From the NCBI RefSeq assembly GCF_001005085.2, contig NZ_LBMU02000027.1, positions 62,001 through 126,000 of the forward strand: DNA of 64,000 nt, written 5' to 3'. The notes beneath the pieces are model-generated. The model was not told where the DNA came from. It saw only the letters and a program-made list of their open reading frames with translations, and made no database searches. This DNA is from Streptomyces humi. GTDB lineage: Bacteria; Actinomycetota; Actinomycetes; Streptomycetales; Streptomycetaceae. Positions 1 to 64,000 of this stretch are shown here, one piece after another (within the stretch, counting starts at the first letter, position 1; every line of letters starts with the position of its first letter). The position numbers and the translations under genes are program-made.

Positions 1-196
1 GCCCAGCCGGGCCCACGCGGAACCCCCGCCGGCGGCGGCGCCGACGGCGCCGTCCGCGGTGTCGGCGGTGTCGTTCTCGAAGCTCCACCCGAAGAGGTCA
101 CCGTAGAACCGCTTGCCCGCCTCGACGTCGGGAAGCTGGACGTCCACCCAGCACGGGACGCCCTCCGCGTACGCGGCTGCCCTGTTTTCGGCCATG
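1..196 (-). CDS. VOC (glyoxalase-fold) family protein, N-terminal part only
   Basis: The first 65 codons of a gene that leaves the window on the left. The start ATG gives MAENRAAAYAEG followed by CWVDVQLPDVEAGKRFYGDLFGW. The W-x-D-V-Q-x-x-D followed by the A-x-x-FY-x-x-L-F-GW pattern is the first beta-alpha unit of vicinal-oxygen-chelate proteins (glyoxalase I, bleomycin resistance, dioxygenases). It matches the large Streptomyces set of two-module VOC proteins of unknown substrate. The metal ligands and the second module lie outside the window, so no reaction can be assigned. It is divergent from the TetR gene to its right. Confidence 0.75.
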
Positions 197-355
197 TCGT
201 CAAAGTAACCGCCCCGCCCGCACCCCGCAGACCGGCCGCACCCGCCCGGAGTGACCGGGGCGTTCCCGCCCGTTTCCGTTCCGGGCAGACTCCCTCTACA
301 CCCGCGCACCCCATTTGCAGTCGGCCGAATCGCGCTCGGATCACCCCTCGGTAAG

Positions 356-370
356 CTGACGGCATGACAG
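356..370. promoter_or_regulatory. Degenerate operator-like site overlapping the TetR start
   Basis: CTGACGGCATGACAG has a perfect left half-site of the CTGACG-N3-CGTCAG palindrome found before catabolic genes in this window, but only 4 of 6 matches in the right half. It overlaps the ATG of the TetR gene, where an autoregulatory site could lie. It may be chance. Confidence 0.25.
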
Positions 371-1011
371 GACAAGTGCGTACCGTCGACGGCCGCGTGG
401 CCGGTCGGCGTGGGCAGGCGACCCGGCAGAAACTGCTCGACTGCCTCAGCGAGATGCTCAGCTCCTCCCCGTACCGGGACGTCAAGGTCATCGATGTCGC
501 CCGGAAGGCGGGGACTTCGCCCGCGACCTTCTACCAGTACTTCCCGGACGTCGAGGGCGCCGTCCTGGAGATCGCCGAGCAAATGGCCACCGAGGGCGGC
601 CAGTTGACGGAACTGCTGGCGGGGCGCTCCTGGGTCGGCAAGGCCGGCTGGGCGACCGCGCAGGAACTCGTGGACGGTTTCCTGGAGTTCTGGCGGAAGA
701 ACGACGCGATCCTGCGCGTGGTCGACCTCGGTGCCGCCGAAGGGGACAAACGGTTCTACAAGATCCGGATGAAGATCCTCAACTCGGTGAACAACTCCCT
801 GACCGACTCCATCGCGGAGTTGCAGTCCAAGGGCAGGGTCGACAAGGACGTGAACCCGGCGGCGGTCGCCGGTTCGCTGGTCGCGATGCTCGCGGCCGTC
901 GCCGCGCACCAGAAGGGGTTCCAGAGCTGGGGCGTGAAGCAGGCCGAACTGAAGCCGAACCTGGCGCTGTTGGTGCACCTGGGCGTGACCGGGAAGAAGC
1001 CCACGAAGTAA
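364..1011 (+). CDS. TetR family transcriptional regulator
   Basis: A 215-residue DNA-binding repressor of the usual TetR length. Residues about 22-65 hold the N-terminal three-helix domain, with VIDVARKAGTSPATFYQYF as the helix-turn-helix followed by the conserved F-x-x-V-E-G/A-hinge. The rest is a helical ligand domain with no close resemblance I can name. The short polar N-terminus precedes the domain, so the ATG chosen is reasonable, although no strong ribosome binding site is visible. It stands alone, convergent with the Lrp gene across a strong hairpin. Because nine near-identical palindromes precede acyl-CoA genes to the right and a degenerate copy overlaps this start, it is one candidate for the regulator of those genes; that is inference only. 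Confidence 0.9.
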   Translation: MTGQVRTVDGRVAGRRGQATRQKLLDCLSEMLSSSPYRDVKVIDVARKAGTSPATFYQYFPDVEGAVLEIAEQMATEGGQLTELLAGRSWVGKAGWATAQELVDGFLEFWRKNDAILRVVDLGAAEGDKRFYKIRMKILNSVNNSLTDSIAELQSKGRVDKDVNPAAVAGSLVAMLAAVAAHQKGFQSWGVKQAELKPNLALLVHLGVTGKKPTK

Positions 1012-1034
1012 CACACGCACGGGGTCCTGTCTGG

Positions 1035-1072
1035 CAGGCGGTGGTTCACGCACAGCGGTGAACCACCGCCTG
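1035..1072. terminator. Bidirectional hairpin terminator
   Basis: Perfect 15-bp arms (CAGGCGGTGGTTCAC and its complement) around an 8-nt loop lie between the convergent TetR and Lrp genes, 24 bp after one stop and 6 bp after the other. There is no T-run, as is common in Streptomyces. Confidence 0.85.
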
Positions 1073-1077
1073 TCGCC

Positions 1078-1530
1078 CTACGCGGGCAGCGGCCGGTCCC
1101 GCACCACGTGCTTCATCACCAGTGTCGAGTTCAGCCGCTGCACCCCCGGCAGGGTCGCGAGCCGTTCGTCGTAGAGCCGCTGGAAGGCGGCGAGGTCGGC
1201 GGTGGCCACCCGCAGCAGGTAGTCGGGTTCGCCGAACAGCCGCTGCGCGTCCAGCACATGGGGGATCTCGGCGAGCGCCCGCTCGAAGTCGGCGATCGTG
1301 TCCCGGTCCTCCTGCCGCATCGACACGAACACCAGCGCCTCGAAGGTCAGCCCCACGGCCGCCGGTTCCACCACCGCCCGGTACCCGCTGATCGCCCCCG
1401 TCCGCTCCAGCTCGCGCAGCCGGCGGTGGCAGGGCGAGACGCTCAGCCGCACCCGCCCGGCCAGTTCGGTCACGGTCAGCCGCCCGTCCTGCTGGAGCTC
1501 GGCAAGGATTTTCCGGTCCATGTCGTCCAT
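1078..1530 (-). CDS. Lrp/AsnC family transcriptional regulator
   Basis: A 150-residue regulator of the feast/famine family. Residues 4-60 form the AsnC-type winged HTH (MDRKILAELQQDGRLTVTEL, then LSVSPCHRRLRELERTGAI), and residues about 70-145 form the RAM ligand-binding/oligomerisation domain that normally senses amino acids. A second in-frame ATG three codons downstream is an equally good start. The gene diverges from a LysE-type exporter 82 bp away, a classic arrangement in which the Lrp protein controls the exporter in response to its amino-acid substrate; that control is inferred from layout. Confidence 0.93.
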   Translation of the reverse strand: MDDMDRKILAELQQDGRLTVTELAGRVRLSVSPCHRRLRELERTGAISGYRAVVEPAAVGLTFEALVFVSMRQEDRDTIADFERALAEIPHVLDAQRLFGEPDYLLRVATADLAAFQRLYDERLATLPGVQRLNSTLVMKHVVRDRPLPA

Positions 1531-1612
1531 GGGGAAGATTCTCCCCCAGAATCAGCACTGACGAGCAAATTTTGACAACACTTTCGGGCAGAACATGCCT
1601 AATGTCCCCTCC

Positions 1613-2371
1613 ATGGACCTCACACCCCTGCTCTCCTTCCTCGCCGTCGACCTGCTGCTGGTCTGCGTCCCGGGCGCCGACTGGGCGTACGTGATCGCCG
1701 CCGGGGTGCGCGGCCGCCCGGTGGGACGGGCGGTGGCCGGCCTGGTCGCCGGGTACGCGCTGCACACGGCGCTGGCGGTCGCGGGGCTCGCGGTGCTGGT
1801 GGCGGGGTCGCCGCGGCTGCTGACGGCGCTCACGGTGGCGGGCGCCGGCTACCTGCTGTGGCTGGGCTGGAGCGTGCTGCGCCACCCGGCGGTACCGAGG
1901 GCGGCGGACGCCGACGCGGACACGGCACCGAAGACCGGGCGGGGCGGCGGAGCCGAGGTCGGGCGGACCGCCGGGACTGGTGGCGGCCATGCCGCCGGGG
2001 CCGGTGGCGGCCGGAGCGCCGGGACGGAGGGTGGAGCCGGTGGCGGCCGGAGCGCCGGGGCGGAGGGTGGAGCCGGTGGCTTCTGGCGGGGGGCGGCGAT
2101 CAGCGGGCTGAACCCCAAGGGGCTGCTGCTCTACCTCTCCGTGCTCCCCCAGTTCCTGGTGACCGACGGCGCCCACGCCCGGGTGGCGGCCCAGACGGCC
2201 CTGCTCGGCGCCCTCCACATGGCGTGCTGCGCCGCCGTCTACCTGACCGTCGGCGTCCTGGCCCGCCGCCTGCTCGCCGCCCGCCCGAGGGCGGCCCGTG
2301 CGGTGACCCGCACCTCGGGGGCGGCCATGCTGGGCATCGGCGCACTCCTCCTCGCCCAGCACGCGCTGTGA
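1613..2371 (+). CDS. LysE/RhtB family amino-acid exporter with glycine-rich insertion
   Basis: A membrane exporter of the LysE superfamily, 252 residues, about 45 longer than typical. The N-terminal half has the family pattern (LVCVPGADWAYVIAAGVRGR, then helices 2 and 3 ending LLWLGWSVLRHP). The C-terminal half resumes at FWRGAAISGLNPKGLLLYL and continues with three more helices. Between helices 3 and 4, residues about 93-155 are a Gly/Ala/Arg/Glu-rich low-complexity stretch built from a duplicated 36-bp unit. I chose the ATG six codons downstream of the longest ORF start because MDLTPLLSFL starts the first helix. Divergent from an Lrp regulator, which suggests regulated amino-acid efflux. 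The insertion is in a loop and should not prevent folding. Confidence 0.88.
   Translation: MDLTPLLSFLAVDLLLVCVPGADWAYVIAAGVRGRPVGRAVAGLVAGYALHTALAVAGLAVLVAGSPRLLTALTVAGAGYLLWLGWSVLRHPAVPRAADADADTAPKTGRGGGAEVGRTAGTGGGHAAGAGGGRSAGTEGGAGGGRSAGAEGGAGGFWRGAAISGLNPKGLLLYLSVLPQFLVTDGAHARVAAQTALLGALHMACCAAVYLTVGVLARRLLAARPRAARAVTRTSGAAMLGIGALLLAQHAL
2003..2074. repeat. 36-bp tandem duplication inside the LysE gene
   Basis: Two adjacent copies of a 36-bp unit beginning GGTGGCGGCCGGAGCGCC differ by one base. A partial copy precedes them and the first 6 bases recur after. The unit is 12 codons, so copy-number change keeps the frame. Confidence 0.9.
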
Positions 2372-2386
2372 GGCCAGGCACCGCCG

Positions 2387-2854
2387 TCACACCGTGCGGT
2401 CCAGCCGGAAGACCCTGATCTCCCGTTCCACGCGCTCCTGGTAGGCCGCGTACGGCGGCCAGAAGACCAGCAGCGCCCGCCAGGCCGCCGCCCGCTCCTC
2501 CCCCGTCAGCAGCCGGGCGGTGACCGGGATGTCCCTCCCCTTCCAGCTGATCCCGGCGTCGGGGTGCCGGAGCAGGTTGTGCGTCCAGGCGGGGTGACCG
2601 GGCCGCCCGAAGTTGGACCCGACCAGGTACCAGCCGTCGCCGTCGGGCATGCACGCGAGGGGTGTACGGCGGGGCTGCCCGCTGCGCGCCCCCGTGGAGG
2701 TGAGGACCACCCCGGGCAGCATCCGCGCGCTGAGCAGCACCCGGCCCCCGCTGAGCCGGTGCACCGCCCGGTCCAGCGCCGGGACGACATGCGGCGCGAC
2801 CTTCGCGAACCCCCGGGTCGCGGACACCTTCTGGACCAGCCGTGTCCCGATCAC
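2387..2854 (-). CDS. Nitroreductase/deazaflavin (F420)-dependent oxidoreductase, DDN-like
   Basis: A 155-residue split-barrel protein of the deazaflavin-dependent nitroreductase family (Mycobacterium Ddn, Pfam F420H2_quin_red). Visible family marks are VVLTSTGARSGQPRRTPL in the first strands and VGSNFGRPGHPAWTHNL before the C-terminal part, the segments that contact F420. The function in Streptomyces is not established; such enzymes reduce quinones, enones or nitro compounds with F420H2. The start codon overlaps the stop of the acyl-CoA dehydrogenase gene upstream by 4 nt (ATGA), so the two are co-transcribed and translationally coupled. It probably acts on an intermediate of the same catabolic route. 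Confidence 0.9.
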   Translation of the reverse strand: MIGTRLVQKVSATRGFAKVAPHVVPALDRAVHRLSGGRVLLSARMLPGVVLTSTGARSGQPRRTPLACMPDGDGWYLVGSNFGRPGHPAWTHNLLRHPDAGISWKGRDIPVTARLLTGEERAAAWRALLVFWPPYAAYQERVEREIRVFRLDRTV

Positions 2855-4035
2855 ATCGCCACCCCCGCACCCTCGAACAGGCCGGCCCGGCCGGCCGCGT
2901 GGTCGCGCAGCCGGTGCACGGGCCCGAAGAGCAACTCGTCCCCGGCGGCCCGCTTGAAGTACAGATGCGCCTCGTGCTCCCAGGTGAACCCGATCCCGCC
3001 GTGCAACTGGATGCCCTCCCCGGCGGCGGTCCGCAGCGCCTCCAGCGCCTGCGCGAGCGCCACCCCGCCGACCCGTTCGCCGTGGGCCGTCGCCCAGGCC
3101 GCGCAGTAGGCCGCCGACCTGGCCGCGCGCACCGCCACGTACACGTCGGCCAGCCGGTGCTTGACCGCCTGGAAGGAGCCGATCGGCCGCCCGAACTGCT
3201 CGCGCTGCTTCACGTACTCGACGGTCCGTTCCAGCACCCGGCCGGCCGCCCCCACCGCCTCACCCGCGAGCACGGCGGCGGCCGCGTCCCCGAGGGCGGC
3301 GAGGGCGGGATGGATGTCGGTGTCCTCGTCGCCCAGCAACTCGGCCGGCGCGTGGCGCAGTTGGACGCGTGCCTGGCCGCGGGTCGGGTCGAGGGCGGTC
3401 CGCCGCGTCCGTACGACCCCGGGGGCGTCCCCCGCGACCAGGAAGAGCAGGACGCGTGAGCGGGCGTACCCTCCGGCGTGCGCGGGGACCAGCAGGAGCC
3501 CGGCGCTGTGGCCGTCCAGCACCTGGTCGGCCTCCCCGTACAGCCGCCAGCCCTCAGCCGTGCGCCGCGCCTGGACCCCTCCGGCCCGCCCGCCGCCGGC
3601 CCAGTCGGCGGCGGGCGGGCCGGTGAGCGCGAGGGCGGTGCCGAGCCGGGTGCCGGGGACGGCGAGCGCGGCGGTGAGACCGCCGGCCGCGATCCTGGGG
3701 AGCAGTTCGGCACGCTGGGCCCCGGTACCGAGGGCGAGCAGCAGCGGGGCGGCGAGGACGGCGGTGGCGAGGAACGGGGTGGGGGCGAGGGTACGCCCCA
3801 ACTCCTCAGCGGCCAGTGCGACTTCCGTGAGGGTGCAGCCGACGCCGCCGTACTCCTCGGGCAGCGCGAGCCCGGGCAGGCCGAGATGTTCGGCGAGGGC
3901 GGTCCACAGGCCGGGGTCATGGCCCTCCGCCCGGTCCACGGCGGCCCGTACGTCCTCCGTGCCGCAGCGTTTGTGGAGCAGTTCCCGCAGGGCGCGCCGG
4001 ATCTCGTCCTGCTCGTCGGTGAAGCGGGTGTCCAT
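2851..4035 (-). CDS. Acyl-CoA dehydrogenase (FadE type)
   Basis: A 394-residue FAD-dependent dehydrogenase that introduces a double bond alpha-beta to a CoA thioester. The N-terminal helical domain starts FTDEQDEIRRALRELL and includes LALPEEYGGVGCTLTEVALA. The C-terminal domain has REQFGRPIGSFQAVKHRLAD and EGIQLHGGIGFTWEHEAHLY, the two best-conserved blocks. The middle beta domain is divergent. I start at MDTRFTDEQ rather than 11 codons earlier because AGGAGG lies 6 nt before that ATG on the minus strand. An operator-like palindrome lies 18 bp upstream. First gene of a two-gene operon with the deazaflavin reductase; divergent from the thiolase-like gene. Confidence 0.92.
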   Translation of the reverse strand: MDTRFTDEQDEIRRALRELLHKRCGTEDVRAAVDRAEGHDPGLWTALAEHLGLPGLALPEEYGGVGCTLTEVALAAEELGRTLAPTPFLATAVLAAPLLLALGTGAQRAELLPRIAAGGLTAALAVPGTRLGTALALTGPPAADWAGGGRAGGVQARRTAEGWRLYGEADQVLDGHSAGLLLVPAHAGGYARSRVLLFLVAGDAPGVVRTRRTALDPTRGQARVQLRHAPAELLGDEDTDIHPALAALGDAAAAVLAGEAVGAAGRVLERTVEYVKQREQFGRPIGSFQAVKHRLADVYVAVRAARSAAYCAAWATAHGERVGGVALAQALEALRTAAGEGIQLHGGIGFTWEHEAHLYFKRAAGDELLFGPVHRLRDHAAGRAGLFEGAGVAM

Positions 4036-4053
4036 GACGGACCTCCTGACGAT

Positions 4054-4068
4054 CTGACGGCCCGTCAT
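4054..4068. promoter_or_regulatory. Palindromic operator, acyl-CoA dehydrogenase promoter
   Basis: CTGACGGCCCGTCAT, one mismatch from CTGACG-N3-CGTCAG, lies 18 bp before the acyl-CoA dehydrogenase start. It is the first of a set of nine similar sites in the window. Confidence 0.65.
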
Positions 4069-4114
4069 GCTAGGGGCGCCGGATGCAGATGCCCAGGGGT
4101 GGCGTACGGCCGAT

Positions 4115-4129
4115 CTGATGTACCGTCAG
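4115..4129. promoter_or_regulatory. Palindromic operator, thiolase-like gene promoter
   Basis: CTGATGTACCGTCAG, one mismatch from the shared palindrome, ends 4 bp before the ATG of the thiolase-like gene. No ribosome binding site fits between, so the transcript may be leaderless and the site may overlap its first bases. Confidence 0.65.
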
Positions 4130-4133
4130 ATTC

Positions 4134-5303
4134 ATGACTGGACCCCGCAAGGTCGCCGTGGTCGGTGTGGCCCTCTCCGACTGCGGCCGGGTGGACGACG
4201 CCACCCCGTACGCCCTGCACGCCCAGGCGGCCCGGCGCGCGCTGGCCGACGCGGGCCTCGGCCGCCGGGTGGTGGACGGCTTCGCGTCGGCGGGCCTCGG
4301 CACGCTGGCACCGGTGGAGGTGGCCGAGTACCTGGGCCTGCGCCCCACCTGGACCGACTCCACCTCCGTCGGGGGCGCCACCTGGGAGGTGATGGCGGCG
4401 CACGCGGCGGACGCGATAGCGGCGGGCCACGCCAACGCGGTACTGCTGGTGTACGGCTCGACGGCCCGCGCCGACATCAGGGCGGGCCGCCGGACCGGGA
4501 ACCTGTCCTTCGGCGCCCGCGGCCCGCTCCAGTTCGAGGTCCCCTACGGCCACACGCTGGTCGCCAAGTACGCGATGGCGGCCCGCCGCCACATGATCGA
4601 ACACGGCACCACCATCGATCAGTTGGCCGAGGTGGCGGTCCAGGCCCGGGCGAACGCGGCGCTGAACCCGGAGGCGATGTTCCGCACCCCGGTCACGGTC
4701 GACGACGTCCTGTCCGGCCCGATGATCGCCGATCCCTTCACCAAGCTGCACTGCTGCATCCGCTCCGACGGCGGCGCGGCGGTGCTGCTGGCGGCCGAGG
4801 AGTACGTGCGGGACTGCCGTACCGCCCCGGTGTGGGTGCTGGGCACGGGCGAGAGCCTGTCCCACGCCACGATGTCGGAGTGGCCCGACTTCACGGTGTC
4901 CCCGGCGGCGGTCAGCGGTGAACTGGCGTTCCGGCGGGCCGGGGTCACCCCCGCCGACATCGACTTCGCCGAGATCTACGACGCGTTCACCTACATGACG
5001 CTGGTGACGCTGGAGGACCTCGGCTTCTGCGCCAAGGGCGAAGGCGGGGCGTTCGTGGAGAAGGGGCGGCTGCGGGTGGCGGGCGGGGAGTTCCCGGTGA
5101 ACACGGACGGGGGCGGCCTCTCGGCCCAGCACCCGGGGATGCGGGGCCTGTTCCTGCTCGTGGAGGCGGTACGGCAGCTGCGCGGCGAGGCCGGTGACCG
5201 GCAGGTGCGCCGGGCGGACGGAGGGCTGCCGGAGCTGGGGGTGGCGTCGGGGACGGGGGGCTGGTTCTGCTCGTCGGGGACGGTGGTGCTGGGGCGGGGG
5301 TGA
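4134..5303 (+). CDS. Thiolase-fold lipid-transfer protein / probable acyl-CoA retro-aldolase
   Basis: A 389-residue thiolase-superfamily protein of the SCP2-thiolase/Ltp class. It begins KVAVVGVALSDCG. The segment where thiolases carry their acyl-accepting Cys reads DSTSVGGATWEVMAAH, with no Cys. The C-terminal part keeps FAEIYDAFTYMTLVTLEDLG and a GGLSAQHPGMRGLF stretch. Members lacking the Cys, such as mycobacterial Ltp2, work with a DUF35 partner as aldolases that cleave a beta-hydroxy side chain of steroid CoA esters. A DUF35 gene with the same operator lies about 4 kb away. The role as an aldolase is inferred from the missing nucleophile and the partner; the exact substrate is unknown. 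Confidence 0.85.
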   Translation: MTGPRKVAVVGVALSDCGRVDDATPYALHAQAARRALADAGLGRRVVDGFASAGLGTLAPVEVAEYLGLRPTWTDSTSVGGATWEVMAAHAADAIAAGHANAVLLVYGSTARADIRAGRRTGNLSFGARGPLQFEVPYGHTLVAKYAMAARRHMIEHGTTIDQLAEVAVQARANAALNPEAMFRTPVTVDDVLSGPMIADPFTKLHCCIRSDGGAAVLLAAEEYVRDCRTAPVWVLGTGESLSHATMSEWPDFTVSPAAVSGELAFRRAGVTPADIDFAEIYDAFTYMTLVTLEDLGFCAKGEGGAFVEKGRLRVAGGEFPVNTDGGGLSAQHPGMRGLFLLVEAVRQLRGEAGDRQVRRADGGLPELGVASGTGGWFCSSGTVVLGRG

Positions 5304-5386
5304 GCGGAACCGGCGCCCCGTCCGTATGGGGATCCGGCGTGCCGCGGCAACCTTTCCGGCCCCGGCGGCCACTGCCGTACCGGAAG

Positions 5387-5402
5387 CTTCGATGTTTCGA
5401 AG
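5387..5402. promoter_or_regulatory. Small palindrome upstream of the expansin-like gene
   Basis: CTTCGA-TGTT-TCGAAG, perfect 6-bp arms, lies 33 bp before the expansin-like start. It is in the right place for an operator or a leader hairpin; no known factor is recognised. Confidence 0.3.
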
Positions 5403-5435
5403 GACGTGCACCGCAGACCCGCGTAAGGAACCCCC

Positions 5436-6446
5436 GTGGCCTCCTCCTCACATCGCCGCCGCCCGCGGCAGGACCGGGACTTCGAATGGCGGCCGGTCCG
5501 CGGCCCGTTGCTCGCCGTGGCCGCCGTCGCCGGCGTCGCCCTGCTGGTGACGCTGGTCGTGGCGTTCCGTCCCGGCGGCCCGGGCGGCAGCGGGCAGGAC
5601 CGTGCCGTGTCCGCGTCCTCCGCGGCGACCACGGCCGGCGCGCCGGAACGGGCGTCGGCACCGTCGTCCACGTCACCCGCCTCGCCGAGGCCGTCGTCCG
5701 CCGCGCCGGCGCCCACGGCGAGCGGGCGCACCGGGGCACCGTCGGCGTCCACGGCCCCGCCGGCGGCCTCCCCGGCCCGGCAGGCGGCGCCCGGCACCGC
5801 CCGCACCCCGGCCACCACCACCGCCCCCGCGCCCGGCCGGATCCGCCCCGGCACCACCTACGACGGGGTCGCCACCTCGTACGACGTCGGCGACGGAGAC
5901 GGCGCCTGCTCCTACGGCCCGACCTCCGACGTGATGACCGCGGCGATGAACACCGCCGACTACGAGACGGCCAAGGCGTGCGGGGCGTACGTGTCCGTCC
6001 GCGCGGCGGGCGGCGCGTCGATCACGGTGCGGATCACCAACGAGTGCCCGGCGCCCTGCGCGGTGGGCCAACTGGACCTCAGCAGGCAGGCGTTCGCCAA
6101 GCTGGCGCCGATCTCGGCCGGCCGGATCGCGATCACCTGGAGCCTGCTCAGCCCGGCCGTCTCCGACACCGTCTCGATCCGCTACAAGACCGGCTCCACC
6201 CAGTACTGGTGCGGTGTCCAGGCGATCGGCCACCGCAACCCGCTGGCCCGTCTGGAGGTCCGCACCGGCGGCGGCTGGCTGGCGCTGACCCGCACCGGGT
6301 ACAACTACTTCCTCTCCGAGCAGGGCACCGGCTGCGGGAGCGAGATCCGGCTCACCGACATCTACGGCGAGCAGCTGGTCGTACCCGCCCTCGCGGTGCG
6401 CCCGGACACGGTCCAGCGGACCGGCCTCCAGTTCACCCGCCACTGA
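5436..6446 (+). CDS. Membrane-anchored expansin-like protein (EXLX1/YoaJ type)
   Basis: A 336-residue extracytoplasmic protein. A basic N-terminus is followed by one membrane segment at residues about 28-47 (LLAVAAVAGVALLVTLVVAF), a Ser/Ala/Pro/Thr linker to about residue 140, and then a double-psi beta-barrel and a carbohydrate-binding domain. Marks are GVATSYDVGDGDGACSYGP, the Cys-bracketed ITNECPAPCAVGQLDLS with the conserved Asp, and the aromatic-rich end with QYWCGVQAIGHRNPLARLEV. Bacterial expansins loosen cellulose or peptidoglycan without hydrolysis. The GTG start has AAGGAA 7 nt upstream. It stands alone, convergent with a small membrane protein. The wall-loosening role follows from the family; the actual target is unknown. 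Confidence 0.85.
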   Translation: MASSSHRRRPRQDRDFEWRPVRGPLLAVAAVAGVALLVTLVVAFRPGGPGGSGQDRAVSASSAATTAGAPERASAPSSTSPASPRPSSAAPAPTASGRTGAPSASTAPPAASPARQAAPGTARTPATTTAPAPGRIRPGTTYDGVATSYDVGDGDGACSYGPTSDVMTAAMNTADYETAKACGAYVSVRAAGGASITVRITNECPAPCAVGQLDLSRQAFAKLAPISAGRIAITWSLLSPAVSDTVSIRYKTGSTQYWCGVQAIGHRNPLARLEVRTGGGWLALTRTGYNYFLSEQGTGCGSEIRLTDIYGEQLVVPALAVRPDTVQRTGLQFTRH

Positions 6447-6467
6447 GCGGGCTGAGTGCCGAGGGCG

Positions 6468-6938
6468 CTACCCGCGCACCGGGACGACGCGGTGGCCGCC
6501 GCCGGGCTCGGGACCGTCGGTGAGGAGTCTGACGCCGATGTGGCCGCGGCGGACCGCGAACGCGGTCAGTGCCAGGGCGAGGAGGACGGCGGCGACGACC
6601 ACGCCGGCCGGCACCAGGGCGGCCTGCGGCTGCCCCGGCGGGCGGGTGCCGGCGCCCTCGTGGAGGGCGTAGCCGAGCGAGACGGCGCAGAGGATCAGCG
6701 CGAGGACACCGGCCGCCGCCCAGGCCGCGCGGACGCGCCGGGTGCGGGCGTGGTCGCGCACCTCGGCCAGGACCGGGACCGCGCAGACGGGACACTCCAG
6801 CTCGACCCGGTCCAGGCCGACGGCCGGCCGGACCAGCTGGAAGTCACGGGCGGCCCAGGTCACGGCACGCGTCCGGCGCCGTCCGGCATCGCCGCGTACG
6901 TGGCGTACGGCCACTTTCACGGTCCTGGGTCCCTTCAT
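6468..6938 (-). CDS. Small two-helix membrane protein with CPVC motif
   Basis: A 156-residue protein that I do not recognise by name. Residues 1-65 are polar and basic with a CPVC pair at about 49-52, suggesting a zinc- or redox-active knuckle. Two hydrophobic segments follow ([22 protein letters not shown] at about 70 and the [20 protein letters not shown] stretch at about 107), separated by a short loop; the C-terminus is polar. I start at MKGPRTVK, about 140 codons inside the open frame, because codon use typical of coding DNA begins there and the longer frame runs antisense through the neighbouring oxidase gene. Function unknown; common in Streptomyces. Confidence 0.65.
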
Positions 6939-7080
6939 GCCGGACAGTGTGCGGCCGGGGCACAGACGTTCGCAGCGGTTTGCCCGGCCGGCCCGCGCGT
7001 GCGCACTCCGGGAGACACCCGGCCGCCGTACGAGCCCCTGATGACACGGCTGCCGGAGGTGCCCGAGTGATACTCGGCAC

Positions 7081-7752
7081 ATGGCAGCAACGGATCTCCA
7101 CACGCTCCTGAAATCGCTCCGCGTCTGGTCCCCCGAGAAAACCGACCTACGGCCGTTCGACCCGGCGGCCGCTCCCGACGCCCCGCTCCCGCTCTTCACC
7201 ACGTGGTTCGCGGAGGCGGTGGCGGCCGGGCAGCCGGAGCCGCACACCGTGTCGCTGGCGACGACGGACGCGGAGGGCCGGGCGGACGTACGGATCGTGA
7301 TGCTGCACGGCGCCGACGCCGGCGGCTGGTCCTTCGCCTCGCACGTGACCAGCCGCAAGGGGCACCAGCTGAACGCGCGCCCGTACGCGGCCCTGGTCTT
7401 CTACTGGCCGGTGCTGGGCCGCCAGGTCCGGCTCCGGGGCCCGGTCACCGCCGCCCCGTCCGAGGAGAGCCAGGCGGATCTGCACGCCCGCTCGACGGGT
7501 GCCCTGGCCGCCGCGCTCACCGGCCTCCAGAGCGGGAGGCTGTCCTCGCTGGCGGAGCTGCGCGAGGCGTCCGAGGCGGCCTGGGAACGCGCCCGCGCCG
7601 ACCCCGGCGCACTCTCCCCGACCTGGACCCTGTACCACCTGCGCCCGGAGGAGGCCGAGTTCTTCCAGGGCGACCCGGAACGCCGGCACGTACGCCTGCG
7701 GTACGCCGCGCGGCCGGACGGCGGCTGGGACAGGCAGCTGCTGTGGCCGTAG
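7081..7752 (+). CDS. Pyridoxamine 5'-phosphate oxidase family protein (PdxH paralogue)
   Basis: A 223-residue split-barrel flavoprotein resembling PdxH in both halves: [19 protein letters not shown] and the [19 protein letters not shown] block bind FMN in PdxH, and the C-terminus WDRQLLWP imitates the PdxH dimerisation tail. A more canonical pdxH is also present in this window near 50 kb, and this copy differs from it at most positions, so it probably has another flavin or substrate preference. Many Streptomyces carry such second copies annotated only by family. It is preceded by a divergent small membrane protein and convergent with a GNAT. Confidence 0.82.
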
Positions 7753-7761
7753 GCCGGGCCG

Positions 7762-8637
7762 TCAGGCTCCGAGGTCGTACTCCGCCCAGTCGGCCACCGG
7801 TCGGTAACCGATGCGCTGGTACAGGGCGTTGCTCGTCGGGTTGGCGAGGTCCGTGAAGAGGAGCAGGTCGCCGACCCCTTCGGCCAGCGCCGCCCGGCTG
7901 ACCTGCGCGGTGACCGCCCCGGCATAGCCGCGGCCGCGCAGCTCCGGCGGGGTGTAGACGGGTGCGATCCGGGCCTGCCCGGCGATCGTCGGGGTGACCC
8001 CCGCCATGGAGACGGGCGTGCCGTCGGGGGTCTCCCAGAGGGTGACCCCGCCGTACGAGAGCCGGAAGTCGGCCCACTCACCGCCGTCCCGCCCGGCGTG
8101 CAGGCCCGCGTCCGCGAGGAACCCGCCGTACCAGCGGACCAGCAGGTCCCGGTCCGCCTCGGACGCGACCCGCGCCCGGCCCTCGGGCAGCGGCGACGGG
8201 TCGGTCAACTCGGCCAGCCGGTACAGCCGCTGGCGTTCCCCGAGCCGTGCGGTCACCCCGGTCCGCCGCTGCCACGCCGTCGCGAACGCCGCCGCGGTGG
8301 CCTGCTCGGAGGCGAAGCCGGTGACGGGATGGCCGCGGTCGAGGAGACCGTCGACCAGCGTCTCGGTCTCGTCGGCAGTGAGCCGGGTGGTGCGCAGGGC
8401 GTGCGGCGGGGTGTGCAGCAGCGCGGCGCCCACGCTGCCGTCCGCCCGGACCAGCCGGCCGAGGAGCGGGGGCCGGTCGCCGTAGGCCAGCGGCCCGCTG
8501 CGCCGCAGTTGCTCCGTCACCGTCAGGTGGACGGTGTGCAGGTCGGGGCGTGAGTGCAGGAAGTCCCGGGTGTGACTGAGGAATTCGTCGACGTCGGTGG
8601 TGAAGTGCCAGTCGGGTGTGTGGGTTCGGGGGTTCAT
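7762..8637 (-). CDS. GNAT family N-acetyltransferase, two-domain
   Basis: A 291-residue protein with a degenerate N-terminal acetyltransferase-like half and a clear C-terminal GNAT domain. The acetyl-CoA pyrophosphate loop is TPPELRGRGYAGAVTAQV (Q/R-x-x-G-x-G/A), followed by LLLFTDLANPTSNALYQRIGY, the alpha4-beta7 end of the fold. The substrate cannot be predicted. It lies 40 bp downstream of another GNAT gene on the same strand, so they are probably one transcript. Confidence 0.87.
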   Translation of the reverse strand: MNPRTHTPDWHFTTDVDEFLSHTRDFLHSRPDLHTVHLTVTEQLRRSGPLAYGDRPPLLGRLVRADGSVGAALLHTPPHALRTTRLTADETETLVDGLLDRGHPVTGFASEQATAAAFATAWQRRTGVTARLGERQRLYRLAELTDPSPLPEGRARVASEADRDLLVRWYGGFLADAGLHAGRDGGEWADFRLSYGGVTLWETPDGTPVSMAGVTPTIAGQARIAPVYTPPELRGRGYAGAVTAQVSRAALAEGVGDLLLFTDLANPTSNALYQRIGYRPVADWAEYDLGA

Positions 8638-8677
8638 GGTCGATGGTCCCGTCCAACAGCCCTGTCCGGCACCTGAA

Positions 8678-9286
8678 TTACCCGGCCACGGCGGTTGCGG
8701 GGTCCGTCGCGAGGCGGGCGTGCAGGTGGACGTCCCGGAAGGCGTCCTGGCGGCCCGCCTCGAACATCGCGCCGCGCAGGGTCCCCTCGTCCGGGAACCC
8801 GCAGGTCCGGGCGATGCGGCAGGACGCCTCGTGGCCGAGCGCGTGTCCCAGCTCCAGCCGGTACAGGCCCAGTTCGGCGAAGGTCCAGGCGGCGGCGAGG
8901 TCCAGGGCGTGGGTGGCGACCCCGCGGCCCCGCGCCTCGGGGAGCACCCAGTAGCCGACCCGGGCCGACCGGAACACCCGGTCGATCACGTTGATGCCGA
9001 TGTGACCGAGGGTCGCACCGCTCGCCGCGTCCGCGATGCGGAACGGCACGCAGATCCCGTCGTCCGCCTGGGCCTGCTGTCTGACCAGGGCGGCCCGGGC
9101 GCCGGCCAGGTCGGTCTCGGTCGTGAGCGGAGTGTTCCAGCGGCGGAACTCCGGGTCGGTACGGCCGCGCAGCCAGCTCTCCAGATGGGCTTCCGTGTCC
9201 GGGTCCCAGTGGTCGAGCCGCAGGCCGTAACCGTGCGGAGCGGGGTCGGGACGGCGGGCTGCGGGCTGTTCGTCGGTCAGGGCCAT
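8678..9286 (-). CDS. GNAT family N-acetyltransferase, RimJ/RimL type
   Basis: A 202-residue acetyltransferase whose order of motifs is that of the RimJ/RimL and aminoglycoside 6'-acetyltransferase-like subgroup: GHIGINVIDRVFRSARVGYW, then LPEARGRGVATHALDLAAAW (acetyl-CoA loop), then LGLYRLELGHALGHEASCRI ahead of the final strands. These acetylate protein N-termini or small amines. First gene of a likely two-gene unit with the downstream GNAT. Confidence 0.88.
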   Translation of the reverse strand: MALTDEQPAARRPDPAPHGYGLRLDHWDPDTEAHLESWLRGRTDPEFRRWNTPLTTETDLAGARAALVRQQAQADDGICVPFRIADAASGATLGHIGINVIDRVFRSARVGYWVLPEARGRGVATHALDLAAAWTFAELGLYRLELGHALGHEASCRIARTCGFPDEGTLRGAMFEAGRQDAFRDVHLHARLATDPATAVAG

Positions 9287-9329
9287 GCGCCCATTGAAAC
9301 CCGTGGGGCAGGTGACGGCCCAGCGGGTT

Positions 9330-9758
9330 TCAGTGGTCCGCCGGGCGGAACACCGGCACCCCGTCCCGGAAGGCGACCTCCAAGGGAAGACCGGCGCGCG
9401 GCCGGGGCGTCTCCACCAGTTCGGTCATCATGCGCGGCCCCTCCGCCAGGTCGACCACGGCGGCCGTGTACGGGACCCGGTCGCCGAACGGCGGGAGGTC
9501 GTTGCGGTGGACGACGGACCAGGTGTAGAGCGTCGCTCGGCCCGTCGCGGCCTCCCAGGCGCCGTCCTCGCTCCAGCAGTGCGGGCAGAACTCCCGGGGG
9601 TAGTGGTGGGCCCGGCCGCACGAGCGGCAGCGGCGCAGCAGCAGCCGGCCCTCGGCCGCCGCCGCCCAGTAGGGGCGGGTGAAGGCGTCCGGCTCGGGGA
9701 GGTCGTGGCGCCGGGGCGGCGGAGTGCCGGGGGACCGGTCGCCGGTCGTCGCATCCAT
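9330..9758 (-). CDS. DUF35 zinc-ribbon/OB-fold protein
   Basis: A 142-residue Zn-ribbon-OB-fold protein. The ribbon is CRSCGRAHHYPREFCPHC (two C-x-x-C pairs), preceded by the typical FTRPYWAAAAEGRLLL helix. The OB part includes TLYTWSVVHRNDLPPFGDR and VPYTAAVVDLAEGPRM. DUF35 proteins form complexes with thiolase-fold partners, as in Ltp2-ChsH2, and here the thiolase-like gene 4 kb to the left carries the same operator. It is unusual that the two are not adjacent. The palindrome begins 5 bp upstream of the ATG and no ribosome binding site intervenes, so the mRNA may be leaderless. Divergent from the tannase gene. Confidence 0.88.
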   Translation of the reverse strand: MDATTGDRSPGTPPPRRHDLPEPDAFTRPYWAAAAEGRLLLRRCRSCGRAHHYPREFCPHCWSEDGAWEAATGRATLYTWSVVHRNDLPPFGDRVPYTAAVVDLAEGPRMMTELVETPRPRAGLPLEVAFRDGVPVFRPADH

Positions 9759-9762
9759 GCTC

Positions 9763-9777
9763 CTGACGGTACGTCAG
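9763..9777. promoter_or_regulatory. Palindromic operator, DUF35 promoter
   Basis: CTGACGGTACGTCAG is a perfect CTGACG-N3-CGTCAG palindrome, 4 bp clear of the DUF35 start codon. One of two perfect copies in the window. Confidence 0.75.
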
Positions 9778-9847
9778 GTCGGCGGAGAAGCCGAGGGCCG
9801 GGCCCGAAAAGGCTGTGCGTTCCCCGCGGGACTGTGCGCCACCCATG

Positions 9848-9892
9848 AATTGCCGGCAATTGTTGACGATTTTGTTGGAGCTCACCTACGTT
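9848..9892 (+). promoter_or_regulatory. Promoter of the tannase gene with upstream palindrome
   Basis: A 14-bp perfect palindrome AATTGCCGGCAATT (9848-9861) sits next to a -35-like TTGACG (9863-9868). After 18 bp comes TACGTT (9887-9892) as a -10. This gives a leader of roughly 40 nt for the tannase gene. The palindrome is AT-rich for this genome and is a good candidate for repressor or activator binding. Confidence 0.5.
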
Positions 9893-9935
9893 CGCAGACG
9901 CAAGGCCAAGGAGACGGAAGACGAGGGGCAGCACC

Positions 9936-11564
9936 GTGAAGCACAGGTCAGTGAAGCGCAGGACGGTCGTCATGGGCATCGGCGCCACGGCCGGCGTCGC
10001 GGCGGCCGGCGGGATCGCGCTCGGCGCCCAGGCGGCCGACGGCTCGTCCGCGGATTCCCCGGGCGCCTCCGGCTCCCTGGCGTTCGACCCGGACGCCTAC
10101 ACGAAGCTGACGAAGACCATCACCGACGCGGACGGCGCGGACCACTCCGTGACGTACCACTTCTGGAAGGCGATCACCTATGTCGCCAACCCGGTGGACG
10201 AGACCTACCAGTCCCTGATCGTCAGCGCCCCGGTCGAGATCGACGGCAAGGCCGTCGACCCGGCGGACGCGCCGATCCTGCTCGCCAACTCCATCGGCGG
10301 CTACATGCCCGCCTCCGTCGCGGACGCCACCGAGGTCGGCGGCGGCGGTTCGGCCATGGGCGGCGGTGCGGCCCCCAGCGGCGCCCCCGGCTCCACCACC
10401 AGCGCGGCCCCGAACGCCAACGGCAACACCAACGCGACCGGCGGTGCCACCTCGAGCAACCAGCTGCTCGCACTGGCCGCCGGGTACGTCGTGATCGAGC
10501 CGGGTGCCCGCGGCCGCACCCTCAAGAACTCCGCCGGCGAGTACTACGGCACCGCGCCCGCCGCGATCGTCGACCTCAAGGCCGCCGTCCGGTACATCAA
10601 GGCGAACAAGGGCGCCGTCCCCGGCGACGTGGACCGCATCGTCTCCGCGGGAACCAGCGCGGGCGGCGCCCTGTCCACGCTGCTCGGCGCCTCCGGCGAC
10701 AGCCCGGTCTACGAGAAGTACCTGAAGGAGCTCGGCGCCGCCGACGCCTCCGACGCGGTCTTCGCGGTCGGCGCCTGGTGCCCGATCACCGACCTGGAGC
10801 ACGCCGACGGCGCCTACGAGTGGAACTGGGGCACCAACGCGCTCGCCACCGGCAAGCAGGTCGACCAGTCCGTCTCCAAGGACCTCAAGGGGCAGTTCGC
10901 CGAGTACCAGGCGAGCCTGCGGCTCCGCGGCCTGTCCGGCTTCGGCCCGCTGACCGCCCGCAACTACGACGACTACCTGGTCGAGCAGTACCTCCAGCCG
11001 TCCGCCACCGCCTACCTCGCCGCGCTCTCGGACTCCGACCGCGAGACGTACCTCGCCTCCAACACCTTCATCACCTGGTCCGGCGGCAAAGCCACCTTCA
11101 CCTGGGCCGACTTCCTCACCCACGTCGGCGCCCGGAAGAAGGACACCCCGGCCTTCGACGCCTTCGACCTGTCGGCGGGCGAGAACAACGAGTTCGGCGC
11201 GGGCACCACGGAGAGCCGGCACTTCACGGCGTACGGCGCGAAGAACGACAGCACCGGGCTGAGCAGCAAGCGGGTCGCCGCCGACATCCCCGCGAAGCTG
11301 AACCTGATGAACCCGATGTACCACCTGGTGGAGAAGGTCAACGACCGCCGCTCCAAGCACTGGTGGATCCGCCTCGGCACCAGCGACTCCGACACCTCGC
11401 ACGTGATCTCGGCGAACCTGGCCGCCCGCCTGGACAACCTCGGCGACGACGTGAACCACCTCTACTACTGGGACCAGGGTCATGGCGCCAACACCGACCC
11501 CGGTGACTTCATCACCTGGATCGCGAAGGTGACGGGCTATCGCAAGGGCAGGAAGCACTCGTAA
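9936..11564 (+). CDS. Subtype B tannase (Tat-exported carboxylesterase)
   Basis: A 542-residue secreted alpha/beta hydrolase. The N-terminus MKHRSVKRRTVVMGIGATAG carries a twin-arginine signal, with a likely cleavage after AQA near residue 34. The nucleophile motif is AGTSAGGALS, the G-T-S-A-G-G form of bacterial tannases, and the C-terminus contains a YYWDQGHGAN stretch that supplies the catalytic His. Tannases split galloyl ester bonds in tannins, releasing gallic acid. An Ala/Ser/Gly-rich insertion at about residues 128-170 interrupts the early part of the fold. The gene stands alone with its own promoter and two terminator hairpins. Assignment to tannase rather than another aromatic esterase rests on family likeness. 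Confidence 0.82.
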   Translation: MKHRSVKRRTVVMGIGATAGVAAAGGIALGAQAADGSSADSPGASGSLAFDPDAYTKLTKTITDADGADHSVTYHFWKAITYVANPVDETYQSLIVSAPVEIDGKAVDPADAPILLANSIGGYMPASVADATEVGGGGSAMGGGAAPSGAPGSTTSAAPNANGNTNATGGATSSNQLLALAAGYVVIEPGARGRTLKNSAGEYYGTAPAAIVDLKAAVRYIKANKGAVPGDVDRIVSAGTSAGGALSTLLGASGDSPVYEKYLKELGAADASDAVFAVGAWCPITDLEHADGAYEWNWGTNALATGKQVDQSVSKDLKGQFAEYQASLRLRGLSGFGPLTARNYDDYLVEQYLQPSATAYLAALSDSDRETYLASNTFITWSGGKATFTWADFLTHVGARKKDTPAFDAFDLSAGENNEFGAGTTESRHFTAYGAKNDSTGLSSKRVAADIPAKLNLMNPMYHLVEKVNDRRSKHWWIRLGTSDSDTSHVISANLAARLDNLGDDVNHLYYWDQGHGANTDPGDFITWIAKVTGYRKGRKHS

Positions 11565-11641
11565 AAGCAGCGGCCCTCGCAGAGGTAAGAACCTCTCACA
11601 ATCGAGATAGGCCCCCCACTGCCGCGATAACCTCCCCGAAC

Positions 11642-11676
11642 GCGGTGTCCTTTTCCCGTCTGTCTGAGGACACCGC
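11642..11676 (+). terminator. First hairpin after tannase
   Basis: Arms GCGGTGTCC and GGACACCGC (9 bp, perfect) with a 17-nt loop, 77 bp after the tannase stop. Stacked with a second, stronger hairpin. Confidence 0.55.
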
Positions 11677-11679
11677 CCA

Positions 11680-11723
11680 CCCGTGCCGTCGGGCTCCAGC
11701 GCACCGGAGCCCGACGGCACGGG
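11680..11723 (+). terminator. Strong terminator hairpin after tannase
   Basis: Perfect 18-bp arms starting CCCGTGCCGTCGGGCTCC around an 8-nt loop, followed by CCTTTTCGCGCCC. It ends the tannase transcript and insulates the flavin monooxygenase gene. Confidence 0.9.
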
Positions 11724-11874
11724 CCTTTTCGCGCCCTTTCTCTTCCGTTTCCGTGCAGACCGAGTGGGCTACGCCACAAATCCCACCCACGACTCCTACG
11801 GGTGTGATCAATCCGCAACCAATTCCGGTCTTGACCGAGACCCATCAACGTGACGCGTGATTACGCTCGCGCTC

Positions 11875-13044
11875 ATGGCCGTGTTCTCCCCCACCGTTTC
11901 GCCCGTGTACGTCATCGGCGCCGGCCCCGGAGGTCTCGCCGCCGCGTACGCGCTGCGGGCCCGGGGCATCCGTGCCGTCGTCCTGGAGAAGTCCGACAGC
12001 GTCGGCGCGTCCTGGCGCCGCCACTACGACCGTCTCCACCTGCACACCACCCGCCGGCTGTCCGCCCTGCCCGGGCTGCCCATGCCACGCCGGTTCGGCC
12101 GCTGGGTCTCCCGCGACGACGTGGTGCGCTATCTGGAGAAGTACGCCGAGCACCACGAGCTGGAGATCGTCACCGGTGTCGAGGTGTCCCGCGTGGAGCG
12201 CTCGCCCGACGGCGACGGCTGGCTGCTGCACGCCTCCGGCGGCCGCGAGCTGACCGGCTCCGCGGTGGTGGTCGCCACCGGCTTCAACCACACCCCGCGC
12301 ATCCCCGACTGGCCGGGCCTGGACGGCTACGGGGGCCGGTTCCTGCACGCCGGCGAGTACCGCGACGCCAAGCCGTTCGCCGGGCAGGACGTGCTGGTCG
12401 TCGGGGTCGGCAACACCGGCGCCGAGATCGCCGTCGACCTGGCGGAGGGCGGCGCGGCCCGGGTCCGGCTGGCCGTCCGCACGGTCCCGCACATCGTGCG
12501 CCGCTCCACGGCGGGCTGGGCCGCCCAGTACAACTCGGTCCTGGTACGACGGCTCCCCACCGCCCTGGTGGACCGGCTGGCCCGCACCATGGCCAAGGTC
12601 AGCGTGCCCGACCTCGCCGCCCACGGGCTGCCCCGCCCCGACACCGGCCTCTACAGCCGGGTCAAGCAGGGCTCCATCCCGGTCCTGGACGTCGGCCTGA
12701 TCGACGCCGTGCGGCAGGGCAGGGTCGAGATCGTGGCCGCCGTCGAGGGCTTCGAGGACGGCAAGGTCGTCCTCGCCGACGGCACCCGCACCTCCCCCGA
12801 CGCGGTGATCGCGGCCACCGGGTACGTGCGCGCCCTGGAGGGCCTGGTCGGCCACCTCGACGTCCTCGACGGCCGCGGCCGCCCCGTCGTGCACGGCCCG
12901 CGCACCCCGGGGAACGCCCCCGGCCTCTACTTCACCGGCTACACCAACCCGATCAGCGGCATGTTCCGCGAGATGGCCATCGACGCGGAGAAGATCGCGA
13001 AGGCGCTCGCGAAGGTGCTCGCGAAGCGCGGCCGGACGGCGTAG
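11875..13044 (+). CDS. Flavin-containing monooxygenase-like NAD(P)/FAD oxidoreductase
   Basis: A 389-residue class B flavoprotein. The N-terminal FAD-binding Rossmann motif is VIGAGPGGLAAAYALRARGI. The ATG hinge (VVATGFNHTPRIPDWPG) and the NADPH-binding motif VVGVGNTGAEIAVDLAEGG are both present, and the second ATG-type motif is AATGYVRALEG. Such enzymes hydroxylate amines or sulfides or carry out Baeyer-Villiger oxidations (YUC/CzcO-like group). An upstream in-frame GTG six codons earlier is possible; neither start has a clear ribosome binding site. Neighbours are unrelated in strand logic, so the substrate is open. Confidence 0.87.
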   Translation: MAVFSPTVSPVYVIGAGPGGLAAAYALRARGIRAVVLEKSDSVGASWRRHYDRLHLHTTRRLSALPGLPMPRRFGRWVSRDDVVRYLEKYAEHHELEIVTGVEVSRVERSPDGDGWLLHASGGRELTGSAVVVATGFNHTPRIPDWPGLDGYGGRFLHAGEYRDAKPFAGQDVLVVGVGNTGAEIAVDLAEGGAARVRLAVRTVPHIVRRSTAGWAAQYNSVLVRRLPTALVDRLARTMAKVSVPDLAAHGLPRPDTGLYSRVKQGSIPVLDVGLIDAVRQGRVEIVAAVEGFEDGKVVLADGTRTSPDAVIAATGYVRALEGLVGHLDVLDGRGRPVVHGPRTPGNAPGLYFTGYTNPISGMFREMAIDAEKIAKALAKVLAKRGRTA

Positions 13045-13205
13045 AAGTCCTCAACCTCCTTACGTACACGTTCTCTTGGTCATGTGACGGATGCGACCAG
13101 AGTTGTTTGTTACCGGCGGTAGCAGCATGCCCGTGCGCGAGACCAGAATGTGAGCCCTGCTCAACTTTCCGGCTCCACCCCTCTCGCTCAGTACGGAGGA
13201 CGCAC

Positions 13206-14711
13206 GTGGCACGTGAAAGACAGCTCTCCCGCCGCTCCCTGCTCGGCGGTGCCGCCGCCGGGGCGGCCGGCCTCACCACGGTCTCGGCGGTCTCCGCCGG
13301 TACGGCCGCGGCGGCGACCACGGCCGGCTCCCGGACCGTCGACGTCGCGGTCGTCGGCGGCGGCCTCGCCGGGCTCACCGCGGCCCGCGACCTGGTGGCC
13401 GGCGGCAGGACCGTGGCCGTCCTGGAGGCCCGGGACCGGGTCGGCGGCCGGGTGGTGAACCTGAAGCTGGCCAACGGCGGTTTCACCGAGGGCGGCGGCG
13501 AGTTCATCGGCCCCACCCAGGACCGCGTCAAGGCCCTCGCCGACTCCCTGGGCGTGGCGACCTTCACCACCTACAACACGGGCGACAACCTCCTCTACAA
13601 GGGCGGCAGGCGCACCCCCTACGACACCGGCGGCCTGCTCGGCTCGGTCCCGCCGGTGGACGCGGCCGGGCTCGCCAACGCGGCGATCGTGCAGTCCGAG
13701 CTGGACAGCATGGCCGCGACGGTGCCGGTGGACGCGCCCTGGACCGCAGCCAAGGCCGCCGAGTGGGACAAGCAGACCTTCGAGAGCTGGCTGAACGCCA
13801 ACGCGGTCGTCCCCTCCGCCAAGTTCCTGCTGGACCTGGCCTGCACGTCGATCTTCTCGGCGCAGCCCCGCGAACTCTCCCTGCTCTACGTCCTGTACTA
13901 CATCGCCGCCGCCGGGAACGAGTCCACGCCCGGCACCCTGGAGCGCCTCACCGACACCGCGAACGGCGCCCAGGAGTCCCGGTTCGTGGGCGGCTCCCAG
14001 CAGGTCCCGATCAAGCTGGCGGCGACCCTCGGCGACCGGGTGGTGCTGGGCGCCCCGGTGCGCTCCGTCGTGAAGTCCGGCGGCTCGTACCTGGTCACGG
14101 CGGACGGCGTCACGGTCACCGCGACCCGTGTCGTCGTCGCCGTACCGCCCCCGCTGGCCGCCCGCATCACCTTCGACCCGCTGCTGCCGGCCGCCCGCGA
14201 CCAGCTCACCCAGCGGATGCCGATGGGCTCGATCGGCAAGGCGATCGCGGTGTACGACACCCCGTTCTGGCGGGCCGACGGCCTCAACGGGCAGGCCGTC
14301 AGCGACTCCGGCGTGGTCCGCTCGACCTTCGACAACTCCCCGCCGGACGCCTCCTACGGAGCGCTGATGGGCTTCATCGAGGCCGACGAGATGCGGGCGT
14401 ACGACGCGGCGGGCGAGGCCGAGATCAAGGCCGCCGTGCTGGCCGACTACGTCAACTACTTCGGCGACAAGGCCAAATCACCCACCTCCTTCGTGCTGCA
14501 ACGCTGGGACAATGAGGGCTTCTCCCGGGGCGGCCCGGTGGCCTACGCACCGCCCGGTGTGCTGACCGCGTACGGGGCCGCGCTGCGCGAGCCGGTCGAC
14601 GGCGTGCACTGGGCCGGGACGGAGACCTCCACGTTCTGGACGGGCTTCATGGACGGGGCGGTGCGGTCGGGCGAACGGGCGGCCAGGGAGGTGCTGGCCG
14701 CCCTCGGGTGA
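13206..14711 (+). CDS. Tat-exported flavin monoamine oxidase family protein
   Basis: A 501-residue FAD amine oxidase. The GTG start has GGAGGA 5 nt upstream and gives MARERQLSRRSLLGGAAAGA, a twin-arginine signal, so the mature enzyme acts outside the cell. The FAD motif is VAVVGGGLAGLTAARDLVAG, followed by LEARDRVGGRVVN and the GGGEFIGPTQDRV block typical of the monoamine oxidase family. The C-terminal FAD-contacting block is VHWAGTETSTFWTGFMDGAV. It would deaminate an amine or L-amino acid with release of aldehyde or keto acid, ammonia and peroxide. The longer open frame upstream is the shadow of the monooxygenase gene. Confidence 0.9.
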   Translation: MARERQLSRRSLLGGAAAGAAGLTTVSAVSAGTAAAATTAGSRTVDVAVVGGGLAGLTAARDLVAGGRTVAVLEARDRVGGRVVNLKLANGGFTEGGGEFIGPTQDRVKALADSLGVATFTTYNTGDNLLYKGGRRTPYDTGGLLGSVPPVDAAGLANAAIVQSELDSMAATVPVDAPWTAAKAAEWDKQTFESWLNANAVVPSAKFLLDLACTSIFSAQPRELSLLYVLYYIAAAGNESTPGTLERLTDTANGAQESRFVGGSQQVPIKLAATLGDRVVLGAPVRSVVKSGGSYLVTADGVTVTATRVVVAVPPPLAARITFDPLLPAARDQLTQRMPMGSIGKAIAVYDTPFWRADGLNGQAVSDSGVVRSTFDNSPPDASYGALMGFIEADEMRAYDAAGEAEIKAAVLADYVNYFGDKAKSPTSFVLQRWDNEGFSRGGPVAYAPPGVLTAYGAALREPVDGVHWAGTETSTFWTGFMDGAVRSGERAAREVLAALG

Positions 14712-14755
14712 CGGACGGAGCGTTTTCGGCCTCAACTTTGCGTGCAGACCGGTTC

Positions 14756-14770
14756 CTGACGCAGTGTCAG
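14756..14770. promoter_or_regulatory. Palindromic operator, acyl-CoA synthetase promoter, distal copy
   Basis: CTGACGCAGTGTCAG, one mismatch. With the next site it forms a larger inverted repeat: 13-bp arms TGACGCAGTGTCA and its exact complement separated by 11 bp. Confidence 0.7.
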
Positions 14771-14779
14771 TTCAGTAAT

Positions 14780-14794
14780 CTGACACTGCGTCAG
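14780..14794. promoter_or_regulatory. Palindromic operator, acyl-CoA synthetase promoter, proximal copy
   Basis: CTGACACTGCGTCAG, the mirror image of the previous site, centre-to-centre 24 bp, ending 34 bp before the synthetase start. Paired sites suggest cooperative binding by two dimers. Confidence 0.7.
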
Positions 14795-14828
14795 TTAATT
14801 GTGCTGTCACACAGGAGCGGGCGGACCG

Positions 14829-17057
14829 ATGCTTGGATCAACCCACGGCACCCTCACCACCGACTCCCGCCGGGCCCGGGCCATCGCCTGCGGTGAGCAG
14901 CGTCCCGGCCCCGCCGTCCACGGCCGGACGGCCGACGAGGACGAACTGGACGTCAGCGGACGGCCGCTGTACGCGGACGTACCGGATCTGGACCGGTTCT
15001 TCCGGCCCGAGTCCGTCGCCGTGATCGGCGCCTCGGACGCCGAGGGACGGCCCAACACCGGTATCACCCGGCAGCTGCTCGACTGGGCCGGGCGGGTCGG
15101 AGCCCGGGTGCACCCGGTGCACCCCACCCGGCCGTCGGTCTTCGGCATCGCCTGCGCCCGCTCCGTCGCCGACCTGCCCGAGCAGGTCGACCTCGCGGTG
15201 CTGCTGGTCGCCGACCCCCTGCCGGTGATCGAGGAACTGGCCGAGGCCAAGGTCAGGTTCGCCGTGGCCTTCGCCTCCGGGTTCGCGGAGACCGGCGTGG
15301 CGGGGGCGGCGGCCCAGACGCGGCTCGCGGCGGCCGTACGGCGCTCCGGGCTCCGCCTGCTGGGCCCGAACACCAACCTGAACGCCTTCGAGCGCTTCCG
15401 TGACGACCTGGACGGCCCGGCGATCGCCCTGATCACCCAGTCCGGCCACCAGGGCCGCCCGGTCTTCGCCGCGCAGGAACTCGGCATCCGCCTCTCCCAC
15501 TGGGCCCCGACCGGCAACGAGGCCGACCTGGAGACCGCCGACTTCATCTCGTACTTCGCCGAGCGGCCCGAGGTCGGCGCCATCGCCTGCTACGTCGAGG
15601 GGCTGAAGGACGGGCGCGCCTTCCTGCTGGCCGCCGACCGCGCGGCCCGCCGCAAGGTACCCGTCGTCGCCGTGAAGGTCGGCCGCACCGAGACCGGCGC
15701 CCGCACCGCCGCCTCCCACACCGGCAAGCTGACCGGCGCGGACGACGTGGTCGACGCGGCGCTGCGGCAGTACGGCGTGATCCGCGTCGACGGCCTGGAC
15801 GAACTCCAGGACACCGCCGCCCTGCTGGCCCGGGCACGGGCACCGCGCGCCGACGGGGTCGTGGTCTGCTCGATCTCGGGCGGCACGGGCGCGCACGTCG
15901 CCGACCTGGCGTCCGGCCTGGGGCTGCGGCTGCCGGTGCTGTCGCCGGCCCGGCAGGCCGAACTGCACCAGTGGATACCGGAGTACCTGAGCGTGGCCAA
16001 CCCGGTGGACAACGGCGGGCATCCGGTGGGCGACTGGCGCGGCCGGAAGATCATCGACTCGATCCTCGCCGACCCGGAGGTCGGGGTGCTGATCTGCCCG
16101 ATCACCGGCCCCTTCCCACCGCTCAGCGACAGGCTGGTCCAGGACCTGGTCGACGCGGCGGAGGCGACCGACAAGCTGGTCTGCGTGGTGTGGGGCTCGC
16201 CGGTCGGCACCGAGGCCGCCTACCGCGAGGTGCTCCTCGGCTCCTCCCGGGTGGCCACCTTCCGCACCGTCGGCAACTGCCTGACCGCCGTCCGCGCCTA
16301 TCTCGACCACCACCGCTTCGTCAGCGGCTACCGCTCCCCCTTCGACGAGGCCCCGCGCACCCCCTCTCCCTCCTACCGCAAGGCGCTGGCGCTGATGCGG
16401 CCGGGACAGCAGCTGAGCGAGCACGCGGCGAAGCAGCTGCTGCGCGCGTACGGCATCCGGGTGCCGCGCGAGCAGCTGGTGACCAGCGCGGCGGCGGCCG
16501 TGCGCGCCGCCGGGCTGGTCGGCTACCCGGTGGTGATGAAGGCGTCCGGCGGGCAGCTCGCCCACAAGACCGAGCTGGGCCTGGTGAAGATCGGGCTGAC
16601 CTCGGCCAGCCAGGTCCGGGACGCCTACCGGGAGCTCACCGACATCGCCCGCTACGAGGGGGTGGCCCTCGACGGCGTGCTGGTCTGCCAGATGGTGGAG
16701 CGGGGGGTGGAGATGGTCGTCGGGGTCACCCACGACGACCTCTTCGGGCCGACCGTGACGGTGGGGCTGGGCGGGGTGCTGGTGGAGGTGCTGCACGACG
16801 CGGCCGTACGCGTGCCGCCGTTCGGCGAGGAACAGGCCCGGGACATGCTGGCCGGACTGCGCGGGCGGGCCCTCCTGGACGGGGTGCGGGGCCGGCCGCC
16901 GGCCGACCTCGACGCGCTCGTCGAGGTGATCCTGCGCGTCCAGCGCATGGCCCTGGAACTGGGCGACCAGCTCGCCGAGCTCGACATCAACCCGCTGATG
17001 GTGCTGGACCAGGGGCAGGGCGCGGTGGCGCTGGACGCGCTGGCGGTGTGCCGCTGA
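14829..17057 (+). CDS. NDP-forming acyl-CoA synthetase (acetate-CoA ligase family)
   Basis: A 742-residue fused alpha-beta acyl-CoA synthetase (ADP-forming type). After a 55-residue polar leader come the CoA-binding Rossmann domain (FFRPESVAVIGASDAEGRPN), the succinyl-CoA-synthetase-like flavodoxin domains (VVVCSISGGTGAHVADLASG lies in the second) and a C-terminal ATP-grasp domain from about residue 545 (AYGIRVPREQLV, then GYPVVMKASGGQLAHKTELG). The ATG is preceded by AGGAGCGGG. Family members make acyl-CoA from a carboxylate with ATP giving ADP, or run in reverse. Its stop overlaps the start of an enoyl-CoA hydratase gene (TGATG), so the two work in one pathway. Two operator palindromes lie in its promoter. 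Confidence 0.9.
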   Translation: MLGSTHGTLTTDSRRARAIACGEQRPGPAVHGRTADEDELDVSGRPLYADVPDLDRFFRPESVAVIGASDAEGRPNTGITRQLLDWAGRVGARVHPVHPTRPSVFGIACARSVADLPEQVDLAVLLVADPLPVIEELAEAKVRFAVAFASGFAETGVAGAAAQTRLAAAVRRSGLRLLGPNTNLNAFERFRDDLDGPAIALITQSGHQGRPVFAAQELGIRLSHWAPTGNEADLETADFISYFAERPEVGAIACYVEGLKDGRAFLLAADRAARRKVPVVAVKVGRTETGARTAASHTGKLTGADDVVDAALRQYGVIRVDGLDELQDTAALLARARAPRADGVVVCSISGGTGAHVADLASGLGLRLPVLSPARQAELHQWIPEYLSVANPVDNGGHPVGDWRGRKIIDSILADPEVGVLICPITGPFPPLSDRLVQDLVDAAEATDKLVCVVWGSPVGTEAAYREVLLGSSRVATFRTVGNCLTAVRAYLDHHRFVSGYRSPFDEAPRTPSPSYRKALALMRPGQQLSEHAAKQLLRAYGIRVPREQLVTSAAAAVRAAGLVGYPVVMKASGGQLAHKTELGLVKIGLTSASQVRDAYRELTDIARYEGVALDGVLVCQMVERGVEMVVGVTHDDLFGPTVTVGLGGVLVEVLHDAAVRVPPFGEEQARDMLAGLRGRALLDGVRGRPPADLDALVEVILRVQRMALELGDQLAELDINPLMVLDQGQGAVALDALAVCR

Positions 17058-17842
17058 TGGACAGCGTCCGGTACGTGACGGCGGAACGGGTCGCCCACCT
17101 CACCCTCGACCGTCCCGAGGCCCTCAACGCCCTCACTCCCGGCCAGCGGGACCACCTCGTCCAGCGCCTCGGCGAGGCGTCCGCGGACCCGGGGATCGGC
17201 GCGGTGGTCGTCACGGGCACCGGCCGCGGTTTCTGCGCGGGCGCCGACCTCCGGGGCGGTGGTGCCACGGCCGAGCGCGTTCCCGGTGACGTGGCCCGTA
17301 CCATCCGGCTCGGCGCCCAGCGCCTGATCGCCGCCGTGCTCGACTGCGAGAAACCGGTGATCGCGGCGGTCAACGGCACCGCGGCCGGGCTCGGTGCCCA
17401 TCTCGCGCTCGCCTGCGACCTGGTACTGGCCGCCGAGTCGGCCCGTTTCATCGAGGTGTTCGTCCGGCGCGGCCTGGTCCCCGACGGCGGCGGCGCCTAC
17501 CTCCTGCCGCGCCTGGTCGGCCCGCAGCGCGCCAAGGAGCTGATGTTCTTCGGCGACGCGCTCTCCGCGCCGGAGGCCGAGCGACTGGGCCTGGTCAACC
17601 GGGTCGTCCCGGACGAGGAGCTGGCGAAGACGGCACGGGAGTGGGCGGTACGGCTGGCGGCCGGCCCCACCCGCACCCTGGCCCTGACGAAACAGCTGCT
17701 CAACGCGTCCCTGGACGGCGACCGCGCGGCGGCCTTCACCGCCGAGGCCGCCGCCCAGGAGATCAACATGACGACCCACGACGCCCAGGAGGGCCTACGG
17801 GCCTTCGTGGAGCGCAGAAGCCCGGACTTCCGGGGCCGTTGA
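17057..17842 (+). CDS. Enoyl-CoA hydratase/isomerase family protein
   Basis: A 261-residue crotonase-fold enzyme of normal length. The oxyanion-hole segments are VVTGTGRGFCAGADLRGGG and AAVNGTAAGLGAHLALACDL. The segment after them, RRGLVPDGGGAYLLPRLVG, has Asp at one of the two acid positions used by hydratases, so hydratase or isomerase activity are both possible. Translationally coupled to the acyl-CoA synthetase, so probably the next step after activation and dehydrogenation. Followed by a small hairpin. Confidence 0.92.
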   Translation: MDSVRYVTAERVAHLTLDRPEALNALTPGQRDHLVQRLGEASADPGIGAVVVTGTGRGFCAGADLRGGGATAERVPGDVARTIRLGAQRLIAAVLDCEKPVIAAVNGTAAGLGAHLALACDLVLAAESARFIEVFVRRGLVPDGGGAYLLPRLVGPQRAKELMFFGDALSAPEAERLGLVNRVVPDEELAKTAREWAVRLAAGPTRTLALTKQLLNASLDGDRAAAFTAEAAAQEINMTTHDAQEGLRAFVERRSPDFRGR

Positions 17843-17844
17843 GA

Positions 17845-17865
17845 CCGCACGGGCCGGCCGTGCGG
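17845..17865 (+). terminator. Hairpin after enoyl-CoA hydratase
   Basis: Perfect 8-bp arms CCGCACGG/CCGTGCGG with a 5-nt loop, 2 bp after the stop codon, between convergent genes. Confidence 0.6.
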
Positions 17866-17879
17866 CGCGCCGCCGGCCG

Positions 17880-18164
<285 letters not shown>

Positions 18165-18179
18165 CTGACGATGTGTCAG
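18165..18179. promoter_or_regulatory. Palindromic operator, flavin reductase promoter
   Basis: CTGACGATGTGTCAG has the same half-site variant (TGTCAG) as the site at 14756. It ends 13 bp before the first possible start of the flavin reductase gene. Confidence 0.68.
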
Positions 18180-18192
18180 CTTCAATGAAGAG

Positions 18193-18807
18193 GTGATGGG
18201 ACACGCAGGGGCGGCGGCCGCCGCCGTCCGTTATCTCAGGTCGACTCCCGGGCCGGGGTCCGTGGAGGCCATGCCACGCCCGGAGTTGCGATGTGTGCGC
18301 GCCGACGAGCGGGCACCGGTCGACCAGACGGAGTTCCGGCGGGTCCTCGGCAACTTCGCGACCGGGGTGACCGTGATCACCGCACCGGCCGCCGAGGGCG
18401 AGCCCTCCCCCGCCGGTTTCGCCTGTCAGTCCTTCTCGTCCCTCTCCCTCGACCCGCCGCTGGTCTGCTTCATGGTCGGCCGTACGTCGGCCACCTGGCC
18501 GCGCATCGCCCGTGCCGGCGTCTTCTGCGTCAACGTGCTCGGCGCGGGCCAGGGCGAGCTGTGCCGGGCATTCGCGGTGAGCGGCGCGGACAAGTTCGCG
18601 GGCGTGGCCCACGACGCGGCCCCGGTCTCCGGCGCACCCCGGCTGACCGGCGCCGCCGCGTGGATCGACTGCGCGGTCCACGCGGTGCACACGGGCGGCG
18701 ACCACCTGATCGTGGTCGGCCGGGTCGACGCCCTGGGCACGGGCGACGACCCGGACCAGGCCCCGCTGCTGTTCCACCAGGGGCGCTTCGCCGGGCTGGG
18801 CGGTTAG
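18193..18807 (+). CDS. Flavin reductase family protein (HpaC/HsaB-like)
   Basis: A 204-residue FMN-binding split-barrel reductase that would supply reduced flavin to a two-component monooxygenase. Marks are FRRVLGNFATGVTVITAPAA, then FACQSFSSLSLDPPLVCFMV, and the conserved FCVNVLGAGQGELCRAFA segment ahead of GADKFAGV. The first start is GTG followed directly by ATG with GAAGAGG just upstream. An internal ATG about 26 codons later (MPRPELRC) is a less likely start. The oxygenase partner is not adjacent. Shared operator and neighbours place it in the CoA-catabolic regulon, as HsaB is in steroid ring cleavage; that parallel is inference. Confidence 0.88.
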   Translation: MMGHAGAAAAAVRYLRSTPGPGSVEAMPRPELRCVRADERAPVDQTEFRRVLGNFATGVTVITAPAAEGEPSPAGFACQSFSSLSLDPPLVCFMVGRTSATWPRIARAGVFCVNVLGAGQGELCRAFAVSGADKFAGVAHDAAPVSGAPRLTGAAAWIDCAVHAVHTGGDHLIVVGRVDALGTGDDPDQAPLLFHQGRFAGLGG

Positions 18808-18820
18808 ACGTCAGGGACGG

Positions 18821-20131
18821 TCAGACGGCGAGGGCGGGCACGGCCGGGACCGTACGGCGGCGGATCACCAGGGCCATCAGCGCCGCCGCCGCGCACAGGG
18901 CACCCGACGCGTACCAGACCATGTCGTAGCTGCCGAAGACGTCGCGGGCGACACCGCCGAGGAAGGCGACGAGGGCCGCGCCGACCTGGTGGGAGGCGAG
19001 GACCCAGCCGAAGACGATTGCGCTGTCCTCGCCGTACTGCTCACGGCACAGGGCCAGGGTGGGCGGGACGGTGGCGACCCAGTCGAGGCCGTAGAAGACG
19101 ATGAAGAAGATCATCGGAGGGTGCACCGACGGGCCGAGCAGCATCGGCAGGAAGAGCAGCGAGAGGCCGCGCAGCGCGTAGTAGACGGCGAGCAGGCGGC
19201 GCGGTTCGAAGCGGTCCGTGAACCAGCCGGAGGCGATCGTGCCGACGACGTCGAAGACGCCGATGACCGCGAGCAGGGAGGCCGCCGCGGTGACCGGCAG
19301 GCCGTGGTCGTGGGCGGCGGGCACGAAGTGGGTCTGGATCAGGCCGTTGGTGGACGCCCCGCAGATCGCGAAGGTGCCGGCGAGCAGCCAGAAGGGGCCG
19401 GTGCGCACGGCGGAGCGCAGCACCCCGACCGCCCGGCGGGCGGCCCCGGTGACCGGCGGCGGCTTCGGCACGAACTCGGTCGCGCCGTACGGCTTCAGGC
19501 CCACGTCGGCCGGGTGGTCGCGCAGCAGCAGCCAGACGAAGGGGACCACGGCCAGGGCGGCGAGGGCGACGGTGACGGCGGCCGGGCGCCAGTCGTACGT
19601 CTCGACCATCCAGGACAGCAGCGGCAGGAAGATCAGCTGGCCGGAGGCGGAGGCCGCGGTCAGGATGCCGGTGACCAGGCCGCGCCGGGCGGTGAACCAG
19701 CGGTTGGTGACGGTGGCGGCGAAGGCCAGCGCCATCGAGCCGGAGCCGAGACCGACCAGCAGCCCCCAGCACAGCATCAGCTGCCAGGCCGCCGTCATCC
19801 ACACGGTCAGACCGGATCCCAGCGCGATGACGGTCAGCGCGACGGCGACCACGCGCCGGATGCCGAACCGGTCCATCAGGGCGGCCGCGAAGGGCGCGGT
19901 GAGCCCGTACAGCGCGAGGTTGACGGAGACGGCCGCCCCGATCGTGCCGCGCGACCAGCCGAACTCCGCGTGCAGCGGGTCGATGAGCAGGCCGGGCAGG
20001 GAACGGAAGGCGGCCGCTCCGATGATCGTGACGAAGGTGACGGCGGCGACGAACCAGGCGCGGTGGAGGCGCGGTGAGCGGGTCGGCCTCGGGTCCCGGC
20101 GGGCTGCTGCGGCTTCGGTTGTCTGGGTCAC
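18821..20131 (-). CDS. MFS transporter, oxalate/formate-antiporter-like
   Basis: A 436-residue major facilitator with about 12 hydrophobic helices. The opening helix AWFVAAVTFVTIIGAAAFRS leads to LLIDPLHAEFGWSRGTIGAA, the helix 1-2 signature of the monocarboxylate (MCT/OxlT-like) subgroup, and the helix 2-3 motif is LMDRFGIRRVVA. Such carriers move organic acids. I prefer the GTG giving VTQTTEAAAARR over the ATG 11 codons upstream, because the shorter start leaves the promoter region shared with the divergent GlxA gene intact. A role in importing the acid degraded by the neighbouring CoA pathway is plausible but not shown. Confidence 0.88.
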   Translation of the reverse strand: MTQTTEAAAARRDPRPTRSPRLHRAWFVAAVTFVTIIGAAAFRSLPGLLIDPLHAEFGWSRGTIGAAVSVNLALYGLTAPFAAALMDRFGIRRVVAVALTVIALGSGLTVWMTAAWQLMLCWGLLVGLGSGSMALAFAATVTNRWFTARRGLVTGILTAASASGQLIFLPLLSWMVETYDWRPAAVTVALAALAVVPFVWLLLRDHPADVGLKPYGATEFVPKPPPVTGAARRAVGVLRSAVRTGPFWLLAGTFAICGASTNGLIQTHFVPAAHDHGLPVTAAASLLAVIGVFDVVGTIASGWFTDRFEPRRLLAVYYALRGLSLLFLPMLLGPSVHPPMIFFIVFYGLDWVATVPPTLALCREQYGEDSAIVFGWVLASHQVGAALVAFLGGVARDVFGSYDMVWYASGALCAAAALMALVIRRRTVPAVPALAV

Positions 20132-20202
20132 GCCATAAAGCTTCGGCCAGGGGGTTCGCTCCATCGAGTGGCCCGAAGGACAGTATTCGCTAGGATCGGG
20201 CC

Positions 20203-21240
20203 ATGAGCAGTGTGCCCGGTTTCCGCCCCCACCGTGTGGTCGTCCTCGCCCTGGACGGCCTGCTCCCCTTCGAGCTGGGCATCCCGCACCGCATCTTCGG
20301 CCGCCCCAAGGACGCCCGGGGCCGGCACCTGTACGAGGTCGTGACCTGCTCCGTCCGCCCGCCGGGCCCGGTCGAGACCGACGCCGACTTCTCGATCCAC
20401 GTGCCGAACGGCCCGGAGACGCTGGCCACCGCCGACACGGTGATCGTCCCGGCGTCGTACGAGCTGGGTCCGGTCTTCGAGGAGGGCGTCCTCACCCCCG
20501 AACTGGCCGCGGCCCTGGCCCACATCCGCCCCGGCACCCGGCTCGCCTCCATCTGCACCGGCGTCTACGTGCTGGCCGCCGCCGGCTTGCTGGACGGCCG
20601 CCCGGCGACCACGCACTGGGCCGAGGCGGACCATCTCCAGCGGCTGTTCCCGCGGATCGAGGTGGACCCGGACGTCCTGTTCATCGACGACGGTGACGTG
20701 CTGACCTCCGCCGGGGTGGCCGCCGGCATCGACCTGTGCCTGCACATGGTCCGCCGTGACCACGGCACGGCCGTCGCCAACGAGGTGGCCCGCCGTACCG
20801 TCGTACCCCCGCACCGGGACGGCGGCCAGGCCCAGTACGTCCACCGCCCGGTCCCCGACCTCCGGACGGCGACCACGACGGCCGCCCGCGCCTGGGCGCT
20901 GGGCCGCCTCCACGAGCCGATCCAGTTGCGCGACATGGCCGAGCAGGAGGCCATGTCGGTACGGACCTTCACCCGCCGTTTCCGCGAGGAGACCGGCGTC
21001 AGCCCCGGCCAGTGGCTCACCCAGCAGCGCGTCGAACGCGCCCGTCACCTGCTGGAGTCCACCGTCCTGTCGGTCGACCAGGTGGCCCGGGACGCCGGTT
21101 TCGGCACCGCCCAGTCCATGCGCCAGCACCTCCAGGCGACGCTGGGCGTCACCCCGACCGCCTACCGACGGACCTTCCGCACCGCCCCGGGCGAGTCCCC
21201 GGGCCCCACCGGCGCCCGGCCGTCCGCCCCCGCCCGCTGA
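20203..21240 (+). CDS. GlxA family transcriptional regulator (DJ-1/PfpI + AraC HTH)
   Basis: A 345-residue regulator. Residues 5-190 form a DJ-1/PfpI-like domain (HRVVVLALDGLLPFELGIPH; SICTGVYVLAAAGLLDG is the nucleophile-elbow region, with Cys retained). Residues about 225-330 are the AraC-type double HTH (RDMAEQEAMSVRTFTRRFRE; LSVDQVARDAGFGTAQSMRQ). The ADP-ribosylation-linked AdpA of Streptomyces has the same architecture but is longer. It diverges from the MFS transporter, its likely target. Its last 79 bp overlap the 3' end of the convergent alcohol dehydrogenase gene. Confidence 0.93.
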   Translation: MSSVPGFRPHRVVVLALDGLLPFELGIPHRIFGRPKDARGRHLYEVVTCSVRPPGPVETDADFSIHVPNGPETLATADTVIVPASYELGPVFEEGVLTPELAAALAHIRPGTRLASICTGVYVLAAAGLLDGRPATTHWAEADHLQRLFPRIEVDPDVLFIDDGDVLTSAGVAAGIDLCLHMVRRDHGTAVANEVARRTVVPPHRDGGQAQYVHRPVPDLRTATTTAARAWALGRLHEPIQLRDMAEQEAMSVRTFTRRFREETGVSPGQWLTQQRVERARHLLESTVLSVDQVARDAGFGTAQSMRQHLQATLGVTPTAYRRTFRTAPGESPGPTGARPSAPAR

Positions 21241-22286
21241 AAGGTCAGCACCCCCCGGGCCACCCGGCCCGCCTCCGCGTCCGCGCGGGCCTTCTCGAAG
21301 TCCTCCACCGGGTACGTCGCGGTCACCAGTTCGTCCAGGAGCAGTCGGCCCTGGCGGTACAGCTCGGCGTACAGGGCGATGTCGTGCTGGGGGCGGGAGG
21401 AGCCGTAGCGGCACCCCAGGACGGACTTGTCGAGGAACATGGAGGCGACCACGAAGGACGCCTCGGCGGTGGCGGCGGGCATGCCCAGGAGGACCGCCTG
21501 GCCGTGCCGGTCGAGGAGGTCTATGGCCTGCCGGACCAGTTCGACGCGGCCCACGCACTCGAAGGCGTGGTCGACGCCGTACGGCAGCAGGTCCTTCACC
21601 GCGTCGGTGGCGGTCAGGAAGTCGGTGGCGCCGAACTGCCGGGCCACCTCCTCCTTGGCCGGGTTGGCGTCCACGGCCACGATCCGCAGGGCGCCCGCGA
21701 TCCGCGCGCCCTGGATGACGTTCAGCCCGATCCCGCCGGTGCCGATGACCAGCACGGTGTCGCCGCGGTCGACGCGGGCCCGGTTCAGTACGGCGCCCAC
21801 CCCGGTCAGCACCCCGCAGCCGATCAGCGCGGCGGACGTCAGCGGGATGTCCTTCGGGATCCGGACCGCCTGCACGGCCTTGACGACCGTGCGTTCCGCG
21901 AAGGCCGAGTTGCACGCGAACTGGTGGACGTTGCGGCCGCCGCGCGTGAACGGCTGCTGCGGACGGCCGATGGCCTTGCGGCACATGGTCGGCCGCCCCC
22001 GGTCGCAGTCGGCACAGGCTCCGCAGTTGGCGAGGGTGGACAGCGCCACATGGTCTCCCGGCGCCACATGGGTCACCCCCACACCCACCGCCTCGACCAC
22101 GCCCGCACCCTCATGTCCGAGCACCACAGGAACGGGGAAGGGTATGGTCCCGTCCACCACGGACAGGTCACTGTGGCAGAGCCCCGCCGCCGCCACCGCC
22201 ACCAGCACCTCACCCGGCCCCGGTTCCCGTACCTCCAGGTCGTCGACGACCTGCACCTGTTTCCCGTCGAACACCACACCACGCAT
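21162..22286 (-). CDS. Zinc-dependent alcohol dehydrogenase (MDR family)
   Basis: A 374-residue medium-chain dehydrogenase/reductase. GLCHSDLSVVDG and GHEGAGVVEAVG carry the catalytic Cys, His and Glu. The structural zinc site is CGACADCDRGRPTMC with four Cys, and the NAD site is VLVIGTGGIGLNVIQGARIA. Length and pattern fit the class III / mycothiol-type group oxidising primary alcohols to aldehydes, or CoA-linked secondary alcohols. Its ATG overlaps the upstream dehydrogenase stop by 1 nt (TGATG), so it is the last gene of an SDR/acyl-CoA dehydrogenase/ADH operon. The final 26 codons run antisense through the end of the GlxA gene. Confidence 0.92.
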   Translation of the reverse strand: MRGVVFDGKQVQVVDDLEVREPGPGEVLVAVAAAGLCHSDLSVVDGTIPFPVPVVLGHEGAGVVEAVGVGVTHVAPGDHVALSTLANCGACADCDRGRPTMCRKAIGRPQQPFTRGGRNVHQFACNSAFAERTVVKAVQAVRIPKDIPLTSAALIGCGVLTGVGAVLNRARVDRGDTVLVIGTGGIGLNVIQGARIAGALRIVAVDANPAKEEVARQFGATDFLTATDAVKDLLPYGVDHAFECVGRVELVRQAIDLLDRHGQAVLLGMPAATAEASFVVASMFLDKSVLGCRYGSSRPQHDIALYAELYRQGRLLLDELVTATYPVEDFEKARADAEAGRVARGVLTFQRAGADGRAPVGPGDSPGAVRKVRR

Positions 22287-23434
22287 CACGACTCGACCCC
22301 CTTCGGTTCCCTCGGCAGACCGAGCACGCGCTCGGCGATGATCGTGCGCTGGACCTGGTCCGAGCCGCCGTAGATGGTGTCGGCGCGGGAGAAGAGGAAC
22401 AGGTGCTGGGCGGGGTCCAGTTCGTACGGCGCGGCCGCCGACCAGTCGGCCGGCCCGACGCTCGCCGCCGCGCCCCGCACCTGCACGGCGAGTTCGCCGA
22501 GCCGCTGGTGCCAGCCGGCCCACAGCAGCTTGGCCACGCTCGGGGCGCCCGGCTCGGCGGCCGGGTTCCCGAGCGTGCGCAGGGCGTTCCAGCGCATCAC
22601 CCGCAACTCGGCCCACAGCCGCACCAGCCGTGCGCGTACGACGGGATCGGCGGCGGCGCCGCTCGCCACCGCGTCCCGCACCACGCGGCCGAGTTCCTCG
22701 GCGAACCCGATCTGCTGGGCCAGCGTGGACACGCCCCGCTCGAAGCCGAGCAGGCTCATCGCCACCCGCCAGCCGTTGCCCTCGCCGCCGACGACATGCT
22801 CCGCGTGGGCGCCGTCGAAGAAGACCTCGTTGAAGTCGGCGGTGCCGGTCAGCTGCCTGATGGGCCGGACCTCGATCCGGCCGGGCTGGTCCATGGGCAC
22901 GAGCAGGAAGCTCAGTCCGTGGTGCCGGCGTGAACCGGCCTCGGTCCGCGCGAGCACGAAGCACCAGTCGGCCTCGTGCGCGAGCGAGGTCCAGATCTTC
23001 TGTCCGGAGACGCGGTAGCCGTCCGCCTCCCGTACGGCCGAGGTCCGCACGCCGGCCAGGTCCGATCCCGCGCCGGGCTCGCTGTACCCCTGGCACCACA
23101 GCTCCTCGCCGGCGGCGACGGGCGGCAGGAACCGCGCCTTCTGCTCCGCGGTGCCGTGTGCGATGAGCGTCGGTGCCAGCAGGTTCTCGCCGATGTGCCC
23201 GGAGCGCGGTGGGGCGGCCGACCTGGCGTACTCCTCGGCCCAGACGACCTGCTGGGTGAGGGTGCCGGTCCGGTTCCCGTACCCGGACTCGGCCCACCCG
23301 AGCCCGATCCAGCCATCGGCTCCGAGCGTGCGCTCCCAACCGCGCCGGTCCAAGTCCCCTTGGACGTGCGCGTCGAGCCAGCCCCGCACTTCCCGGCGAA
23401 ACGCCTCGTCCGCCGGCCCTGAACCGAACTCCAC
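22286..23434 (-). CDS. Acyl-CoA dehydrogenase
   Basis: A 382-residue acyl-CoA dehydrogenase. It starts with GTG preceded by GGGAGG at 5 nt spacing, giving VEFGSGPADEAFRREVRGWL. The FAD/substrate loop is CQGYSEPGAGSDLAGVRTSA, then VSGQKIWTSLAHEADW. The C-terminal end is TIYGGSDQVQRTIIAERVLG, the family's catalytic/flavin block with the R-x-I-I-A-E-R-x-L-G-L-P signature. The class is that of steroid-type FadE enzymes rather than short-chain ones, judging by likeness. Middle gene of the operon with SDR upstream, about 106 bp away, and ADH downstream, overlapping. Confidence 0.92.
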   Translation of the reverse strand: MEFGSGPADEAFRREVRGWLDAHVQGDLDRRGWERTLGADGWIGLGWAESGYGNRTGTLTQQVVWAEEYARSAAPPRSGHIGENLLAPTLIAHGTAEQKARFLPPVAAGEELWCQGYSEPGAGSDLAGVRTSAVREADGYRVSGQKIWTSLAHEADWCFVLARTEAGSRRHHGLSFLLVPMDQPGRIEVRPIRQLTGTADFNEVFFDGAHAEHVVGGEGNGWRVAMSLLGFERGVSTLAQQIGFAEELGRVVRDAVASGAAADPVVRARLVRLWAELRVMRWNALRTLGNPAAEPGAPSVAKLLWAGWHQRLGELAVQVRGAAASVGPADWSAAAPYELDPAQHLFLFSRADTIYGGSDQVQRTIIAERVLGLPREPKGVES

Positions 23435-23451
23435 GGTGCCCTCCCAAGATG

Positions 23452-23500
23452 GTTCGAGTTGGCCGAGCCAGGGGCGCGAGGAACTGCGCGAACAACCACG
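23452..23500. repeat. Copy of a Streptomyces-type intergenic repeat (GTTCCCCGCGCCCC family)
   Basis: GGGGCGCGAGGAACTGCGCG followed by AACAACCACGACG matches the reverse complement of the element seen at 34.2, 41.5, 43.9 and 51.4 kb. It lies in the 106-bp gap between the SDR and acyl-CoA dehydrogenase genes. Confidence 0.55.
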
Positions 23501-23540
23501 ACGCCGCCGCACCCGCGCACACACCGCCCCCCTGTGCCCC

Positions 23541-24455
23541 CTAGGCGTTCGGCCGGCTTCCCGCGCGCGCCGCCGCTTCCATCGCCGCCAGCCGCGCCAG
23601 CATCGGCATCGGGTCCGCCCCCACGCTCCCCGGCAGCACCTCGGCGATCCGCTCCGGCGTCCAGGTGCCGCCCTCGGCGTACGCGGCGCGCAGTTCCCTC
23701 GGCTGGGCCCACACCGCGATCTTCGGCCCGGCGACCGTGTACACCTGCCCCGTGATCCCCGCGTCCCGCGCGGCGTCCGACAGCAGGTAGACCACGAACG
23801 CGGCCACGTCCTCCGGTTCGCCGATCTCCGCGAGCTCCGTCGGCACCCCCGCCGACATCCGTGTACGCGCGACCGGCGCCACCGCGTTCGCGGTCACCCC
23901 GTACTTGTGCAGACCGAGCGCCGCGCTGCGCACCAGCGAGATGATCCCGCCCTTGGCCGCGCTGTAGTTGGCCTGCGCGACGGAACCCTGGTGGTTGCCG
24001 CTGGTGAAGCCGATCAGGGTGCCTGCGCGCTGCTTCCGCATCACCGCGGACGCCGCCCGGAACACCGTGAACGTGCCTTTGAGGTGGGTGGCGACCACCG
24101 GGTCCCACTCCTCCTCCGTCATGTTGAACAGCATCCGCTCGCGCAGGATCCCCGCCACGCACACGACCCCGTCGAGCCGGCCGTACGAGGCCAGCGCCAC
24201 GTCCACGATCCGCTGTCCGCCCGCCATCGTGGAGATGTCGTCGGCCACCGCGACCGCCTCGCCGTCCGCCGCCTCGATCTCCTTGACCACGGCTTCGGCG
24301 ACCTCGCTGGTGGGTGATCCGCCGTCGACCGCGACGCCGTAGTCGTTGACGACGACCTTCGCCCCCTCGGCCGCCGCCGCCAGCGCCACCGCCCGTCCGA
24401 TACCGCGCCCCGCACCCGTCACGGCGACGACCCTGCCTGCCAAGAAGTTCCCCAC
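23541..24455 (-). CDS. SDR family oxidoreductase (multifunctional-enzyme-2-like)
   Basis: A 304-residue short-chain dehydrogenase. The NAD site is VVAVTGAGRGIGRAVALAAA, followed by VVVNDYGVAVDGG, a D-Y-G pattern typical of the dehydrogenase half of peroxisomal multifunctional enzyme 2 (17-beta-HSD4). The catalytic Tyr and Lys lie in ANYSAAKGGIISLVRSAAL. The 50-residue C-terminal extension fits that group. It would oxidise a 3-hydroxyacyl-CoA. It heads an operon with acyl-CoA dehydrogenase and ADH, with an operator palindrome 22 bp upstream, and diverges from the cyclase-family gene. Confidence 0.92.
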   Translation of the reverse strand: MGNFLAGRVVAVTGAGRGIGRAVALAAAAEGAKVVVNDYGVAVDGGSPTSEVAEAVVKEIEAADGEAVAVADDISTMAGGQRIVDVALASYGRLDGVVCVAGILRERMLFNMTEEEWDPVVATHLKGTFTVFRAASAVMRKQRAGTLIGFTSGNHQGSVAQANYSAAKGGIISLVRSAALGLHKYGVTANAVAPVARTRMSAGVPTELAEIGEPEDVAAFVVYLLSDAARDAGITGQVYTVAGPKIAVWAQPRELRAAYAEGGTWTPERIAEVLPGSVGADPMPMLARLAAMEAAARAGSRPNA

Positions 24456-24477
24456 GCCCGGCCCCTTCCCGCGGTTT

Positions 24478-24492
24478 CTGACGGACCGTTAG
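24478..24492. promoter_or_regulatory. Palindromic operator between SDR operon and cyclase-family gene
   Basis: CTGACGGACCGTTAG, one mismatch from the shared palindrome, is 22 bp from the SDR start and 49 bp from the cyclase-family start, so it could control both. Confidence 0.65.
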
Positions 24493-24541
24493 ATTTTATG
24501 GCGCGTCTGATGTGCGGACACAAGCCCCGGGGAGGAACCGG

Positions 24542-25477
24542 ATGTCTCTGCCGACCCTTCATCCCGCGTTTCACGAGATCGCCGAGCGCGTCAACAACTG
24601 GGGGCGCTGGGGCGCCGACGACGAGATCGGCACCCTGAACCTGATCACCGACGAGGTGGTCCGGGAGGCGGCGGCGACGGTCCGCACCGGCCGGCGCGTC
24701 CCGCTGGCGCTGCCGCTCCGGCAGGACGGGGTGCAGACCGGGATGATCCCGGGGCGGGTCAACCCGCTGCACACGATGGTGCAGATCAACCAGGAGCTGT
24801 TCGGCCCGGGGACGGTGGCGTGCAGCGACGACGCGGTGACCATGGGGCTCCAGGCCGGCACCCACTGGGACGCGCTCACCCATGTCTCGCACTCGGGGCG
24901 GCTGTACAACGGCCGGCCGGCGGACACCGTGACCGCGCACGGCGGTGCGGGGTTCGGCGGGATCGACAAGGCGCGGCACATCGTCTCGCGCGGGGTGCTG
25001 CTGGACGTGGCACGCGCGCGCGGCGTCGAACGGCTGGCGGGGGGCCACGCGGTCACCCCGGAGGACCTGGACGCGGCCGAGGAGCTCGCCGGGACCACCG
25101 TCCGCGCCGGCGACATCGTCCTCGTACGGACCGGGCAGGTGCGGGTGTACCTGGCCGGGGACAAGCACGGGTACGGCTATCCGTCGCCGGGGCTGTCGGT
25201 GCGCACCCCGGAGTGGTTCCACGCGCGGGACGTGGCCGCCGTCGCCAACGACACGCTGACCTTCGAGATCTTCCCGCCGGAGATCGAGGACCTCTGGCTG
25301 CCCGTGCACGCGCTGGACCTGGTGGAGATGGGCATGCTCCAGGGCCAGAACTGGAATCTCGAAGAGTTGTCCACAGCCTGTGGAGAAACCGGCCGGTACG
25401 CGTTCCTGCTGTCGGCGATGCCCGAGCCGATCACCGGTGCCACCGGCACGCCCGTCGCCCCCGTGGCCGTCCTCTGA
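24542..25477 (+). CDS. Cyclase family protein (kynurenine-formamidase-like hydrolase)
   Basis: A 311-residue member of Pfam Cyclase. The metal-binding signature appears as GTHWDALTHVSHSGRLYNG (H-x-D-x-x-x-H). The N-terminus starts MSLPTLHPAFHEIAERVNNW, which resembles the larger bacterial variants involved in ring or lactam hydrolysis of alicyclic and aromatic compounds. The ATG is chosen because GGAGGA lies 5 nt before it. The enzyme would hydrolyse a cyclic ketone, lactone or amide in the same pathway as its divergent SDR operon. The gene ends in a perfect terminator. Confidence 0.87.
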   Translation: MSLPTLHPAFHEIAERVNNWGRWGADDEIGTLNLITDEVVREAAATVRTGRRVPLALPLRQDGVQTGMIPGRVNPLHTMVQINQELFGPGTVACSDDAVTMGLQAGTHWDALTHVSHSGRLYNGRPADTVTAHGGAGFGGIDKARHIVSRGVLLDVARARGVERLAGGHAVTPEDLDAAEELAGTTVRAGDIVLVRTGQVRVYLAGDKHGYGYPSPGLSVRTPEWFHARDVAAVANDTLTFEIFPPEIEDLWLPVHALDLVEMGMLQGQNWNLEELSTACGETGRYAFLLSAMPEPITGATGTPVAPVAVL

Positions 25478-25484
25478 AACCGGA

Positions 25485-25517
25485 GTCGGTGTCACGCCGA
25501 CCCGGCGTGACACCGAC
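25485..25517 (+). terminator. Strong terminator after the cyclase-family gene
   Basis: Perfect 15-bp arms GTCGGTGTCACGCCG and complement with a 3-nt loop, 8 bp after the stop. The remainder of the 307-bp gap to the next gene holds no ORF with coding bias. Confidence 0.9.
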
Positions 25518-25784
25518 CCTCCCCCATCCCCCCGGAAACCGGACGGTCACGCGCACGGGCCCGCCCCGAGCCCGGCCCCGCGCACTGCCGTCCGTCTCGA
25601 CCCACGCTCGACGAGGGCGTCCGTCACCAGACCCCTCGCCGTCCCCTCGCGGCGAATCGCAGACCTCAAGCGTGTTCAAATGGTCACGGGGCGTCAACAC
25701 CCGTTCGGGGTTTCAAGGCCTGTGCCCCGGTTCATCATGGGCGCGCACGGATGCAACCCCCCGGCGCATCACCGCGCACCGGGA

Positions 25785-26276
25785 TCACACCGCCTCGAAA
25801 GCCAGCCCCTCGTACGAGGCCAGACCGCCCCCGTACGCCACCGCCGCGCCCCGCCTGGGTTCCGAACACCGGTCGAGTTCGCACCAGATGCGCTTGCCCG
25901 CGCCTTCGGGGCTCCAGCCCCAGCGGTCGGCGAGCCCGTCGACCAGGGCGAGACCACGGCCGCCGGTCGCGTCGCCGTCGACACACCTCGGCACGGGCGC
26001 ACGGGTACTGGTGTCGGCGACCTCCAGCCGCACGGTGGCCGCCCCGTCGACGCCCTCACGGTCGGCACCCGGCAGCGAGAGGCGCAGCACGGCCGGCCGG
26101 CCGGTGTGCACCACGGCGTTGGTGACCAGCTCGGAGACCAGCAGGATCAACGTCTCGGCCAGCGACTCGTCCGCCGCTATACCGGACCCGGCGAGGCGCG
26201 AGCGCGCCCACCTTCTGGCCCGCCCCACCTCCGCGGGGTCGGGCCGGATCTCCAGCTGCACTTGAAGCACCTGCAC
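25785..26276 (-). CDS. ATP-binding protein, RsbW-like anti-sigma kinase (HATPase)
   Basis: A 163-residue GHKL ATPase domain protein. The N-box is LILLVSELVTNAVVHTGRP, the G1 region LRLEVADTST, and the G2 box GGRGLALVDGLADRWGW. Streptomyces have dozens of such single-domain kinases, which act as anti-sigma factors or partners of STAS proteins. GTG start. A short membrane ORF ends 4 nt upstream, so translation is probably coupled. Confidence 0.92.
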   Translation of the reverse strand: MQVLQVQLEIRPDPAEVGRARRWARSRLAGSGIAADESLAETLILLVSELVTNAVVHTGRPAVLRLSLPGADREGVDGAATVRLEVADTSTRAPVPRCVDGDATGGRGLALVDGLADRWGWSPEGAGKRIWCELDRCSEPRRGAAVAYGGGLASYEGLAFEAV

Positions 26277-26279
26277 CGC

Positions 26280-26417
26280 TCACACCATCCGAACCGGCGG
26301 ACACATGAACCCGCGCCGCGCGGGCGCCGCGAGGAGGACCGCGACGACAACGGCGACGAGGGCCACGATCGTAGCCATTTTCTGCATGGCCAGAACAACG
26401 GCCAGAGCAAGGGTCAC
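26280..26417 (-). CDS. Putative 45-residue single-pass membrane protein
   Basis: A GTG-initiated ORF with one strong hydrophobic helix (MATIVALVAVVVAVLLAAP, about residues 14-32) followed by a short basic tail ARRGFMCPPVRMV. It ends 4 nt before the RsbW-like gene, so the two should be translated together. AAGGGA lies about 10 nt before the start. I know no family. Its membrane helix could tether or sense for the anti-sigma-type kinase. Two internal ATG codons would give shorter forms. Confidence 0.42.
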   Translation of the reverse strand: MTLALAVVLAMQKMATIVALVAVVVAVLLAAPARRGFMCPPVRMV

Positions 26418-26505
26418 GGAACGTGATTCCCTTACGAGACAGCATGGTTGACGTACAGTCACGCCAACAAGCGCTTCGGGCATATTCCAGCGCGAAGGAG
26501 TACGT

Positions 26506-26697
26506 GTGGGCCATACTGTGCGACGCTCGCGGCGGGGAGTCGAACACGCGGGACCGCAAACCCTTACCGCCCTGCGAACAGCGGCACGCGCCATGAACCG
26601 CGGGGCCGTCTCGACGGCGCCGCCGGCATGGCTCGTCCTCGGAACCACTCGCATCTCACAGAAGGTACCGGAGGGGACACCCGACTCCAGGCCGTGA
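26506..26697 (+). CDS. Possible 63-residue basic protein
   Basis: A GTG start 5 nt after a good AAGGAG gives MGHTVRRSRRGVEHAGPQTL and a short Arg-rich protein of unknown family. Codon bias is weaker than in neighbours. An overlapping frame starting 2 nt earlier gives a 30-codon peptide (VWAILCDARGGESN...). The ribosome binding site is the main support. It lies in the 396-bp gap between the small membrane ORF and an acyl-CoA dehydrogenase gene; the rest of that gap shows nothing I can name. Confidence 0.3.
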   Translation: MGHTVRRSRRGVEHAGPQTLTALRTAARAMNRGAVSTAPPAWLVLGTTRISQKVPEGTPDSRP

Positions 26698-26813
26698 CGA
26701 GTCACGCGTTGGACACAACCCGGTATCAACGCTCCGTGATTCCGGTATGCCACAATCCGCGACATCCTGACACCCGGGACGTCGATTCCGCAGACCAGGG
26801 CCGTTTCGAACGC

Positions 26814-27683
26814 TCACCCGAGCAGCTCGGCGGCGAGCATTTCCTCACTCTCCGTGACGCCACCGGCACGCTGGGATCGCACCCAGGACCGCTTCAGATG
26901 CAGGTGGACCTCTGCCTCCCAGGTGAAGCCCATCCCGCCGTGCACCTGGAGGCAGTCCCGGGAACCGGCCACGGCGGCCTCGTCGGCCAGCAGCCGGGCC
27001 GCGGCGATGTCCAGGGGGTCGGCGGTGACGGCGGCCGCGTAGACGGCCGCACGCGCGGTCTCGGCGCGCACCAGCATCTCGGCGCAGAGATGCTTGACCG
27101 CCTGGAACGCCCCGATCGGCCGGCCGAACTGGATGCGCGTGCGCGCGTGTTGCACGGCCAGCTCGCACACGCGTGTGGCCGTGCCGAGCTGCTCGGCGGC
27201 GGTGAGGAGCACGGCCACCGGGTCGGGGGGCCCGGAGACCGCCTCCGGGACCCGGTGCAGGGGCGTCAACGGGTCCACGGAGCGCAGCGGTACGGCCCCC
27301 GACGCGTCCCCCGTCACCACGTCCGCCTCGGCCAGCCACTCCACCAGGCCGCCGTCCGCGCGGGCCACCACGGTCCGCCCGTCGGCCGCGCCGGGCACGT
27401 CGGTCGCCGCCAGGTGGGTGGCCAGCAACGGGCCGGTCAGCAGCGCCCGTCCGGCCTCCTCGAACACCAACACGGCCTCCGGCAGGCCCAGTCCCACCCC
27501 GCCCTCGGCCTCCGGCAGCCGCAGCGCGAAGAAGCCGGCCGCCCCCAGCTCCCGCCACAGCTCCCGGTCGGGTCCCGGCGCGGCCACGGCGGCCCGGAGC
27601 GCACCGGCGTCGAATCTCCGTGCGAGCAGCGCCCGCATGCCGTCCCGCAACGCCTTCTGTTCGTCGGTCGGTTGGAAACGCAC
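26814..27683 (-). CDS. Acyl-CoA dehydrogenase, short subunit type
   Basis: A 289-residue acyl-CoA dehydrogenase, about 90 shorter than average because the beta domain is reduced. It retains the N-terminal FQPTDEQKALRDGMRALLAR, QFGRPIGAFQAVKHLCAEML and LQVHGGMGFTWEAEVHLHLK. It lies 6 bp downstream of a full-length acyl-CoA dehydrogenase gene. In actinobacterial steroid catabolism, such unequal adjacent pairs (for example ChsE4/ChsE5 or FadE28/29) form alpha2-beta2 enzymes with one FAD site per dimer. The same is likely here. The length is probably genuine rather than a truncation. Confidence 0.88.
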   Translation of the reverse strand: MRFQPTDEQKALRDGMRALLARRFDAGALRAAVAAPGPDRELWRELGAAGFFALRLPEAEGGVGLGLPEAVLVFEEAGRALLTGPLLATHLAATDVPGAADGRTVVARADGGLVEWLAEADVVTGDASGAVPLRSVDPLTPLHRVPEAVSGPPDPVAVLLTAAEQLGTATRVCELAVQHARTRIQFGRPIGAFQAVKHLCAEMLVRAETARAAVYAAAVTADPLDIAAARLLADEAAVAGSRDCLQVHGGMGFTWEAEVHLHLKRSWVRSQRAGGVTESEEMLAAELLG

Positions 27684-27689
27684 GTTCGC

Positions 27690-28820
27690 TCACGGCCCTT
27701 TCGGCAGGCCGAGGATCCGCTCGGCCACGATGTTCCGCTGGATCTGCGAGGTCCCGGCGGCGATGGTGTACGAGAGGGAGGAGAGCCGGTCGAGGACCCA
27801 CGGCCGGTCGAGGTCGAGCGCGTCGGGGCCGAGCACGGCGGCGGCCGCGTCGTAGAGCTCCTGGCGCGCGTGCGAGTAGCGCAGTTTGAAGACCGAGCCG
27901 CCGGTACCGGGCACGCCCCGGCCCTCCGCCTCGCTGACGTTCCACTGGGTGAGCCGCCACAGCGCCCGGAACTCGGCGTTCAGCCGGCCGAGGCGGCGGC
28001 GCAGCACCGGGTCGTCCCAGCCGCCGTTCGCGTGGGCCGCGCGCGCGAGTTCGCCGAGCACCCGGCGGCAGGCGACGACCTCGCCGACGAAGGCGGTGCC
28101 ACGCTCGAAGGAGAGGGTCACCATGGTGACCCTCCAGCCGTCGTTCTCGGCGCCCACCCGGTTGGCCACCGGAACCCGTACCTCGTCCAGGAAGACCTCG
28201 GCGAACTCGGCGGACCCGGCGAGTGTGCGCAGCGGCCGTACGGTGATGCCCGGCGCGTCCATCGGCATCGCCAGCCAGGTGATGCCCTGGTGCCGGGGCG
28301 CCGCGGGGTCGGTGCGCACCAGCAGCTCGCACCAGTCGGCGACCTCCGCGTGCGAGGTCCAGATCTTGGCGCCGCTGACCACGTAGTCGTCGCCGTCACG
28401 CCACGCGCGCGTGCGCAGCGCGGCCAGGTCGGAGCCGGCGTCCGGTTCGCTGAACCCCTGGCACCACACCTCGTCGCCGCGCAGGATCGGCGCCAGCCAG
28501 CGGGCCCGCTGCTCCTCGGTGCCCTCGGCGGCGATGGTCGGTCCCGCGTGCAGCAGACCCACGAAGTTGGCCCCCACATAGGGCGCGCCCGCCCGCTCGG
28601 TCTCCTCCAGGAAGATCAGCCGGACGGTCGGGGAGGCGTCCCAGTGGACGTCCGCGTACCCGGCGTCGTGGAGCGCGCGCTGCCAGCCGAGGTCGTAGGC
28701 GCGGCGGCCCGGCCAGTCCTCGGGGCGCGGCTTCGGCGGCAGGCCGGGCAGCACCTTGGCGAGCCACTCCCGAAGCCGCGCCCGGAAGTCCTCCTCCTCG
28801 GGCGTGTACGACAGATCCAC
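27690..28820 (-). CDS. Acyl-CoA dehydrogenase, full-length partner
   Basis: A 376-residue acyl-CoA dehydrogenase. It starts at GTG (VDLSYTPEEEDFRARLREWL). Key blocks are CQGFSEPDAGSDLAALRTRA, VSGAKIWTSHAEVADWCELL and the C-terminal TIAAGTSQIQRNIVAERILG. First gene of the two-gene unit with the short subunit, likely forming a heterotetramer. An operator palindrome lies 20 bp upstream, and a CoA ligase diverges. The likeness to FadE enzymes of steroid or alicyclic acid pathways is a judgement from residue patterns, not a search. Confidence 0.92.
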   Translation of the reverse strand: MDLSYTPEEEDFRARLREWLAKVLPGLPPKPRPEDWPGRRAYDLGWQRALHDAGYADVHWDASPTVRLIFLEETERAGAPYVGANFVGLLHAGPTIAAEGTEEQRARWLAPILRGDEVWCQGFSEPDAGSDLAALRTRAWRDGDDYVVSGAKIWTSHAEVADWCELLVRTDPAAPRHQGITWLAMPMDAPGITVRPLRTLAGSAEFAEVFLDEVRVPVANRVGAENDGWRVTMVTLSFERGTAFVGEVVACRRVLGELARAAHANGGWDDPVLRRRLGRLNAEFRALWRLTQWNVSEAEGRGVPGTGGSVFKLRYSHARQELYDAAAAVLGPDALDLDRPWVLDRLSSLSYTIAAGTSQIQRNIVAERILGLPKGP

Positions 28821-28840
28821 CGGCAGACACCCCCACGGAA

Positions 28841-28855
28841 CTGATGGTTCGTCAG
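28841..28855. promoter_or_regulatory. Palindromic operator, acyl-CoA dehydrogenase pair
   Basis: CTGATGGTTCGTCAG, one mismatch, 20 bp upstream of the full-length acyl-CoA dehydrogenase start; it pairs with the site at 28910 in this divergent promoter. Confidence 0.68.
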
Positions 28856-28909
28856 ATCTCGCAGGCTAGCCCCGCGCCTCTGGACCGACAAGGCGCCAGG
28901 ACCTACGAT

Positions 28910-28924
28910 CTGACGACTCGTCAG
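28910..28924. promoter_or_regulatory. Palindromic operator, CoA ligase promoter
   Basis: CTGACGACTCGTCAG, a perfect palindrome, 25 bp before the CoA ligase start. The two sites in this intergenic region are 69 bp apart and each faces its own gene. Confidence 0.75.
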
Positions 28925-28949
28925 CTGGAGAGGGAGCAGGGGCCCGGCC

Positions 28950-30485
28950 ATGGACGACACGAACGCCACCGCACACGAGCTGAGCGCCTCCCGCACCCTC
29001 TGGGACCTGGCCGCCCGCCGCGCCGAACTGACCCCCGGGCGCCCGGTGTTCCTCCAGGGTGACCGGACGCTGTCCTTCGGCGGACTGCGCGCGCGTGCCG
29101 AACGCGTGGCCGCGGGCCTGTACGGCATGGGGGTGCGCCCCGGCACGGTCGTCGCCTGGCAGCTGCCCACCCGGATCGAGACGGCCGTGCTGTCCTTCGC
29201 GCTGGCCAGGCTGGGTGCCGTGCAGTCGCCCGTCATCCCCTTCTACCGCGACCGCGAGGTCGGCTTCGCGCTGCGCGAGTCCAGGGCCGAGTTCTTCGCG
29301 GTACCGGGTGTGTGGCGCGGCTTCGACCACACGGAGATGGCCCGGCGGCTGGGCGCGAAGGGCGTCTTCGAGGTGTACGACGCCGACGGGATGCCGGACG
29401 GCGACCCGGCCGTCCTGCCCGCCCCGCCCGCCGAGGGCACCTCGGTGCGGTGGATCTACTGGACCTCGGGAACCACCTCCGACCCCAAGGGCGTTCTGCA
29501 CACGGACCGTTCACTGATCGCGGGCGGTTCGTGCCTCGCGCACGCGCTGCGGCTCACGGCGGACGACGTGGGCTCGATGGCGTTCCCGTACGCGCACATC
29601 GCGGGCCCCGACTACACGGTGATGCTGCTGCTGTACGGCTTCCCGGCGGTGCTGTTCGAGCAGTTCGCGCTGCCGGACGCGCTGCCGGAGTACCGCAGGC
29701 ACGGGGTGACGGTGGCGGGCGGGTCGACGGCGTTCTACTCGATGTTCCTGGCCGAGCAGCGCAAGCAGCCGGGGACCAGGGTGATTCCGTCGCTGCGGCT
29801 GCTCGCGGGCGGCGGGGCACCCAAGCCACCGGAGGTGTACCACGCGGTGGTGCGGGAGATGGGGGTGCGGCTGACGCACGGGTACGGCATGACCGAGGTG
29901 CCGATGATCACGATGGGCGCGCCGGACGACACCGCGGAGAACCTGGCGACGACCGAGGGGCGGCCGCCGGCCGGGATGGAGATCCGGATCGCCGAGGGCG
30001 GCGAGGTGCGGCTGCGGGGGGAGGCGGTGTGCCAGGGGTACCTGGACCCGGCGCAGACCGCCGAGGCCTTCGACGGGGACGGGTTCCTGCGCACCGGCGA
30101 CCTGGGCCGGGTGACCGGGACCGGCCACCTGGTCCTCACCGGACGGCTCAAGGACGTGATCATCCGCAAGGGCGAGAACATCTCGGCGAAGGAGATCGAG
30201 GACCTGCTCGCCGCGCATCCGGCGGTCGGCGACGCGGCGGTGGTGGGGCTGCCGGACGCGGAGCGCGGGGAGCTGGTGTGCGCGGTGGTCGAACAGCCGC
30301 CGGGCACGGCCGTGTTGACGCTGCCCGAAGTGGTGGCGTACCTGCGCGCGGCAGGGCTGTCGGTGCACAAGCTGCCGGAGCGGCTGGAGGTGGTGGACGC
30401 CCTGCCGCGCAACGAGACCCTGCGCAAGGTGCTCAAGTACCGGCTGCGCGAGCGCTTCTCGGACAGCCCCACCCCGGGACCGTGA
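28950..30485 (+). CDS. AMP-forming acyl-CoA ligase (cyclohexanecarboxylate-CoA-ligase-like)
   Basis: A 511-residue adenylate-forming ligase. The P-loop is IYWTSGTTSDPKGVLHTD, A5 is THGYGMTEVPMI, A7 is FLRTGDLGRVTGTGHL, A8 is GRLKDVIIRKGENISAKEIE, and the catalytic lysine lies near the end in NETLRKVLKYRL. It activates a carboxylic acid to CoA ester with ATP giving AMP and pyrophosphate. The group usually acts on alicyclic, branched or aromatic acids. It diverges from the acyl-CoA dehydrogenase pair and shares the regulon palindrome, so it may start the pathway. GAGGGAGCAGG lies upstream of the ATG. Confidence 0.93.
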   Translation: MDDTNATAHELSASRTLWDLAARRAELTPGRPVFLQGDRTLSFGGLRARAERVAAGLYGMGVRPGTVVAWQLPTRIETAVLSFALARLGAVQSPVIPFYRDREVGFALRESRAEFFAVPGVWRGFDHTEMARRLGAKGVFEVYDADGMPDGDPAVLPAPPAEGTSVRWIYWTSGTTSDPKGVLHTDRSLIAGGSCLAHALRLTADDVGSMAFPYAHIAGPDYTVMLLLYGFPAVLFEQFALPDALPEYRRHGVTVAGGSTAFYSMFLAEQRKQPGTRVIPSLRLLAGGGAPKPPEVYHAVVREMGVRLTHGYGMTEVPMITMGAPDDTAENLATTEGRPPAGMEIRIAEGGEVRLRGEAVCQGYLDPAQTAEAFDGDGFLRTGDLGRVTGTGHLVLTGRLKDVIIRKGENISAKEIEDLLAAHPAVGDAAVVGLPDAERGELVCAVVEQPPGTAVLTLPEVVAYLRAAGLSVHKLPERLEVVDALPRNETLRKVLKYRLRERFSDSPTPGP

Positions 30486-30599
30486 AGCGGGCGGCCCTGC
30501 TCCGGGACCGTGAAGCGGGCGGCCCTACTCCGGGATCGTGAAGCGGGCGGCCCTACTCCGGGATCGTGAAGCGGGCGGCTCTACTCCGGGATCGTGAAG
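30475..30599. repeat. 28-bp tandem repeat at the convergent gene ends
   Basis: Four complete copies of a 28-bp unit (CGGGATCGTGAAGCGGGCGG + CCCTACTC, with few substitutions) and a partial fifth run from the last codons of the CoA ligase into the stop of the EF-hand gene. Read on the minus strand, each unit repeats the EF-hand tail TTC-ACG-ATC-CCG-GAG-TAG. So the unit is a duplicated gene end with its stop codon. Confidence 0.92.
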
Positions 30600-31093
30600 T
30601 AGCGGGCGAACGCCGGGACGATCTCCGCCTCCGCGACCCTGTTGTCACCGTCGGTGTCGAGGCCCGCCGCCACCGCCCGCGCGGTCTCCGGGGGCACCCC
30701 GAGGACGCGCAGCACCCGCACGGTGTCGGGGACCGTCGCCGTGCCGTCGCCCGCGGTGTCCGCGAGGGCGAGGGCCGCGTGCAGGAAGGGGCGGGCGATC
30801 TCGGCGAAGCGCTCGGGGTTGTCGTGCAGCCGCTTGACCGCGCCGCTGACGAACTCCTCGCGGGTGATGCGCTGGTCGCCGTCCCGGTCCGCCATGCCGG
30901 CCATGCCCTGCCAGAAGGCCTCGGCGCCGGCGTACAGGGCCTGGCCGCGGTCGGAGCGGGCGGGGGTGCCGAACTCCGCGAGCAGCGCCTTGGCCGCCGA
31001 GCTGAAGTCCTCGCGGTCGATCCAGCCGTTGCCGTCCTGGTCGAAGGTTGCGAAGCGGGCGGCGATCCGTCGCTCGTACTCGGTGCTGACCAT
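30581..31093 (-). CDS. EF-hand calcium-binding protein
   Basis: A 170-residue four-EF-hand protein of the calerythrin/sarcoplasmic type. Loops are DQDGNGWIDREDF (1), DRDGDQRITREEF (2), a degenerate DTAGDGTATVPD (3) lacking a final Glu, and DTDGDNRVAEAEI (4). So three sites should bind calcium. Streptomyces have several such proteins with roles in calcium buffering and aerial growth. The ATG giving MVSTEYERR is chosen; the frame runs far upstream without bias. Its last codons and stop are copied several times in the tandem repeat beyond the gene. Confidence 0.93.
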   Translation of the reverse strand: MVSTEYERRIAARFATFDQDGNGWIDREDFSSAAKALLAEFGTPARSDRGQALYAGAEAFWQGMAGMADRDGDQRITREEFVSGAVKRLHDNPERFAEIARPFLHAALALADTAGDGTATVPDTVRVLRVLGVPPETARAVAAGLDTDGDNRVAEAEIVPAFARYFTIPE

Positions 31094-31259
31094 GTGTGTT
31101 CGGGCCGCCTTACGTGACGTGGGGGTTCCTTTCGCAGCGAGCGTACGACGCGGGTGGCGGCCGGGGAGCGGGAAAACGTCGGTTGTGCCAAGACCGGGGG
31201 AATTCCGCGACAACAATGTGGCACTGCCACGTTCGTCGGCTATGTGCACCCGCGGGGTG

Positions 31260-31634
31260 TCAGGCGGAGAGGGGGTCCGCCTCGTCGGAGACCGCGCTGT
31301 CGATGTCCGCGTACACGTCGAACAGCCGCCGCACGCCGAGGGCGCCGAGCACCCGGTTGACGTGAGAACCGTCACTCGCGCCCTGGGCGGGCAGGATCAG
31401 CCGCAGCCGGCCCCGGCAGGAGCGGATCAGCCGGCGGGCGGCGATCAGCACCCCGACCCCGCTGGAGTCGCAGAAGAAGACGTCGGACAGGTCGAGGACG
31501 AGGCAGTGATGGCCTTCGGCCACCGCGTCGTGCACCCGCTGCCGCAGCACCGGCGAGGTCACCAGGTCCAGTTCGCCCGACACCCCGATCACGGCCCACT
31601 CGCCCTGTTCGACGCCGGTCACCTTGAAAGCCAC
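31260..31634 (-). CDS. STAS domain anti-sigma factor antagonist
   Basis: A 124-residue STAS protein of the SpoIIAA/RsbV type. The regulated serine lies in FFCDSSGVGVLIAARRLIRS (D-S-S-G). GTG start with GGAGGG upstream. These proteins bind RsbW-like kinases and release sigma factors when dephosphorylated. It diverges from the sigma-like gene across a 375-bp region. Confidence 0.93.
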   Translation of the reverse strand: MAFKVTGVEQGEWAVIGVSGELDLVTSPVLRQRVHDAVAEGHHCLVLDLSDVFFCDSSGVGVLIAARRLIRSCRGRLRLILPAQGASDGSHVNRVLGALGVRRLFDVYADIDSAVSDEADPLSA

Positions 31635-31765
31635 GGCTCAGCCCTCCGCTCGCCGGATCTCCGGAACCGCCCGGAAACGGAGCCAGTTCCTACGCTTCTT
31701 TTCGCGCGGCTGCCCAGCGGCCGTTCCCCGAAACCCCGGATGGCAAACGAGCGACGATCAGGGAG

Positions 31766-31818
31766 GGTCCTGTTTCAGTCACTGCCGATCCTGATCAGTC
31801 ATGATCGATCCTGTTCAG
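31766..31818. repeat. Three direct repeats in the STAS/sigma divergent promoter
   Basis: TCCTGTTTCAG (31768), TCCTGATCAG (31789) and TCCTGTTCAG (31809) are spaced 21 and 20 bp, two helical turns apart. CCTGTTTC and GAAACAGG (31769 and 31822) also form an outer inverted repeat. The remainder of the 375-bp intergenic region (31635-32009) shows no gene. Spacing of this kind suggests a protein binding cooperatively on one face. Confidence 0.5.
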
Positions 31819-32009
31819 GCGGAAACAGGAGGTTCGCTCGGATACGGCTGCGCCGACGGAACGGCACGGCGCGATCCGGGCGGTCTTTACCACTCCATGT
31901 CCGTCAGGGGGCGCGCATTGCCACAAAGGGGCGTGCGTCGCCGGACGTGCCGACTACATTCGAGGAGACGGTGGAGACACGCTGGACACGGGCACGGGGA
32001 GGGGGCCGC

Positions 32010-32591
32010 ATGGCGAAGAAGGACGTTCCGCCCCGCTGGGACCGCAAGATGCAGCAGCGGCTCGCGCGCGGTGAGGCGGCCGCCCTCGGTGAGCTCTACG
32101 ACCGCTTCGCCTCGCTGGTGCACGGCCTGGCCCACCGTGTCCTCGGCGACGAGAGCGCCGCGGACGCGATAACCCGCGAGGTCTTCGCCCATGTCTGGGA
32201 GCACCCCGACGCCTACGACCCCCGGCAGGGGCCGCTGCGCTCCTGGGTCGCCGCGCTGACCCACCGGCTCGCCGTGCAGCGCCTGCGGGCCACCGAGACC
32301 GCCGCGCTCCCGGCCGGCGACGGCGGCTCGGCCGAGGCCGCGGAGGAACTGGAGCGCAAGGTGCGGCGGGCCTCCGTGGCCGCCCGCGCCGACTACATCG
32401 TGCACTCCATGCCGACCCCGCTGCGGGCCGCCCTGGACCTCGCCTACTTCCAGCGCCGCGACTACCGGCAGACCGCGGCGGACCTCGGCGTCACCGAGGA
32501 CGAGGCCCGCCGCCGGCTGCGCCTGGGCCTGCAACTGCTCTCCACCGCGCACGACGCCGGCAACCCGCCGGGACACGGAGGCGGCGCATGA
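32010..32591 (+). CDS. ECF-type RNA polymerase sigma factor
   Basis: A 193-residue sigma factor with regions 2 and 4 only. Region 2 runs LGELYDRFASLVHGLAHRVL to the GPLRSWVAALTHRLAVQRLR helix. Region 4 is ALDLAYFQRRDYRQTAADLG + VTEDEARRRLRLGLQLL. The -10 recognition helix is less acidic than in SigK-like factors. The stop overlaps the next start by 4 nt (ATGA), and that downstream protein has an anti-sigma-type zinc motif, so the two form a sigma/anti-sigma pair. The regulon is unknown. Confidence 0.87.
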   Translation: MAKKDVPPRWDRKMQQRLARGEAAALGELYDRFASLVHGLAHRVLGDESAADAITREVFAHVWEHPDAYDPRQGPLRSWVAALTHRLAVQRLRATETAALPAGDGGSAEAAEELERKVRRASVAARADYIVHSMPTPLRAALDLAYFQRRDYRQTAADLGVTEDEARRRLRLGLQLLSTAHDAGNPPGHGGGA

Positions 32592-34147
32592 GCGACACCT
32601 TCGAGTCAACCGACGAACACGAGCCCCCTACCGGGCCCGACCGACACAGCGAATCCGGCGGGCACGGTGGGAACGGCGGGCACGGTGGACCCGGTGGGAA
32701 CGGCGGGCACGGTGGACCCGGTGGGAACGGCGGGCACGGTGGACCCGGTGGGAACGGCGGGCACGGTGGACCGGGCGAGCACGGTGAGAACGACCGGCGC
32801 GGTGAGAACGACCGGCACGGCGAGCACGACCGGCGCGGTGGATCCGGGGGGTATGGCGGGTCCGGTTCGTACGGTGGGCGTGGTGGATCCGGTCGGCACG
32901 GTTCTGGTTTCGGGGGCGGTGACGTGCCCCGGGGCGGCGGTGGTGGAAGGGGGCGGCCGCCGCGCATACCGTTGCCCAGGGCCTCCGTGGAGGACGGCGG
33001 GCAGCCGCTGCCCGAGCCGGCCGACCTGCCGTCCGTACCGCTGGAGTTGTCGCACGACGTCCTGAAGTCGCTGCTCGGCGCATGGGCGTTGGCCGCGTGC
33101 TCGGCACCGGAGGCGCTCGCCGTCGAGGTTCACCTCGGGGACTGCGGGGCCTGCGCGGACGAGGCGCGGCGGCTGCGGGAGGCCGTCGGCCTGCTGCACC
33201 AGCCGGAGAGCCTGGACCTCGACCCCGGGTTGCGCACCCGGGTCCTGGAGGCCTGCCTGGACCGCAGGCCGGCCCGGATCCCGATCCCCGCCTGGGCTGC
33301 GCCCTACGACGCCGAGACCGCCCGCCTGGACGCCCTGCTCCAGGACATCGGTGACGCGGAGTGGCATGCGCCGGTCCGGCTGCGCTGGTTCGACGGCCAG
33401 TCGCCGACGAGCCGCCGTACGACCGTCGCCGGGGTCATCGCGCATCTGCTGTCCGTCGACGGGCTGGTGGCGGCCGCGCTGGGCCTGGACGACCCCCTCG
33501 GCAAGGCCCCGGTGACCGGCCCCGCCGCCCGGACCGAGGCCTTCTGGGAGGCGTCGTACTTCCCGCCGACCCGTGCGGTGCGGGTGCCCTGGCGGGAGCA
33601 GAGCCACCGGCTGGTGCAGACCGTCTCCTTCACCGGCGGCGGCGCCGGGCGCCTCGGGGTGTCGTACGGCGACTTCGAACTGCCGTTGCACGACGCGATG
33701 CTGGACCGGGCGTTCGAGTGCTGGGTGCACGCCGAGGACATCGCGGAGGCCGTGGACTACCCCTACGGGCCGCCGGCCCCTCGGCACCTGCACAAGATGA
33801 TCGACCTCGCGGCCCGCATGCTGCCGGTCGCACTGGCCGCCCGTCGGCGGGCGGGGCTGGCGGCGCCCGGTCCGACGCCCCACCTGGTCCCCGCGGGACG
33901 GCCCGGCCGGAGCCTGCGGCTGGAGATCGAGGGCAGCGGCGGCGGCGAGTGGCTGATCCCGCTGGACTCGCCCGGGGCGGTGGGGTCGGCGGAGTACGAG
34001 GTGGCGCATGTGGCGCTGGACGACGTCGAGTTCTGCCAGCTGGCCGCGGGTCACGTGCCCCCGGAGGAGGCGGCCGCGGGCCAGCGGGGCGACCGGACGG
34101 CCATCAGAGACGTCCTGTTCGCGGCAGCGAGCCTGAGCCGGATGTAG
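32588..34147 (+). CDS. Putative zinc anti-sigma factor fused to a mycothiol maleylpyruvate isomerase-type domain
   Basis: A 519-residue protein. Residues about 20-120 are His/Gly/Asn/Arg-rich low complexity (GGHGGPGGN repeats). Then comes a ZAS-like zinc motif VEVHLGDCGACADEARRLRE (H-x3-C-x2-C). From about residue 235 a DinB/MDMPI domain appears (TTVAGVIAHLLSVDGLVAAA; LDRAFECWVHAEDIAEAVDY carries the His-containing helix). The MDMPI domain binds mycothiol and zinc, so the fusion could sense thiol redox state and release its sigma factor. That is inference from domains. Such sigma/ZAS-MDMPI pairs are widespread in Streptomyces. Confidence 0.83.
   Translation: MSDTFESTDEHEPPTGPDRHSESGGHGGNGGHGGPGGNGGHGGPGGNGGHGGPGGNGGHGGPGEHGENDRRGENDRHGEHDRRGGSGGYGGSGSYGGRGGSGRHGSGFGGGDVPRGGGGGRGRPPRIPLPRASVEDGGQPLPEPADLPSVPLELSHDVLKSLLGAWALAACSAPEALAVEVHLGDCGACADEARRLREAVGLLHQPESLDLDPGLRTRVLEACLDRRPARIPIPAWAAPYDAETARLDALLQDIGDAEWHAPVRLRWFDGQSPTSRRTTVAGVIAHLLSVDGLVAAALGLDDPLGKAPVTGPAARTEAFWEASYFPPTRAVRVPWREQSHRLVQTVSFTGGGAGRLGVSYGDFELPLHDAMLDRAFECWVHAEDIAEAVDYPYGPPAPRHLHKMIDLAARMLPVALAARRRAGLAAPGPTPHLVPAGRPGRSLRLEIEGSGGGEWLIPLDSPGAVGSAEYEVAHVALDDVEFCQLAAGHVPPEEAAAGQRGDRTAIRDVLFAAASLSRM
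32657..32755. repeat. 27-bp tandem repeat coding GGHGGPGGN
   Basis: Three perfect 27-bp units (GGCGGGCACGGTGGACCCGG + TGGGAAC) follow an 18-bp partial unit and precede a further degenerate partial. Each unit is nine codons, so copy-number change only lengthens the histidine/glycine tail. Confidence 0.93.
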
Positions 34148-34211
34148 GGGCGACGCCTGTGGGGGCGGGGGCTCCGCGGGACGGACGGCGAGTGCGGGTG
34201 GTTCGTGGCTG

Positions 34212-34288
34212 GTCGCGCGGTTCCCCGCGCCCCTGAAGGGGCGTTGGCGCAGCGCGCCCTTCAGGGGCGCGGGAACCGCGCGAGCGAC
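34212..34288. terminator. Long bidirectional hairpin, intergenic repeat family
   Basis: Near-perfect arms of about 30 bp containing GTTCCCCGCGCCCCTGAAGG close on an inner GCG-rich loop. It lies between the convergent MDMPI-type gene and purU. Core sequence shared with several other intergenic regions of the window. Confidence 0.8.
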
Positions 34289-34333
34289 CACGGACCGCCC
34301 GCGGCCGCCCTGTGACGAGAACCGCTCCGCCCG

Positions 34334-35218
34334 CTAGGCGAAGACGACCGTCCGGCGGCCGTTCAGCAGGATCCGGCGTTCCGCGTGCCACTTCACCGCT
34401 CGCGCCAGCGCCTGGCACTCCACGTCGCGGCCGATCGCGACCAGCTGGTCCGGGGTGACGTCATGCCCCACCCGCTCGACCTCCTGCTCGATGATCGGCC
34501 CCTCGTCGAGGTCGGCCGTCACATAGTGCGCGGTCGCGCCGATCAGCTTCACGCCCCGCGCATGCGCCTGGTGGTACGGCTTCGCGCCCTTGAAGCTCGG
34601 CAGGAACGAGTGGTGGATGTTGATGATCCGGCCGCTCAGCTGCTTGCACAGGTCGTCCGAGAGGACCTGCATGTAACGGGCCAGGACGACCAGCTCGACA
34701 CCCTGCTCACGGACCAGTTCGAGCAGCTGGGCCTCGGCGTCGGCCTTGGTCTCCCTCGTCACCGGGATGTGGTGGAAGGGCACGTGGTACGACTCCACGA
34801 GCTCCTGGAAGTCGGTGTGGTTGGACACCACCGCGGCGATGTCCACCGGCAGCGCCCCGATCCGGGCGCGGAAGAGCAGGTCGTTCAGGCAGTGCCCGAA
34901 CTTGCTGACCATGAGGACGATGCGCATCCGCTCGTCGGCCCGGTTGATCTGCCACTCCATGTGGAAGGAGTCGCCGATCGCCGCGAAGCTGGCCCGCAGC
35001 TTGTCGACCGTCACCGGCGCCTCGGCCGAGAAGTGCACCCGCATGAAGAACAGACCCGTGTCGTGGTCCCCGAACTGCTGGCTGTCCTCGATGTTGCAGC
35101 CGGTCATGAAGAGATAGCTCGACACGGCGTGCACGATGCCCTGCTTGTCCGGGCAGGCGAGGGTGAGGACGTACTGGTCGGCCGGGGCGGCCTGGGCTCG
35201 GGTGGACTGCTCAGTCAT
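34334..35218 (-). CDS. purU: Formyltetrahydrofolate deformylase
   Basis: A 294-residue PurU. The N-terminal ACT domain starts YVLTLACPDKQGIVHAVSSY. The formyltransferase domain has LARYMQVLSDDLCKQLSGRI and the catalytic Asn-His-Asp set in IINIHHSFLPSFKGAKPY and VTADLDEGPIIEQE. It hydrolyses 10-formyl-THF to formate and THF, balancing the one-carbon pool. ATG start giving MTEQSTRAQ; the longer frame is a shadow of the neighbour. It lies 72 bp downstream of the SCO4402-family gene on the same strand. Confidence 0.97.
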   Translation of the reverse strand: MTEQSTRAQAAPADQYVLTLACPDKQGIVHAVSSYLFMTGCNIEDSQQFGDHDTGLFFMRVHFSAEAPVTVDKLRASFAAIGDSFHMEWQINRADERMRIVLMVSKFGHCLNDLLFRARIGALPVDIAAVVSNHTDFQELVESYHVPFHHIPVTRETKADAEAQLLELVREQGVELVVLARYMQVLSDDLCKQLSGRIINIHHSFLPSFKGAKPYHQAHARGVKLIGATAHYVTADLDEGPIIEQEVERVGHDVTPDQLVAIGRDVECQALARAVKWHAERRILLNGRRTVVFA

Positions 35219-35289
35219 GCACCACAGAATCTCATGTCCCGCCGCCCCCGACACGGGATGCCCGCATCCCGGACCGCCCAGAGCCGGTT

Positions 35290-35790
35290 TCAGGCCGCGC
35301 GCGTCATGATCCGCAGCACTTCGAGACTGCGCGGCGGGATCTCCGGGTCGTCGCCGTCGCTCGTCGCCAGGCGTATGTGCGCGTCCCGGGCGGCCCGGAC
35401 CGCGTCCGGCCACCCCTGGTGGTCGAGGTAGGCGGAGACCTGCGCGTCCGGCCCCACCTGGTGCATGATCCGCAGCACCCGCAGCACGGCGGTGTCGACG
35501 AGCGCCGCCTCCTGCGAGTCGCGGAATATCGTCCCGACGTACTTCTCGGCGGACCAGTTGTCCAGCCAGGTGTCCTCGACCAGCCGGTAGACCGCGTCGG
35601 TCACGTCGCCGTACCCGTCCTGGCCGGCCAGCCAGACGTTCCGCTGGAAGTCCGGGTCGGAGAGCATGTGCAGCGCGGAGCGCACATTGCTGCGCCAGCG
35701 CCACCATGGCATGTCATTAAGTGGCATGTCGCCCATGGTGGAGGAGCGACGGCCGCGACGGGAAGAGTTCTCCGAACCTTGCACGGTCAT
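35290..35790 (-). CDS. SCO4402 family protein
   Basis: A 166-residue conserved Streptomyces protein with no known function. Marks are PWWRWRSNVRSALHMLSDPD, DAVYRLVEDTWLDNWSAEKY and the C-terminal RSLEVLRIMTRAA. Soluble, all-helical in appearance. Starts are possible at three ATGs; I use the one with GGGGA about 8 nt upstream, giving MTVQGSENSS. The family name reflects what I recall of S. coelicolor. It may be co-transcribed with purU. Confidence 0.85.
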   Translation of the reverse strand: MTVQGSENSSRRGRRSSTMGDMPLNDMPWWRWRSNVRSALHMLSDPDFQRNVWLAGQDGYGDVTDAVYRLVEDTWLDNWSAEKYVGTIFRDSQEAALVDTAVLRVLRIMHQVGPDAQVSAYLDHQGWPDAVRAARDAHIRLATSDGDDPEIPPRSLEVLRIMTRAA

Positions 35791-35907
35791 CGATCGTACG
35801 TTCCCCGGCACACGCCCTTCACCCGCCCCCGCAATTCACCTGCGCGTCACCCTTCGTTGACCGAGGGTCACTCCCGGGTTTTTGATGTGGCGGAATCGTG
35901 CGTGTCC

Positions 35908-37212
35908 ATGACCGGCAGTCGGCACAAGCGCAGCACATTCCCCCTCTCGCCCCACCGGCCCCGCAGAACCACCGCCCTGTCCGCGGTGGCCATGGCGGCC
36001 TGCGTGTCGCTCGCCGCCGGCTGCGGGACCGTCCCAGGGTTCGCCGGCGCGGCCGACGACGAGATCAAGGTGATGACCTGGGCGCCGCAGCAGACCGGCG
36101 CCACCAACAAGCCGGGCATGCCCGCCATGGCGTCGGCCTTCGTCCGCTGGATCAACTCCCAGGGCGGCATCGGCGGACGCAAGCTCAAGCTGCTCACCTG
36201 CAACGACCACAACACCAGCGTGGGCGCGGCGAACTGCGCGCAGCGCGCCGCCGACGAGAACGTGGTCGCGGTGGTCGGCTCCTACAGCCAGTTCGGCGAC
36301 TCGTACTTCGCCCCGCTGGAGGGCGCCGCCATCCCTTACATAGGCGGCTACGGGGCCTCGAACGTGGAGTTCACCAGCCCCGTCTCCTATCCCGTCAACG
36401 GCGGCCAGCTCACGCTGCTGGCCGGGCTCGGGGAGGCGCTGGCCGAGTCCTGCGGCCCGGTCACCCTGGTCCGCCCCGACAGCATCGCCGGTGACCAGCT
36501 GCCCCAGCTGCTCGACTCGGGCCTGCGGGCGGGCGGCCACGCCAAGGCGATCGACCAGCTCGCCGCCGAGGACCTCACCGCGTACGACGAGCAGTCGAAG
36601 AAGGCGCTGGGAAGCGCGTCCTCGGACGCGGCGAAGACGGGCTGTGTGGTGCCCGAGCTCGGGGGCCGCACGGCCACCTTCATGGACAGCTTCCAGCGCG
36701 CCCGCCAGGACTACCCGAAGGTGAAGACGGCCGCCGAGGTCGGCAGCGTCGACCAGACGGTCATCAACTCCACCGGCGGGGCGTCCGGCCCGTACGAGGG
36801 GTCGTACATCACCGGCTGGTACCCGGTCGCCTCGGACCCGCACTGGGACGAGATGAAGAAGGTCATCAGCAAGGAGGCGTTCGGCGACAACCGGATCGAC
36901 CCGGCCGACGCCGGGGTGCAGACCACCTGGATCGCCTACAAGGTCCTCACCGCCGTCCTGGAGAAGATCGGCGACGGCGAGGTGACCTCCGACAGTGTGC
37001 GCCGCACCCTCAACGACGGCCTGAAGGTGTCCACCGGCGGCCTCACCCCCACCCTGACCTGGCCCTACCAGGGCAAGCTGGCCGCGGCCGGGTTCTCCCG
37101 GCTGGTCAACGCCGACGTCAACGTCCAGACCGTCAAGGGCGGCCTGCTCCAGTCGGCCAACAAGAACGCCCTCGACATGACGGAGACCCTGGAGAACGCC
37201 GACCTCAGCTGA
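35908..37212 (+). CDS. ABC-transporter-type solute-binding lipoprotein (Leu/Ile/Val-binding fold)
   Basis: A 434-residue secreted binding protein. The signal ends in a lipobox, SLAAGCGTV, after a basic N-region, so it is a lipid-anchored lipoprotein. The mature part has the type I periplasmic-binding fold: INSQGGIGGRKLKLLTCNDH, then CAQRAADENVVAVVGSYSQF. No permease or ATPase gene is adjacent, so it may be an orphan receptor or use a distant transporter. The ATG with TCC before it has a weak ribosome binding site. Divergent from the SCO4402-family gene. Confidence 0.9.
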   Translation: MTGSRHKRSTFPLSPHRPRRTTALSAVAMAACVSLAAGCGTVPGFAGAADDEIKVMTWAPQQTGATNKPGMPAMASAFVRWINSQGGIGGRKLKLLTCNDHNTSVGAANCAQRAADENVVAVVGSYSQFGDSYFAPLEGAAIPYIGGYGASNVEFTSPVSYPVNGGQLTLLAGLGEALAESCGPVTLVRPDSIAGDQLPQLLDSGLRAGGHAKAIDQLAAEDLTAYDEQSKKALGSASSDAAKTGCVVPELGGRTATFMDSFQRARQDYPKVKTAAEVGSVDQTVINSTGGASGPYEGSYITGWYPVASDPHWDEMKKVISKEAFGDNRIDPADAGVQTTWIAYKVLTAVLEKIGDGEVTSDSVRRTLNDGLKVSTGGLTPTLTWPYQGKLAAAGFSRLVNADVNVQTVKGGLLQSANKNALDMTETLENADLS

Positions 37213-37241
37213 CGCTCAGCCGGCCGCGGGTGCCGGGGTCC

Positions 37242-38882
37242 TCACAGCTGGGTCGGCTGCCGCTGGGTCAGCCCGTACTTGCTCGCGATCGTGTTCCACA
37301 GCCCGGCCGCCTTCACCTTCTGGGAGCTGGCCGTGCCGCTCTCCCGGTTGCCGGCCGCGGTCTGGCCGGTGGCGCGGGCCTGGCCCTTTTTGCAGCCGTG
37401 CTTGCCGCCGGCCTGGTCGGCCCAGGCCGCGTAGTGGTTGTCGGCGTTCGCGGAGGCCTGCCAGGCCTTGGTGAGCGAGGCGGTCAGCTCGGCGTTGTTC
37501 GGCAGCTTGTCGACGGACAGCTTCGACAGCCGGGTGACCAGCTCCGTGCGCTGCTTGGCCGCGTTGCGCAGGTCGGAGGCGGAGCCGCCCAGGTTGTCGC
37601 ACTGCTTCACGCTGGCGACCGCGCTGATCACGGTGGCCCGGCTGCTTCCGCTGTCGGCGAGCAGCTTGTCCAGGGCCACGGCCTGCGCCTTCGCGGGGTC
37701 GGCCGCGGCCGCGGAGGAGTCCTCGGAGGCCGACGCGGACGCGGCGACCGTCTTGTTGTCGTCCGACTTGTCGCCGCCCCCGCCGAGCAGGGCACCGGCA
37801 CCGATCCCGAGGACGGCGATCCCGATCCCGACGGCCGCGATCAGGGGCACCTTCGACCGGGTACGGCCACCCCGGCCACCGCCGTTGCCGGCGTCGTCGT
37901 AGCGGTCGTACGACGGCGGGGGCGGAGGCGGGGTGTAGCCGGGCTGGGGCTGCTGCTGGAAGCGGGGCAGCTGGGCCGTGGACGCGGCGGGGGGCTCACC
38001 GCCCGGCCCGCTGCGGAAGAGGTTGTCGAACTCGGCGGGCGGCTGCCGGTCGGCGCCCGGGGCGCCCTGTGGGCCACCGGCCTGGTAGGGCGCGATGTAC
38101 TGCGTGGCGTCGGCGTCGGAGTGCGCCGCGGGGGCGGGCTGACGGCCGAGGAAGGCGGTCTGCTCGTGCGAGTTCTCGGGCGGCAGCGCTCCCGGGCCGA
38201 CCGGCGGGATCAGCTGGGTCGCGCCGTCGGGGGCGGCCGCCACCGGCGGTATGTACTGGGTGGCGCCCTCGTCGACCGGTGCGGCGGGCACCGGGGGTAT
38301 GTACTGGGTCGCGCCCTCGTCGGCGGACGGCAGCGCGCCGGGGTGACCGCCGTGACCGCCGTGGTTCGCGTGCGGGACGGCGGGCGGCAGGGCGGCGCCG
38401 GGAGCGCCGTAGGGGTCCTGGCCGGCGGCCGGGGGCAGCGGGGCGCCGTACGACTGCTGCTGGGGCGGGGTGCCGTAGCCGCCCCCGTACGACTGCTCGT
38501 AGCCGCCGCCGTACGGGGCCGCCGACGCCGCCTCGGGCGGGAGCGGACCGGCTCCCGGAGTGTGGGCGGTGTGGGACTGGCCGTTCCAGGCGGACGGCTG
38601 GTCCGGGGTGCCCCACTCCTGGCCGGCCGCCTGCGGCCAGCTCTGCTGGGGCTGGGCGGCGCCCTGCTGGTGGCCGTTCTGGTGGCCGTTCTGGTGGTCG
38701 GGCCCCCAGGGCTGTCCCCAGGACTGCCCCTCGGTGGGCGCGGTGGCCGGCGCCGGGGCCGTGGCGGGCGGCTGGACCGGGCGGCCCGAGCCGCCGGTCA
38801 TGCCGGGCAGCAAGGGCTCGCCACCGTCGGAGGGCAGCACGATGCCTTCGCGCGCGGGCTCGCCCTGTCCACTCTGCGTCAC
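37242..38882 (-). CDS. Proline/glutamine-rich membrane-anchored protein
   Basis: A 546-residue protein. Residues 1-330 are Gly/Pro/Gln/Ala-rich cytoplasmic low complexity with repeats of ATQYIPPV (at least four). One transmembrane helix (KVPLIAAVGIGIAVLGIGAG, about 343-362) is followed by a helical extracytoplasmic domain with three Cys (SVKQCDNLGG, KHGCKKGQA). Architecture resembles Streptomyces membrane proteins fed by Ser/Thr kinases, but no function is known. It is convergent with the lipoprotein gene. Confidence 0.85.
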   Translation of the reverse strand: MTQSGQGEPAREGIVLPSDGGEPLLPGMTGGSGRPVQPPATAPAPATAPTEGQSWGQPWGPDHQNGHQNGHQQGAAQPQQSWPQAAGQEWGTPDQPSAWNGQSHTAHTPGAGPLPPEAASAAPYGGGYEQSYGGGYGTPPQQQSYGAPLPPAAGQDPYGAPGAALPPAVPHANHGGHGGHPGALPSADEGATQYIPPVPAAPVDEGATQYIPPVAAAPDGATQLIPPVGPGALPPENSHEQTAFLGRQPAPAAHSDADATQYIAPYQAGGPQGAPGADRQPPAEFDNLFRSGPGGEPPAASTAQLPRFQQQPQPGYTPPPPPPSYDRYDDAGNGGGRGGRTRSKVPLIAAVGIGIAVLGIGAGALLGGGGDKSDDNKTVAASASASEDSSAAAADPAKAQAVALDKLLADSGSSRATVISAVASVKQCDNLGGSASDLRNAAKQRTELVTRLSKLSVDKLPNNAELTASLTKAWQASANADNHYAAWADQAGGKHGCKKGQARATGQTAAGNRESGTASSQKVKAAGLWNTIASKYGLTQRQPTQL

Positions 38883-39083
38883 CGGGACTCCTACTAATGG
38901 GGGACCTTGTGAATCGTCGGCTCACGCTACCGGGTCCCCTCCACCGGGTGCCACGCAGCCATGGGCGCGATCTTGTTCCCGGTGACGGTGGTGACGAAAC
39001 CGCCCCGCGGTGCGCTGTATATGCCGTGTTCTGCGCGGCAAGGTGTGGTTTGCCACACGTTCACACATCCGCGGGGCATGAAT

Positions 39084-40469
39084 TCACGCGGCCGCCTGGA
39101 GGTCCAGGCGCGCCCCGAACTCCCTCACCACCGGTTCGTCCCGGAACGGCTCCAGCCGCTGCTGGAAGTCCTCCAGGTACTCGGCGCCCCGGTTGGAGCG
39201 GACGGTCTCCAGCAGTTCGACCGCCTTCGTCCCGGTGGCACAGGCCTGTTCGATCTCGCGCTGCTGCACCTGCGCTGTGGCGAGGAGCACATAGCCGATG
39301 GCGCGGCGCCGGGCGCGGGACTCCGGGTGCCCGTCCAGCGACTGCCGGGCGCACCTGGCCGCCGCCTCGGCCTGTCCCAGGTCACGGTGGCAGTGCGCCA
39401 ACTCGTCGGCCAGATAGGCCTCGTCGAAGTGCGCGATCCACGCCGGGTCGTCCCCGGAGGAGGGATCGGCCGCCTCCATCGCCGACACCGCCCGCCCGGA
39501 CGCCAGCTGCGTGGCCCGTACGTCACCGAGCAGTGCGTGCCCGCGGGCCTCGGCCGCGAAGAACATCGCCTCCGCGCGCGGGGTCACGCGACCACGCGCT
39601 CCCTCCTGCGCCGCCCGGGCCAACTGGGCGATCTCCCGCGGGTTCCCGAGCTGTGCGGCGAGATGGCTCATGGAGGCGGCGAGCACATAGCCGCCGTAAC
39701 CGCGGTCGCCGGCGGCCTGCGCGAGCCGCAGCGACTGGATGTAGTACCGCTGCGCGAGGCCGGGTTGACCGGTGTCGACGGCCATGTACCCGGCCAGTTC
39801 GGTGAGTCGGGCCACCGCGGCGAACAACTCCCTGCCGGTCGACTCCCGGTAGGAGCCGGCCAGCAGCCCGGACACGACGCTGTTGAGGTAGTGCACGACG
39901 ACCGGGCGCACATGCCCGCTGCCGAACTGGTGGTCCAGGTCGGTCAGCGCCTGTGTCATCGCCTTCACGGCCGCGACGTCCGCCTGCCCGACCCGTGGCC
40001 CCGCCTGCCGCGCCACCTGGGCGTCCGGCGCCGAGATCAGCCAGTCCCGGCTCGGCTCCACCAGCGCGGACGCGGCGACCGAGGAACCGGACAGGAAGTC
40101 GCGGCGCCCCACGTCACTGCGCCACAGCTCGCAGACCTGCTCGATGGCCCCCAGGACGGTCGGCGAGAACTGGAGACCGACGCCCGACGCGAGGTTCTTG
40201 CCGTTGGCCATGCCGATCTCGTCGATCGTGACCGTACGGCCCAGCTTCCGCCCGAGCGCCTCGGCGATGACCGCGGGCGCCCGGCCCCGCGGCTGCTGGC
40301 CGCGCAGCCAGCGCGCCACCGACGTCTTGTCGTACCGGAGGTCGAGACCGTGCTCGGCGCCGCACATGTTGACCCGGCGGGCGAGCCCGGCGTTCGAGCA
40401 CCCCGCCTCCTGGATGAGCGCCTGCAACCGTTCGTTCGGCTGCCGCGCGACAAGCGGCCTTGCGGCCAT
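39084..40469 (-). CDS. HTH/TPR-containing transcriptional regulator (NsdA/NsdB-like)
   Basis: A 461-residue protein. Residues 1-100 hold an atypical HTH with NERLQALIQEAGCSNAGLAR and TSVARWLRGQQPRGRAPAVI; the rest is a chain of TPR-like helices (for example GLAQRYYIQSLRLAQAAGDR and AYLADELAHCHRDLGQAEAA). In Streptomyces such regulators (NsdA, NsdB) repress morphological differentiation and antibiotic production; whether this is one of them I cannot confirm. The ATG giving MAARPLVARQ is preferred over the longer frame for coding bias. Divergent from a prim-pol-like gene. Confidence 0.8.
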   Translation of the reverse strand: MAARPLVARQPNERLQALIQEAGCSNAGLARRVNMCGAEHGLDLRYDKTSVARWLRGQQPRGRAPAVIAEALGRKLGRTVTIDEIGMANGKNLASGVGLQFSPTVLGAIEQVCELWRSDVGRRDFLSGSSVAASALVEPSRDWLISAPDAQVARQAGPRVGQADVAAVKAMTQALTDLDHQFGSGHVRPVVVHYLNSVVSGLLAGSYRESTGRELFAAVARLTELAGYMAVDTGQPGLAQRYYIQSLRLAQAAGDRGYGGYVLAASMSHLAAQLGNPREIAQLARAAQEGARGRVTPRAEAMFFAAEARGHALLGDVRATQLASGRAVSAMEAADPSSGDDPAWIAHFDEAYLADELAHCHRDLGQAEAAARCARQSLDGHPESRARRRAIGYVLLATAQVQQREIEQACATGTKAVELLETVRSNRGAEYLEDFQQRLEPFRDEPVVREFGARLDLQAAA

Positions 40470-40743
40470 GGCGTACCCCCTGCGAACTCCCTGTCGGGAA
40501 AAGATCCGGCCGTTGCGATCACTGCCCAGCGGACATACCGAAAATGCGGGACATGCGAGGATTGCCGGGTAAACGCGGCGGAACTGCGGGTACGACCGCC
40601 GCCAACCCCCCACTTCTGACTACCCGCTCACGCCCCGGTTCCTCCTGCGCGCCCCCGCACATGCATCCATGCGCCCCGATTGCGGAGAACATGCTCCTCC
40701 CCCGCGCGCGTAACGCCCGTAACTCCAGGTGGGTGCGGGAGTT

Positions 40744-41406
40744 GTGTTGGGCGTGGAAGAGACGATCGTCGGCGCCGAAGCCGCTCAGATTCCGAAGCAG
40801 CGCGGGGAATCGCTGCTGGAGACCGCCGTACGCTACGCCGAGGAGCGCCACTGGGACGTCTTCCCGGGAACCTGGCTGGAAGCGGCCGAGGGGGTGCAGC
40901 GCTGCTCCTGCGGGGAGGTCGCGTGCGCGGCACCCGGCGCGCACGCGGCGCGTCCGGACTGGGCGTCGCAGGCGACCGGTAGTGCGACGGTGGCGCGCCG
41001 GATGTGGCAGAAGCAGCCGACGGCGTCGATCCTGCTGCCGACGGGTCGGACCTTCGACGCGCTGACCGTCCCGGAGACGGCGGGGTTCCTGGCGCTGGCC
41101 CGTATGGAGCGGATGGAGCTGACGCTGGGGCCGGTGACGCTGACACCGGACCGGCGGATGCAGTTCTTCGTTCTTCCCGGGGCGGCGGTGAAGCTGCCGG
41201 ACCTGGTGCGGCGGCTGGGCTGGTCGCCCGCGTCGCTGGATCTGACGGCGCTGGGCGAGGGGGCGTACGTACCGGCGCCGCCGACGCGGTACGGGTCGCG
41301 GGGGGCGGTGCAGTGGGCCTGCCGGCCGACGGCCGCGAACCGGTGGCTGCCGGATGCGGAGGAGCTGATCTCGGCGTTGGCGTATGCGTGCGGGAGGGAT
41401 CGGTAG
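40744..41406 (+). CDS. Bifunctional DNA primase/polymerase N-terminal domain protein
   Basis: A 220-residue conserved actinomycete protein with the cysteine pair CSCGEVACAAPGAHAARPDW, the zinc-like motif of the Prim-Pol N-terminal family, and the N-terminal QRGESLLETAVRYAEERHWD. There is no helicase or Pol domain, so primase activity is doubtful and it is probably a relative with a changed role. GTG starts at 40744 and 40753 are both possible; GGGAG lies 11 nt before the second. It is divergent from the HTH/TPR regulator. The 274-bp gap on the left shows no other gene. Confidence 0.82.
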   Translation: MLGVEETIVGAEAAQIPKQRGESLLETAVRYAEERHWDVFPGTWLEAAEGVQRCSCGEVACAAPGAHAARPDWASQATGSATVARRMWQKQPTASILLPTGRTFDALTVPETAGFLALARMERMELTLGPVTLTPDRRMQFFVLPGAAVKLPDLVRRLGWSPASLDLTALGEGAYVPAPPTRYGSRGAVQWACRPTAANRWLPDAEELISALAYACGRDR

Positions 41407-41479
41407 CGGCTTCGTCCGCCCGGTTCGGTCTCATGGGCGGCCGCGGGCGCGTCGTGGTTGCTCGCGCGGTTCCCCGCGC

Positions 41480-41513
41480 CCCTATGGGGGCGCTGGACAG
41501 CGCCCCCATAGGG
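41480..41513 (+). terminator. Hairpin of the intergenic repeat family before the ABC genes
   Basis: Perfect 15-bp arms CCCTATGGGGGCGCT and complement with loop GGAC, preceded by the family core GGTTCCCCGCGCC. It ends 7 bp before the ABC ATPase ATG, so it ends the upstream transcript or shapes the ABC leader. Confidence 0.75.
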
Positions 41514-41520
41514 TTGGTCC

Positions 41521-42291
41521 ATGACCGATGCCGTGCGTGTTCGTGGGCTCTGGAAGCGGTTCGGGCAGCAGGTCGCCGTCGGTGGCATCGATCTGTCGCT
41601 GCCCGCCGGGAAGTTCGTCGGGCTGGTCGGGCCCAACGGCGCCGGGAAGACCACCACCCTCTCCATGGTGACCGGGCTGCTCCGGCCGGACCAGGGAAGC
41701 GTCGAGGTCGTCGGGCACGACGTCTGGCGGGACCCGGTGGCGGTGAAGGCCCGCATCGGCGTGCTGCCCGAAGGGCTCCGGCTCTTCGAACGGCTTTCCG
41801 GGCGCGAACTGCTCGGCTACTCGGGACGGCTGCGCGGCCTCCCCGGCGCCGAGGTCGACAAGCGGGCCACCCAGCTCCTCGACGTGCTCGATCTCGCCGG
41901 TGCCCAGCACAAACTCGTCGTCGACTACTCGACCGGGATGCGCAAGAAGATCGGCCTCGCGGCAGCGCTGCTGCACAACCCGGAGGTGCTCTTCCTGGAC
42001 GAACCGTTCGAGGGCGTGGACCCGGTGTCCGCGCAGACCATCCGGGGCGTACTGGAGCGCTACACCGCCTCCGGGGCGACCGTCGTCTTCTCCTCCCACG
42101 TCATGGAACTCGTCGAGTCGCTGTGCGACTGGGTCGCGGTGCTGGCGGCGGGCCGGATCCGCGCGACGGGCACCCTGGCGGAGGTCCGTGGCGACCACCC
42201 CACCCTCCAGGCCGCGTTCCTGGAACTCGTCGGGGCGAGCGGCCGGGACGCGGCCTCGGACCTGGACTGGCTGGGCGGCGGGGCCCGATGA
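41521..42291 (+). CDS. ABC transporter ATP-binding protein
   Basis: A 256-residue nucleotide-binding subunit. Walker A is GLVGPNGAGKTTTLSMVTGL, the signature region is YSTGMRKKIGLAAALLHNPE and Walker B is VLFLDEPFEGVDPVSAQTIR, with the H-loop in VVFSSHVMELVESL. Of the ABC-2/bacitracin-exporter type. Overlaps the permease start by 4 nt (ATGA), so the two form one exporter. Confidence 0.95.
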   Translation: MTDAVRVRGLWKRFGQQVAVGGIDLSLPAGKFVGLVGPNGAGKTTTLSMVTGLLRPDQGSVEVVGHDVWRDPVAVKARIGVLPEGLRLFERLSGRELLGYSGRLRGLPGAEVDKRATQLLDVLDLAGAQHKLVVDYSTGMRKKIGLAAALLHNPEVLFLDEPFEGVDPVSAQTIRGVLERYTASGATVVFSSHVMELVESLCDWVAVLAAGRIRATGTLAEVRGDHPTLQAAFLELVGASGRDAASDLDWLGGGAR

Positions 42292-43880
42292 CGGACGTGA
42301 CCTCCACCGTCGTACGGCTGAAGCTGTCGCTGCTGCGGAACGGACTGCGGCAGTCCGGCGGCCGGCGGGCCGCGTTCATCGCCTCGGCGGTCCTCGCGCT
42401 GCTCTTCGCGGTACTGCAACTGCTGGGCCTGGTGCTGCTGCGCGGGCACCCGCACGCGGACGCGGTGGCCGTACCTGCGGCGGCCGTGCTGGCGCTGGGC
42501 TGGGCGTTCATGCCGCTGTTCTTCCCGAGTGGCGACGAGACCCTGGACCCCACCCGGCTGGTGATGCTCCCGCTGCGGCCGCGGCCGTTGGTACGGGCCC
42601 TGCTCGCCGCGTCCCTGGTCGGCATCGGACCGCTGTTCTCGCTGTTGCTGCTGGTGGGCTGTGCGGTGGCCGTGGCGCACGGGGCGGCCGGGTACGGCGT
42701 CGCGGTCGTCGGCGTCGTCCTCGCGCTGCTGGTCTGCGTGGCGCTCGCGCGGGCGATCGCCGCCGCGAACGTACGGCTCCTCAGCAGCCGCAAGGGGCGG
42801 GACCTGGCCGTACTGAGCGGCCTGGTCGTCGCGGTCGGGGCGCAGCTGGTCAACTTCGCCGCCCGGAGCCTGGGTTCGGCCGGGCTCGGGGAGCTGGCTC
42901 CGGTGGCCGACGTACTGCGGTGGCTGCCGCCCGCGTCGGCGATCGGCGCGGTGGGTTCGGCGAGCGAGGGGTCGTACGGCACGGCGGTCCTACAGCTCGC
43001 CCTGTCCGGCGCCGCGCTGGCGCTGCTCGTGGGCGCGTGGGCGCGGACCCTGACCCGGCTGATGACGGCACCCGACGGTGCCACGCTCCAGGTCCCCGAC
43101 CGGGCCGGCCGACGCCGTACGTCCGGGGGCGGCGGTCTCGGCGGTCTGCTCCCCACCGGACGCACCGGCACGGTCATGGCGCGCAGCCTCCGCTATGTCT
43201 GGCGCGATCCCAAGACCAAGGCCGCCTGGGTGACCTCGCTGGCCATCGGTCTGATCGTGCCCGTCTTCAACGCCGTGCAGGGCACCGGGTCGGTCTACTT
43301 CGCGTGCTTCGCGGCCGGGATGCTCGGCATCCAGATGTACAACCAGTTCGGGCAGGACACCTCCGCTTTCTGGATGGTGGCCATGACCGTCTCGTCCGCG
43401 CGGGACGCCTACGTCGAACTGCGCGGCCGGGCCCTCGCCCTGCTGGTGATCACCCTGCCGTACGCGACGCTGGTGACCGTCCTGACCACGGCGCTGCTCG
43501 GCGACTGGCACCGGCTGCCCGAGGTGCTGGGCCTCTCCTTCGCCCTGCTCGGCGCGATGCTGGCGACCGGCGCCTGGACCTCGGCCCGCTTCCCGTACTC
43601 CATCCCCCAGGAGGGCCACCGCAACGTGGCGGCCGGACAGACCGGCCTGGCCTGGATCGCGATCTTCGGCGGCATGGTCGCGGCGGCCCTGCTGTGCGCC
43701 CCCGTCATCACCCTGACGATCGCACTGAACGTGACCGCGGGCGGCGCGGCCTGGACATGGCTGCTGCTGCCGGCGGGGGCAGGTTACGGAGCGGCGATCA
43801 CCTGGGCGGGCCTACGAGCGGCGGCACCGCGCACGGCGGCCCGCCTCCCGGAGATCCTGGTGGCTGTCAGCAGGGGTTAG
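42288..43880 (+). CDS. ABC transporter permease
   Basis: A 530-residue multi-spanning membrane protein with about 12 hydrophobic helices, including AAFIASAVLALLFAVLQLLG near the start. It is translationally coupled to the ATPase gene and makes up the rest of an ABC exporter. The large size and the missing substrate-binding protein argue for export of a lipid, peptide or antibiotic. Substrate unknown. Ends before another intergenic repeat copy. Confidence 0.92.
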   Translation: MTDVTSTVVRLKLSLLRNGLRQSGGRRAAFIASAVLALLFAVLQLLGLVLLRGHPHADAVAVPAAAVLALGWAFMPLFFPSGDETLDPTRLVMLPLRPRPLVRALLAASLVGIGPLFSLLLLVGCAVAVAHGAAGYGVAVVGVVLALLVCVALARAIAAANVRLLSSRKGRDLAVLSGLVVAVGAQLVNFAARSLGSAGLGELAPVADVLRWLPPASAIGAVGSASEGSYGTAVLQLALSGAALALLVGAWARTLTRLMTAPDGATLQVPDRAGRRRTSGGGGLGGLLPTGRTGTVMARSLRYVWRDPKTKAAWVTSLAIGLIVPVFNAVQGTGSVYFACFAAGMLGIQMYNQFGQDTSAFWMVAMTVSSARDAYVELRGRALALLVITLPYATLVTVLTTALLGDWHRLPEVLGLSFALLGAMLATGAWTSARFPYSIPQEGHRNVAAGQTGLAWIAIFGGMVAAALLCAPVITLTIALNVTAGGAAWTWLLLPAGAGYGAAITWAGLRAAAPRTAARLPEILVAVSRG

Positions 43881-43883
43881 CGG

Positions 43884-43976
43884 CAGCGTGCCCCGCAGGG
43901 GCGCGGGGAACTGCGCGAGCAACCGCAACGGACCCGCAGCCGCCTACGTCACGCGGCCCCTGCCCCGCGGGCGCCA
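43884..43976. repeat. Intergenic repeat copy between convergent genes
   Basis: GCAGGGGCGCGGGGAACTGC + GCGAGCAACCGCAACGG is the reverse orientation of the GTTCCCCGCGCCCC element, followed by CGGCCCCTGCCCCGCGGGCG, which can pair with it. It probably terminates both the permease and the alpha/beta hydrolase transcripts. Confidence 0.65.
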
Positions 43977-44837
43977 CTACTCCCCCACCCGGTCGAGAAA
44001 CGGCTCCACGGCCGCCCGCCAGGCCTCCGGCCGGTCGAAGGGCAACAGATGCCCGGCGTCGGCCACCTCGGCGTACTCCCCTTTCGGCAGCACCCGGACC
44101 ATCTCCTGCGCCTCGGCCCGCCCCAGCTCCCCGTCGACCCCGCGTACGACCAGCGCGGGGCACGGCACCTGGGCCAGCTCCTCCCAGTGCGCGTCGTACA
44201 CCCAGGTCTCCCGGGACCTCAGCATCCGGTCGGGATCGAACACCGGCCGCCAGCCGTCGCCGCCCTCGTGCATCACCTCGGCGTAGAACTCCCCGCGCGC
44301 GGGGTTCGGCCGCTCCACCCAGGGGTCGTCCTCACCGAACCACTTGCGTACGTCGGCGAGCGTGGCGAAGGGGACGGGCCAGGACCGGAACCACTCGGCC
44401 CACTCGCGCTGCGAGGCCGCGCCCAGCGCGGACGCCCGCATGTCGCAGATGACCACGCCCCGGACCAGTTCGGGGCGCTTCGCGGCGAGCTGCCAGGCGG
44501 TCAGCGCGCCCATGGCGTGGCCGACGAGCACGGCCGGGGCGAGTCCCAGCTGCTCGACGGCGGCCGCGGCGTCCTCGACGTACGCCTCACGGGTGTACGC
44601 GGCCTGCGGGGGCTTGTCGCTCTGGCCGTGACCGCGCTGGTCGAGGGCGACGGCCCGGTGCCGTTCGGAGAGCCAGCGGGCGGTGGACGCCCAGTGCGAG
44701 GCGCGGCCCATCAGGCCGTGCAGTAACAGCACGCCGGGCGACGGCCGGTCCGGGTCGTCCGACTTGGGCGGGTCCGCGAACTCCCAGGCGGCGAGGTGTA
44801 CGCCGCCGGCTCCTGTCACGTCGATGCGCCGTGCCAT
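43977..44837 (-). CDS. Alpha/beta hydrolase with alanine in the nucleophile elbow
   Basis: A 286-residue alpha/beta-hydrolase-fold protein. LLLHGLMGRASHWASTARWL forms the oxyanion region, and ALDQRGHGQSDKPPQAAYT follows. The nucleophile elbow reads LVGHAMGALTAW, with Ala (GCC at 44514-44516) where the serine of G-H-S-M-G should be. The acid and the terminal VADAGHLLPFDRPEAW His are present. So the enzyme should not hydrolyse esters by the usual mechanism; it may bind a ligand or act differently. ATG start. An inverted repeat resembling a LexA box lies about 80 bp upstream. Confidence 0.9.
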   Translation of the reverse strand: MARRIDVTGAGGVHLAAWEFADPPKSDDPDRPSPGVLLLHGLMGRASHWASTARWLSERHRAVALDQRGHGQSDKPPQAAYTREAYVEDAAAAVEQLGLAPAVLVGHAMGALTAWQLAAKRPELVRGVVICDMRASALGAASQREWAEWFRSWPVPFATLADVRKWFGEDDPWVERPNPARGEFYAEVMHEGGDGWRPVFDPDRMLRSRETWVYDAHWEELAQVPCPALVVRGVDGELGRAEAQEMVRVLPKGEYAEVADAGHLLPFDRPEAWRAAVEPFLDRVGE

Positions 44838-44916
44838 GGGCCTGGCACCCCCCTAGCTCCGCGTGCCTAGTGTCGCCTCGTATCGGTTCGTGGTGCTTCG
44901 GTACCGCTCCAGACTA

Positions 44917-44932
44917 TCGAATGCCTATTCGA
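44917..44932. promoter_or_regulatory. LexA-box-like inverted repeat
   Basis: TCGAAT-GCCT-ATTCGA, perfect 6-bp arms with 4-bp spacer. It matches the actinobacterial SOS box TCGAAC-N4-GTTCGA except for the innermost base of each arm. It lies 80 bp before the hydrolase start. Confidence 0.35.
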
Positions 44933-45097
44933 AAATCGGGTTGCTGCGGGCAACACCCCTCATTCGAGTGACCTCTCTCCAGGCATGATCGGCGCCGTCG
45001 GGGGGATTTCTTCTGCGGGGGGCGGACCGCTCGGGGAAAACGGTCCGAGGGGATGACCCTGGGAGCTCGGGGCTCCGGGTCAGCACCGGGGAGGACA

Positions 45098-45125
45098 GGC
45101 CCCGGCGCCGGAAGGCGCCGGGGCC
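45098..45125. terminator. Hairpin with GGAA tetraloop
   Basis: Perfect 12-bp arms GGCCCCGGCGCC/GGCGCCGGGGCC closed by GGAA. It is about 215 bp beyond the DtxR-type stop and may end that transcript. Confidence 0.55.
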
Positions 45126-45340
45126 AATCCCATGACCGCGTCGGCGTCCTCGGCACACCCTCCGCCCTCGGCACACCCTCCCCGCCCCCTCAGGTCACAC
45201 GCCTTCCGCGACAGCCTCGCACGCGAAAAGCGCGAGCGCTGCGATTCGACGCAGTGAATCGCGGATCCGACGCCCTCGACAAGCCCGCGACGGACATCGA
45301 AGCGGGCGTCAACTCATTGACCAGCCGCGGAAGTTGACGT

Positions 45341-46033
45341 TCAGCGCTTGGCGACGAACACATGGGAGGCGACGTCCGCCTCCAGCTCGGCCGCCTCACC
45401 GCCGCTGCCCACCAGCACCCCGCCGGCCGACTCCGTCACGCTCACCACCGAACCCGGCTGCACACCCGCCCGCCGCAGCGTGTACATCAGCTGCGCATCG
45501 GTCTGGATGGGCTCACCGATCCGGCGTACGACCACGGTCTTGCCGTCGCTGCCCGGGTCCAGGTCGGCCAGCGACACCATGCCCGCGTCGAGGAACGGAT
45601 CCGCGCCGTCCTTCTCGCCCAGCTCCTCCAGGCCCGGGATCGGGTTGCCGTACGGCGACTCGGTGGGGTGCCGCAGCAGCTCCAGCACCCGCCGCTCCAC
45701 GGCCTCGCTCATCACGTGCTCCCAGCGACACGCCTCGGCGTGCACCTGCTCCCACTCCAGGCCGATCACGTCGACCAGCAGGCACTCCGCAAGCCGGTGC
45801 TTGCGCATCACGCGCGTCGCCAGCCGGCGGCCCTCGTCGGTCAGCTCCAGATGGCGGTCGGTGGCGACGGACACCAGTCCGTCCCGCTCCATCCGCGCCA
45901 CCGTCTGGCTCACCGTCGGTCCGCTCTGGTCGAGCCGCTCCGCGATGCGGGCGCGCATGGGGACCACGCCTTCCTCTTCGAGCTCGAGGATGGTGCGGAG
46001 ATACATCTCCGTGGTGTCGATCAGTCCGGACAT
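45341..46033 (-). CDS. dmdR1: DtxR family iron-dependent repressor (DmdR1-like)
   Basis: A 230-residue iron-dependent regulator. The N-terminal winged HTH is VVPMRARIAERLDQSGPTVS, followed by the metal-binding/dimerisation helices with HRLAECLLVDVIGLEWEQVH and EACRWEHVMSEAVERRVLEL, which carry the Cys, Glu and His ligands. The C-terminal SH3-like domain ends VASHVFVAKR. Length and sequence match S. coelicolor DmdR1, the master repressor of siderophore and iron-uptake genes. The gene symbol rests on resemblance from memory. Long ORFs lie antisense through the whole gene, as with the described adm ORF opposite dmdR1. It diverges from the SIS gene. Confidence 0.93.
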   Translation of the reverse strand: MSGLIDTTEMYLRTILELEEEGVVPMRARIAERLDQSGPTVSQTVARMERDGLVSVATDRHLELTDEGRRLATRVMRKHRLAECLLVDVIGLEWEQVHAEACRWEHVMSEAVERRVLELLRHPTESPYGNPIPGLEELGEKDGADPFLDAGMVSLADLDPGSDGKTVVVRRIGEPIQTDAQLMYTLRRAGVQPGSVVSVTESAGGVLVGSGGEAAELEADVASHVFVAKR

Positions 46034-46234
46034 ACGTGCCCCTCGATTACCTCTGCCGAATACCTCTGCCGGCGGCCCGGCCGCGTGCGCTGGCCCTGCC
46101 ACCAATTCTGCCGGATCCCACCGACAACCGGGCCGCACCGCAAAAACGGGCGCCCGGCCCCGTCGCGGGAACGGGCGCCGGGCCCGCCCGCACCGGGCCC
46201 GGCCACGCCCGCACCGACCCACCGGCCGTATTGA
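45362..46234 (+). other. Antisense ORF opposite dmdR1 (adm-like)
   Basis: A 290-codon open frame, and a 304-codon one in another frame, lie opposite the repressor gene. In S. coelicolor an antisense ORF called adm at this place has been reported to be expressed and to affect antibiotic production. I cannot tell from the sequence which frame, if either, is translated, since antisense open frames arise readily at this GC content. Confidence 0.3.
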
Positions 46235-46342
46235 CACCGAGATGGTCCAGACCGGAGGGTGATCCGCGACACAGACGCTGACACCGGCGCCGGCACCGGC
46301 GCCGGCACCCGCGCTGACGCCGACCGTGCAAAGGGGCACCGC

Positions 46343-47098
46343 ATGAGCGACGGCACACCCGCCGACCTGTTCCTCGACGCCGCCATCGGCCTCCTGCAAC
46401 GGGTCCGCGAGGAGGAGGCCGAGGCCATCGCCACCGCGGGCACCCTCCTCGCCGACACCGTCGTCGCCGACGGCCGGCTGTTCGCCTTCGGCGCCGGGCA
46501 CTCCTCGCTGCCCGCCCAGGACGTCGTCTACCGCGCCGGCGGCCTCGCGCTCATGAACCTGCTCTCCGCGCCCGGCCTCGTCGGCGTCGACGTGATGCCC
46601 GCCACCCTCGGCTCCCGCCTCGAACGCGTGGACGGCCTCGCGACCGCCGTCCTCGACACCTCACCCCTGCGCCCCGGCGACGCGCTGGTGATCATCTCCC
46701 TCTCCGGCCGCAACGCCCTGCCCGTCGAGATGGCCGTCGAGGCCCGCCGGCGCGGCGCCAAGGTCATCGGCGTGACCTCCGTGGCGTACGCCGGGCAGAC
46801 CACGTCACGGCACTCCTCCGGCACGTACCTCAAGGACCACTGCGACGTCGTGCTCGACTCGAAGATCTCCGTGGGGGACGCCGAGCTCACCCTGGACACC
46901 ATCCCGGCGCCCTTCGCGCCCGCCTCCACGGTCGTCACCAGCGCCCTGCTCCAGGCCGTCCTCGCCACCACCGCGGCGACCCTCGCCGACCGCGGGGTGG
47001 AACCCCCGCTCCTGCGCTCGGGCAACGTCGACGGCGGCCACGAATGGAACGCCCGCGTCTTCGCCGAATACGCCGACCGCATCTTCTACCAGCACTGA
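46343..47098 (+). CDS. SIS domain sugar-phosphate-binding protein
   Basis: A 251-residue SIS-domain protein. The substrate loops are FAFGAGHSSLPAQDVVYRAG and DALVIISLSGRNALPVEMAV. It belongs to the group of sugar isomerase-like proteins (YckF/GutQ/N-acetylmuramic acid 6-phosphate type); NagB/GlmS-like chemistry is plausible. AAGGGG is upstream of the ATG. It diverges from the DtxR-type gene. Confidence 0.92.
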   Translation: MSDGTPADLFLDAAIGLLQRVREEEAEAIATAGTLLADTVVADGRLFAFGAGHSSLPAQDVVYRAGGLALMNLLSAPGLVGVDVMPATLGSRLERVDGLATAVLDTSPLRPGDALVIISLSGRNALPVEMAVEARRRGAKVIGVTSVAYAGQTTSRHSSGTYLKDHCDVVLDSKISVGDAELTLDTIPAPFAPASTVVTSALLQAVLATTAATLADRGVEPPLLRSGNVDGGHEWNARVFAEYADRIFYQH

Positions 47099-47156
47099 CG
47101 CGAGGCCGGCCCGCCACCGGGACCGGCGCCGGCGCGGGGACCGACGCTCGCGGGGG

Positions 47157-48584
47157 CTAACGCTGTCGCGTGAGGCCCGCCAGGTCCAGGGCCGTGGCGA
47201 TACGCACGGCCACGTCCTCCGCGTACACCGCGTCCAGGCGCTCGAAACGGTTGCGGCCCGGCCCGCGCAGGAACGTCAGCACGCCCAGCGTCCGCCCCCG
47301 GCTGCGCAGCACCGCGCACATCGCGTGCACCGCGTCGCCCGGCCACTGCCGGTCCAGCGCCCACGCCCGCGCCCGGTCCGGCGGCACCGAACCGGCGTCC
47401 GCCCGCACGCTCCCGGCCCGCTGCACGCACTGGAGCGCCGGATGACCCTCCTCGTAGCGCACCGGCAGCCCGGCCGCGCCCGTCAGCAGGCTCGGTCCCG
47501 GCGCCCCGGTCGGCGTGGCGGCGATCCGCACCAGCCGCACCGGCCCGACGTCCCCGTCCGCGCGGGCGCCGCCCACCACCCGGTCGATCACCGCGTGGTC
47601 CGCGAACCCGGCCAGCGCGAAGTCGAGATGGACGGTGGCCGCCTCCAACGGGTCCTCGCACTCGGCCGCCGCGCGGGCCGCGCGGTGCAGCTGGTTGGCG
47701 CGGAAGCGCAGCACGGCCGCCTCCTGCTCGGCGAGCCTGGCCTCCGTGACGTCCTGGAACAGCCAGCCGACCCCGAGCGGAACCGGCTCCTCCGCGAGCG
47801 GCGACGCGAGCCGCAGGAACCCGGACCGCCAGCACCGCCGCTGCTCGCCCTCCGGCGTCCGCACGCTCACCCACATCTCGGCCGGCGCGGGCGGCGCACC
47901 CTCCGCCAGCACGTGCGTGAGGGCGCTCTCCAGGTCCTCCACGCCCTGCGCGAGCAGCTCACCGAGCGGCCGCCCCAGCGCCGACGAACGCCCGATCCCG
48001 AGCGCCCGCGCGGCGTGCGCGTTGACGACGGCGGGCCGCAGATCGGCGTCGACCAGTACGACCCCCCAGGCCGCGTCCTCGAACAGGGCCTCGCTCAGCG
48101 CGATCGACCGCTCCAGGTCGATCTGCGCGTGCACCTCGCTGAACGCGCAGTACACGCCCGCCGGCTTCCCGTCGGGACCGCGCACGGCCGCCGACTGCGT
48201 CCGTACGAGGACCCGCCCGCCGTCCTTCGTCAGCAGCGCGAACTCGTGCACCTGGCGCCCGGAGGCGTGCATGGCGGCCATCAGCCGCCCCTCGATCTCC
48301 TCGGCGTCCGCCTCGCGCACCGCCCAGCCGGCGAACCCGCGCCGGCCCACCGCCTCGGCCGCCGCCCAGCCCAGGATGCGCTCCGCCTCACGGTTCCAGT
48401 GGGTGACGAAGCCGTCCGCGTCGAAGGCGCACAGCGCCGCGTCCATGCCGTCGAGGAGCGCGGCGAGCAGGTCGGAGCCGCCCGAGTCCTCCGGGGCATC
48501 GCGCTCCGGCTCCGGCTCGGGCTCGTCGGGCCCCAGCTCGTCCGTGGTCCCACTACGCCGGGAAGCACTCACCTGGACCCCCAT
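47157..48584 (-). CDS. PAS/GAF sensor protein
   Basis: A 475-residue protein with two PAS domains in the N-terminal half (ALCAFDADGFVTHWNREAER with ILGWAAAEAVGRRGFAG; GVVLVDADLRPAVVNAHAAR) and a GAF domain after about residue 300 that ends in FERLDAVYAEDVAVRIATAL. There is no output domain such as PP2C, HATPase or GGDEF, so it may be a sensor truncated before its phosphatase; many Streptomyces have PAS-GAF-SpoIIE forms. Signal is unknown. Confidence 0.9.
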   Translation of the reverse strand: MGVQVSASRRSGTTDELGPDEPEPEPERDAPEDSGGSDLLAALLDGMDAALCAFDADGFVTHWNREAERILGWAAAEAVGRRGFAGWAVREADAEEIEGRLMAAMHASGRQVHEFALLTKDGGRVLVRTQSAAVRGPDGKPAGVYCAFSEVHAQIDLERSIALSEALFEDAAWGVVLVDADLRPAVVNAHAARALGIGRSSALGRPLGELLAQGVEDLESALTHVLAEGAPPAPAEMWVSVRTPEGEQRRCWRSGFLRLASPLAEEPVPLGVGWLFQDVTEARLAEQEAAVLRFRANQLHRAARAAAECEDPLEAATVHLDFALAGFADHAVIDRVVGGARADGDVGPVRLVRIAATPTGAPGPSLLTGAAGLPVRYEEGHPALQCVQRAGSVRADAGSVPPDRARAWALDRQWPGDAVHAMCAVLRSRGRTLGVLTFLRGPGRNRFERLDAVYAEDVAVRIATALDLAGLTRQR

Positions 48585-48704
48585 CAGGCTGCGTCCGCAC
48601 GCACGGCGCGTCGGTTTTCACTCACTGCCCTTTCATTCAACTCGAACGTGACGCAGCCCACACTGTGTTCCCGCAAGATTGAGGGAATCGTTGCAAGCCC
48701 CCGT

Positions 48705-49139
48705 TCACAGCTCCAGCCGCAGATCCACCCACTCGTCGGTCTCCCCGTCCAGCACGTACCGCTCGACCTCGGTGAACCCGTACCGCTCGGCGAACCGCAG
48801 CCCGCCCTCGTTGACGGCCAGCACACACGTCTCAAGCGCCCGGGCCCCCTGCACACGTGCGAGCACCTGCTCGTACAGGGCCGCGCCGAAACCCCGCCCC
48901 CGCCACTGCGGCAGCACCCGCACGATCACGGTCACCACCCCGTCGACGGCGGGCCGCACGGTCGAGCACCCCACGAGCTCGTCCCCGACGTACGCGTTCT
49001 CCAGCCGGTACCCCCGCGCCACCCGCTCCCCGGCCTGCGCGGCCGACATCGCGGCGACCGGCACGACCACGTTGTGCACATACCGCCACCGCTCCAGCGC
49101 CTCACCCTCACTGGCGGGAACCACCCTGAGCCCACTCAC
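48705..49139 (-). CDS. GNAT family N-acetyltransferase
   Basis: A 144-residue single-domain acetyltransferase. The CoA loop is VRVLPQWRGRGFGAALYEQV, followed by LETCVLAVNEGGLRFAERYG. ATG start giving MSGLRVVPA. Its 5' side faces the 302-bp region that carries an opposite-strand promoter and a structured element before pdxH. Confidence 0.9.
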   Translation of the reverse strand: MSGLRVVPASEGEALERWRYVHNVVVPVAAMSAAQAGERVARGYRLENAYVGDELVGCSTVRPAVDGVVTVIVRVLPQWRGRGFGAALYEQVLARVQGARALETCVLAVNEGGLRFAERYGFTEVERYVLDGETDEWVDLRLEL

Positions 49140-49171
49140 GTGCGCACCTCGATCTCTGCTGCGAAAAACAG

Positions 49172-49200
49172 TTGAACCCTTCCGATGTGCTTCCTAGAGT
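49172..49200 (+). promoter_or_regulatory. Consensus promoter facing pdxH
   Basis: TTGAAC (49172-49177), 17-bp spacer, TAGAGT (49195-49200): a near-consensus HrdB-type promoter at optimal spacing. It reads rightward into the small ORF and the structured element. Confidence 0.6.
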
Positions 49201-49233
49201 GGCTGTTACTTCAGAAGGGAGGTGGTTCGGTAG

Positions 49234-49272
49234 ATGTATGCATATCGGACGGAAGAGGTGGCTGCGGGCTAG
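49234..49272 (+). CDS. Possible 12-codon leader peptide
   Basis: MYAYRTEEVAAG, ATG 8 nt after GGGAGGTGG. The ribosome binding site is among the best in the window. Peptide coding is uncertain; alternative in-frame reading from 49238 gives a longer frame that continues antisense to pdxH. Confidence 0.35.
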   Translation: MYAYRTEEVAAG

Positions 49273-49351
49273 CGGCTCGCCACCACACGATGTGCGGTGC
49301 CGGACCAGCGTGCGGAGACGTGCGCAGCCGGCCCAATCCCAAGCAGTCACC

Positions 49352-49422
49352 CGACCCGCGAGCTCGCCGGTACGTCCGGCCGGCTCCTCCGTTCAGGCGG
49401 AGGGACCCGAGCTCGCGGGTCG
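49352..49422. terminator. Three-way-junction structure / pdxH terminator
   Basis: Perfect 15-bp outer stem (CGACCCGCGAGCTCG and complement) encloses two inner hairpins: GCCGG-TACGT-CCGGC and CCTCCG-TTCAGG-CGGAGG. It lies 20 bp after the pdxH stop on that strand and could also end the opposite small transcript. Confidence 0.7.
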
Positions 49423-49441
49423 TCTGCGTGCACGGGCCCGC

Positions 49442-50131
49442 TCAGGGGCTGAGGCGTTCCACGTGCCAGGTGGCGTCGGGGGTGGCCGTGTAGCGGAGGC
49501 GGTCGTGGAGGCGGTTGTAGCGGCCCTGCCAGAACTCGACCGTCCGGGGGGCCACGCGGAAGCCGCCCCAGTGCGGGGGCACGGGGACCTGCTCGCCCTC
49601 GGGGTAGCGGGCGCCGAGTTCGGCGTACGCGGTGTCGAGTTCGGCGCGGGAGCGGATGACCGCGGACTGGGTGCTGGCCCAGGCGCCGAGCTGGGAGCCG
49701 TGCGGGCGGGTGCGGAAGTACGCGGCGGTCTCGTCGCGGCCGGTACGGCGGGCGATGCCGGTGACGACGACCTGCCGGCCGATGGGGTGCCACGGGAAGA
49801 GCAGTGAGACGTGCGGGTTCTCGGCGAGGTCGCGGGCCTTGCGGGAGTCGTAGTTGGTGTAGAAGACGAAGCCCTGGGTGTCGTACTGCTTCATCAGGAC
49901 CGTGCGTGAGCTGGGGTGGCCCTGGGCGTCCGCGGTGGAGACGACCATCGCGTTGGGTTCGTAGATCATGCCGTCGTCGGCCGCCCGCACGGCCTGCCGG
50001 AACCATTGGGTGAACTGGTCCATCGGGTGTGCGGCCAGGTCGTTCTCGTCGAAACCCTCGGCCCGGTAGTGCTGCCGCATCGCGGCGGGGTCGTGGATGG
50101 AGTCGTCGGAGGCGGCGTCACGATCGGTCAC
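49442..50131 (-). CDS. pdxH: Pyridoxamine 5'-phosphate oxidase
   Basis: A 229-residue PNPOx making pyridoxal phosphate from pyridoxamine or pyridoxine phosphate with FMN and oxygen. FMN-binding stretches are [20 protein letters not shown] and [20 protein letters not shown], and the C-terminal tail is WHVERLSP with the family's R-L-x-P end. The GTG start ([10 protein letters not shown]) is chosen because the sequence upstream of it lacks coding bias. This is the canonical copy; a divergent paralogue is at 7.1 kb. Divergent from the citrate synthase gene. Confidence 0.95.
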
Positions 50132-50259
50132 GCGGTCATCTTGCCGTACCGCCCCGCGCCACAGCACGGAGTGGCACTGAGTGCCGCTGGGCTCCCCAAT
50201 TCTGGCACTCGGGGTTATGGTGCAGTTGCCTCCGCCTACACCCCAAGAGGAGCCGCCCC

Positions 50260-51360
50260 ATGTCCGACTTCGTACCTGGGCTCGAAGGAGTCGTCGCGTT
50301 CGAGACCGAGATCGCCGAACCGGACAAGGAGGGGGGCGCCCTGCGGTACCGGGGCGTCGACATCGAGGATCTGGTCGGGCACGTCTCGTTCGGGAACGTG
50401 TGGGGGCTGCTGGTCGACGGGGCCTTCAATCCGGGGCTGCCGCCCGCCGAGCCCTTCCCGATCCCGGTCCATTCGGGTGACATCCGGGTGGACGTGCAGT
50501 CGGCGCTCGCCATGCTCGCCCCCGTCTGGGGTCTCAAGCCGCTCCTCGACATCGACGCGGCGCAGGCCCGGGAGGACCTGGCGCGGGCCGCGGTCATGGC
50601 CCTGTCGTACGTCGCGCAGTCGGCGCGCGGGCAGGGGCTGCCGATGGTGCCGCAGCGGGAGATCGACAAGGCGCACTCGGTGGTCGAGCGGTTCATGATC
50701 CGGTGGCGGGGGGAGCCGGACCCGAAGCATGTCGCGGCCGTCGACGCGTACTGGACCTCCGCCGCCGAGCACGGCATGAACGCTTCGACGTTCACGGCCC
50801 GGGTGATCGCCTCGACCGGTGCGGATGTCGCCGCGGCACTGTCCGGTGCGGTGGGCGCCATGTCGGGGCCGCTGCACGGTGGTGCGCCGTCCCGGGTGCT
50901 CGGGATGATCGAGGAGATCGAGCGGACCGGGGACGCGGAGGCCTACGTCAAGCAGGCCCTGGACCGTGGTGAGCGGTTGATGGGGTTCGGGCACCGGGTG
51001 TACCGGGCGGAGGATCCGCGGGCGCGGGTGCTGCGGCGGACCGCGCGGGAGCTGGGGGCGCCGCGGTTCGAGATCGCGGAGGCGCTGGAGAAGGCGGCGC
51101 TGGAGGAACTCCACAACCGTCGGCCGGATCGTGTGCTGGCCACGAACGTGGAGTTCTGGGCGGCGATCATGCTGGACTTCGCGGAGGTGCCGGCGCACAT
51201 GTTCACGTCGATGTTCACGTGTGCCCGTACCGCCGGGTGGTCGGCGCACATTCTTGAGCAGAAGCGGACGGGGCGGCTGGTGCGGCCGTCGGCGGAGTAC
51301 GTGGGGCCGGGGGTTCGGAGGCCTCAGGACATCGAAGGGTTCGCGGACATCGCCCACTAG
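50260..51360 (+). CDS. Citrate synthase 2 / methylcitrate-synthase-like
   Basis: A 366-residue type II-like citrate synthase. The catalytic residues are in [18 protein letters not shown] (His), [18 protein letters not shown] (His) and [10 protein letters not shown] (Asp). AAGAGGAG precedes the ATG. In Streptomyces this second, shorter synthase is distinct from the main TCA enzyme and may work as methylcitrate synthase or in stationary phase. The assignment to citrate rather than methylcitrate is not clear from sequence. Confidence 0.93.
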
Positions 51361-51392
51361 AGGGGGTGCGACGGTGCGTGGGCGGCTGCGGG

Positions 51393-51432
51393 TTGTGCGT
51401 GGCTGAGCGCGCAGTTCCCCGCACCCCTATGG
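51393..51432. repeat. Intergenic repeat copy after citrate synthase
   Basis: TGAGCGCGCAGTTCCCCGCA + CCCCTATGGGGCGCTG matches the 41.5-kb element, including its CCCTATGGGG stem. Between the convergent citrate synthase and TetR genes; the last 6 bp overlap the TetR stop region. Confidence 0.7.
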
Positions 51433-52053
51433 GGCGCTGTCCAGCACCTCGTCGAGCAGTGCCGCCCATTGGGCCACCACCCGCTCCCGTCTCGCCCTGT
51501 CGTCCGTCAGGAGGTTTGCCAGGCCCAGGCCTCTCGCCATGTCCAGGAGGCCCTGGACCGTCTCGCGGGCGCCCGGGCGGGTCTCGTCGGCGTTGAGGAG
51601 GTCCACGGCGATGCGGTGGGTCTCGCGGCCGACCCGGGCTTCCAGTTCGGTGACCCGGGAGCGCAGCTGGTCCTCGTTGGAGGCGGCGACCCACAGGTGG
51701 AGGGCGGCGCGGAAGAGGGGGCCGGTGTAGAGGTCGACCAGGGCCGAGACGACGGCTCCGCGGTCGCCGGCCGTGCCCTGCGGGAACAGGGCGCGCAGGG
51801 CCGTGGAGCGTTCCTCGGCGACGTATTCGACGGCCGCCGTGAAAAGGTCCTCGCGGGTCGGGAAGTGGTGCTGGGCGGCGCCCCGGGAGACGCCGGCGCG
51901 TTCGGCGACGACGGCGACCGTGGAGCCCGCCCAGCCGTGTTCGGCGAGGCAGGCCACGGCGGCTTCCAGGAGCCGCTGCCGGGTGGCCCGGCTGCGGTCC
52001 TGTTTGGGGGCACGGTCCGGTTGGGGCCCGCGTGCGCGTTCCGTCGTACTCAC
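51427..52053 (-). CDS. TetR family regulator at the end of the atu-like operon
   Basis: A 208-residue TetR protein. The HTH is VAVVAERAGVSRGAAQHHFP + TREDLF, a form seen in AtuR/LiuR-like regulators of acyl-CoA operons. The GTG start overlaps the upstream hydratase stop by 4 nt (GTGA), so it is the last gene of the eight-gene operon. The CAAGC-GT-GCTTG palindrome at the operon's head is its likely target, giving negative autoregulation. A CoA ester of the pathway is the probable inducer, as in FadR-type TetRs. Confidence 0.92.
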   Translation of the reverse strand: MSTTERARGPQPDRAPKQDRSRATRQRLLEAAVACLAEHGWAGSTVAVVAERAGVSRGAAQHHFPTREDLFTAAVEYVAEERSTALRALFPQGTAGDRGAVVSALVDLYTGPLFRAALHLWVAASNEDQLRSRVTELEARVGRETHRIAVDLLNADETRPGARETVQGLLDMARGLGLANLLTDDRARRERVVAQWAALLDEVLDSAP

Positions 52054-52784
52054 ACCACCCACGCCGCATCCCGTCGTTCGAGGAAGGCCGTCATCCCCTC
52101 GCGCGCGTCGTCGGAGGAGAACAGCCGGGCCGAGAGGGCGGTCAGGTGGGCCGCGTCCCGGTCGAATGTCTCCAGCACCCTAGCTGTGAGCAGCTGTTTC
52201 GTCTCGGCCAGGGCCTGGGGTGCGGAGCGGCGGATGCCGTCGAGGACGGGTTCGAGGGCGGTGTCCACGTCGTCGGCCGTGGTGGTGAGCAGGCCGAGGC
52301 GGACTGCTTCGGCGGGGGTGAAGCGTTCGCCGGTGAGGTAGTAGCGGGCGAGGGTCCTGGGGTCGGTGCGGGGCAGCAGGGGCAGGGAGATGACGGCGGG
52401 GGCGACTCCGATCCGCACCTCCGTGAAGGCGAAGGTGGACCCGGTGGAGGCGGCCGCGATGTCGCAGGCCGCGAGCAGGCCGATGCCACCCGCGCGGACG
52501 TGGCCGGTGACGCGGGCGACGACCGGCTTGGGCAGTTCGACGAGCCGGCGGAGGAGGCCGACCAGGGCGTCGGGGTGGGGTGGGTCGCGCAGGTCGGCGC
52601 CGGCGCTGAACGTCGTACCGGTGTGGGTGAGGACGACCGCGCGGACGTCGGGGTCCTTCGCGCAGTCGGTGAGGGCTTCGGCGAGTTCGGCGACGAGGGC
52701 GGCGGACAGGGCGTTGCGGGTGGTGGTGGAGTCGAGGCTGAGAGTGGTGACGGCGCGTGTGCGGGTCTGTCCGATCAACGTCAC
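52050..52784 (-). CDS. Enoyl-CoA hydratase
   Basis: A 244-residue crotonase-fold protein. Oxyanion segments are VVLTHTGTTFSAGADLRDPP and ARVTGHVRAGGIGLLAACDI. Glu residues near the catalytic site are less clear (FTEVRIGVAPAVISL has one). It would hydrate a 2,3-enoyl-CoA of the operon pathway (AtuE/LiuC analogue). Overlaps the upstream ligase stop and the downstream TetR start by 4 nt on each side. Confidence 0.92.
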   Translation of the reverse strand: MTLIGQTRTRAVTTLSLDSTTTRNALSAALVAELAEALTDCAKDPDVRAVVLTHTGTTFSAGADLRDPPHPDALVGLLRRLVELPKPVVARVTGHVRAGGIGLLAACDIAAASTGSTFAFTEVRIGVAPAVISLPLLPRTDPRTLARYYLTGERFTPAEAVRLGLLTTTADDVDTALEPVLDGIRRSAPQALAETKQLLTARVLETFDRDAAHLTALSARLFSSDDAREGMTAFLERRDAAWVV

Positions 52785-54376
52785 GGGCGCTCCTCGGGTT
52801 CCCGGGTCCTGGCGAGGTCGCGCAGTTCGCGGCGGAGGATCTTCCCGGAGGCCGCGCGGGGCACGCTGGTGATGAAGGTGACCTTGCGGACGCGTTTGTA
52901 GGGCGCGACGCGTTCGGCGACGTACAGCATGGTCTCGTTCTCGGTGAGGTCGCCGGCGGTGGGCTGGCGGACGACGAAGGCGTGCGGGATCTCGTTGCCG
53001 TCCTCGTTGTAGGCGCCGATGACGGCGGCGTCGGCGATGCCGGGGTGGGTGAGCAGGAGTGCCTCCAGTTCGGCGGGGGCCACCTGGAAGCCCTTGTACT
53101 TGATGAGTTCCTTGACCCGGTCGACGACGAACAGCCAGCCGTCGGTGTCGGCGTGGCCGACGTCCCCGGTGTGCAGCCAGCCGTCGCTGTCGATCATCGC
53201 GGCGGTGTCGTCGGGGCGGCCGAGGTAGCCCTTCATGACCTGCGGGCCGCGGATGAGGATCTCGCCGGGTTCGCCGGTGGCGACGTCCTTGTGCGGGTCG
53301 TCCAGGGACACGATCCGCATCTCGGTGCCGGCGATGAGCTTGCCGACCGTGCCGGGGGGTGCCTGGTGCATGGCGTCGAGGGGGACGACGTGGGTGCCGG
53401 GCGACAGCTCGGTCATGCCGTACGCCTGTCCGACCGGCGGCAGTCGGAGCCGTTTCGCGCAGGCCGCGGCGAGCTGCGCGTCCAGGGGCGCGGCGGCGCT
53501 CATGACGTACTTCAGGGACGACAGGTCGTACCGCTCGACCAGGGGGTGCTTGGCGAGGGCGAGGACGATCGGCGGGGCGACGTACAGGCCGGTGATGCGG
53601 TGGTTCTGGATGGCCGCGAGGAAGGTCTCCAGGTCGAAGCGGGGCAGGACGACGACCGTGGCGCCGTTGCGCAGGGGCGCGTTCATGAGCGCGGTGAGGC
53701 CGTAGATGTGGAAGAGCGGCAGGACGGCGAGGATGCGGTCGCCGGGGCCGGCCGGTACGGAGACGTCGAGCTGGGCGAGGTTGGTGGCGATCTGCCGGTG
53801 GGTGAGCATCACGCCCTTGGGGACGCCGGTGGTGCCGGAGGAGTACGGCAGTGCGGCGACGTCCTCGACGGGGTCGATGTCGACCTGCGGCTCGGGTGCG
53901 TCACCGGCGAGCATGTCGATCAGTGAGCGGTGGCCGGTGGCGCTGTCGCAGACGAATATCTCCTCGACGCCGCCCGCGAGTTCGGCTGCCCGGCGGGCGG
54001 TCTCCAGCAGTGGTGAGACGGTGACGATCCAGCGGGCCGCGCAGTCTGTGAGCTGTTTCGCGAACTCCTCGGGCGTGGCGAGCGGGTGCACGGTGGTGAC
54101 GGCGGCACCCGCGCGCGTGGCCGCGTAGAACGCCGTCGGGAAGGCCACCGTGTTCGGGCTGTGCAGGGCGAGCACATCGCCCTTGCGGACGCCCGCGTCG
54201 GCGAACGCGGCGGCGATCCGCCGGTGGAACCGGTCCAGTTGTTCGTAGGTGAGGGTGGTGCCGTCGGTGCCGTCGATCAGGGCGGGCGCGGCGCCGAACT
54301 CGGCGGCCCGGCCCAGCACGGCCTCGTGGATGGGGAGTTCTACGGGCGGAACGTCTGCGTACTCGCTGCGGAACAC
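52781..54376 (-). CDS. 4-coumarate-CoA-ligase-like acyl-CoA ligase
   Basis: A 531-residue adenylate-forming ligase of the fatty-acid/4CL branch. P-loop PYSSGTTGVPKGVMLTHRQ, A5 VGQAYGMTELSPGT, A7 WLHTGDVGHADTDGWLF, A8 VDRVKELIKYKGFQVAPAEL, catalytic lysine in RAASGKILRRELR. GTG start with GGAGGA 4 nt upstream. In the operon it should activate the substrate acid (AtuH-like). A small palindrome overlaps its ribosome binding site. Confidence 0.94.
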   Translation of the reverse strand: MFRSEYADVPPVELPIHEAVLGRAAEFGAAPALIDGTDGTTLTYEQLDRFHRRIAAAFADAGVRKGDVLALHSPNTVAFPTAFYAATRAGAAVTTVHPLATPEEFAKQLTDCAARWIVTVSPLLETARRAAELAGGVEEIFVCDSATGHRSLIDMLAGDAPEPQVDIDPVEDVAALPYSSGTTGVPKGVMLTHRQIATNLAQLDVSVPAGPGDRILAVLPLFHIYGLTALMNAPLRNGATVVVLPRFDLETFLAAIQNHRITGLYVAPPIVLALAKHPLVERYDLSSLKYVMSAAAPLDAQLAAACAKRLRLPPVGQAYGMTELSPGTHVVPLDAMHQAPPGTVGKLIAGTEMRIVSLDDPHKDVATGEPGEILIRGPQVMKGYLGRPDDTAAMIDSDGWLHTGDVGHADTDGWLFVVDRVKELIKYKGFQVAPAELEALLLTHPGIADAAVIGAYNEDGNEIPHAFVVRQPTAGDLTENETMLYVAERVAPYKRVRKVTFITSVPRAASGKILRRELRDLARTREPEERP

Positions 54377-54383
54377 GGTTCCT

Positions 54384-54398
54384 CCAAGGCGGCCTTGG
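54384..54398 (-). promoter_or_regulatory. Hairpin overlapping the CoA ligase ribosome binding site
   Basis: CCAAGG-CGG-CCTTGG lies directly ahead of GGAGGAACCGTG on the minus strand, so the stem would include the first bases of the Shine-Dalgarno. It may lower translation or mark a processing site within the operon. Confidence 0.35.
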
Positions 54399-54434
54399 GC
54401 CTCAGGGCGACGTCGGTGCGGCCTGGGTGCGACC

Positions 54435-55601
54435 TCAGTACGACTTGGGCAGGCCGAGGGTCTGGTGGGAGACGTAGTTGAGAATCATCTCCCTGCTCAC
54501 CGGAGCAATACGAGCCACGCGCGCGGCCGTTATCAACGAGGCGAGCCCGAATTCCCGGGTCAGTCCGTTGCCGCCGAGGGTGTGCACGGCCTGGTCGACG
54601 GCCCGTACGCAGGCCTCTCCTGCCGCGTACTTCGCCATGTTGGCGGCCTCACCTGCGCCGACGTCGTCCCCGGCGTCGTAGAGGTGGGCGGCCTTCTGCA
54701 TCATCAGGCGGGCGAGTTCGAGGTCGATGTGCGCCTGGGCGAGGGGGTGGGCGATGGCCTGGTGGGCGCCGATGGGGGCCTTCCAGACGGTGCGGTCGCG
54801 CGCGTACTCGATCGCCTTGGACAGCGCGTAGCGGCCCATGCCGATCGCGAACGCGGCCGTCATGACGCGTTCCGGGTTGAGGCCGGCGAAGAGCTGGAGG
54901 AGTCCGGCGTCCTCGTCGCCGACGAGCGCGTCCGCGGGCAGCCGTACGTCGTCCAGGGTGAGTTCGAACTGTTTTTCGGCCGCGTTGAGTTCCATGTCGA
55001 TGGGGCGCTTCCGGAAGCCTTCGGCGTCCGTCGGGACGATGAACAGGCAGGGCTTGAGGCGTCCGGTGCGGGCGTCCTCGGTGCGGCCGACGATCAGGAC
55101 GGCGTCGGCCAGGTCGACGCCGGAGATGAAGACCTTGCGGCCGGTGAGCAGCCAGTCGCCGCTCGCCGGGTCGCGGCGGGCGGTGGTGGTGATGCGGTGG
55201 GAGTTGGAGCCGGCGTCGGGTTCGGTGATGCCGAAGGCCATGAGGCGCGTGCCGTCGGAGAGTCCGGGGAGCCAGGCGCGCTTCTGCTCCTCGGTGCCGA
55301 AGCGGGAGATGACCGTGCCGCAGATGGCCGGTGAGACGACGAGCATGAGGAGCGGGGAGCCCGCCGCGCCGAGTTCTTCGAGGACGATGGAGAGTTCGGT
55401 GATGCCGCCGCCTCCGCCGCCGTGTTCCTCCGGGAGGTTGACGCCGAGGTAGCCCAGTTTTCCGGCCTCCTGCCAGAGTTCGGTCGGGGGGCGGCCTTCG
55501 GCGATCGTGCGGGTGATGTAGGTGCGGCCGTACTTGGCACCGAGGGCGGCCACCGCCGCGCGGAGTGCCTTGTGTTCGTCGGATTCGATCTGGGGGGTCA
55601 C
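54435..55601 (-). CDS. Acyl-CoA dehydrogenase (AtuD/citronellyl-CoA-like)
   Basis: A 388-residue acyl-CoA dehydrogenase. LGVNLPEEHGGGGGGITELS, MAFGITEPDAGSNSHRITTT and RTVWKAPIGAHQAIAHPLAQ are the main blocks, and the end reads ILNYVSHQTLGLPKSY. It has the ordinary length and both halves. GTG start with AAGGAGC at 5 nt. In the operon it provides the alpha-beta unsaturated acyl-CoA for the carboxylase. Mid-operon; preceded by an 80-bp gap with a hairpin. Confidence 0.94.
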   Translation of the reverse strand: MTPQIESDEHKALRAAVAALGAKYGRTYITRTIAEGRPPTELWQEAGKLGYLGVNLPEEHGGGGGGITELSIVLEELGAAGSPLLMLVVSPAICGTVISRFGTEEQKRAWLPGLSDGTRLMAFGITEPDAGSNSHRITTTARRDPASGDWLLTGRKVFISGVDLADAVLIVGRTEDARTGRLKPCLFIVPTDAEGFRKRPIDMELNAAEKQFELTLDDVRLPADALVGDEDAGLLQLFAGLNPERVMTAAFAIGMGRYALSKAIEYARDRTVWKAPIGAHQAIAHPLAQAHIDLELARLMMQKAAHLYDAGDDVGAGEAANMAKYAAGEACVRAVDQAVHTLGGNGLTREFGLASLITAARVARIAPVSREMILNYVSHQTLGLPKSY

Positions 55602-55675
55602 GGTGCTCCTTCGGGGGCGGGTCGTGTGTGGTCGCTCGCGCTCACGCGGCGGTAGCCGCATATCGATACAGCCCC

Positions 55676-55693
55676 GCGCCCCTAGAGGGGCGC
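55676..55693 (-). terminator. Internal hairpin between biotin carboxylase and acyl-CoA dehydrogenase
   Basis: GCGCCCC-TAGA-GGGGCGC, 7-bp arms with 4-nt loop, contains the biotin carboxylase stop codon and resembles the intergenic repeat core (CCCCGCGCCCCT). It may cut expression of the genes after it. Confidence 0.45.
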
Positions 55694-57526
55694 TCGTACC
55701 ACCGCCAGTAGGGAGCCTGGCTCGACCTGTTGGCCCACGGTCACCCTCAGCTCGCTCAGTGTCCCTGTCACCGGTGCCGTGATCTGGTGCTGCATCTTCA
55801 TCGCCTCCAGCCAGAGGAGGGGCTGGCCGGCCTCCACCGTCGAGCCGGCCTCCAGGCCCTCCGCCACCCGTACGACCGTTCCGGGCATCGGCGCCAGGAG
55901 GGAGCCCGGGGCCAGCTGGGCCTTCGGGTCGGGGAAGCGGGGCAGGGCGGTGAGGGCCGTGTTGTTGACGTGGACCTGGTCGCCGTACCGGGCCACCCGG
56001 AACTTCCGGTGGACGCCGTCGATGTCGAGTACGACGAGATCCGCGCCGGCGTGCACGACGCGTACGCCGTCCGCCGTGCAGCCCTCGCGGGTGTGCCGGT
56101 AGCGGACCTCGTGCTCCTCGTCGGCCATCAGGTAGCGCTTGACCTGCGGTTGGGAGGGCACGTTGCGCCAGCCGCCGAGGCGTGAGCGGCCGTGGGCGTC
56201 GGCCAGGGCTGCGGCGAGGGGGGCGTGCGGGTCGGGGGCGGGCGCCGTCAGCTCGGCGAGATGGCGGTCGTAGAAGCCGGTGTCCATGCGGGCGGTCGTG
56301 AACTCCTGGTGGCGCAGGGAGCGGACCAGGAGGTCCCGGTTGGTGGTGGGGCCGTGCAGCGTGGTGCGGTCGAGCGCGTGCGCCAGCTTGCGCAGCGCCT
56401 CGGCGCGGGTGGGGGCGTGCGCGACGACTTTCGCGAGCATCGGGTCGTAGTGGACGCCGATCTCGTCGCCGTCGGTGTAGCCGGTGTCCAGGCGGACGCC
56501 GGCGGGCACGGCGAGACGGTGCAGGGTGCCGGTCTGGGGCGCCCAGTCGTGGGCGGGGTCCTCGGCGTAGAGGCGGGCCTCGACGGCGTGGCCGCGTGCG
56601 GACGGCGGGTCGAGGGGGAGGGCGTGGCCCTCGGCGACGCGCAGCTGTTCCGCGACCAGGTCGATGCCGAACACGGCCTCGGTGACGGGGTGTTCCACCT
56701 GGAGGCGGGTGTTCATCTCCAGGAAGTGCGGCTTTCCGTCGGCGACGAGGAACTCGACGGTGCCCGCGCCGACGTAGGCGACGGCGCGGGCGGCGCGTAC
56801 GGCCAGCGCGTACAGCTCTTTCACGAGCCCGTCGGGGAGCCCGGGCGCCGGTGCCTCCTCGATGACCTTCTGGTGCCTGCGCTGGAGGGAGCAGTCGCGG
56901 GTGCCCAGCGGCCACACGGTGCCGTGGGTGTCCGCGAGGATCTGTACCTCCACATGGCGGCCCGACTCGAGGTACGGCTCGACGAACACCTCCCCGTCCC
57001 CGAAGGCGCTCGCGGCCTCGGCGCGGGCGCCCTCCAGGGCGGCGCCCAGGTCTTCGAGGCGGCGCACGACGCGCATGCCGCGCCCGCCGCCGCCCGCGGC
57101 CGCCTTCACCAGGACCGGCAGGTCGGACGCGGTGACCTCGCCGAGCGGCGCGATGCCCATCAGTTCCTTGGCACGGGTCTTGGACGCCATGGCCTCGATG
57201 GCCTCGGGCGGCGGCCCGATCCAGGCCAGGCCGGCGTCGAGGACGGCGCGCGCGAAGTCGGCGTTCTCGGAGAGGAAGCCGTACCCGGGATGCACGGCGT
57301 CCGCGCCCGCGTTCACGGCGGCCTTCACCACCAGGTCGCCGCGGAGATAGGTGTCGGCGGGCGTGGCGCCCGGCAGCCGTACCGCGGTGTCGGCCACGCG
57401 CGCGTGCAGGGCGTCCCGGTCGGCGTCGGAGTGCACGGCGACGGTGGCGATGCCGAGATCGGCACAGGTGCGGAAGATCCGGCAGGCGATCTCGCCGCGG
57501 TTGGCGACCAGCAGGGTCGAAATCAC
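55682..57526 (-). CDS. Acyl-CoA carboxylase alpha subunit (biotin carboxylase + biotin carrier)
   Basis: A 614-residue biotin carboxylase/BCCP. The N-terminus is VISTLLVANRGEIACRIFRT; the ATP-grasp shows PVLVKAAAGGGGRGMRVVRR and FLEMNTRLQVEHPVTEAVFG; biotin is attached to Lys in WLEAMKMQHQIT near the C-terminus. It carboxylates biotin with ATP and bicarbonate. With the downstream-transcribed partner it makes a heteromeric acyl-CoA carboxylase, like methylcrotonyl- or geranyl-CoA carboxylase. GTG start; 8 bp after the beta subunit stop. Confidence 0.95.
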   Translation of the reverse strand: MISTLLVANRGEIACRIFRTCADLGIATVAVHSDADRDALHARVADTAVRLPGATPADTYLRGDLVVKAAVNAGADAVHPGYGFLSENADFARAVLDAGLAWIGPPPEAIEAMASKTRAKELMGIAPLGEVTASDLPVLVKAAAGGGGRGMRVVRRLEDLGAALEGARAEAASAFGDGEVFVEPYLESGRHVEVQILADTHGTVWPLGTRDCSLQRRHQKVIEEAPAPGLPDGLVKELYALAVRAARAVAYVGAGTVEFLVADGKPHFLEMNTRLQVEHPVTEAVFGIDLVAEQLRVAEGHALPLDPPSARGHAVEARLYAEDPAHDWAPQTGTLHRLAVPAGVRLDTGYTDGDEIGVHYDPMLAKVVAHAPTRAEALRKLAHALDRTTLHGPTTNRDLLVRSLRHQEFTTARMDTGFYDRHLAELTAPAPDPHAPLAAALADAHGRSRLGGWRNVPSQPQVKRYLMADEEHEVRYRHTREGCTADGVRVVHAGADLVVLDIDGVHRKFRVARYGDQVHVNNTALTALPRFPDPKAQLAPGSLLAPMPGTVVRVAEGLEAGSTVEAGQPLLWLEAMKMQHQITAPVTGTLSELRVTVGQQVEPGSLLAVVRAPL

Positions 57527-57534
57527 GTGATCCC

Positions 57535-59133
57535 TCACATCCGGAAGACGCCGAAGCCGCCCCGCGCGCCTTCGTAGGGGGCGGTGTGGATGGCGGACAG
57601 GGCAAGGCCGAGGACGGTCCGGGTGTCGCGCGGGTCGATGACGCCGTCGTCGTAGAGCCGCCCGGACAGGAACATCGGCAGCGACTCGGACTCGATCTGC
57701 TGCTCGACCATGGCACGCAGCGCCGCGTCGCCCTCCTCGTCGTACGGCAGGCCTTTCGCGGCGGCCGACTGGCGGGCGACGATCGACAGGACGCCCGCGA
57801 GCTGCTGCGGGCCCATGACGGCCGACTTGGCGCTGGGCCAGGCGAACAGGAACCGGGGGTCGTAGGCGCGTCCGCACATGCCGTAGTGCCCGGCGCCGTA
57901 GGAGGCGCCCATGAGGACGGAGATGTGCGGGACGCGGCTGTTGCTGACCGCGTTGATCATCATCGCGCCGTGCTTGATGATCCCGCCCTGCTCGTACTCC
58001 TTGCCGACCATGTAGCCGGTGGTGTTGTGGAGGAACAGCAGGGGGATGTCGCGCTGGTTGGCGAGCTGGATGAACTGGGCGGCCTTCTGCGACTCGGCGG
58101 AGAACAGGACGCCCTGGGCGTTGGCGAGGATGCCGACGGGGTAGCCGTGCAGGCTCGCCCAGCCGGTGGCGAGGCTCGTCCCGTACAGGGGCTTGAACTC
58201 GTCGAAGTCGGAGCCGTCGACGAGACGGGCGATCACCTCGCGCGGGTCGAAGGGGACCTTGAGGTCGCCGGGGACGACGCCGAGCAGTTCCTCGGGGTCG
58301 TACTTCGGCGGTTCGGCGGGGCCGGGGTCGGCGTGGGCCTTGCGGTGGTTGAGGCGGGCGACCACCCGCCGGGCCTGGCGCAGCGCGTCCGGTTCGTCGA
58401 CGGCGAAGTAGTCGGCGAGACCCGACACGCGCGCGTGCATCTCGGCGCCGCCCAGGGACTCGTCGTCGCTCTCCTCGCCGGTCGCCATCTTCACGAGGGG
58501 CGGCCCGCCGAGGAAGACCTTGGCACGTTCCTTGACCATGATCACGTGGTCGGACATGCCGGGGATGTACGCGCCGCCCGCGGTCGAGTTGCCGAAGACG
58601 ACGGCGACGGTGGGGATGCCGGCGGCCGAGAGCCGGGTCAGGTCCCGGAAGATGGCGCCGCCCGGGATGAAGATCTCCTTCTGCGAGGGCAGGTCGGCGC
58701 CGCCGGACTCGACCAGGCTGATGCAGGGCAGCCGGTTGGCGAGGGCGATGTCGTCGGCGCGCAGGGCCTTCTTCAGCGACCAGGGGTTGCTGGCGCCGCC
58801 GCGCACGGTCGGGTCGTTGGCCGTGATCAGGCACTCCACGCCCTCGACCACCCCGATCCCGGTGACGAGCGAGGCCCCCACGGCGTAATCGCTGCCCCAG
58901 GCGGCCAGTGGTGACAGCTCCAGGAAGGGCGTGTCCGGGTCGAGGAGCAGTTCGATGCGCTCCCGGGCGAGGAGCTTGCCGCGCTTGCGGTGCCGTGCCA
59001 CATATTTCTCGCCGCCGCCCGCGAGGGCCTTGGCGTGCTCGGCCTCCAGGTCGGTGAGCCTGGCGAGCATGGCGTCGCGGTTGGCCCGGAAATCGGGCGT
59101 GTTCGTGTCGAGGGTGGTCTCGATGACCGTCAC
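57535..59133 (-). CDS. Acyl-CoA carboxylase beta subunit (carboxyltransferase)
   Basis: A 532-residue carboxyltransferase. CoA and biotin contacts include ECLITANDPTVRGGASNPWS, VVFGNSTAGGAYIPGMSDHV and LLFLHNTTGYMVGKEYEQGG. The G-A-A-G-type oxyanion stretches fit methylcrotonyl/geranyl-CoA carboxylases better than propionyl-CoA carboxylase. Overlaps the AtuA-like stop by 4 nt. A mere family likeness cannot say whether the substrate is 3-methylcrotonyl-, geranyl- or another branched enoyl-CoA. Confidence 0.95.
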   Translation of the reverse strand: MTVIETTLDTNTPDFRANRDAMLARLTDLEAEHAKALAGGGEKYVARHRKRGKLLARERIELLLDPDTPFLELSPLAAWGSDYAVGASLVTGIGVVEGVECLITANDPTVRGGASNPWSLKKALRADDIALANRLPCISLVESGGADLPSQKEIFIPGGAIFRDLTRLSAAGIPTVAVVFGNSTAGGAYIPGMSDHVIMVKERAKVFLGGPPLVKMATGEESDDESLGGAEMHARVSGLADYFAVDEPDALRQARRVVARLNHRKAHADPGPAEPPKYDPEELLGVVPGDLKVPFDPREVIARLVDGSDFDEFKPLYGTSLATGWASLHGYPVGILANAQGVLFSAESQKAAQFIQLANQRDIPLLFLHNTTGYMVGKEYEQGGIIKHGAMMINAVSNSRVPHISVLMGASYGAGHYGMCGRAYDPRFLFAWPSAKSAVMGPQQLAGVLSIVARQSAAAKGLPYDEEGDAALRAMVEQQIESESLPMFLSGRLYDDGVIDPRDTRTVLGLALSAIHTAPYEGARGGFGVFRM

Positions 59134-60818
59134 AGCAGGGCCTCCGGGATGTCCAGGTGGCGGGAGCGGAGCCATTCGCCGAGGGCCTTGGCCTGGGGGT
59201 CGAAACGGTGCTGGGCGGCCACCCCCTGGCCGAGGATGCCCGCGACGGTGAAGTTGACGGCGCGGAGGCCGGGAAGGACGTGCCGGGTGACGGTCAGTCC
59301 GCCGGTCTCGGGCAGCAGTCCTCGGAACGCGTCGACGGTCAGGGTGTGCGCGAGCCAGCGCCAGGCCTCCTCGGAGCGCGCCCAGACGCCGACGTTGGCG
59401 CTGCCGCCCTTGTCCCCGCTGCGGGCCCCGGCGACGAGTCCGAGCGGCGCCCGCCGTGTGGGTCCCGCCGGGTACGGCTCGGGCAGCGGCGGTTCCGGCA
59501 GGTCCCGGAGTACGAGGGTGTCCCGGGCCGGCGGCACTGGCGTCCGCCGGCCGTCGTGGAGGACGGCCACATGGGGCACCTCCTCCTGGGGGACGTACCC
59601 GTCCTCGAAGACCCCATAGGGCGCGCCCTTGCCAGGTGGCGCGAGCACATGGAAGCCGGGATAGCTGGCGAGAGCCAGTTCCACGGCGGCGCCGCTCAGC
59701 GCCCGGCCGACGGTGTCCTGGCCGGGGTCCCGCACGACGAGCCGGAGCAGGGCGCTGGCCGTCTCCTCGGTGTCCGCGTCGGGCCGGTCCGTGCGGACGA
59801 GTTCCCACCGGACCTCGTCGGGCGGCGACTTGGCGAGCGCCTCGGTCATCTGCTCCCGCACCAGCGTGGCCTTCGCCTCGATGTCGAGGCCGGTGAGCAC
59901 GAAGACGACCTCGTTGCGGAAACCGCCGAGCCGGTTGCGGCCGACCTTGAGCGTGGGGGGCGGTGCCTCGCCCCGGACGCCCTCGATCCGTACCCGGTCG
60001 GGGCCGTCCTGACGCAGCCGGACCGTGTCGAGGCGGGCGGTGACGTCGGGTCCCGGATAGCGGGCGCCGCCGGTCTCGTAGAGGAGCTGGGCGGTCACCG
60101 TGCCGACGTCGACCAGGCCGCCGGTGCCGGGGTGTTTCGTGATGACACAGCTGCCGTCCTCGTGGACTTCGGCGAGCGGGAAGCCGGGCCGCCGCAGGTC
60201 CCGGCCCGCGTCGCCCGCCGCGGCGAAGAAGGCGTAGTTGCCGCCGGTGGCCTGGGTCCCGCACTCCAGGACGTGCCCGGCGACCACGGCGCCCGCGAGC
60301 CGGTCGTACGCGTCCGGCCCCCAGCCGAAGTGGGCGGCGGCGGGCCCGGTGACCAGGGCCGCGTCGGTCACCCGCCCGGTGACCACGATGTCGGCGCCGG
60401 CCCGCAGGCACTCGGCGATCCCGAAGCCGCCGAGGTAGGCGTGGGCGGCGAGGCTGCCGGGGTGGGCGGCGGTGAGGTCGTCGCCCTCCACATGTGCGAC
60501 ACGCACAGGGATGCCGAGCCGGTCGGCCAGCTTCCGTACGGCGTCGGCGAGTCCGGCGGGATTGAGCCCGCCCGCGTTCGTGACGATCCGTACGCCCCGC
60601 TCCCGGGCGAGACCCAGGCAGTCCTCCAGCTGGCGCAGGAAGGTGCGGGCGTATCCGGCACCGGGGTCCTTGAGGCGGTCGCGGCCCAGGATGAGCATGG
60701 TCAGCTCGGCGAGGTAGTCGCCGGTGAGGACGTCGAGTTCGCCTCCGGTCAGCATCTCGCGCATCGCGTCGAAACGGTCGCCGTAGAAACCGGAGGCGTT
60801 GCCTATGCGGAGGGTCAC
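59130..60818 (-). CDS. AtuA-like acyclic terpene utilisation family protein (DUF1446)
   Basis: A 562-residue protein of the AtuA/DUF1446 family. The N-terminal NASGFYGDRFDAMREMLTGG and VVTGRVTDAALVTGPAAAHF with LECGTQATGGNYAFFAA are the family's best blocks; the C-terminal KGGSANVGVWARS stretch ends the usual second domain. AtuA proteins are essential in bacterial acyclic terpene use, with unknown reaction. GTG start overlapping the upstream stop by 4 nt. It links this operon to branched isoprenoid-like substrates. Confidence 0.9.
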   Translation of the reverse strand: MTLRIGNASGFYGDRFDAMREMLTGGELDVLTGDYLAELTMLILGRDRLKDPGAGYARTFLRQLEDCLGLARERGVRIVTNAGGLNPAGLADAVRKLADRLGIPVRVAHVEGDDLTAAHPGSLAAHAYLGGFGIAECLRAGADIVVTGRVTDAALVTGPAAAHFGWGPDAYDRLAGAVVAGHVLECGTQATGGNYAFFAAAGDAGRDLRRPGFPLAEVHEDGSCVITKHPGTGGLVDVGTVTAQLLYETGGARYPGPDVTARLDTVRLRQDGPDRVRIEGVRGEAPPPTLKVGRNRLGGFRNEVVFVLTGLDIEAKATLVREQMTEALAKSPPDEVRWELVRTDRPDADTEETASALLRLVVRDPGQDTVGRALSGAAVELALASYPGFHVLAPPGKGAPYGVFEDGYVPQEEVPHVAVLHDGRRTPVPPARDTLVLRDLPEPPLPEPYPAGPTRRAPLGLVAGARSGDKGGSANVGVWARSEEAWRWLAHTLTVDAFRGLLPETGGLTVTRHVLPGLRAVNFTVAGILGQGVAAQHRFDPQAKALGEWLRSRHLDIPEALL

Positions 60819-61651
60819 GCCGGGCCGCCCTTCGGACCGGCCTTCGAGCCGCCGGACTTCGAGCCGCCGGACTTCGGTGTGCGGCCGGGGCCGGGTGGGC
60901 CCGCGAAGGCCTGGGCGATGTCCAACCAGCGGTCGGCGTCCGGTCCGACGGAGTCCAGCGCGAGATCGGCACGGTGGGCGCGCTGGGTGACCAGGAGACA
61001 GAAGTCGAGGGCGGTACCGGTGACGCGGTCGTCGGCGTCCTCGGGCCCGTACGTCCACAGCTCGCCGGACGGCGCGGTCAGCTCGACGCGGAACTCCTCG
61101 AACGGCACGGGCAGTCCGTGCACGCCGAAGGCGAAGTCGCGGGTACGGACACCGAGGCGGGCGATGTGCCGGAGCCGGTCGGTCGGGGTGCGGGTGACAC
61201 CCACCGTGTCCGCGATGTCCAGGCCGTGCGCCCAGGTCTCCATGAGCCGGGCGGTGGCCATGGAGGCGACCGCCATGGGCGGGCCGTACCAGGGGAAGCG
61301 TGCCCGCGGGGGCGCGGTGCGCAGCGCCTCCGCCAGGGCCTGGCGACCGGCCCGCCAGTCCGTCAGCAACTGCCCGGACGGCTTGGCCGCGCCCTCCTCC
61401 GCCCCGTTGTCCACGAAGTCCCCGGGCTGGGCGAGGGCCTTCTCGACCTCGCGCGCGAAGGCGTCCTGGTCGGTCACGGCCAGCAGGGAGGAGTGGTCGG
61501 TCCAGGCGAGATGGGCGATCTGGTGGGCGACGGTCCAGCGCGGCGCGGGGGTGGGCAGGGCCCACTGCTCGGTACCCAACCCGGCCACCAGCCGGTCGAG
61601 TTCCTCGCTCTCCGCACACAGGTCGTCGATGACGGGCGTCGGATCGGACAT
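60815..61651 (-). CDS. TIGR03084 family metal-binding protein (DinB/MDMPI-like)
   Basis: A 278-residue DinB-like protein with the actinobacterial mycothiol-S-transferase motif: WTVAHQIAHLAWTDHSSLLA and METWAHGLDIADTVGVTR carry the metal-binding His. The C-terminal Ser-Gly-Lys-rich tail repeats KSGGSK. The family is commonly found beside AtuA-like genes. Role unclear; a mycothiol-linked or metal-linked step is an inference. It heads the operon. An ATG four codons upstream is possible. Confidence 0.85.
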   Translation of the reverse strand: MSDPTPVIDDLCAESEELDRLVAGLGTEQWALPTPAPRWTVAHQIAHLAWTDHSSLLAVTDQDAFAREVEKALAQPGDFVDNGAEEGAAKPSGQLLTDWRAGRQALAEALRTAPPRARFPWYGPPMAVASMATARLMETWAHGLDIADTVGVTRTPTDRLRHIARLGVRTRDFAFGVHGLPVPFEEFRVELTAPSGELWTYGPEDADDRVTGTALDFCLLVTQRAHRADLALDSVGPDADRWLDIAQAFAGPPGPGRTPKSGGSKSGGSKAGPKGGPA

Positions 61652-61684
61652 GGGGAGGAGCATGGCAGCGCCACCAGAAACAAT

Positions 61685-61696
61685 CAAGCGTGCTTG
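61685..61696. promoter_or_regulatory. Palindrome at the head of the atu-like operon
   Basis: CAAGC-GT-GCTTG, perfect, about 34 bp before the TIGR03084 start. The right kind of site for a TetR dimer; the operon's own TetR is the obvious binder. Different from the CTGACG-type sites. Confidence 0.6.
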
Positions 61697-61803
61697 CATT
61701 AATTCCGGACGGGGTCCGGGCCGGGTGGTCCTTGGTGACATCCGGGGTGATCCTGGGGCATCCCTTGGGTCGGCCCGGCGTGGCAACGGTGGCCCTATGC
61801 CCT

Positions 61804-61820
61804 ATGTTCGATGCGAACAT
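61804..61820. promoter_or_regulatory. Palindrome at the permease promoter
   Basis: ATGTTCG-ATG-CGAACAT, perfect 7-bp arms, just before the permease coding region. It is the best candidate for the permease operon's operator. Confidence 0.5.
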
Positions 61821-61836
61821 CCGGCGATGGAGTGAT

Positions 61837-63024
61837 GTGTGGGGCGTACGGGGCGTGCGGAGCACTGATGAACCGGCCGTGGGGGCGCAGGCAACGGCCT
61901 TCGTAGCACCCACGGCGAGCGGTCACCCGACGGCCGCGGTGGCCGCGGACGCGGGGGCCCGGGACGGGCGGACCGCGAATGCGGGGGCCGAGGGCGCGGG
62001 GGCCGAGGCTGCGGGGGCCGAGGCTGCGGGGGCCGAGGCTGCGGGGGCCGAGGGTCGGGCTCCGCGGGAACTCCCGCGCTTCTGGCCCCTCTTCCTGGTG
62101 GCCGCCGCCGTGTTGCCCGGTACCGGCCTCTTCCTCCTCGGCCAGGGCGTGAGCAAGGCCGCGTTGCAGGCCTGGCAGACGGTGTGTCTCGCGGTGATCG
62201 TGCAGGCGACGCCGTTCCTGCTGCTCGGTACGGCACTGTCGGGGGCGATCAACGCGTTCGTGCCGGAGCGGGTGTTCACCCGGCTGCTGCCGAAGCGGCC
62301 CGCGCTGGCCGTGCCGGTCGCCGGGATCGCGGGCGTGGTGCTGCCGGGGTGCGAGTGCGCGTCGGTGCCGGTGGCGGGCAGTCTGATCGGGCGCGGGGTC
62401 ACCCCGGCCGCCGCTTTCGCGTTCCTGCTCTCCGCGCCCGCCATCAACCCGGTGGTGCTGACCGCCACCGCCATCGCGTTCCCCGGCACCCCCCTCATGG
62501 TGCTGGCCCGGCTGGTCGCCTCGCTGGTGACCGCGGCCGTGATGGGCTGGCTGTGGCTGTGGCTGGGCCGGGAGGAGTGGCTGCGGCCCGCCGTCCGGCA
62601 CACCGGGCACCAGCCGGGGCACCGCCGGTGGACGGAGTTCCGGCGCGCCTTCCAGCACGACTTCCTCCAGGCGGGCGGCTTCCTGGTGGTCGGTGCCATG
62701 GCCGCGGCCACCTTCAACGTCGCCGTACCGCGCTCGGTGCTCGACACCTTCTCCGGTTCGCCCTGGCTGTCGGTGCTGTTCCTGGCGGCGCTGGCGGTCA
62801 TCCTCGCGGTGTGCTCGGAGGCGGACGCGTTCGTGGCGTCGTCACTCACCGGCTTCTCGCCCACCGCCCGGCTGGCCTTCATGGTCGTCGGACCCATGGT
62901 CGACCTGAAGTTGATCGCCCTCCAGGCGGGTACGTTCGGACGGGCCTTCGCGGCCCGTTTCTCGGCGGCCACGACGGTCGTCGCGGTCCTGTGCGCGGTG
63001 CTGGTCGGAGGGGTGCTGCTGTGA
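61837..63024 (+). CDS. Permease (DUF318/ArsP_1-like) with expanded N-terminus
   Basis: A 395-residue membrane protein of the predicted permease family (PF03773) with about 8 helices. Helix 2 starts with VQATPFLLLGTALSGAINAF; the central GVVLPGCECASVPVAGSLIG, with two Cys, is the family's diagnostic block, and SAPAINPVVLTATAIAFPGT follows. The N-terminal 70 residues are low complexity with Ala-Gly-Ala-Glu repeats. GTG is preferred because GGAG lies 4 nt before it and because the upstream ATG falls inside a perfect palindrome. Its stop overlaps the next gene (GTGA), its usual TIGR03943 partner. Confidence 0.85.
   Translation: MWGVRGVRSTDEPAVGAQATAFVAPTASGHPTAAVAADAGARDGRTANAGAEGAGAEAAGAEAAGAEAAGAEGRAPRELPRFWPLFLVAAAVLPGTGLFLLGQGVSKAALQAWQTVCLAVIVQATPFLLLGTALSGAINAFVPERVFTRLLPKRPALAVPVAGIAGVVLPGCECASVPVAGSLIGRGVTPAAAFAFLLSAPAINPVVLTATAIAFPGTPLMVLARLVASLVTAAVMGWLWLWLGREEWLRPAVRHTGHQPGHRRWTEFRRAFQHDFLQAGGFLVVGAMAAATFNVAVPRSVLDTFSGSPWLSVLFLAALAVILAVCSEADAFVASSLTGFSPTARLAFMVVGPMVDLKLIALQAGTFGRAFAARFSAATTVVAVLCAVLVGGVLL
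61981..62055. repeat. 15-bp tandem repeat in the permease N-terminus
   Basis: Five 15-bp units GCGGGGGCCGAGGCT or near copies, coding AGAEA. The number is free to change without frameshift. Confidence 0.92.
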
Positions 63025-63827
63025 GACGTCCGCTCCAGGTGACCCTGCTGGTCCTCAGCGGTCTGGGCCTGCTGCACTCCGCCCTCTTCACCGACGTGTG
63101 CCTGCGCTACGTCAAGCCGGGCATGCGGCCGCTGCTGATCGTGTCCGGGTTCGTGCTGCTGGTGCTGGGCATCGCGGAGGCGGCGGCGCGGGAGGGCGGG
63201 ACACGGGAGGGGAGGAAGGGACACGGACGACATGGGGGCCACGCACACGATGACGGCTCGGCACACGGTGACGGCTCGGCCCACGGTGACGGCTCGGCCC
63301 ACGGGCACGACCACTCGGCCGTCCCCCGGGTCGCCTGGCTGCTTCTGCTGCCCGCGTTGAGCCTGCTCTTCTATGCCCCGCCGGCGCTCGGTGCCTACAC
63401 CGCCTCCCGGCAGCCCGCGAAGGTGGTGGCGGCGCAGGACAGTTTCGATCCGCTGCCGAAGACCTCACCACTGCCCATCACGCTCACGGATTTCACCACC
63501 CGTGTGCAGCAGGACCGCACACTCGCCCTCAAGGGGCGGACGGTGCAGATGAGCGGTCTGGTCACGCCCGTCGCCGGGGGCGGCAGCTGGGATCTGACGC
63601 GGATCATCATCTCCTGCTGCGCCGCCGACGCGCAGTCCGTGAAGGTACGGATCTACAGCAACAGCGTGCCGCCCGCCAACACCTGGGTGTCGGTCACCGG
63701 GAACTGGCATCCCGGCGGGAAGCTGGGCACGAAGTCCGCGCCGGTCGCGCTGGACGCGGAGACCGTGAAGAAGATCCAGCGCCCGTCGAACGGCTATCAG
63801 GACGCGCTGCCGTTCCCCTCCGGCTGA
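63021..63827 (+). CDS. TIGR03943 family permease subunit with His-rich loop
   Basis: A 268-residue partner of the permease. Two helices (VTLLVLSGLGLLHSALFTDV; LLIVSGFVLLVLGIAEAAA) lead to a His/Asp/Gly-rich loop (AHDDGSAHGDGSAHGDGSAH), a third helix (VAWLLLLPALSLLFYAPPAL) and a C-terminal extracytoplasmic domain with a CC pair in ISCCAADAQSV. The His-rich loop is like those in zinc, cobalt or nickel transporters, so the operon may move a divalent metal. GTG start, 4-nt overlap with the permease. Confidence 0.87.
   Translation: MRRPLQVTLLVLSGLGLLHSALFTDVCLRYVKPGMRPLLIVSGFVLLVLGIAEAAAREGGTREGRKGHGRHGGHAHDDGSAHGDGSAHGDGSAHGHDHSAVPRVAWLLLLPALSLLFYAPPALGAYTASRQPAKVVAAQDSFDPLPKTSPLPITLTDFTTRVQQDRTLALKGRTVQMSGLVTPVAGGGSWDLTRIIISCCAADAQSVKVRIYSNSVPPANTWVSVTGNWHPGGKLGTKSAPVALDAETVKKIQRPSNGYQDALPFPSG
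63255..63308. repeat. 18-bp repeat coding the His-rich loop
   Basis: Three copies of GGCTCGGCCCACGGTGAC-type units code GSAHGD, the last one incomplete. It extends the metal-binding loop in steps of six residues. Confidence 0.85.
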
Positions 63828-64000
63828 GAGCCGGTCACCGGCACCGGCCACCCACCGGCCCCGTGCTCCTGCTCCTGCTCCTGCTCCTGCTGGGCGCCGA
63901 CGACCTGCTCCGGCTGGGCGCCGATCACCGGCACGGGCTCCGCCTGCGGGCCGCCCGCCGGCCGGTTGCCACCGCGGCCCACCTGGCTGCGGACCGCGCC
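63797..64000 (-). CDS. C-terminal part of an unidentified protein
   Basis: The last 67 codons of a frame that runs off the right edge. It is Pro/Gln/Glu-rich, with QEQEQEQE coded by five-fold CTCCTG-type repeats and the pattern PVIGAQPEQVVGAQ. It overlaps the end of the convergent TIGR03943 gene by 31 bp. No domain can be seen, and a real C-terminus is likely but not certain. Confidence 0.4.
   Translation of the reverse strand, partial: GAVRSQVGRGGNRPAGGPQAEPVPVIGAQPEQVVGAQQEQEQEQEHGAGGWPVPVTGSQPEGNGSAS

What the first reader, a model, noticed from the sequence alone, without database searches (positions are those of the whole stretch)
49172..49422. Candidate small RNA or leader peptide gene between GNAT and pdxH
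A near-consensus promoter (TTGAAC-17-TAGAGT), an ideal Shine-Dalgarno, a 12-codon ORF (MYAYRTEEVAAG) and a three-way-junction structure with a perfect 15-bp stem are in line within about 250 bp, with no annotated gene on that strand. A dual-function small RNA or a peptide-controlled attenuator is possible. Its nearness to pdxH raises the question of vitamin B6 control.
Basis: partly seen in the sequence, partly recalled or inferred. Interest (0 to 1): 0.62.

Follow-up and report, generated by a model that had tools for sequence, protein, structure and literature searches.

The report
Known small RNA matching ribosome tail
Between two ordinary genes lies a small RNA that is already catalogued but unexplained; it matches the free end of the ribosome's own RNA and carries a tiny reading frame kept intact across many bacteria, so it may sense whether ribosomes are reading it.

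Summary
In detail: promoter, Shine-Dalgarno, 12-codon frame and 15-bp stem lie where stated. The RNA is a known family, Rfam RF02471 (Ms_IGR-5), of unknown function. Three things go beyond what I found in print. (1) The frame is conserved: all 161 first loci stop at the same codon (TAG 134, TGA 20, TAA 7), 154 with a canonical start; a scan blind to start and stop gave 118 of 119. (2) The ribosome-binding stretch complements the 16S 3' tail, with nearly only G-U-compatible changes, and stops sharply at the tail's end; duplex -31.5 kcal/mol against -22.0 for the best of 43 window genes. (3) Codons 5-6 covary with the terminal-hairpin loop, unevenly by lineage. In nine loci the same element is read in another frame, so translation rather than the peptide looks conserved. 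Neighbours vary, against vitamin B6 control. My model rings in 172 of 396 genomes of the phylum (142 at E up to 1e-5), the Rfam model in 70, and in a second phylum. Best reading: a stand-alone, ribosome-gated RNA; gating and targets are inferred.

The parts
49172..49177 (+). -35 hexamer TTGAAC
   Evidence: Sequence; T, T and G at this offset are 0.76, 0.76 and 0.62 conserved in 68 loci, 62 of them same-genus
49195..49200 (+). -10 hexamer TAGAGT
   Evidence: Sequence; TAnnnT 22-25 nt before the GAGGTG anchor in 63 of 63 same-genus loci, 68 of 68 (62 same-genus) and 136 of 173 others
49205..49428 (+). Structured RNA, member of Rfam RF02471 Ms_IGR-5; Rfam match 49208-49428; the 5' end is inferred from the promoter and from conservation
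49213..49231 (+). 19-nt run (G-U allowed) complementary to the 3' tail of 16S rRNA, containing the Shine-Dalgarno
   Evidence: in the 10-Mb genome the 16-nt degenerate core occurs without mismatch only here and opposite the 16S gene; duplex -31.5 kcal/mol
49234..49272 (+). 12-codon ORF with stop TAG, MYAYRTEEVAAG
49209..49212 (+). P1a 5' strand CTTC, pairs with GAAG 49252-49255
   Evidence: covariation; the window has the rarer CTTC:GAAG version (5 of 161 loci)
49252..49255 (+). P1a 3' strand GAAG (codon 7 and first base of codon 8)
49246..49251 (+). CGGACG, codons 5-6, complementary to the P4 loop (49373-49378)
49373..49378 (+). CGTCCG in the apical loop of P4, partner of codons 5-6
49257..49265 (+). 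P2 5' strand GGTGGCTGC (codons 8-11)
49343..49351 (+). P2 3' strand GCAGTCACC, resembling the anti-Shine-Dalgarno
49335..49340 (+). AATCCC, internal element whose counterparts recur just before the P2 3' strand
   Evidence: by eye; not scored
49352..49422 (+). P4 terminal hairpin, perfect 15-bp outer stem (49352-49366 with 49408-49422); followed by a T-rich stretch in some distant homologs, not here
48705..49139 (-). Neighbour: GNAT acetyltransferase (PF00583), divergent; not part of the system
49442..50167 (-). Neighbour: pyridoxamine 5'-phosphate oxidase pdxH (PF01243, PF10590), convergent; not part of the system

Best explanation
This is the Ms_IGR-5 RNA gene, a stand-alone structured RNA of about 215 nt. 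Shown by comparison: it carries a stretch able to pair with the 3' tail of 16S rRNA up to its last base, a start codon usually 10-12 nt after GGAGG, and an ORF mostly of 12-15 codons that runs through the strands of three RNA pairings (P1a, codons 5-6 with the P4 loop, P2). Inferred: a 30S subunit docks through the long duplex and initiates, and transit of the ribosome to the stop codon opens all three pairings; without ribosomes the RNA folds up. The RNA thus reports on available or initiating ribosomes. In the open state it exposes GCAGUCACC and the GUCC loop, in the closed state it hides them, and one of the two states acts in trans. The peptide is probably a by-product.
For: ORF: stop at the same codon in 161/161 loci (TAG 134, TGA 20, TAA 7), canonical start in 154/161; 118/119 in a scan not conditioned on start or stop, the exception having no stop in 12 codons of that frame (some of these contigs are also among the 161). 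In the 251 distinct cores with that stop, 0 of 1506 triplets in the six codons before GAG are stops, against 68 expected from base shuffles and 20 and 228 in the other frames. All three stops occur within one genus (TAG 41, TGA 17, TAA 5 of 63). 16S tail: positions 1-15 pair in 110-115 of 115 unique segments, changes being almost only A to G or C to T; the last tail base pairs in 98 of 115, the next two outward in 3 and 4 of 115; genome-unique without mismatch apart from the strand opposite 16S; -31.5 kcal/mol against -22.0 for the best of 43 window genes. Pairings: P1a, loop with codons 5-6, P2. Translation rather than peptide: ORFs in another frame in L294 and L299-L306 (starts read by me). 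Ribosome footprints on the family in M. abscessus and M. smegmatis (PMC4974804, one section read).
Against: No experiment here shows translation, a switch or a target. Near-cognate starts (CTG, ATC, ATA, ACG, ATT; 54 of 265 distinct cores) are assigned by position and could partly be chance. The loop pairing is uneven: the outer base N1 gives no signal in L102-L150 (9/49, shuffle mean 9.5), both bases are weak in the rest of L001-L101 (21/35 and 11/35; means 14.2 and 9.1, maxima 22 and 15), N1 is invariant within the genus, and the core GGAC:GUCC is too invariant to test. In one search one measure, pairs with a both-side change, does not exceed shuffles (3.5). The P2 swap control does not separate (48 against 47.8). 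In one second-phylum group the 16S complement carries a 1-nt bulge although 16S there is standard. Members are related, so shuffle controls overstate. The same footprints would arise from 30S binding without translation.
Confidence: 0.55

Rival explanations
1. Ribosome sponge: the RNA mainly sequesters 30S subunits, or shields the 16S tail, through the long duplex; translation of the ORF is only the way to release the ribosome.
For: The complement covers the tail and stops at its end; far stronger than the gene Shine-Dalgarnos of the window; a 2025 paper reports an M. tuberculosis MazF that cuts off the 16S tail, so the tail is a point of attack (PMC12274833, abstract and outline seen).
Against: Does not by itself explain the strict keeping of a stop at a fixed place and of pairings that run through the ORF. 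A sponge needs high copy number, not known.
Confidence: 0.22
2. Dual-function sRNA of the SgrS/SR1 type: the peptide itself has a cellular function.
For: E-V-A/T near the C-terminus recurs in records deposited under three phyla.
Against: Those codons lie in P1a and P2, so RNA pairing explains them; codon 7 follows P1a (window CTTC:GAAG gives E instead of R). Codons 2-4 vary widely, and the frame change in L294 and L299-L306 gives SGG-type peptides (my reading).
Confidence: 0.12
3. Peptide-controlled attenuator of a neighbouring gene (pdxH, citA, or vitamin B6 status).
For: pdxH and/or citA lie beside it in many same-genus loci and some other families.
Against: pdxH is on the opposite strand; 84 of 161 loci lack all five tested neighbours; the downstream gene varies and is often convergent; in some distant homologs P4 is followed by a T-rich stretch, as at a terminator.
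Confidence: 0.02
4. Untranslated RNA; start and stop are by-products of RNA conservation.
For: Much of the ORF is paired RNA, and CTAG is common around the stop.
Against: At the stop position TAG, TGA and TAA interchange and no sense codon was seen in 161 of 161 and 118 of 119 loci; the first base of the start varies A/T/G while TG stays; zero in-frame stops of 1506.
Confidence: 0.05

Closest known systems
Rfam RF02471, Ms_IGR-5 (Actinobacteria sRNA)
   Same: The window RNA is a member: full-length match 85.8 bits, gathering score 45.
   Different: The family is filed as an sRNA; I found no description of the ORF, the 16S-tail complement or the loop pairing in what I searched and saw. It extends beyond the Rfam model (172 against 70 of 396 genomes).
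Dual-function sRNAs (SgrS/SgrT, SR1/SR1P; named in passages of PMC11133741)
   Same: Small RNA with an embedded ORF and a Shine-Dalgarno.
   Different: Peptide not conserved as such; ORF lies inside the RNA's own helices; 16S complement of 15 nt or more in 108 of 115 distinct segments.
Leader-peptide attenuators (trp leader type; recalled)
   Same: Ribosome position in a short ORF would decide RNA pairing.
   Different: No shared downstream gene on the same strand; apparently a stand-alone transcript.
Extended Shine-Dalgarno initiation in S. aureus (PMC13009471, passages seen)
   Same: Shine-Dalgarno pairing beyond the core, with non-canonical starts.
   Different: There the authors estimate about 30% of initiation sites; here mostly one RNA per genome, with the complement covering the tail.
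Ms1 / 6S-like RNA, which binds RNA polymerase in mycobacteria (passages of PMC10454040)
   Same: Structured mycobacterial RNA that touches a core machine.
   Different: Binds RNA polymerase, not the ribosome; a different RNA (IGR-5 is listed apart).

Membership tests
Rfam RF02471 Ms_IGR-5 | Covariance-model score at or above gathering score | tested here: met
   85.8 bits against 45, full length
Rfam RF02471 Ms_IGR-5 | Transcribed as a small RNA | not testable with these tools
   Reported for S. lividans (RNA-seq yes) and S. avermitilis; not shown for this strain
Dual-function sRNA | Conserved ORF that looks translated | tested here: met
   comparative evidence only
Dual-function sRNA | Peptide sequence under selection for function | tested here: not met
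   Frame and sequence change in L294, L299-L306 while start and stop stay (starts read by eye); no formal dN/dS test was run
Dual-function sRNA | Base-pairing with target mRNAs | not tested
   No target prediction was run
Leader-peptide attenuator | ORF lies upstream of the controlled gene on the same transcript | tested here: not met
   pdxH convergent; neighbours vary
Leader-peptide attenuator | Ribosome transit decides which RNA pairs form | tested here: inconclusive
   The ORF overlaps three pairings; no structural probing
Vitamin B6-responsive element | Constant association with B6 genes | tested here: not met
   84 of 161 loci lack pdxH, citA, GNAT, PAS and SIS genes in the fetched flanks

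The most novel reading that the evidence does not exclude
An ancient class of bacterial RNA, shared by Actinomycetota and at least one further phylum, that works as a ribosome gauge: it docks on the 3' tail of 16S rRNA over its length, is translated only so that the passing ribosome pulls its own structure apart, and thereby converts ribosome availability or initiation fidelity (near-cognate starts) into exposure of regulatory RNA.
Probability: 0.4. Interest if true: 0.93.

Novelty: new variant of a known kind. Interest (0 to 1): 0.8.

Why it matters
An RNA kept in 80 of 81 sampled same-genus genomes, and traceable to other classes and a second phylum, has no function in the papers I saw. If translation of a frame is conserved while its peptide is not, the RNA measures translation itself, a simple way to link ribosome supply to gene control. 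It also gives exact, testable bases: start, stop, 16S complement, three pairings.

Tried and rejected
Vitamin B6 or pdxH control: rejected. Sigma-70 and terminator scan of 48500-50200: no hit; no T-run follows P4 here. P1b (5' GUCC with GGAC, as in part folded): no both-side changes; GAUCC and GUUCC variants break it while keeping or nearly keeping the 16S complement, so I prefer GGAC with the P4 loop; both may alternate. Peptide function: see rivals. Covarying 16S in second-phylum genomes with GGAGGATGGTCC: rejected where 16S was found, it is the standard GGATCACCTCCTTTC (31 genomes asked, 18 with any match, some of those being the sRNA gene itself), so a 1-nt bulge it is. The P2 swap control did not separate. 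My tblastn neighbour test used flanks of about 1.5 kb (L001-L101) or 2.5 kb (L102-L161), some cut by contig ends, so far-off synteny is missed.

Rows dropped or mixed: one search used 226 of 236 distinct loci (ten named there lacked GGAC or a clear loop). The set of 68 called same-genus in the scripts holds six loci of other genera (L022, L025, L028, L030, L081, L089); one search repeats the counts on 63 strictly same-genus loci, and adds the 35 loci outside the genus among L001-L101 that one search had not grouped apart. In L170-L249 the base after GGAC is C by construction of the scan pattern, so it cannot test pairing. P2 used 145 rows that passed a pairing cut, which favours pairing. Four second-phylum rows (L329-L332) were anchored on an earlier GAGGTG, so its 251 of 265 understates. 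One search lost L296 (no Shine-Dalgarno found, so I take it as a false hit of R1), and four rows (L293, L295, L297, L298) without GAGGTG were read by eye only. Of the 172 R1 matches, 30 have E above 1e-5; those of family f18 that I read (L289-L291) look real. In the second phylum 31 of 43 reach E below 2e-6; the 28-bit ones may be false. The phylum of G906 was not named by the tool.

Full report
What is there. The RNA folds better than all 200 shuffles. Rfam names it: RF02471, Ms_IGR-5, 49208-49428, 85.8 bits, one match in the genome. So the small RNA is a known family. RNA-seq support for the family is reported in S. lividans (PMC8079986, passages) and S. avermitilis (PMC8780764, passage), a cold-stress study of M. 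smegmatis detects a transcript over it (PMC10454040, passages), and ribosome-protected reads cover it in M. abscessus and M. smegmatis (PMC4974804, section 9 read). That last section discusses the reads together with those on other non-coding RNAs.

Distribution. The Rfam model rings in 80 of 81 same-genus, 117 of 119 same-order, 249 of 394 same-class and 70 of 396 same-phylum genomes (E up to 0.001, 35 of the 70 above the family's cut-off). A model of the 5' part that I built from 121 sequences (R1) rings in 172 of the 396 genomes of the phylum, 142 of them at E up to 1e-5; one of 40 matches inspected, L296, looks false. R1 on the phylum of one bin deposited as Acidobacteria gp22 gives 43 of 199, 31 of them below E 2e-6. 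Deposited names of bins can be wrong, and the tool did not name that phylum; the spread over it argues against a mere label error. Rfam itself, at its cut-offs, finds the family in one of 20 distant loci tried.

The frame. In 161 loci (133 distinct cores) the sixth codon from a conserved GAG is a stop in all: TAG 134, TGA 20, TAA 7; 154 have ATG, TTG or GTG in frame, 146 of them giving exactly 12 codons. In 63 strictly same-genus loci the stops are TAG 41, TGA 17, TAA 5, and all 63 have a canonical start at 12 codons. The pattern scan did not ask for start or stop, yet 118 of 119 hits stop at that codon (TAG 82, TGA 24, TAA 12); a few of these contigs are the same as in the first set. The one exception, L268, has no stop in 12 codons of that frame and reads like part of a coding gene. 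In the 251 distinct cores with that stop, the six codons before GAG hold no stop in 1506 triplets, against 68 expected from shuffled letters and 20 and 228 in the other two frames. Over 265 distinct cores 207 have canonical starts, 177 of them 10-12 nt after GGAGG; 54 have only CTG 33, ATC 9, ATA 6, ACG 4 or ATT 2, and 51 of these 54 lie 8 nt after GGAGG; 4 have none. These near-cognates are assigned by place. They may matter, because such starts are the ones that initiation factor 3 screens (recalled).

Peptide or translation? Most of the recurring residues sit in codons that are also RNA stem. Codon 7 follows P1a: CACG:CGUG gives Arg, CACA:UGUG gives Cys, and the window's CUUC:GAAG gives Glu (in 19 of 161 loci CACA faces CGUG with one mismatch). 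In L294 and L299-L306 the same GAGGUG element is read in another frame (GGA GGT ...), giving SGG-type peptides, with a TAG 14 nt after the GAG in all nine; their start codons I read by eye. The simplest account is that translation to that stop is selected, not the peptide. No dN/dS test was run.

The 16S tail. The tail complement AGAAAGGAGGTGATCC, from the 16S gene of this genome, was compared in 115 distinct segments: at positions 1-15 pairing is kept in 110 to 115 of 115 at each position, with changes nearly all A to G or C to T, which G-U pairs tolerate; the uninterrupted run is 15 nt or more in 108 of 115, and 19 in the window. The last base of the tail pairs in 98 of 115, the first two bases beyond it in 3 and 4 of 115, so the match stops at the mature end (the end itself is recalled, not measured). 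In the 10-Mb genome the 16-nt degenerate core occurs without mismatch at two places, this gene and the strand opposite 16S; with up to two mismatches there are 11, against 18 for the pattern read backwards. Duplex energy with the tail is -31.5 kcal/mol here, -26.6 to -35.8 in 138 distinct family segments (all against this genome's tail), and -22.0 at best among 43 likely genes of the window, each allowed its best of six starts. In one second-phylum group the complement has one bulged base although 16S is standard.

Structure. P1a: 95 cells changed on both sides, 0 of 500 shuffles, slid versions far lower; the number of pairs with such a change does not exceed shuffles. The hairpin GUCC:GGAC next to it shows no both-side change. 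Instead the base after GGAC pairs with the base before GUCC in the P4 loop in 179 of 226 loci (175 Watson-Crick; shuffle mean 86 paired, maximum 107), and the base before GGAC with the base after that GUCC in 168 of 226 (mean 83, maximum 104); both mis-registered controls fall below chance. By group, Watson-Crick: same genus, first base 55 of 60 (shuffle mean 34, maximum 46), second invariant; L102-L150, 32 of 49 and 9 of 49 (9.5, no signal); rest of L001-L101, 21 of 35 and 11 of 35, both weak; L151-L249, first base fixed (in most by the scan pattern), second 71 of 82. All six pairs are Watson-Crick in 130 of 226. P2 shows 37 both-side changes over nine pairs in 145 rows, about 6 expected from its shuffles; a swap control is neutral. 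In some loci deposited as Acidobacteria (L202, L233) and Tectomicrobia (L281) P4 is followed by a T-rich stretch, as an intrinsic terminator would be, which suggests the 3' end of a separate transcript.

Surroundings. GNAT, pdxH, citrate synthase and a PAS protein flank it here. Of 161 loci 84 have none of these or the SIS-domain protein nearby. Over 262 loci the largest cluster of neighbour ORFs, chosen by a codon-position heuristic, has 56 members. Elsewhere it lies beside an aminotransferase class IV gene and a THAP4-type heme-binding gene (L065, of the family closest to the Rfam consensus), or beside gyrA, a GCV_T-type protein or a hydrolase (one example each annotated). I saw no constant neighbour, so a cis role for pdxH is unlikely.

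Mechanism. Shown by comparison: the frame, the 16S complement, and the pairings that cross the frame. Inferred: docking of 30S on the long duplex, transit to the stop, opening of P1a, of the loop contact and of P2, and refolding when ribosomes are scarce. Not known: which state acts, on what, and the copy number. Literature searches listed no account of this frame or complement; the original Ms_IGR-5 paper is not held, so an earlier remark there cannot be excluded. A survey of coding in sRNAs that lists S. coelicolor among its species (PMC5521070, passages) does not hold the name Ms_IGR-5 in its text by the search; its supplements were not seen.

Noticed in passing
L180, L184, L194, L208, L211, L289-L292: Near-cognate start codons (CTG, ATC, ATA) after the 16S complement in Acidimicrobiia, Thermoleophilia and other lineages, mostly 8 nt from GGAGG instead of 10-12.
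   Followed up: partly
window 49335-49340 and counterparts in several loci: A short AAU-YC element just before the P2 3' strand recurs across deposited phyla; it could be a protein or tertiary contact site.
   Followed up: no
L340-L348 (second phylum): The 16S complement carries one extra base (GGAGGA-UGGUCC, GGAGGU-A-GAUCC, GGAGGU-U-GAUCC) although 16S, where found, is standard.
   Followed up: partly
PMC11133741 (passages): A predicted small ORF in the 5' UTR of Rv0813c in M. tuberculosis may lie near or opposite the Ms_IGR-5 locus, since a related locus (L065) sits beside a THAP4-type gene; overlap not checked.
   Followed up: no
G461:C1:1815352-1815493, G470:C353:2-141, G839:C377:10470-10603: Second, weaker RF02471 matches in a few genomes: possible extra or degraded copies, or chance.
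   Followed up: no
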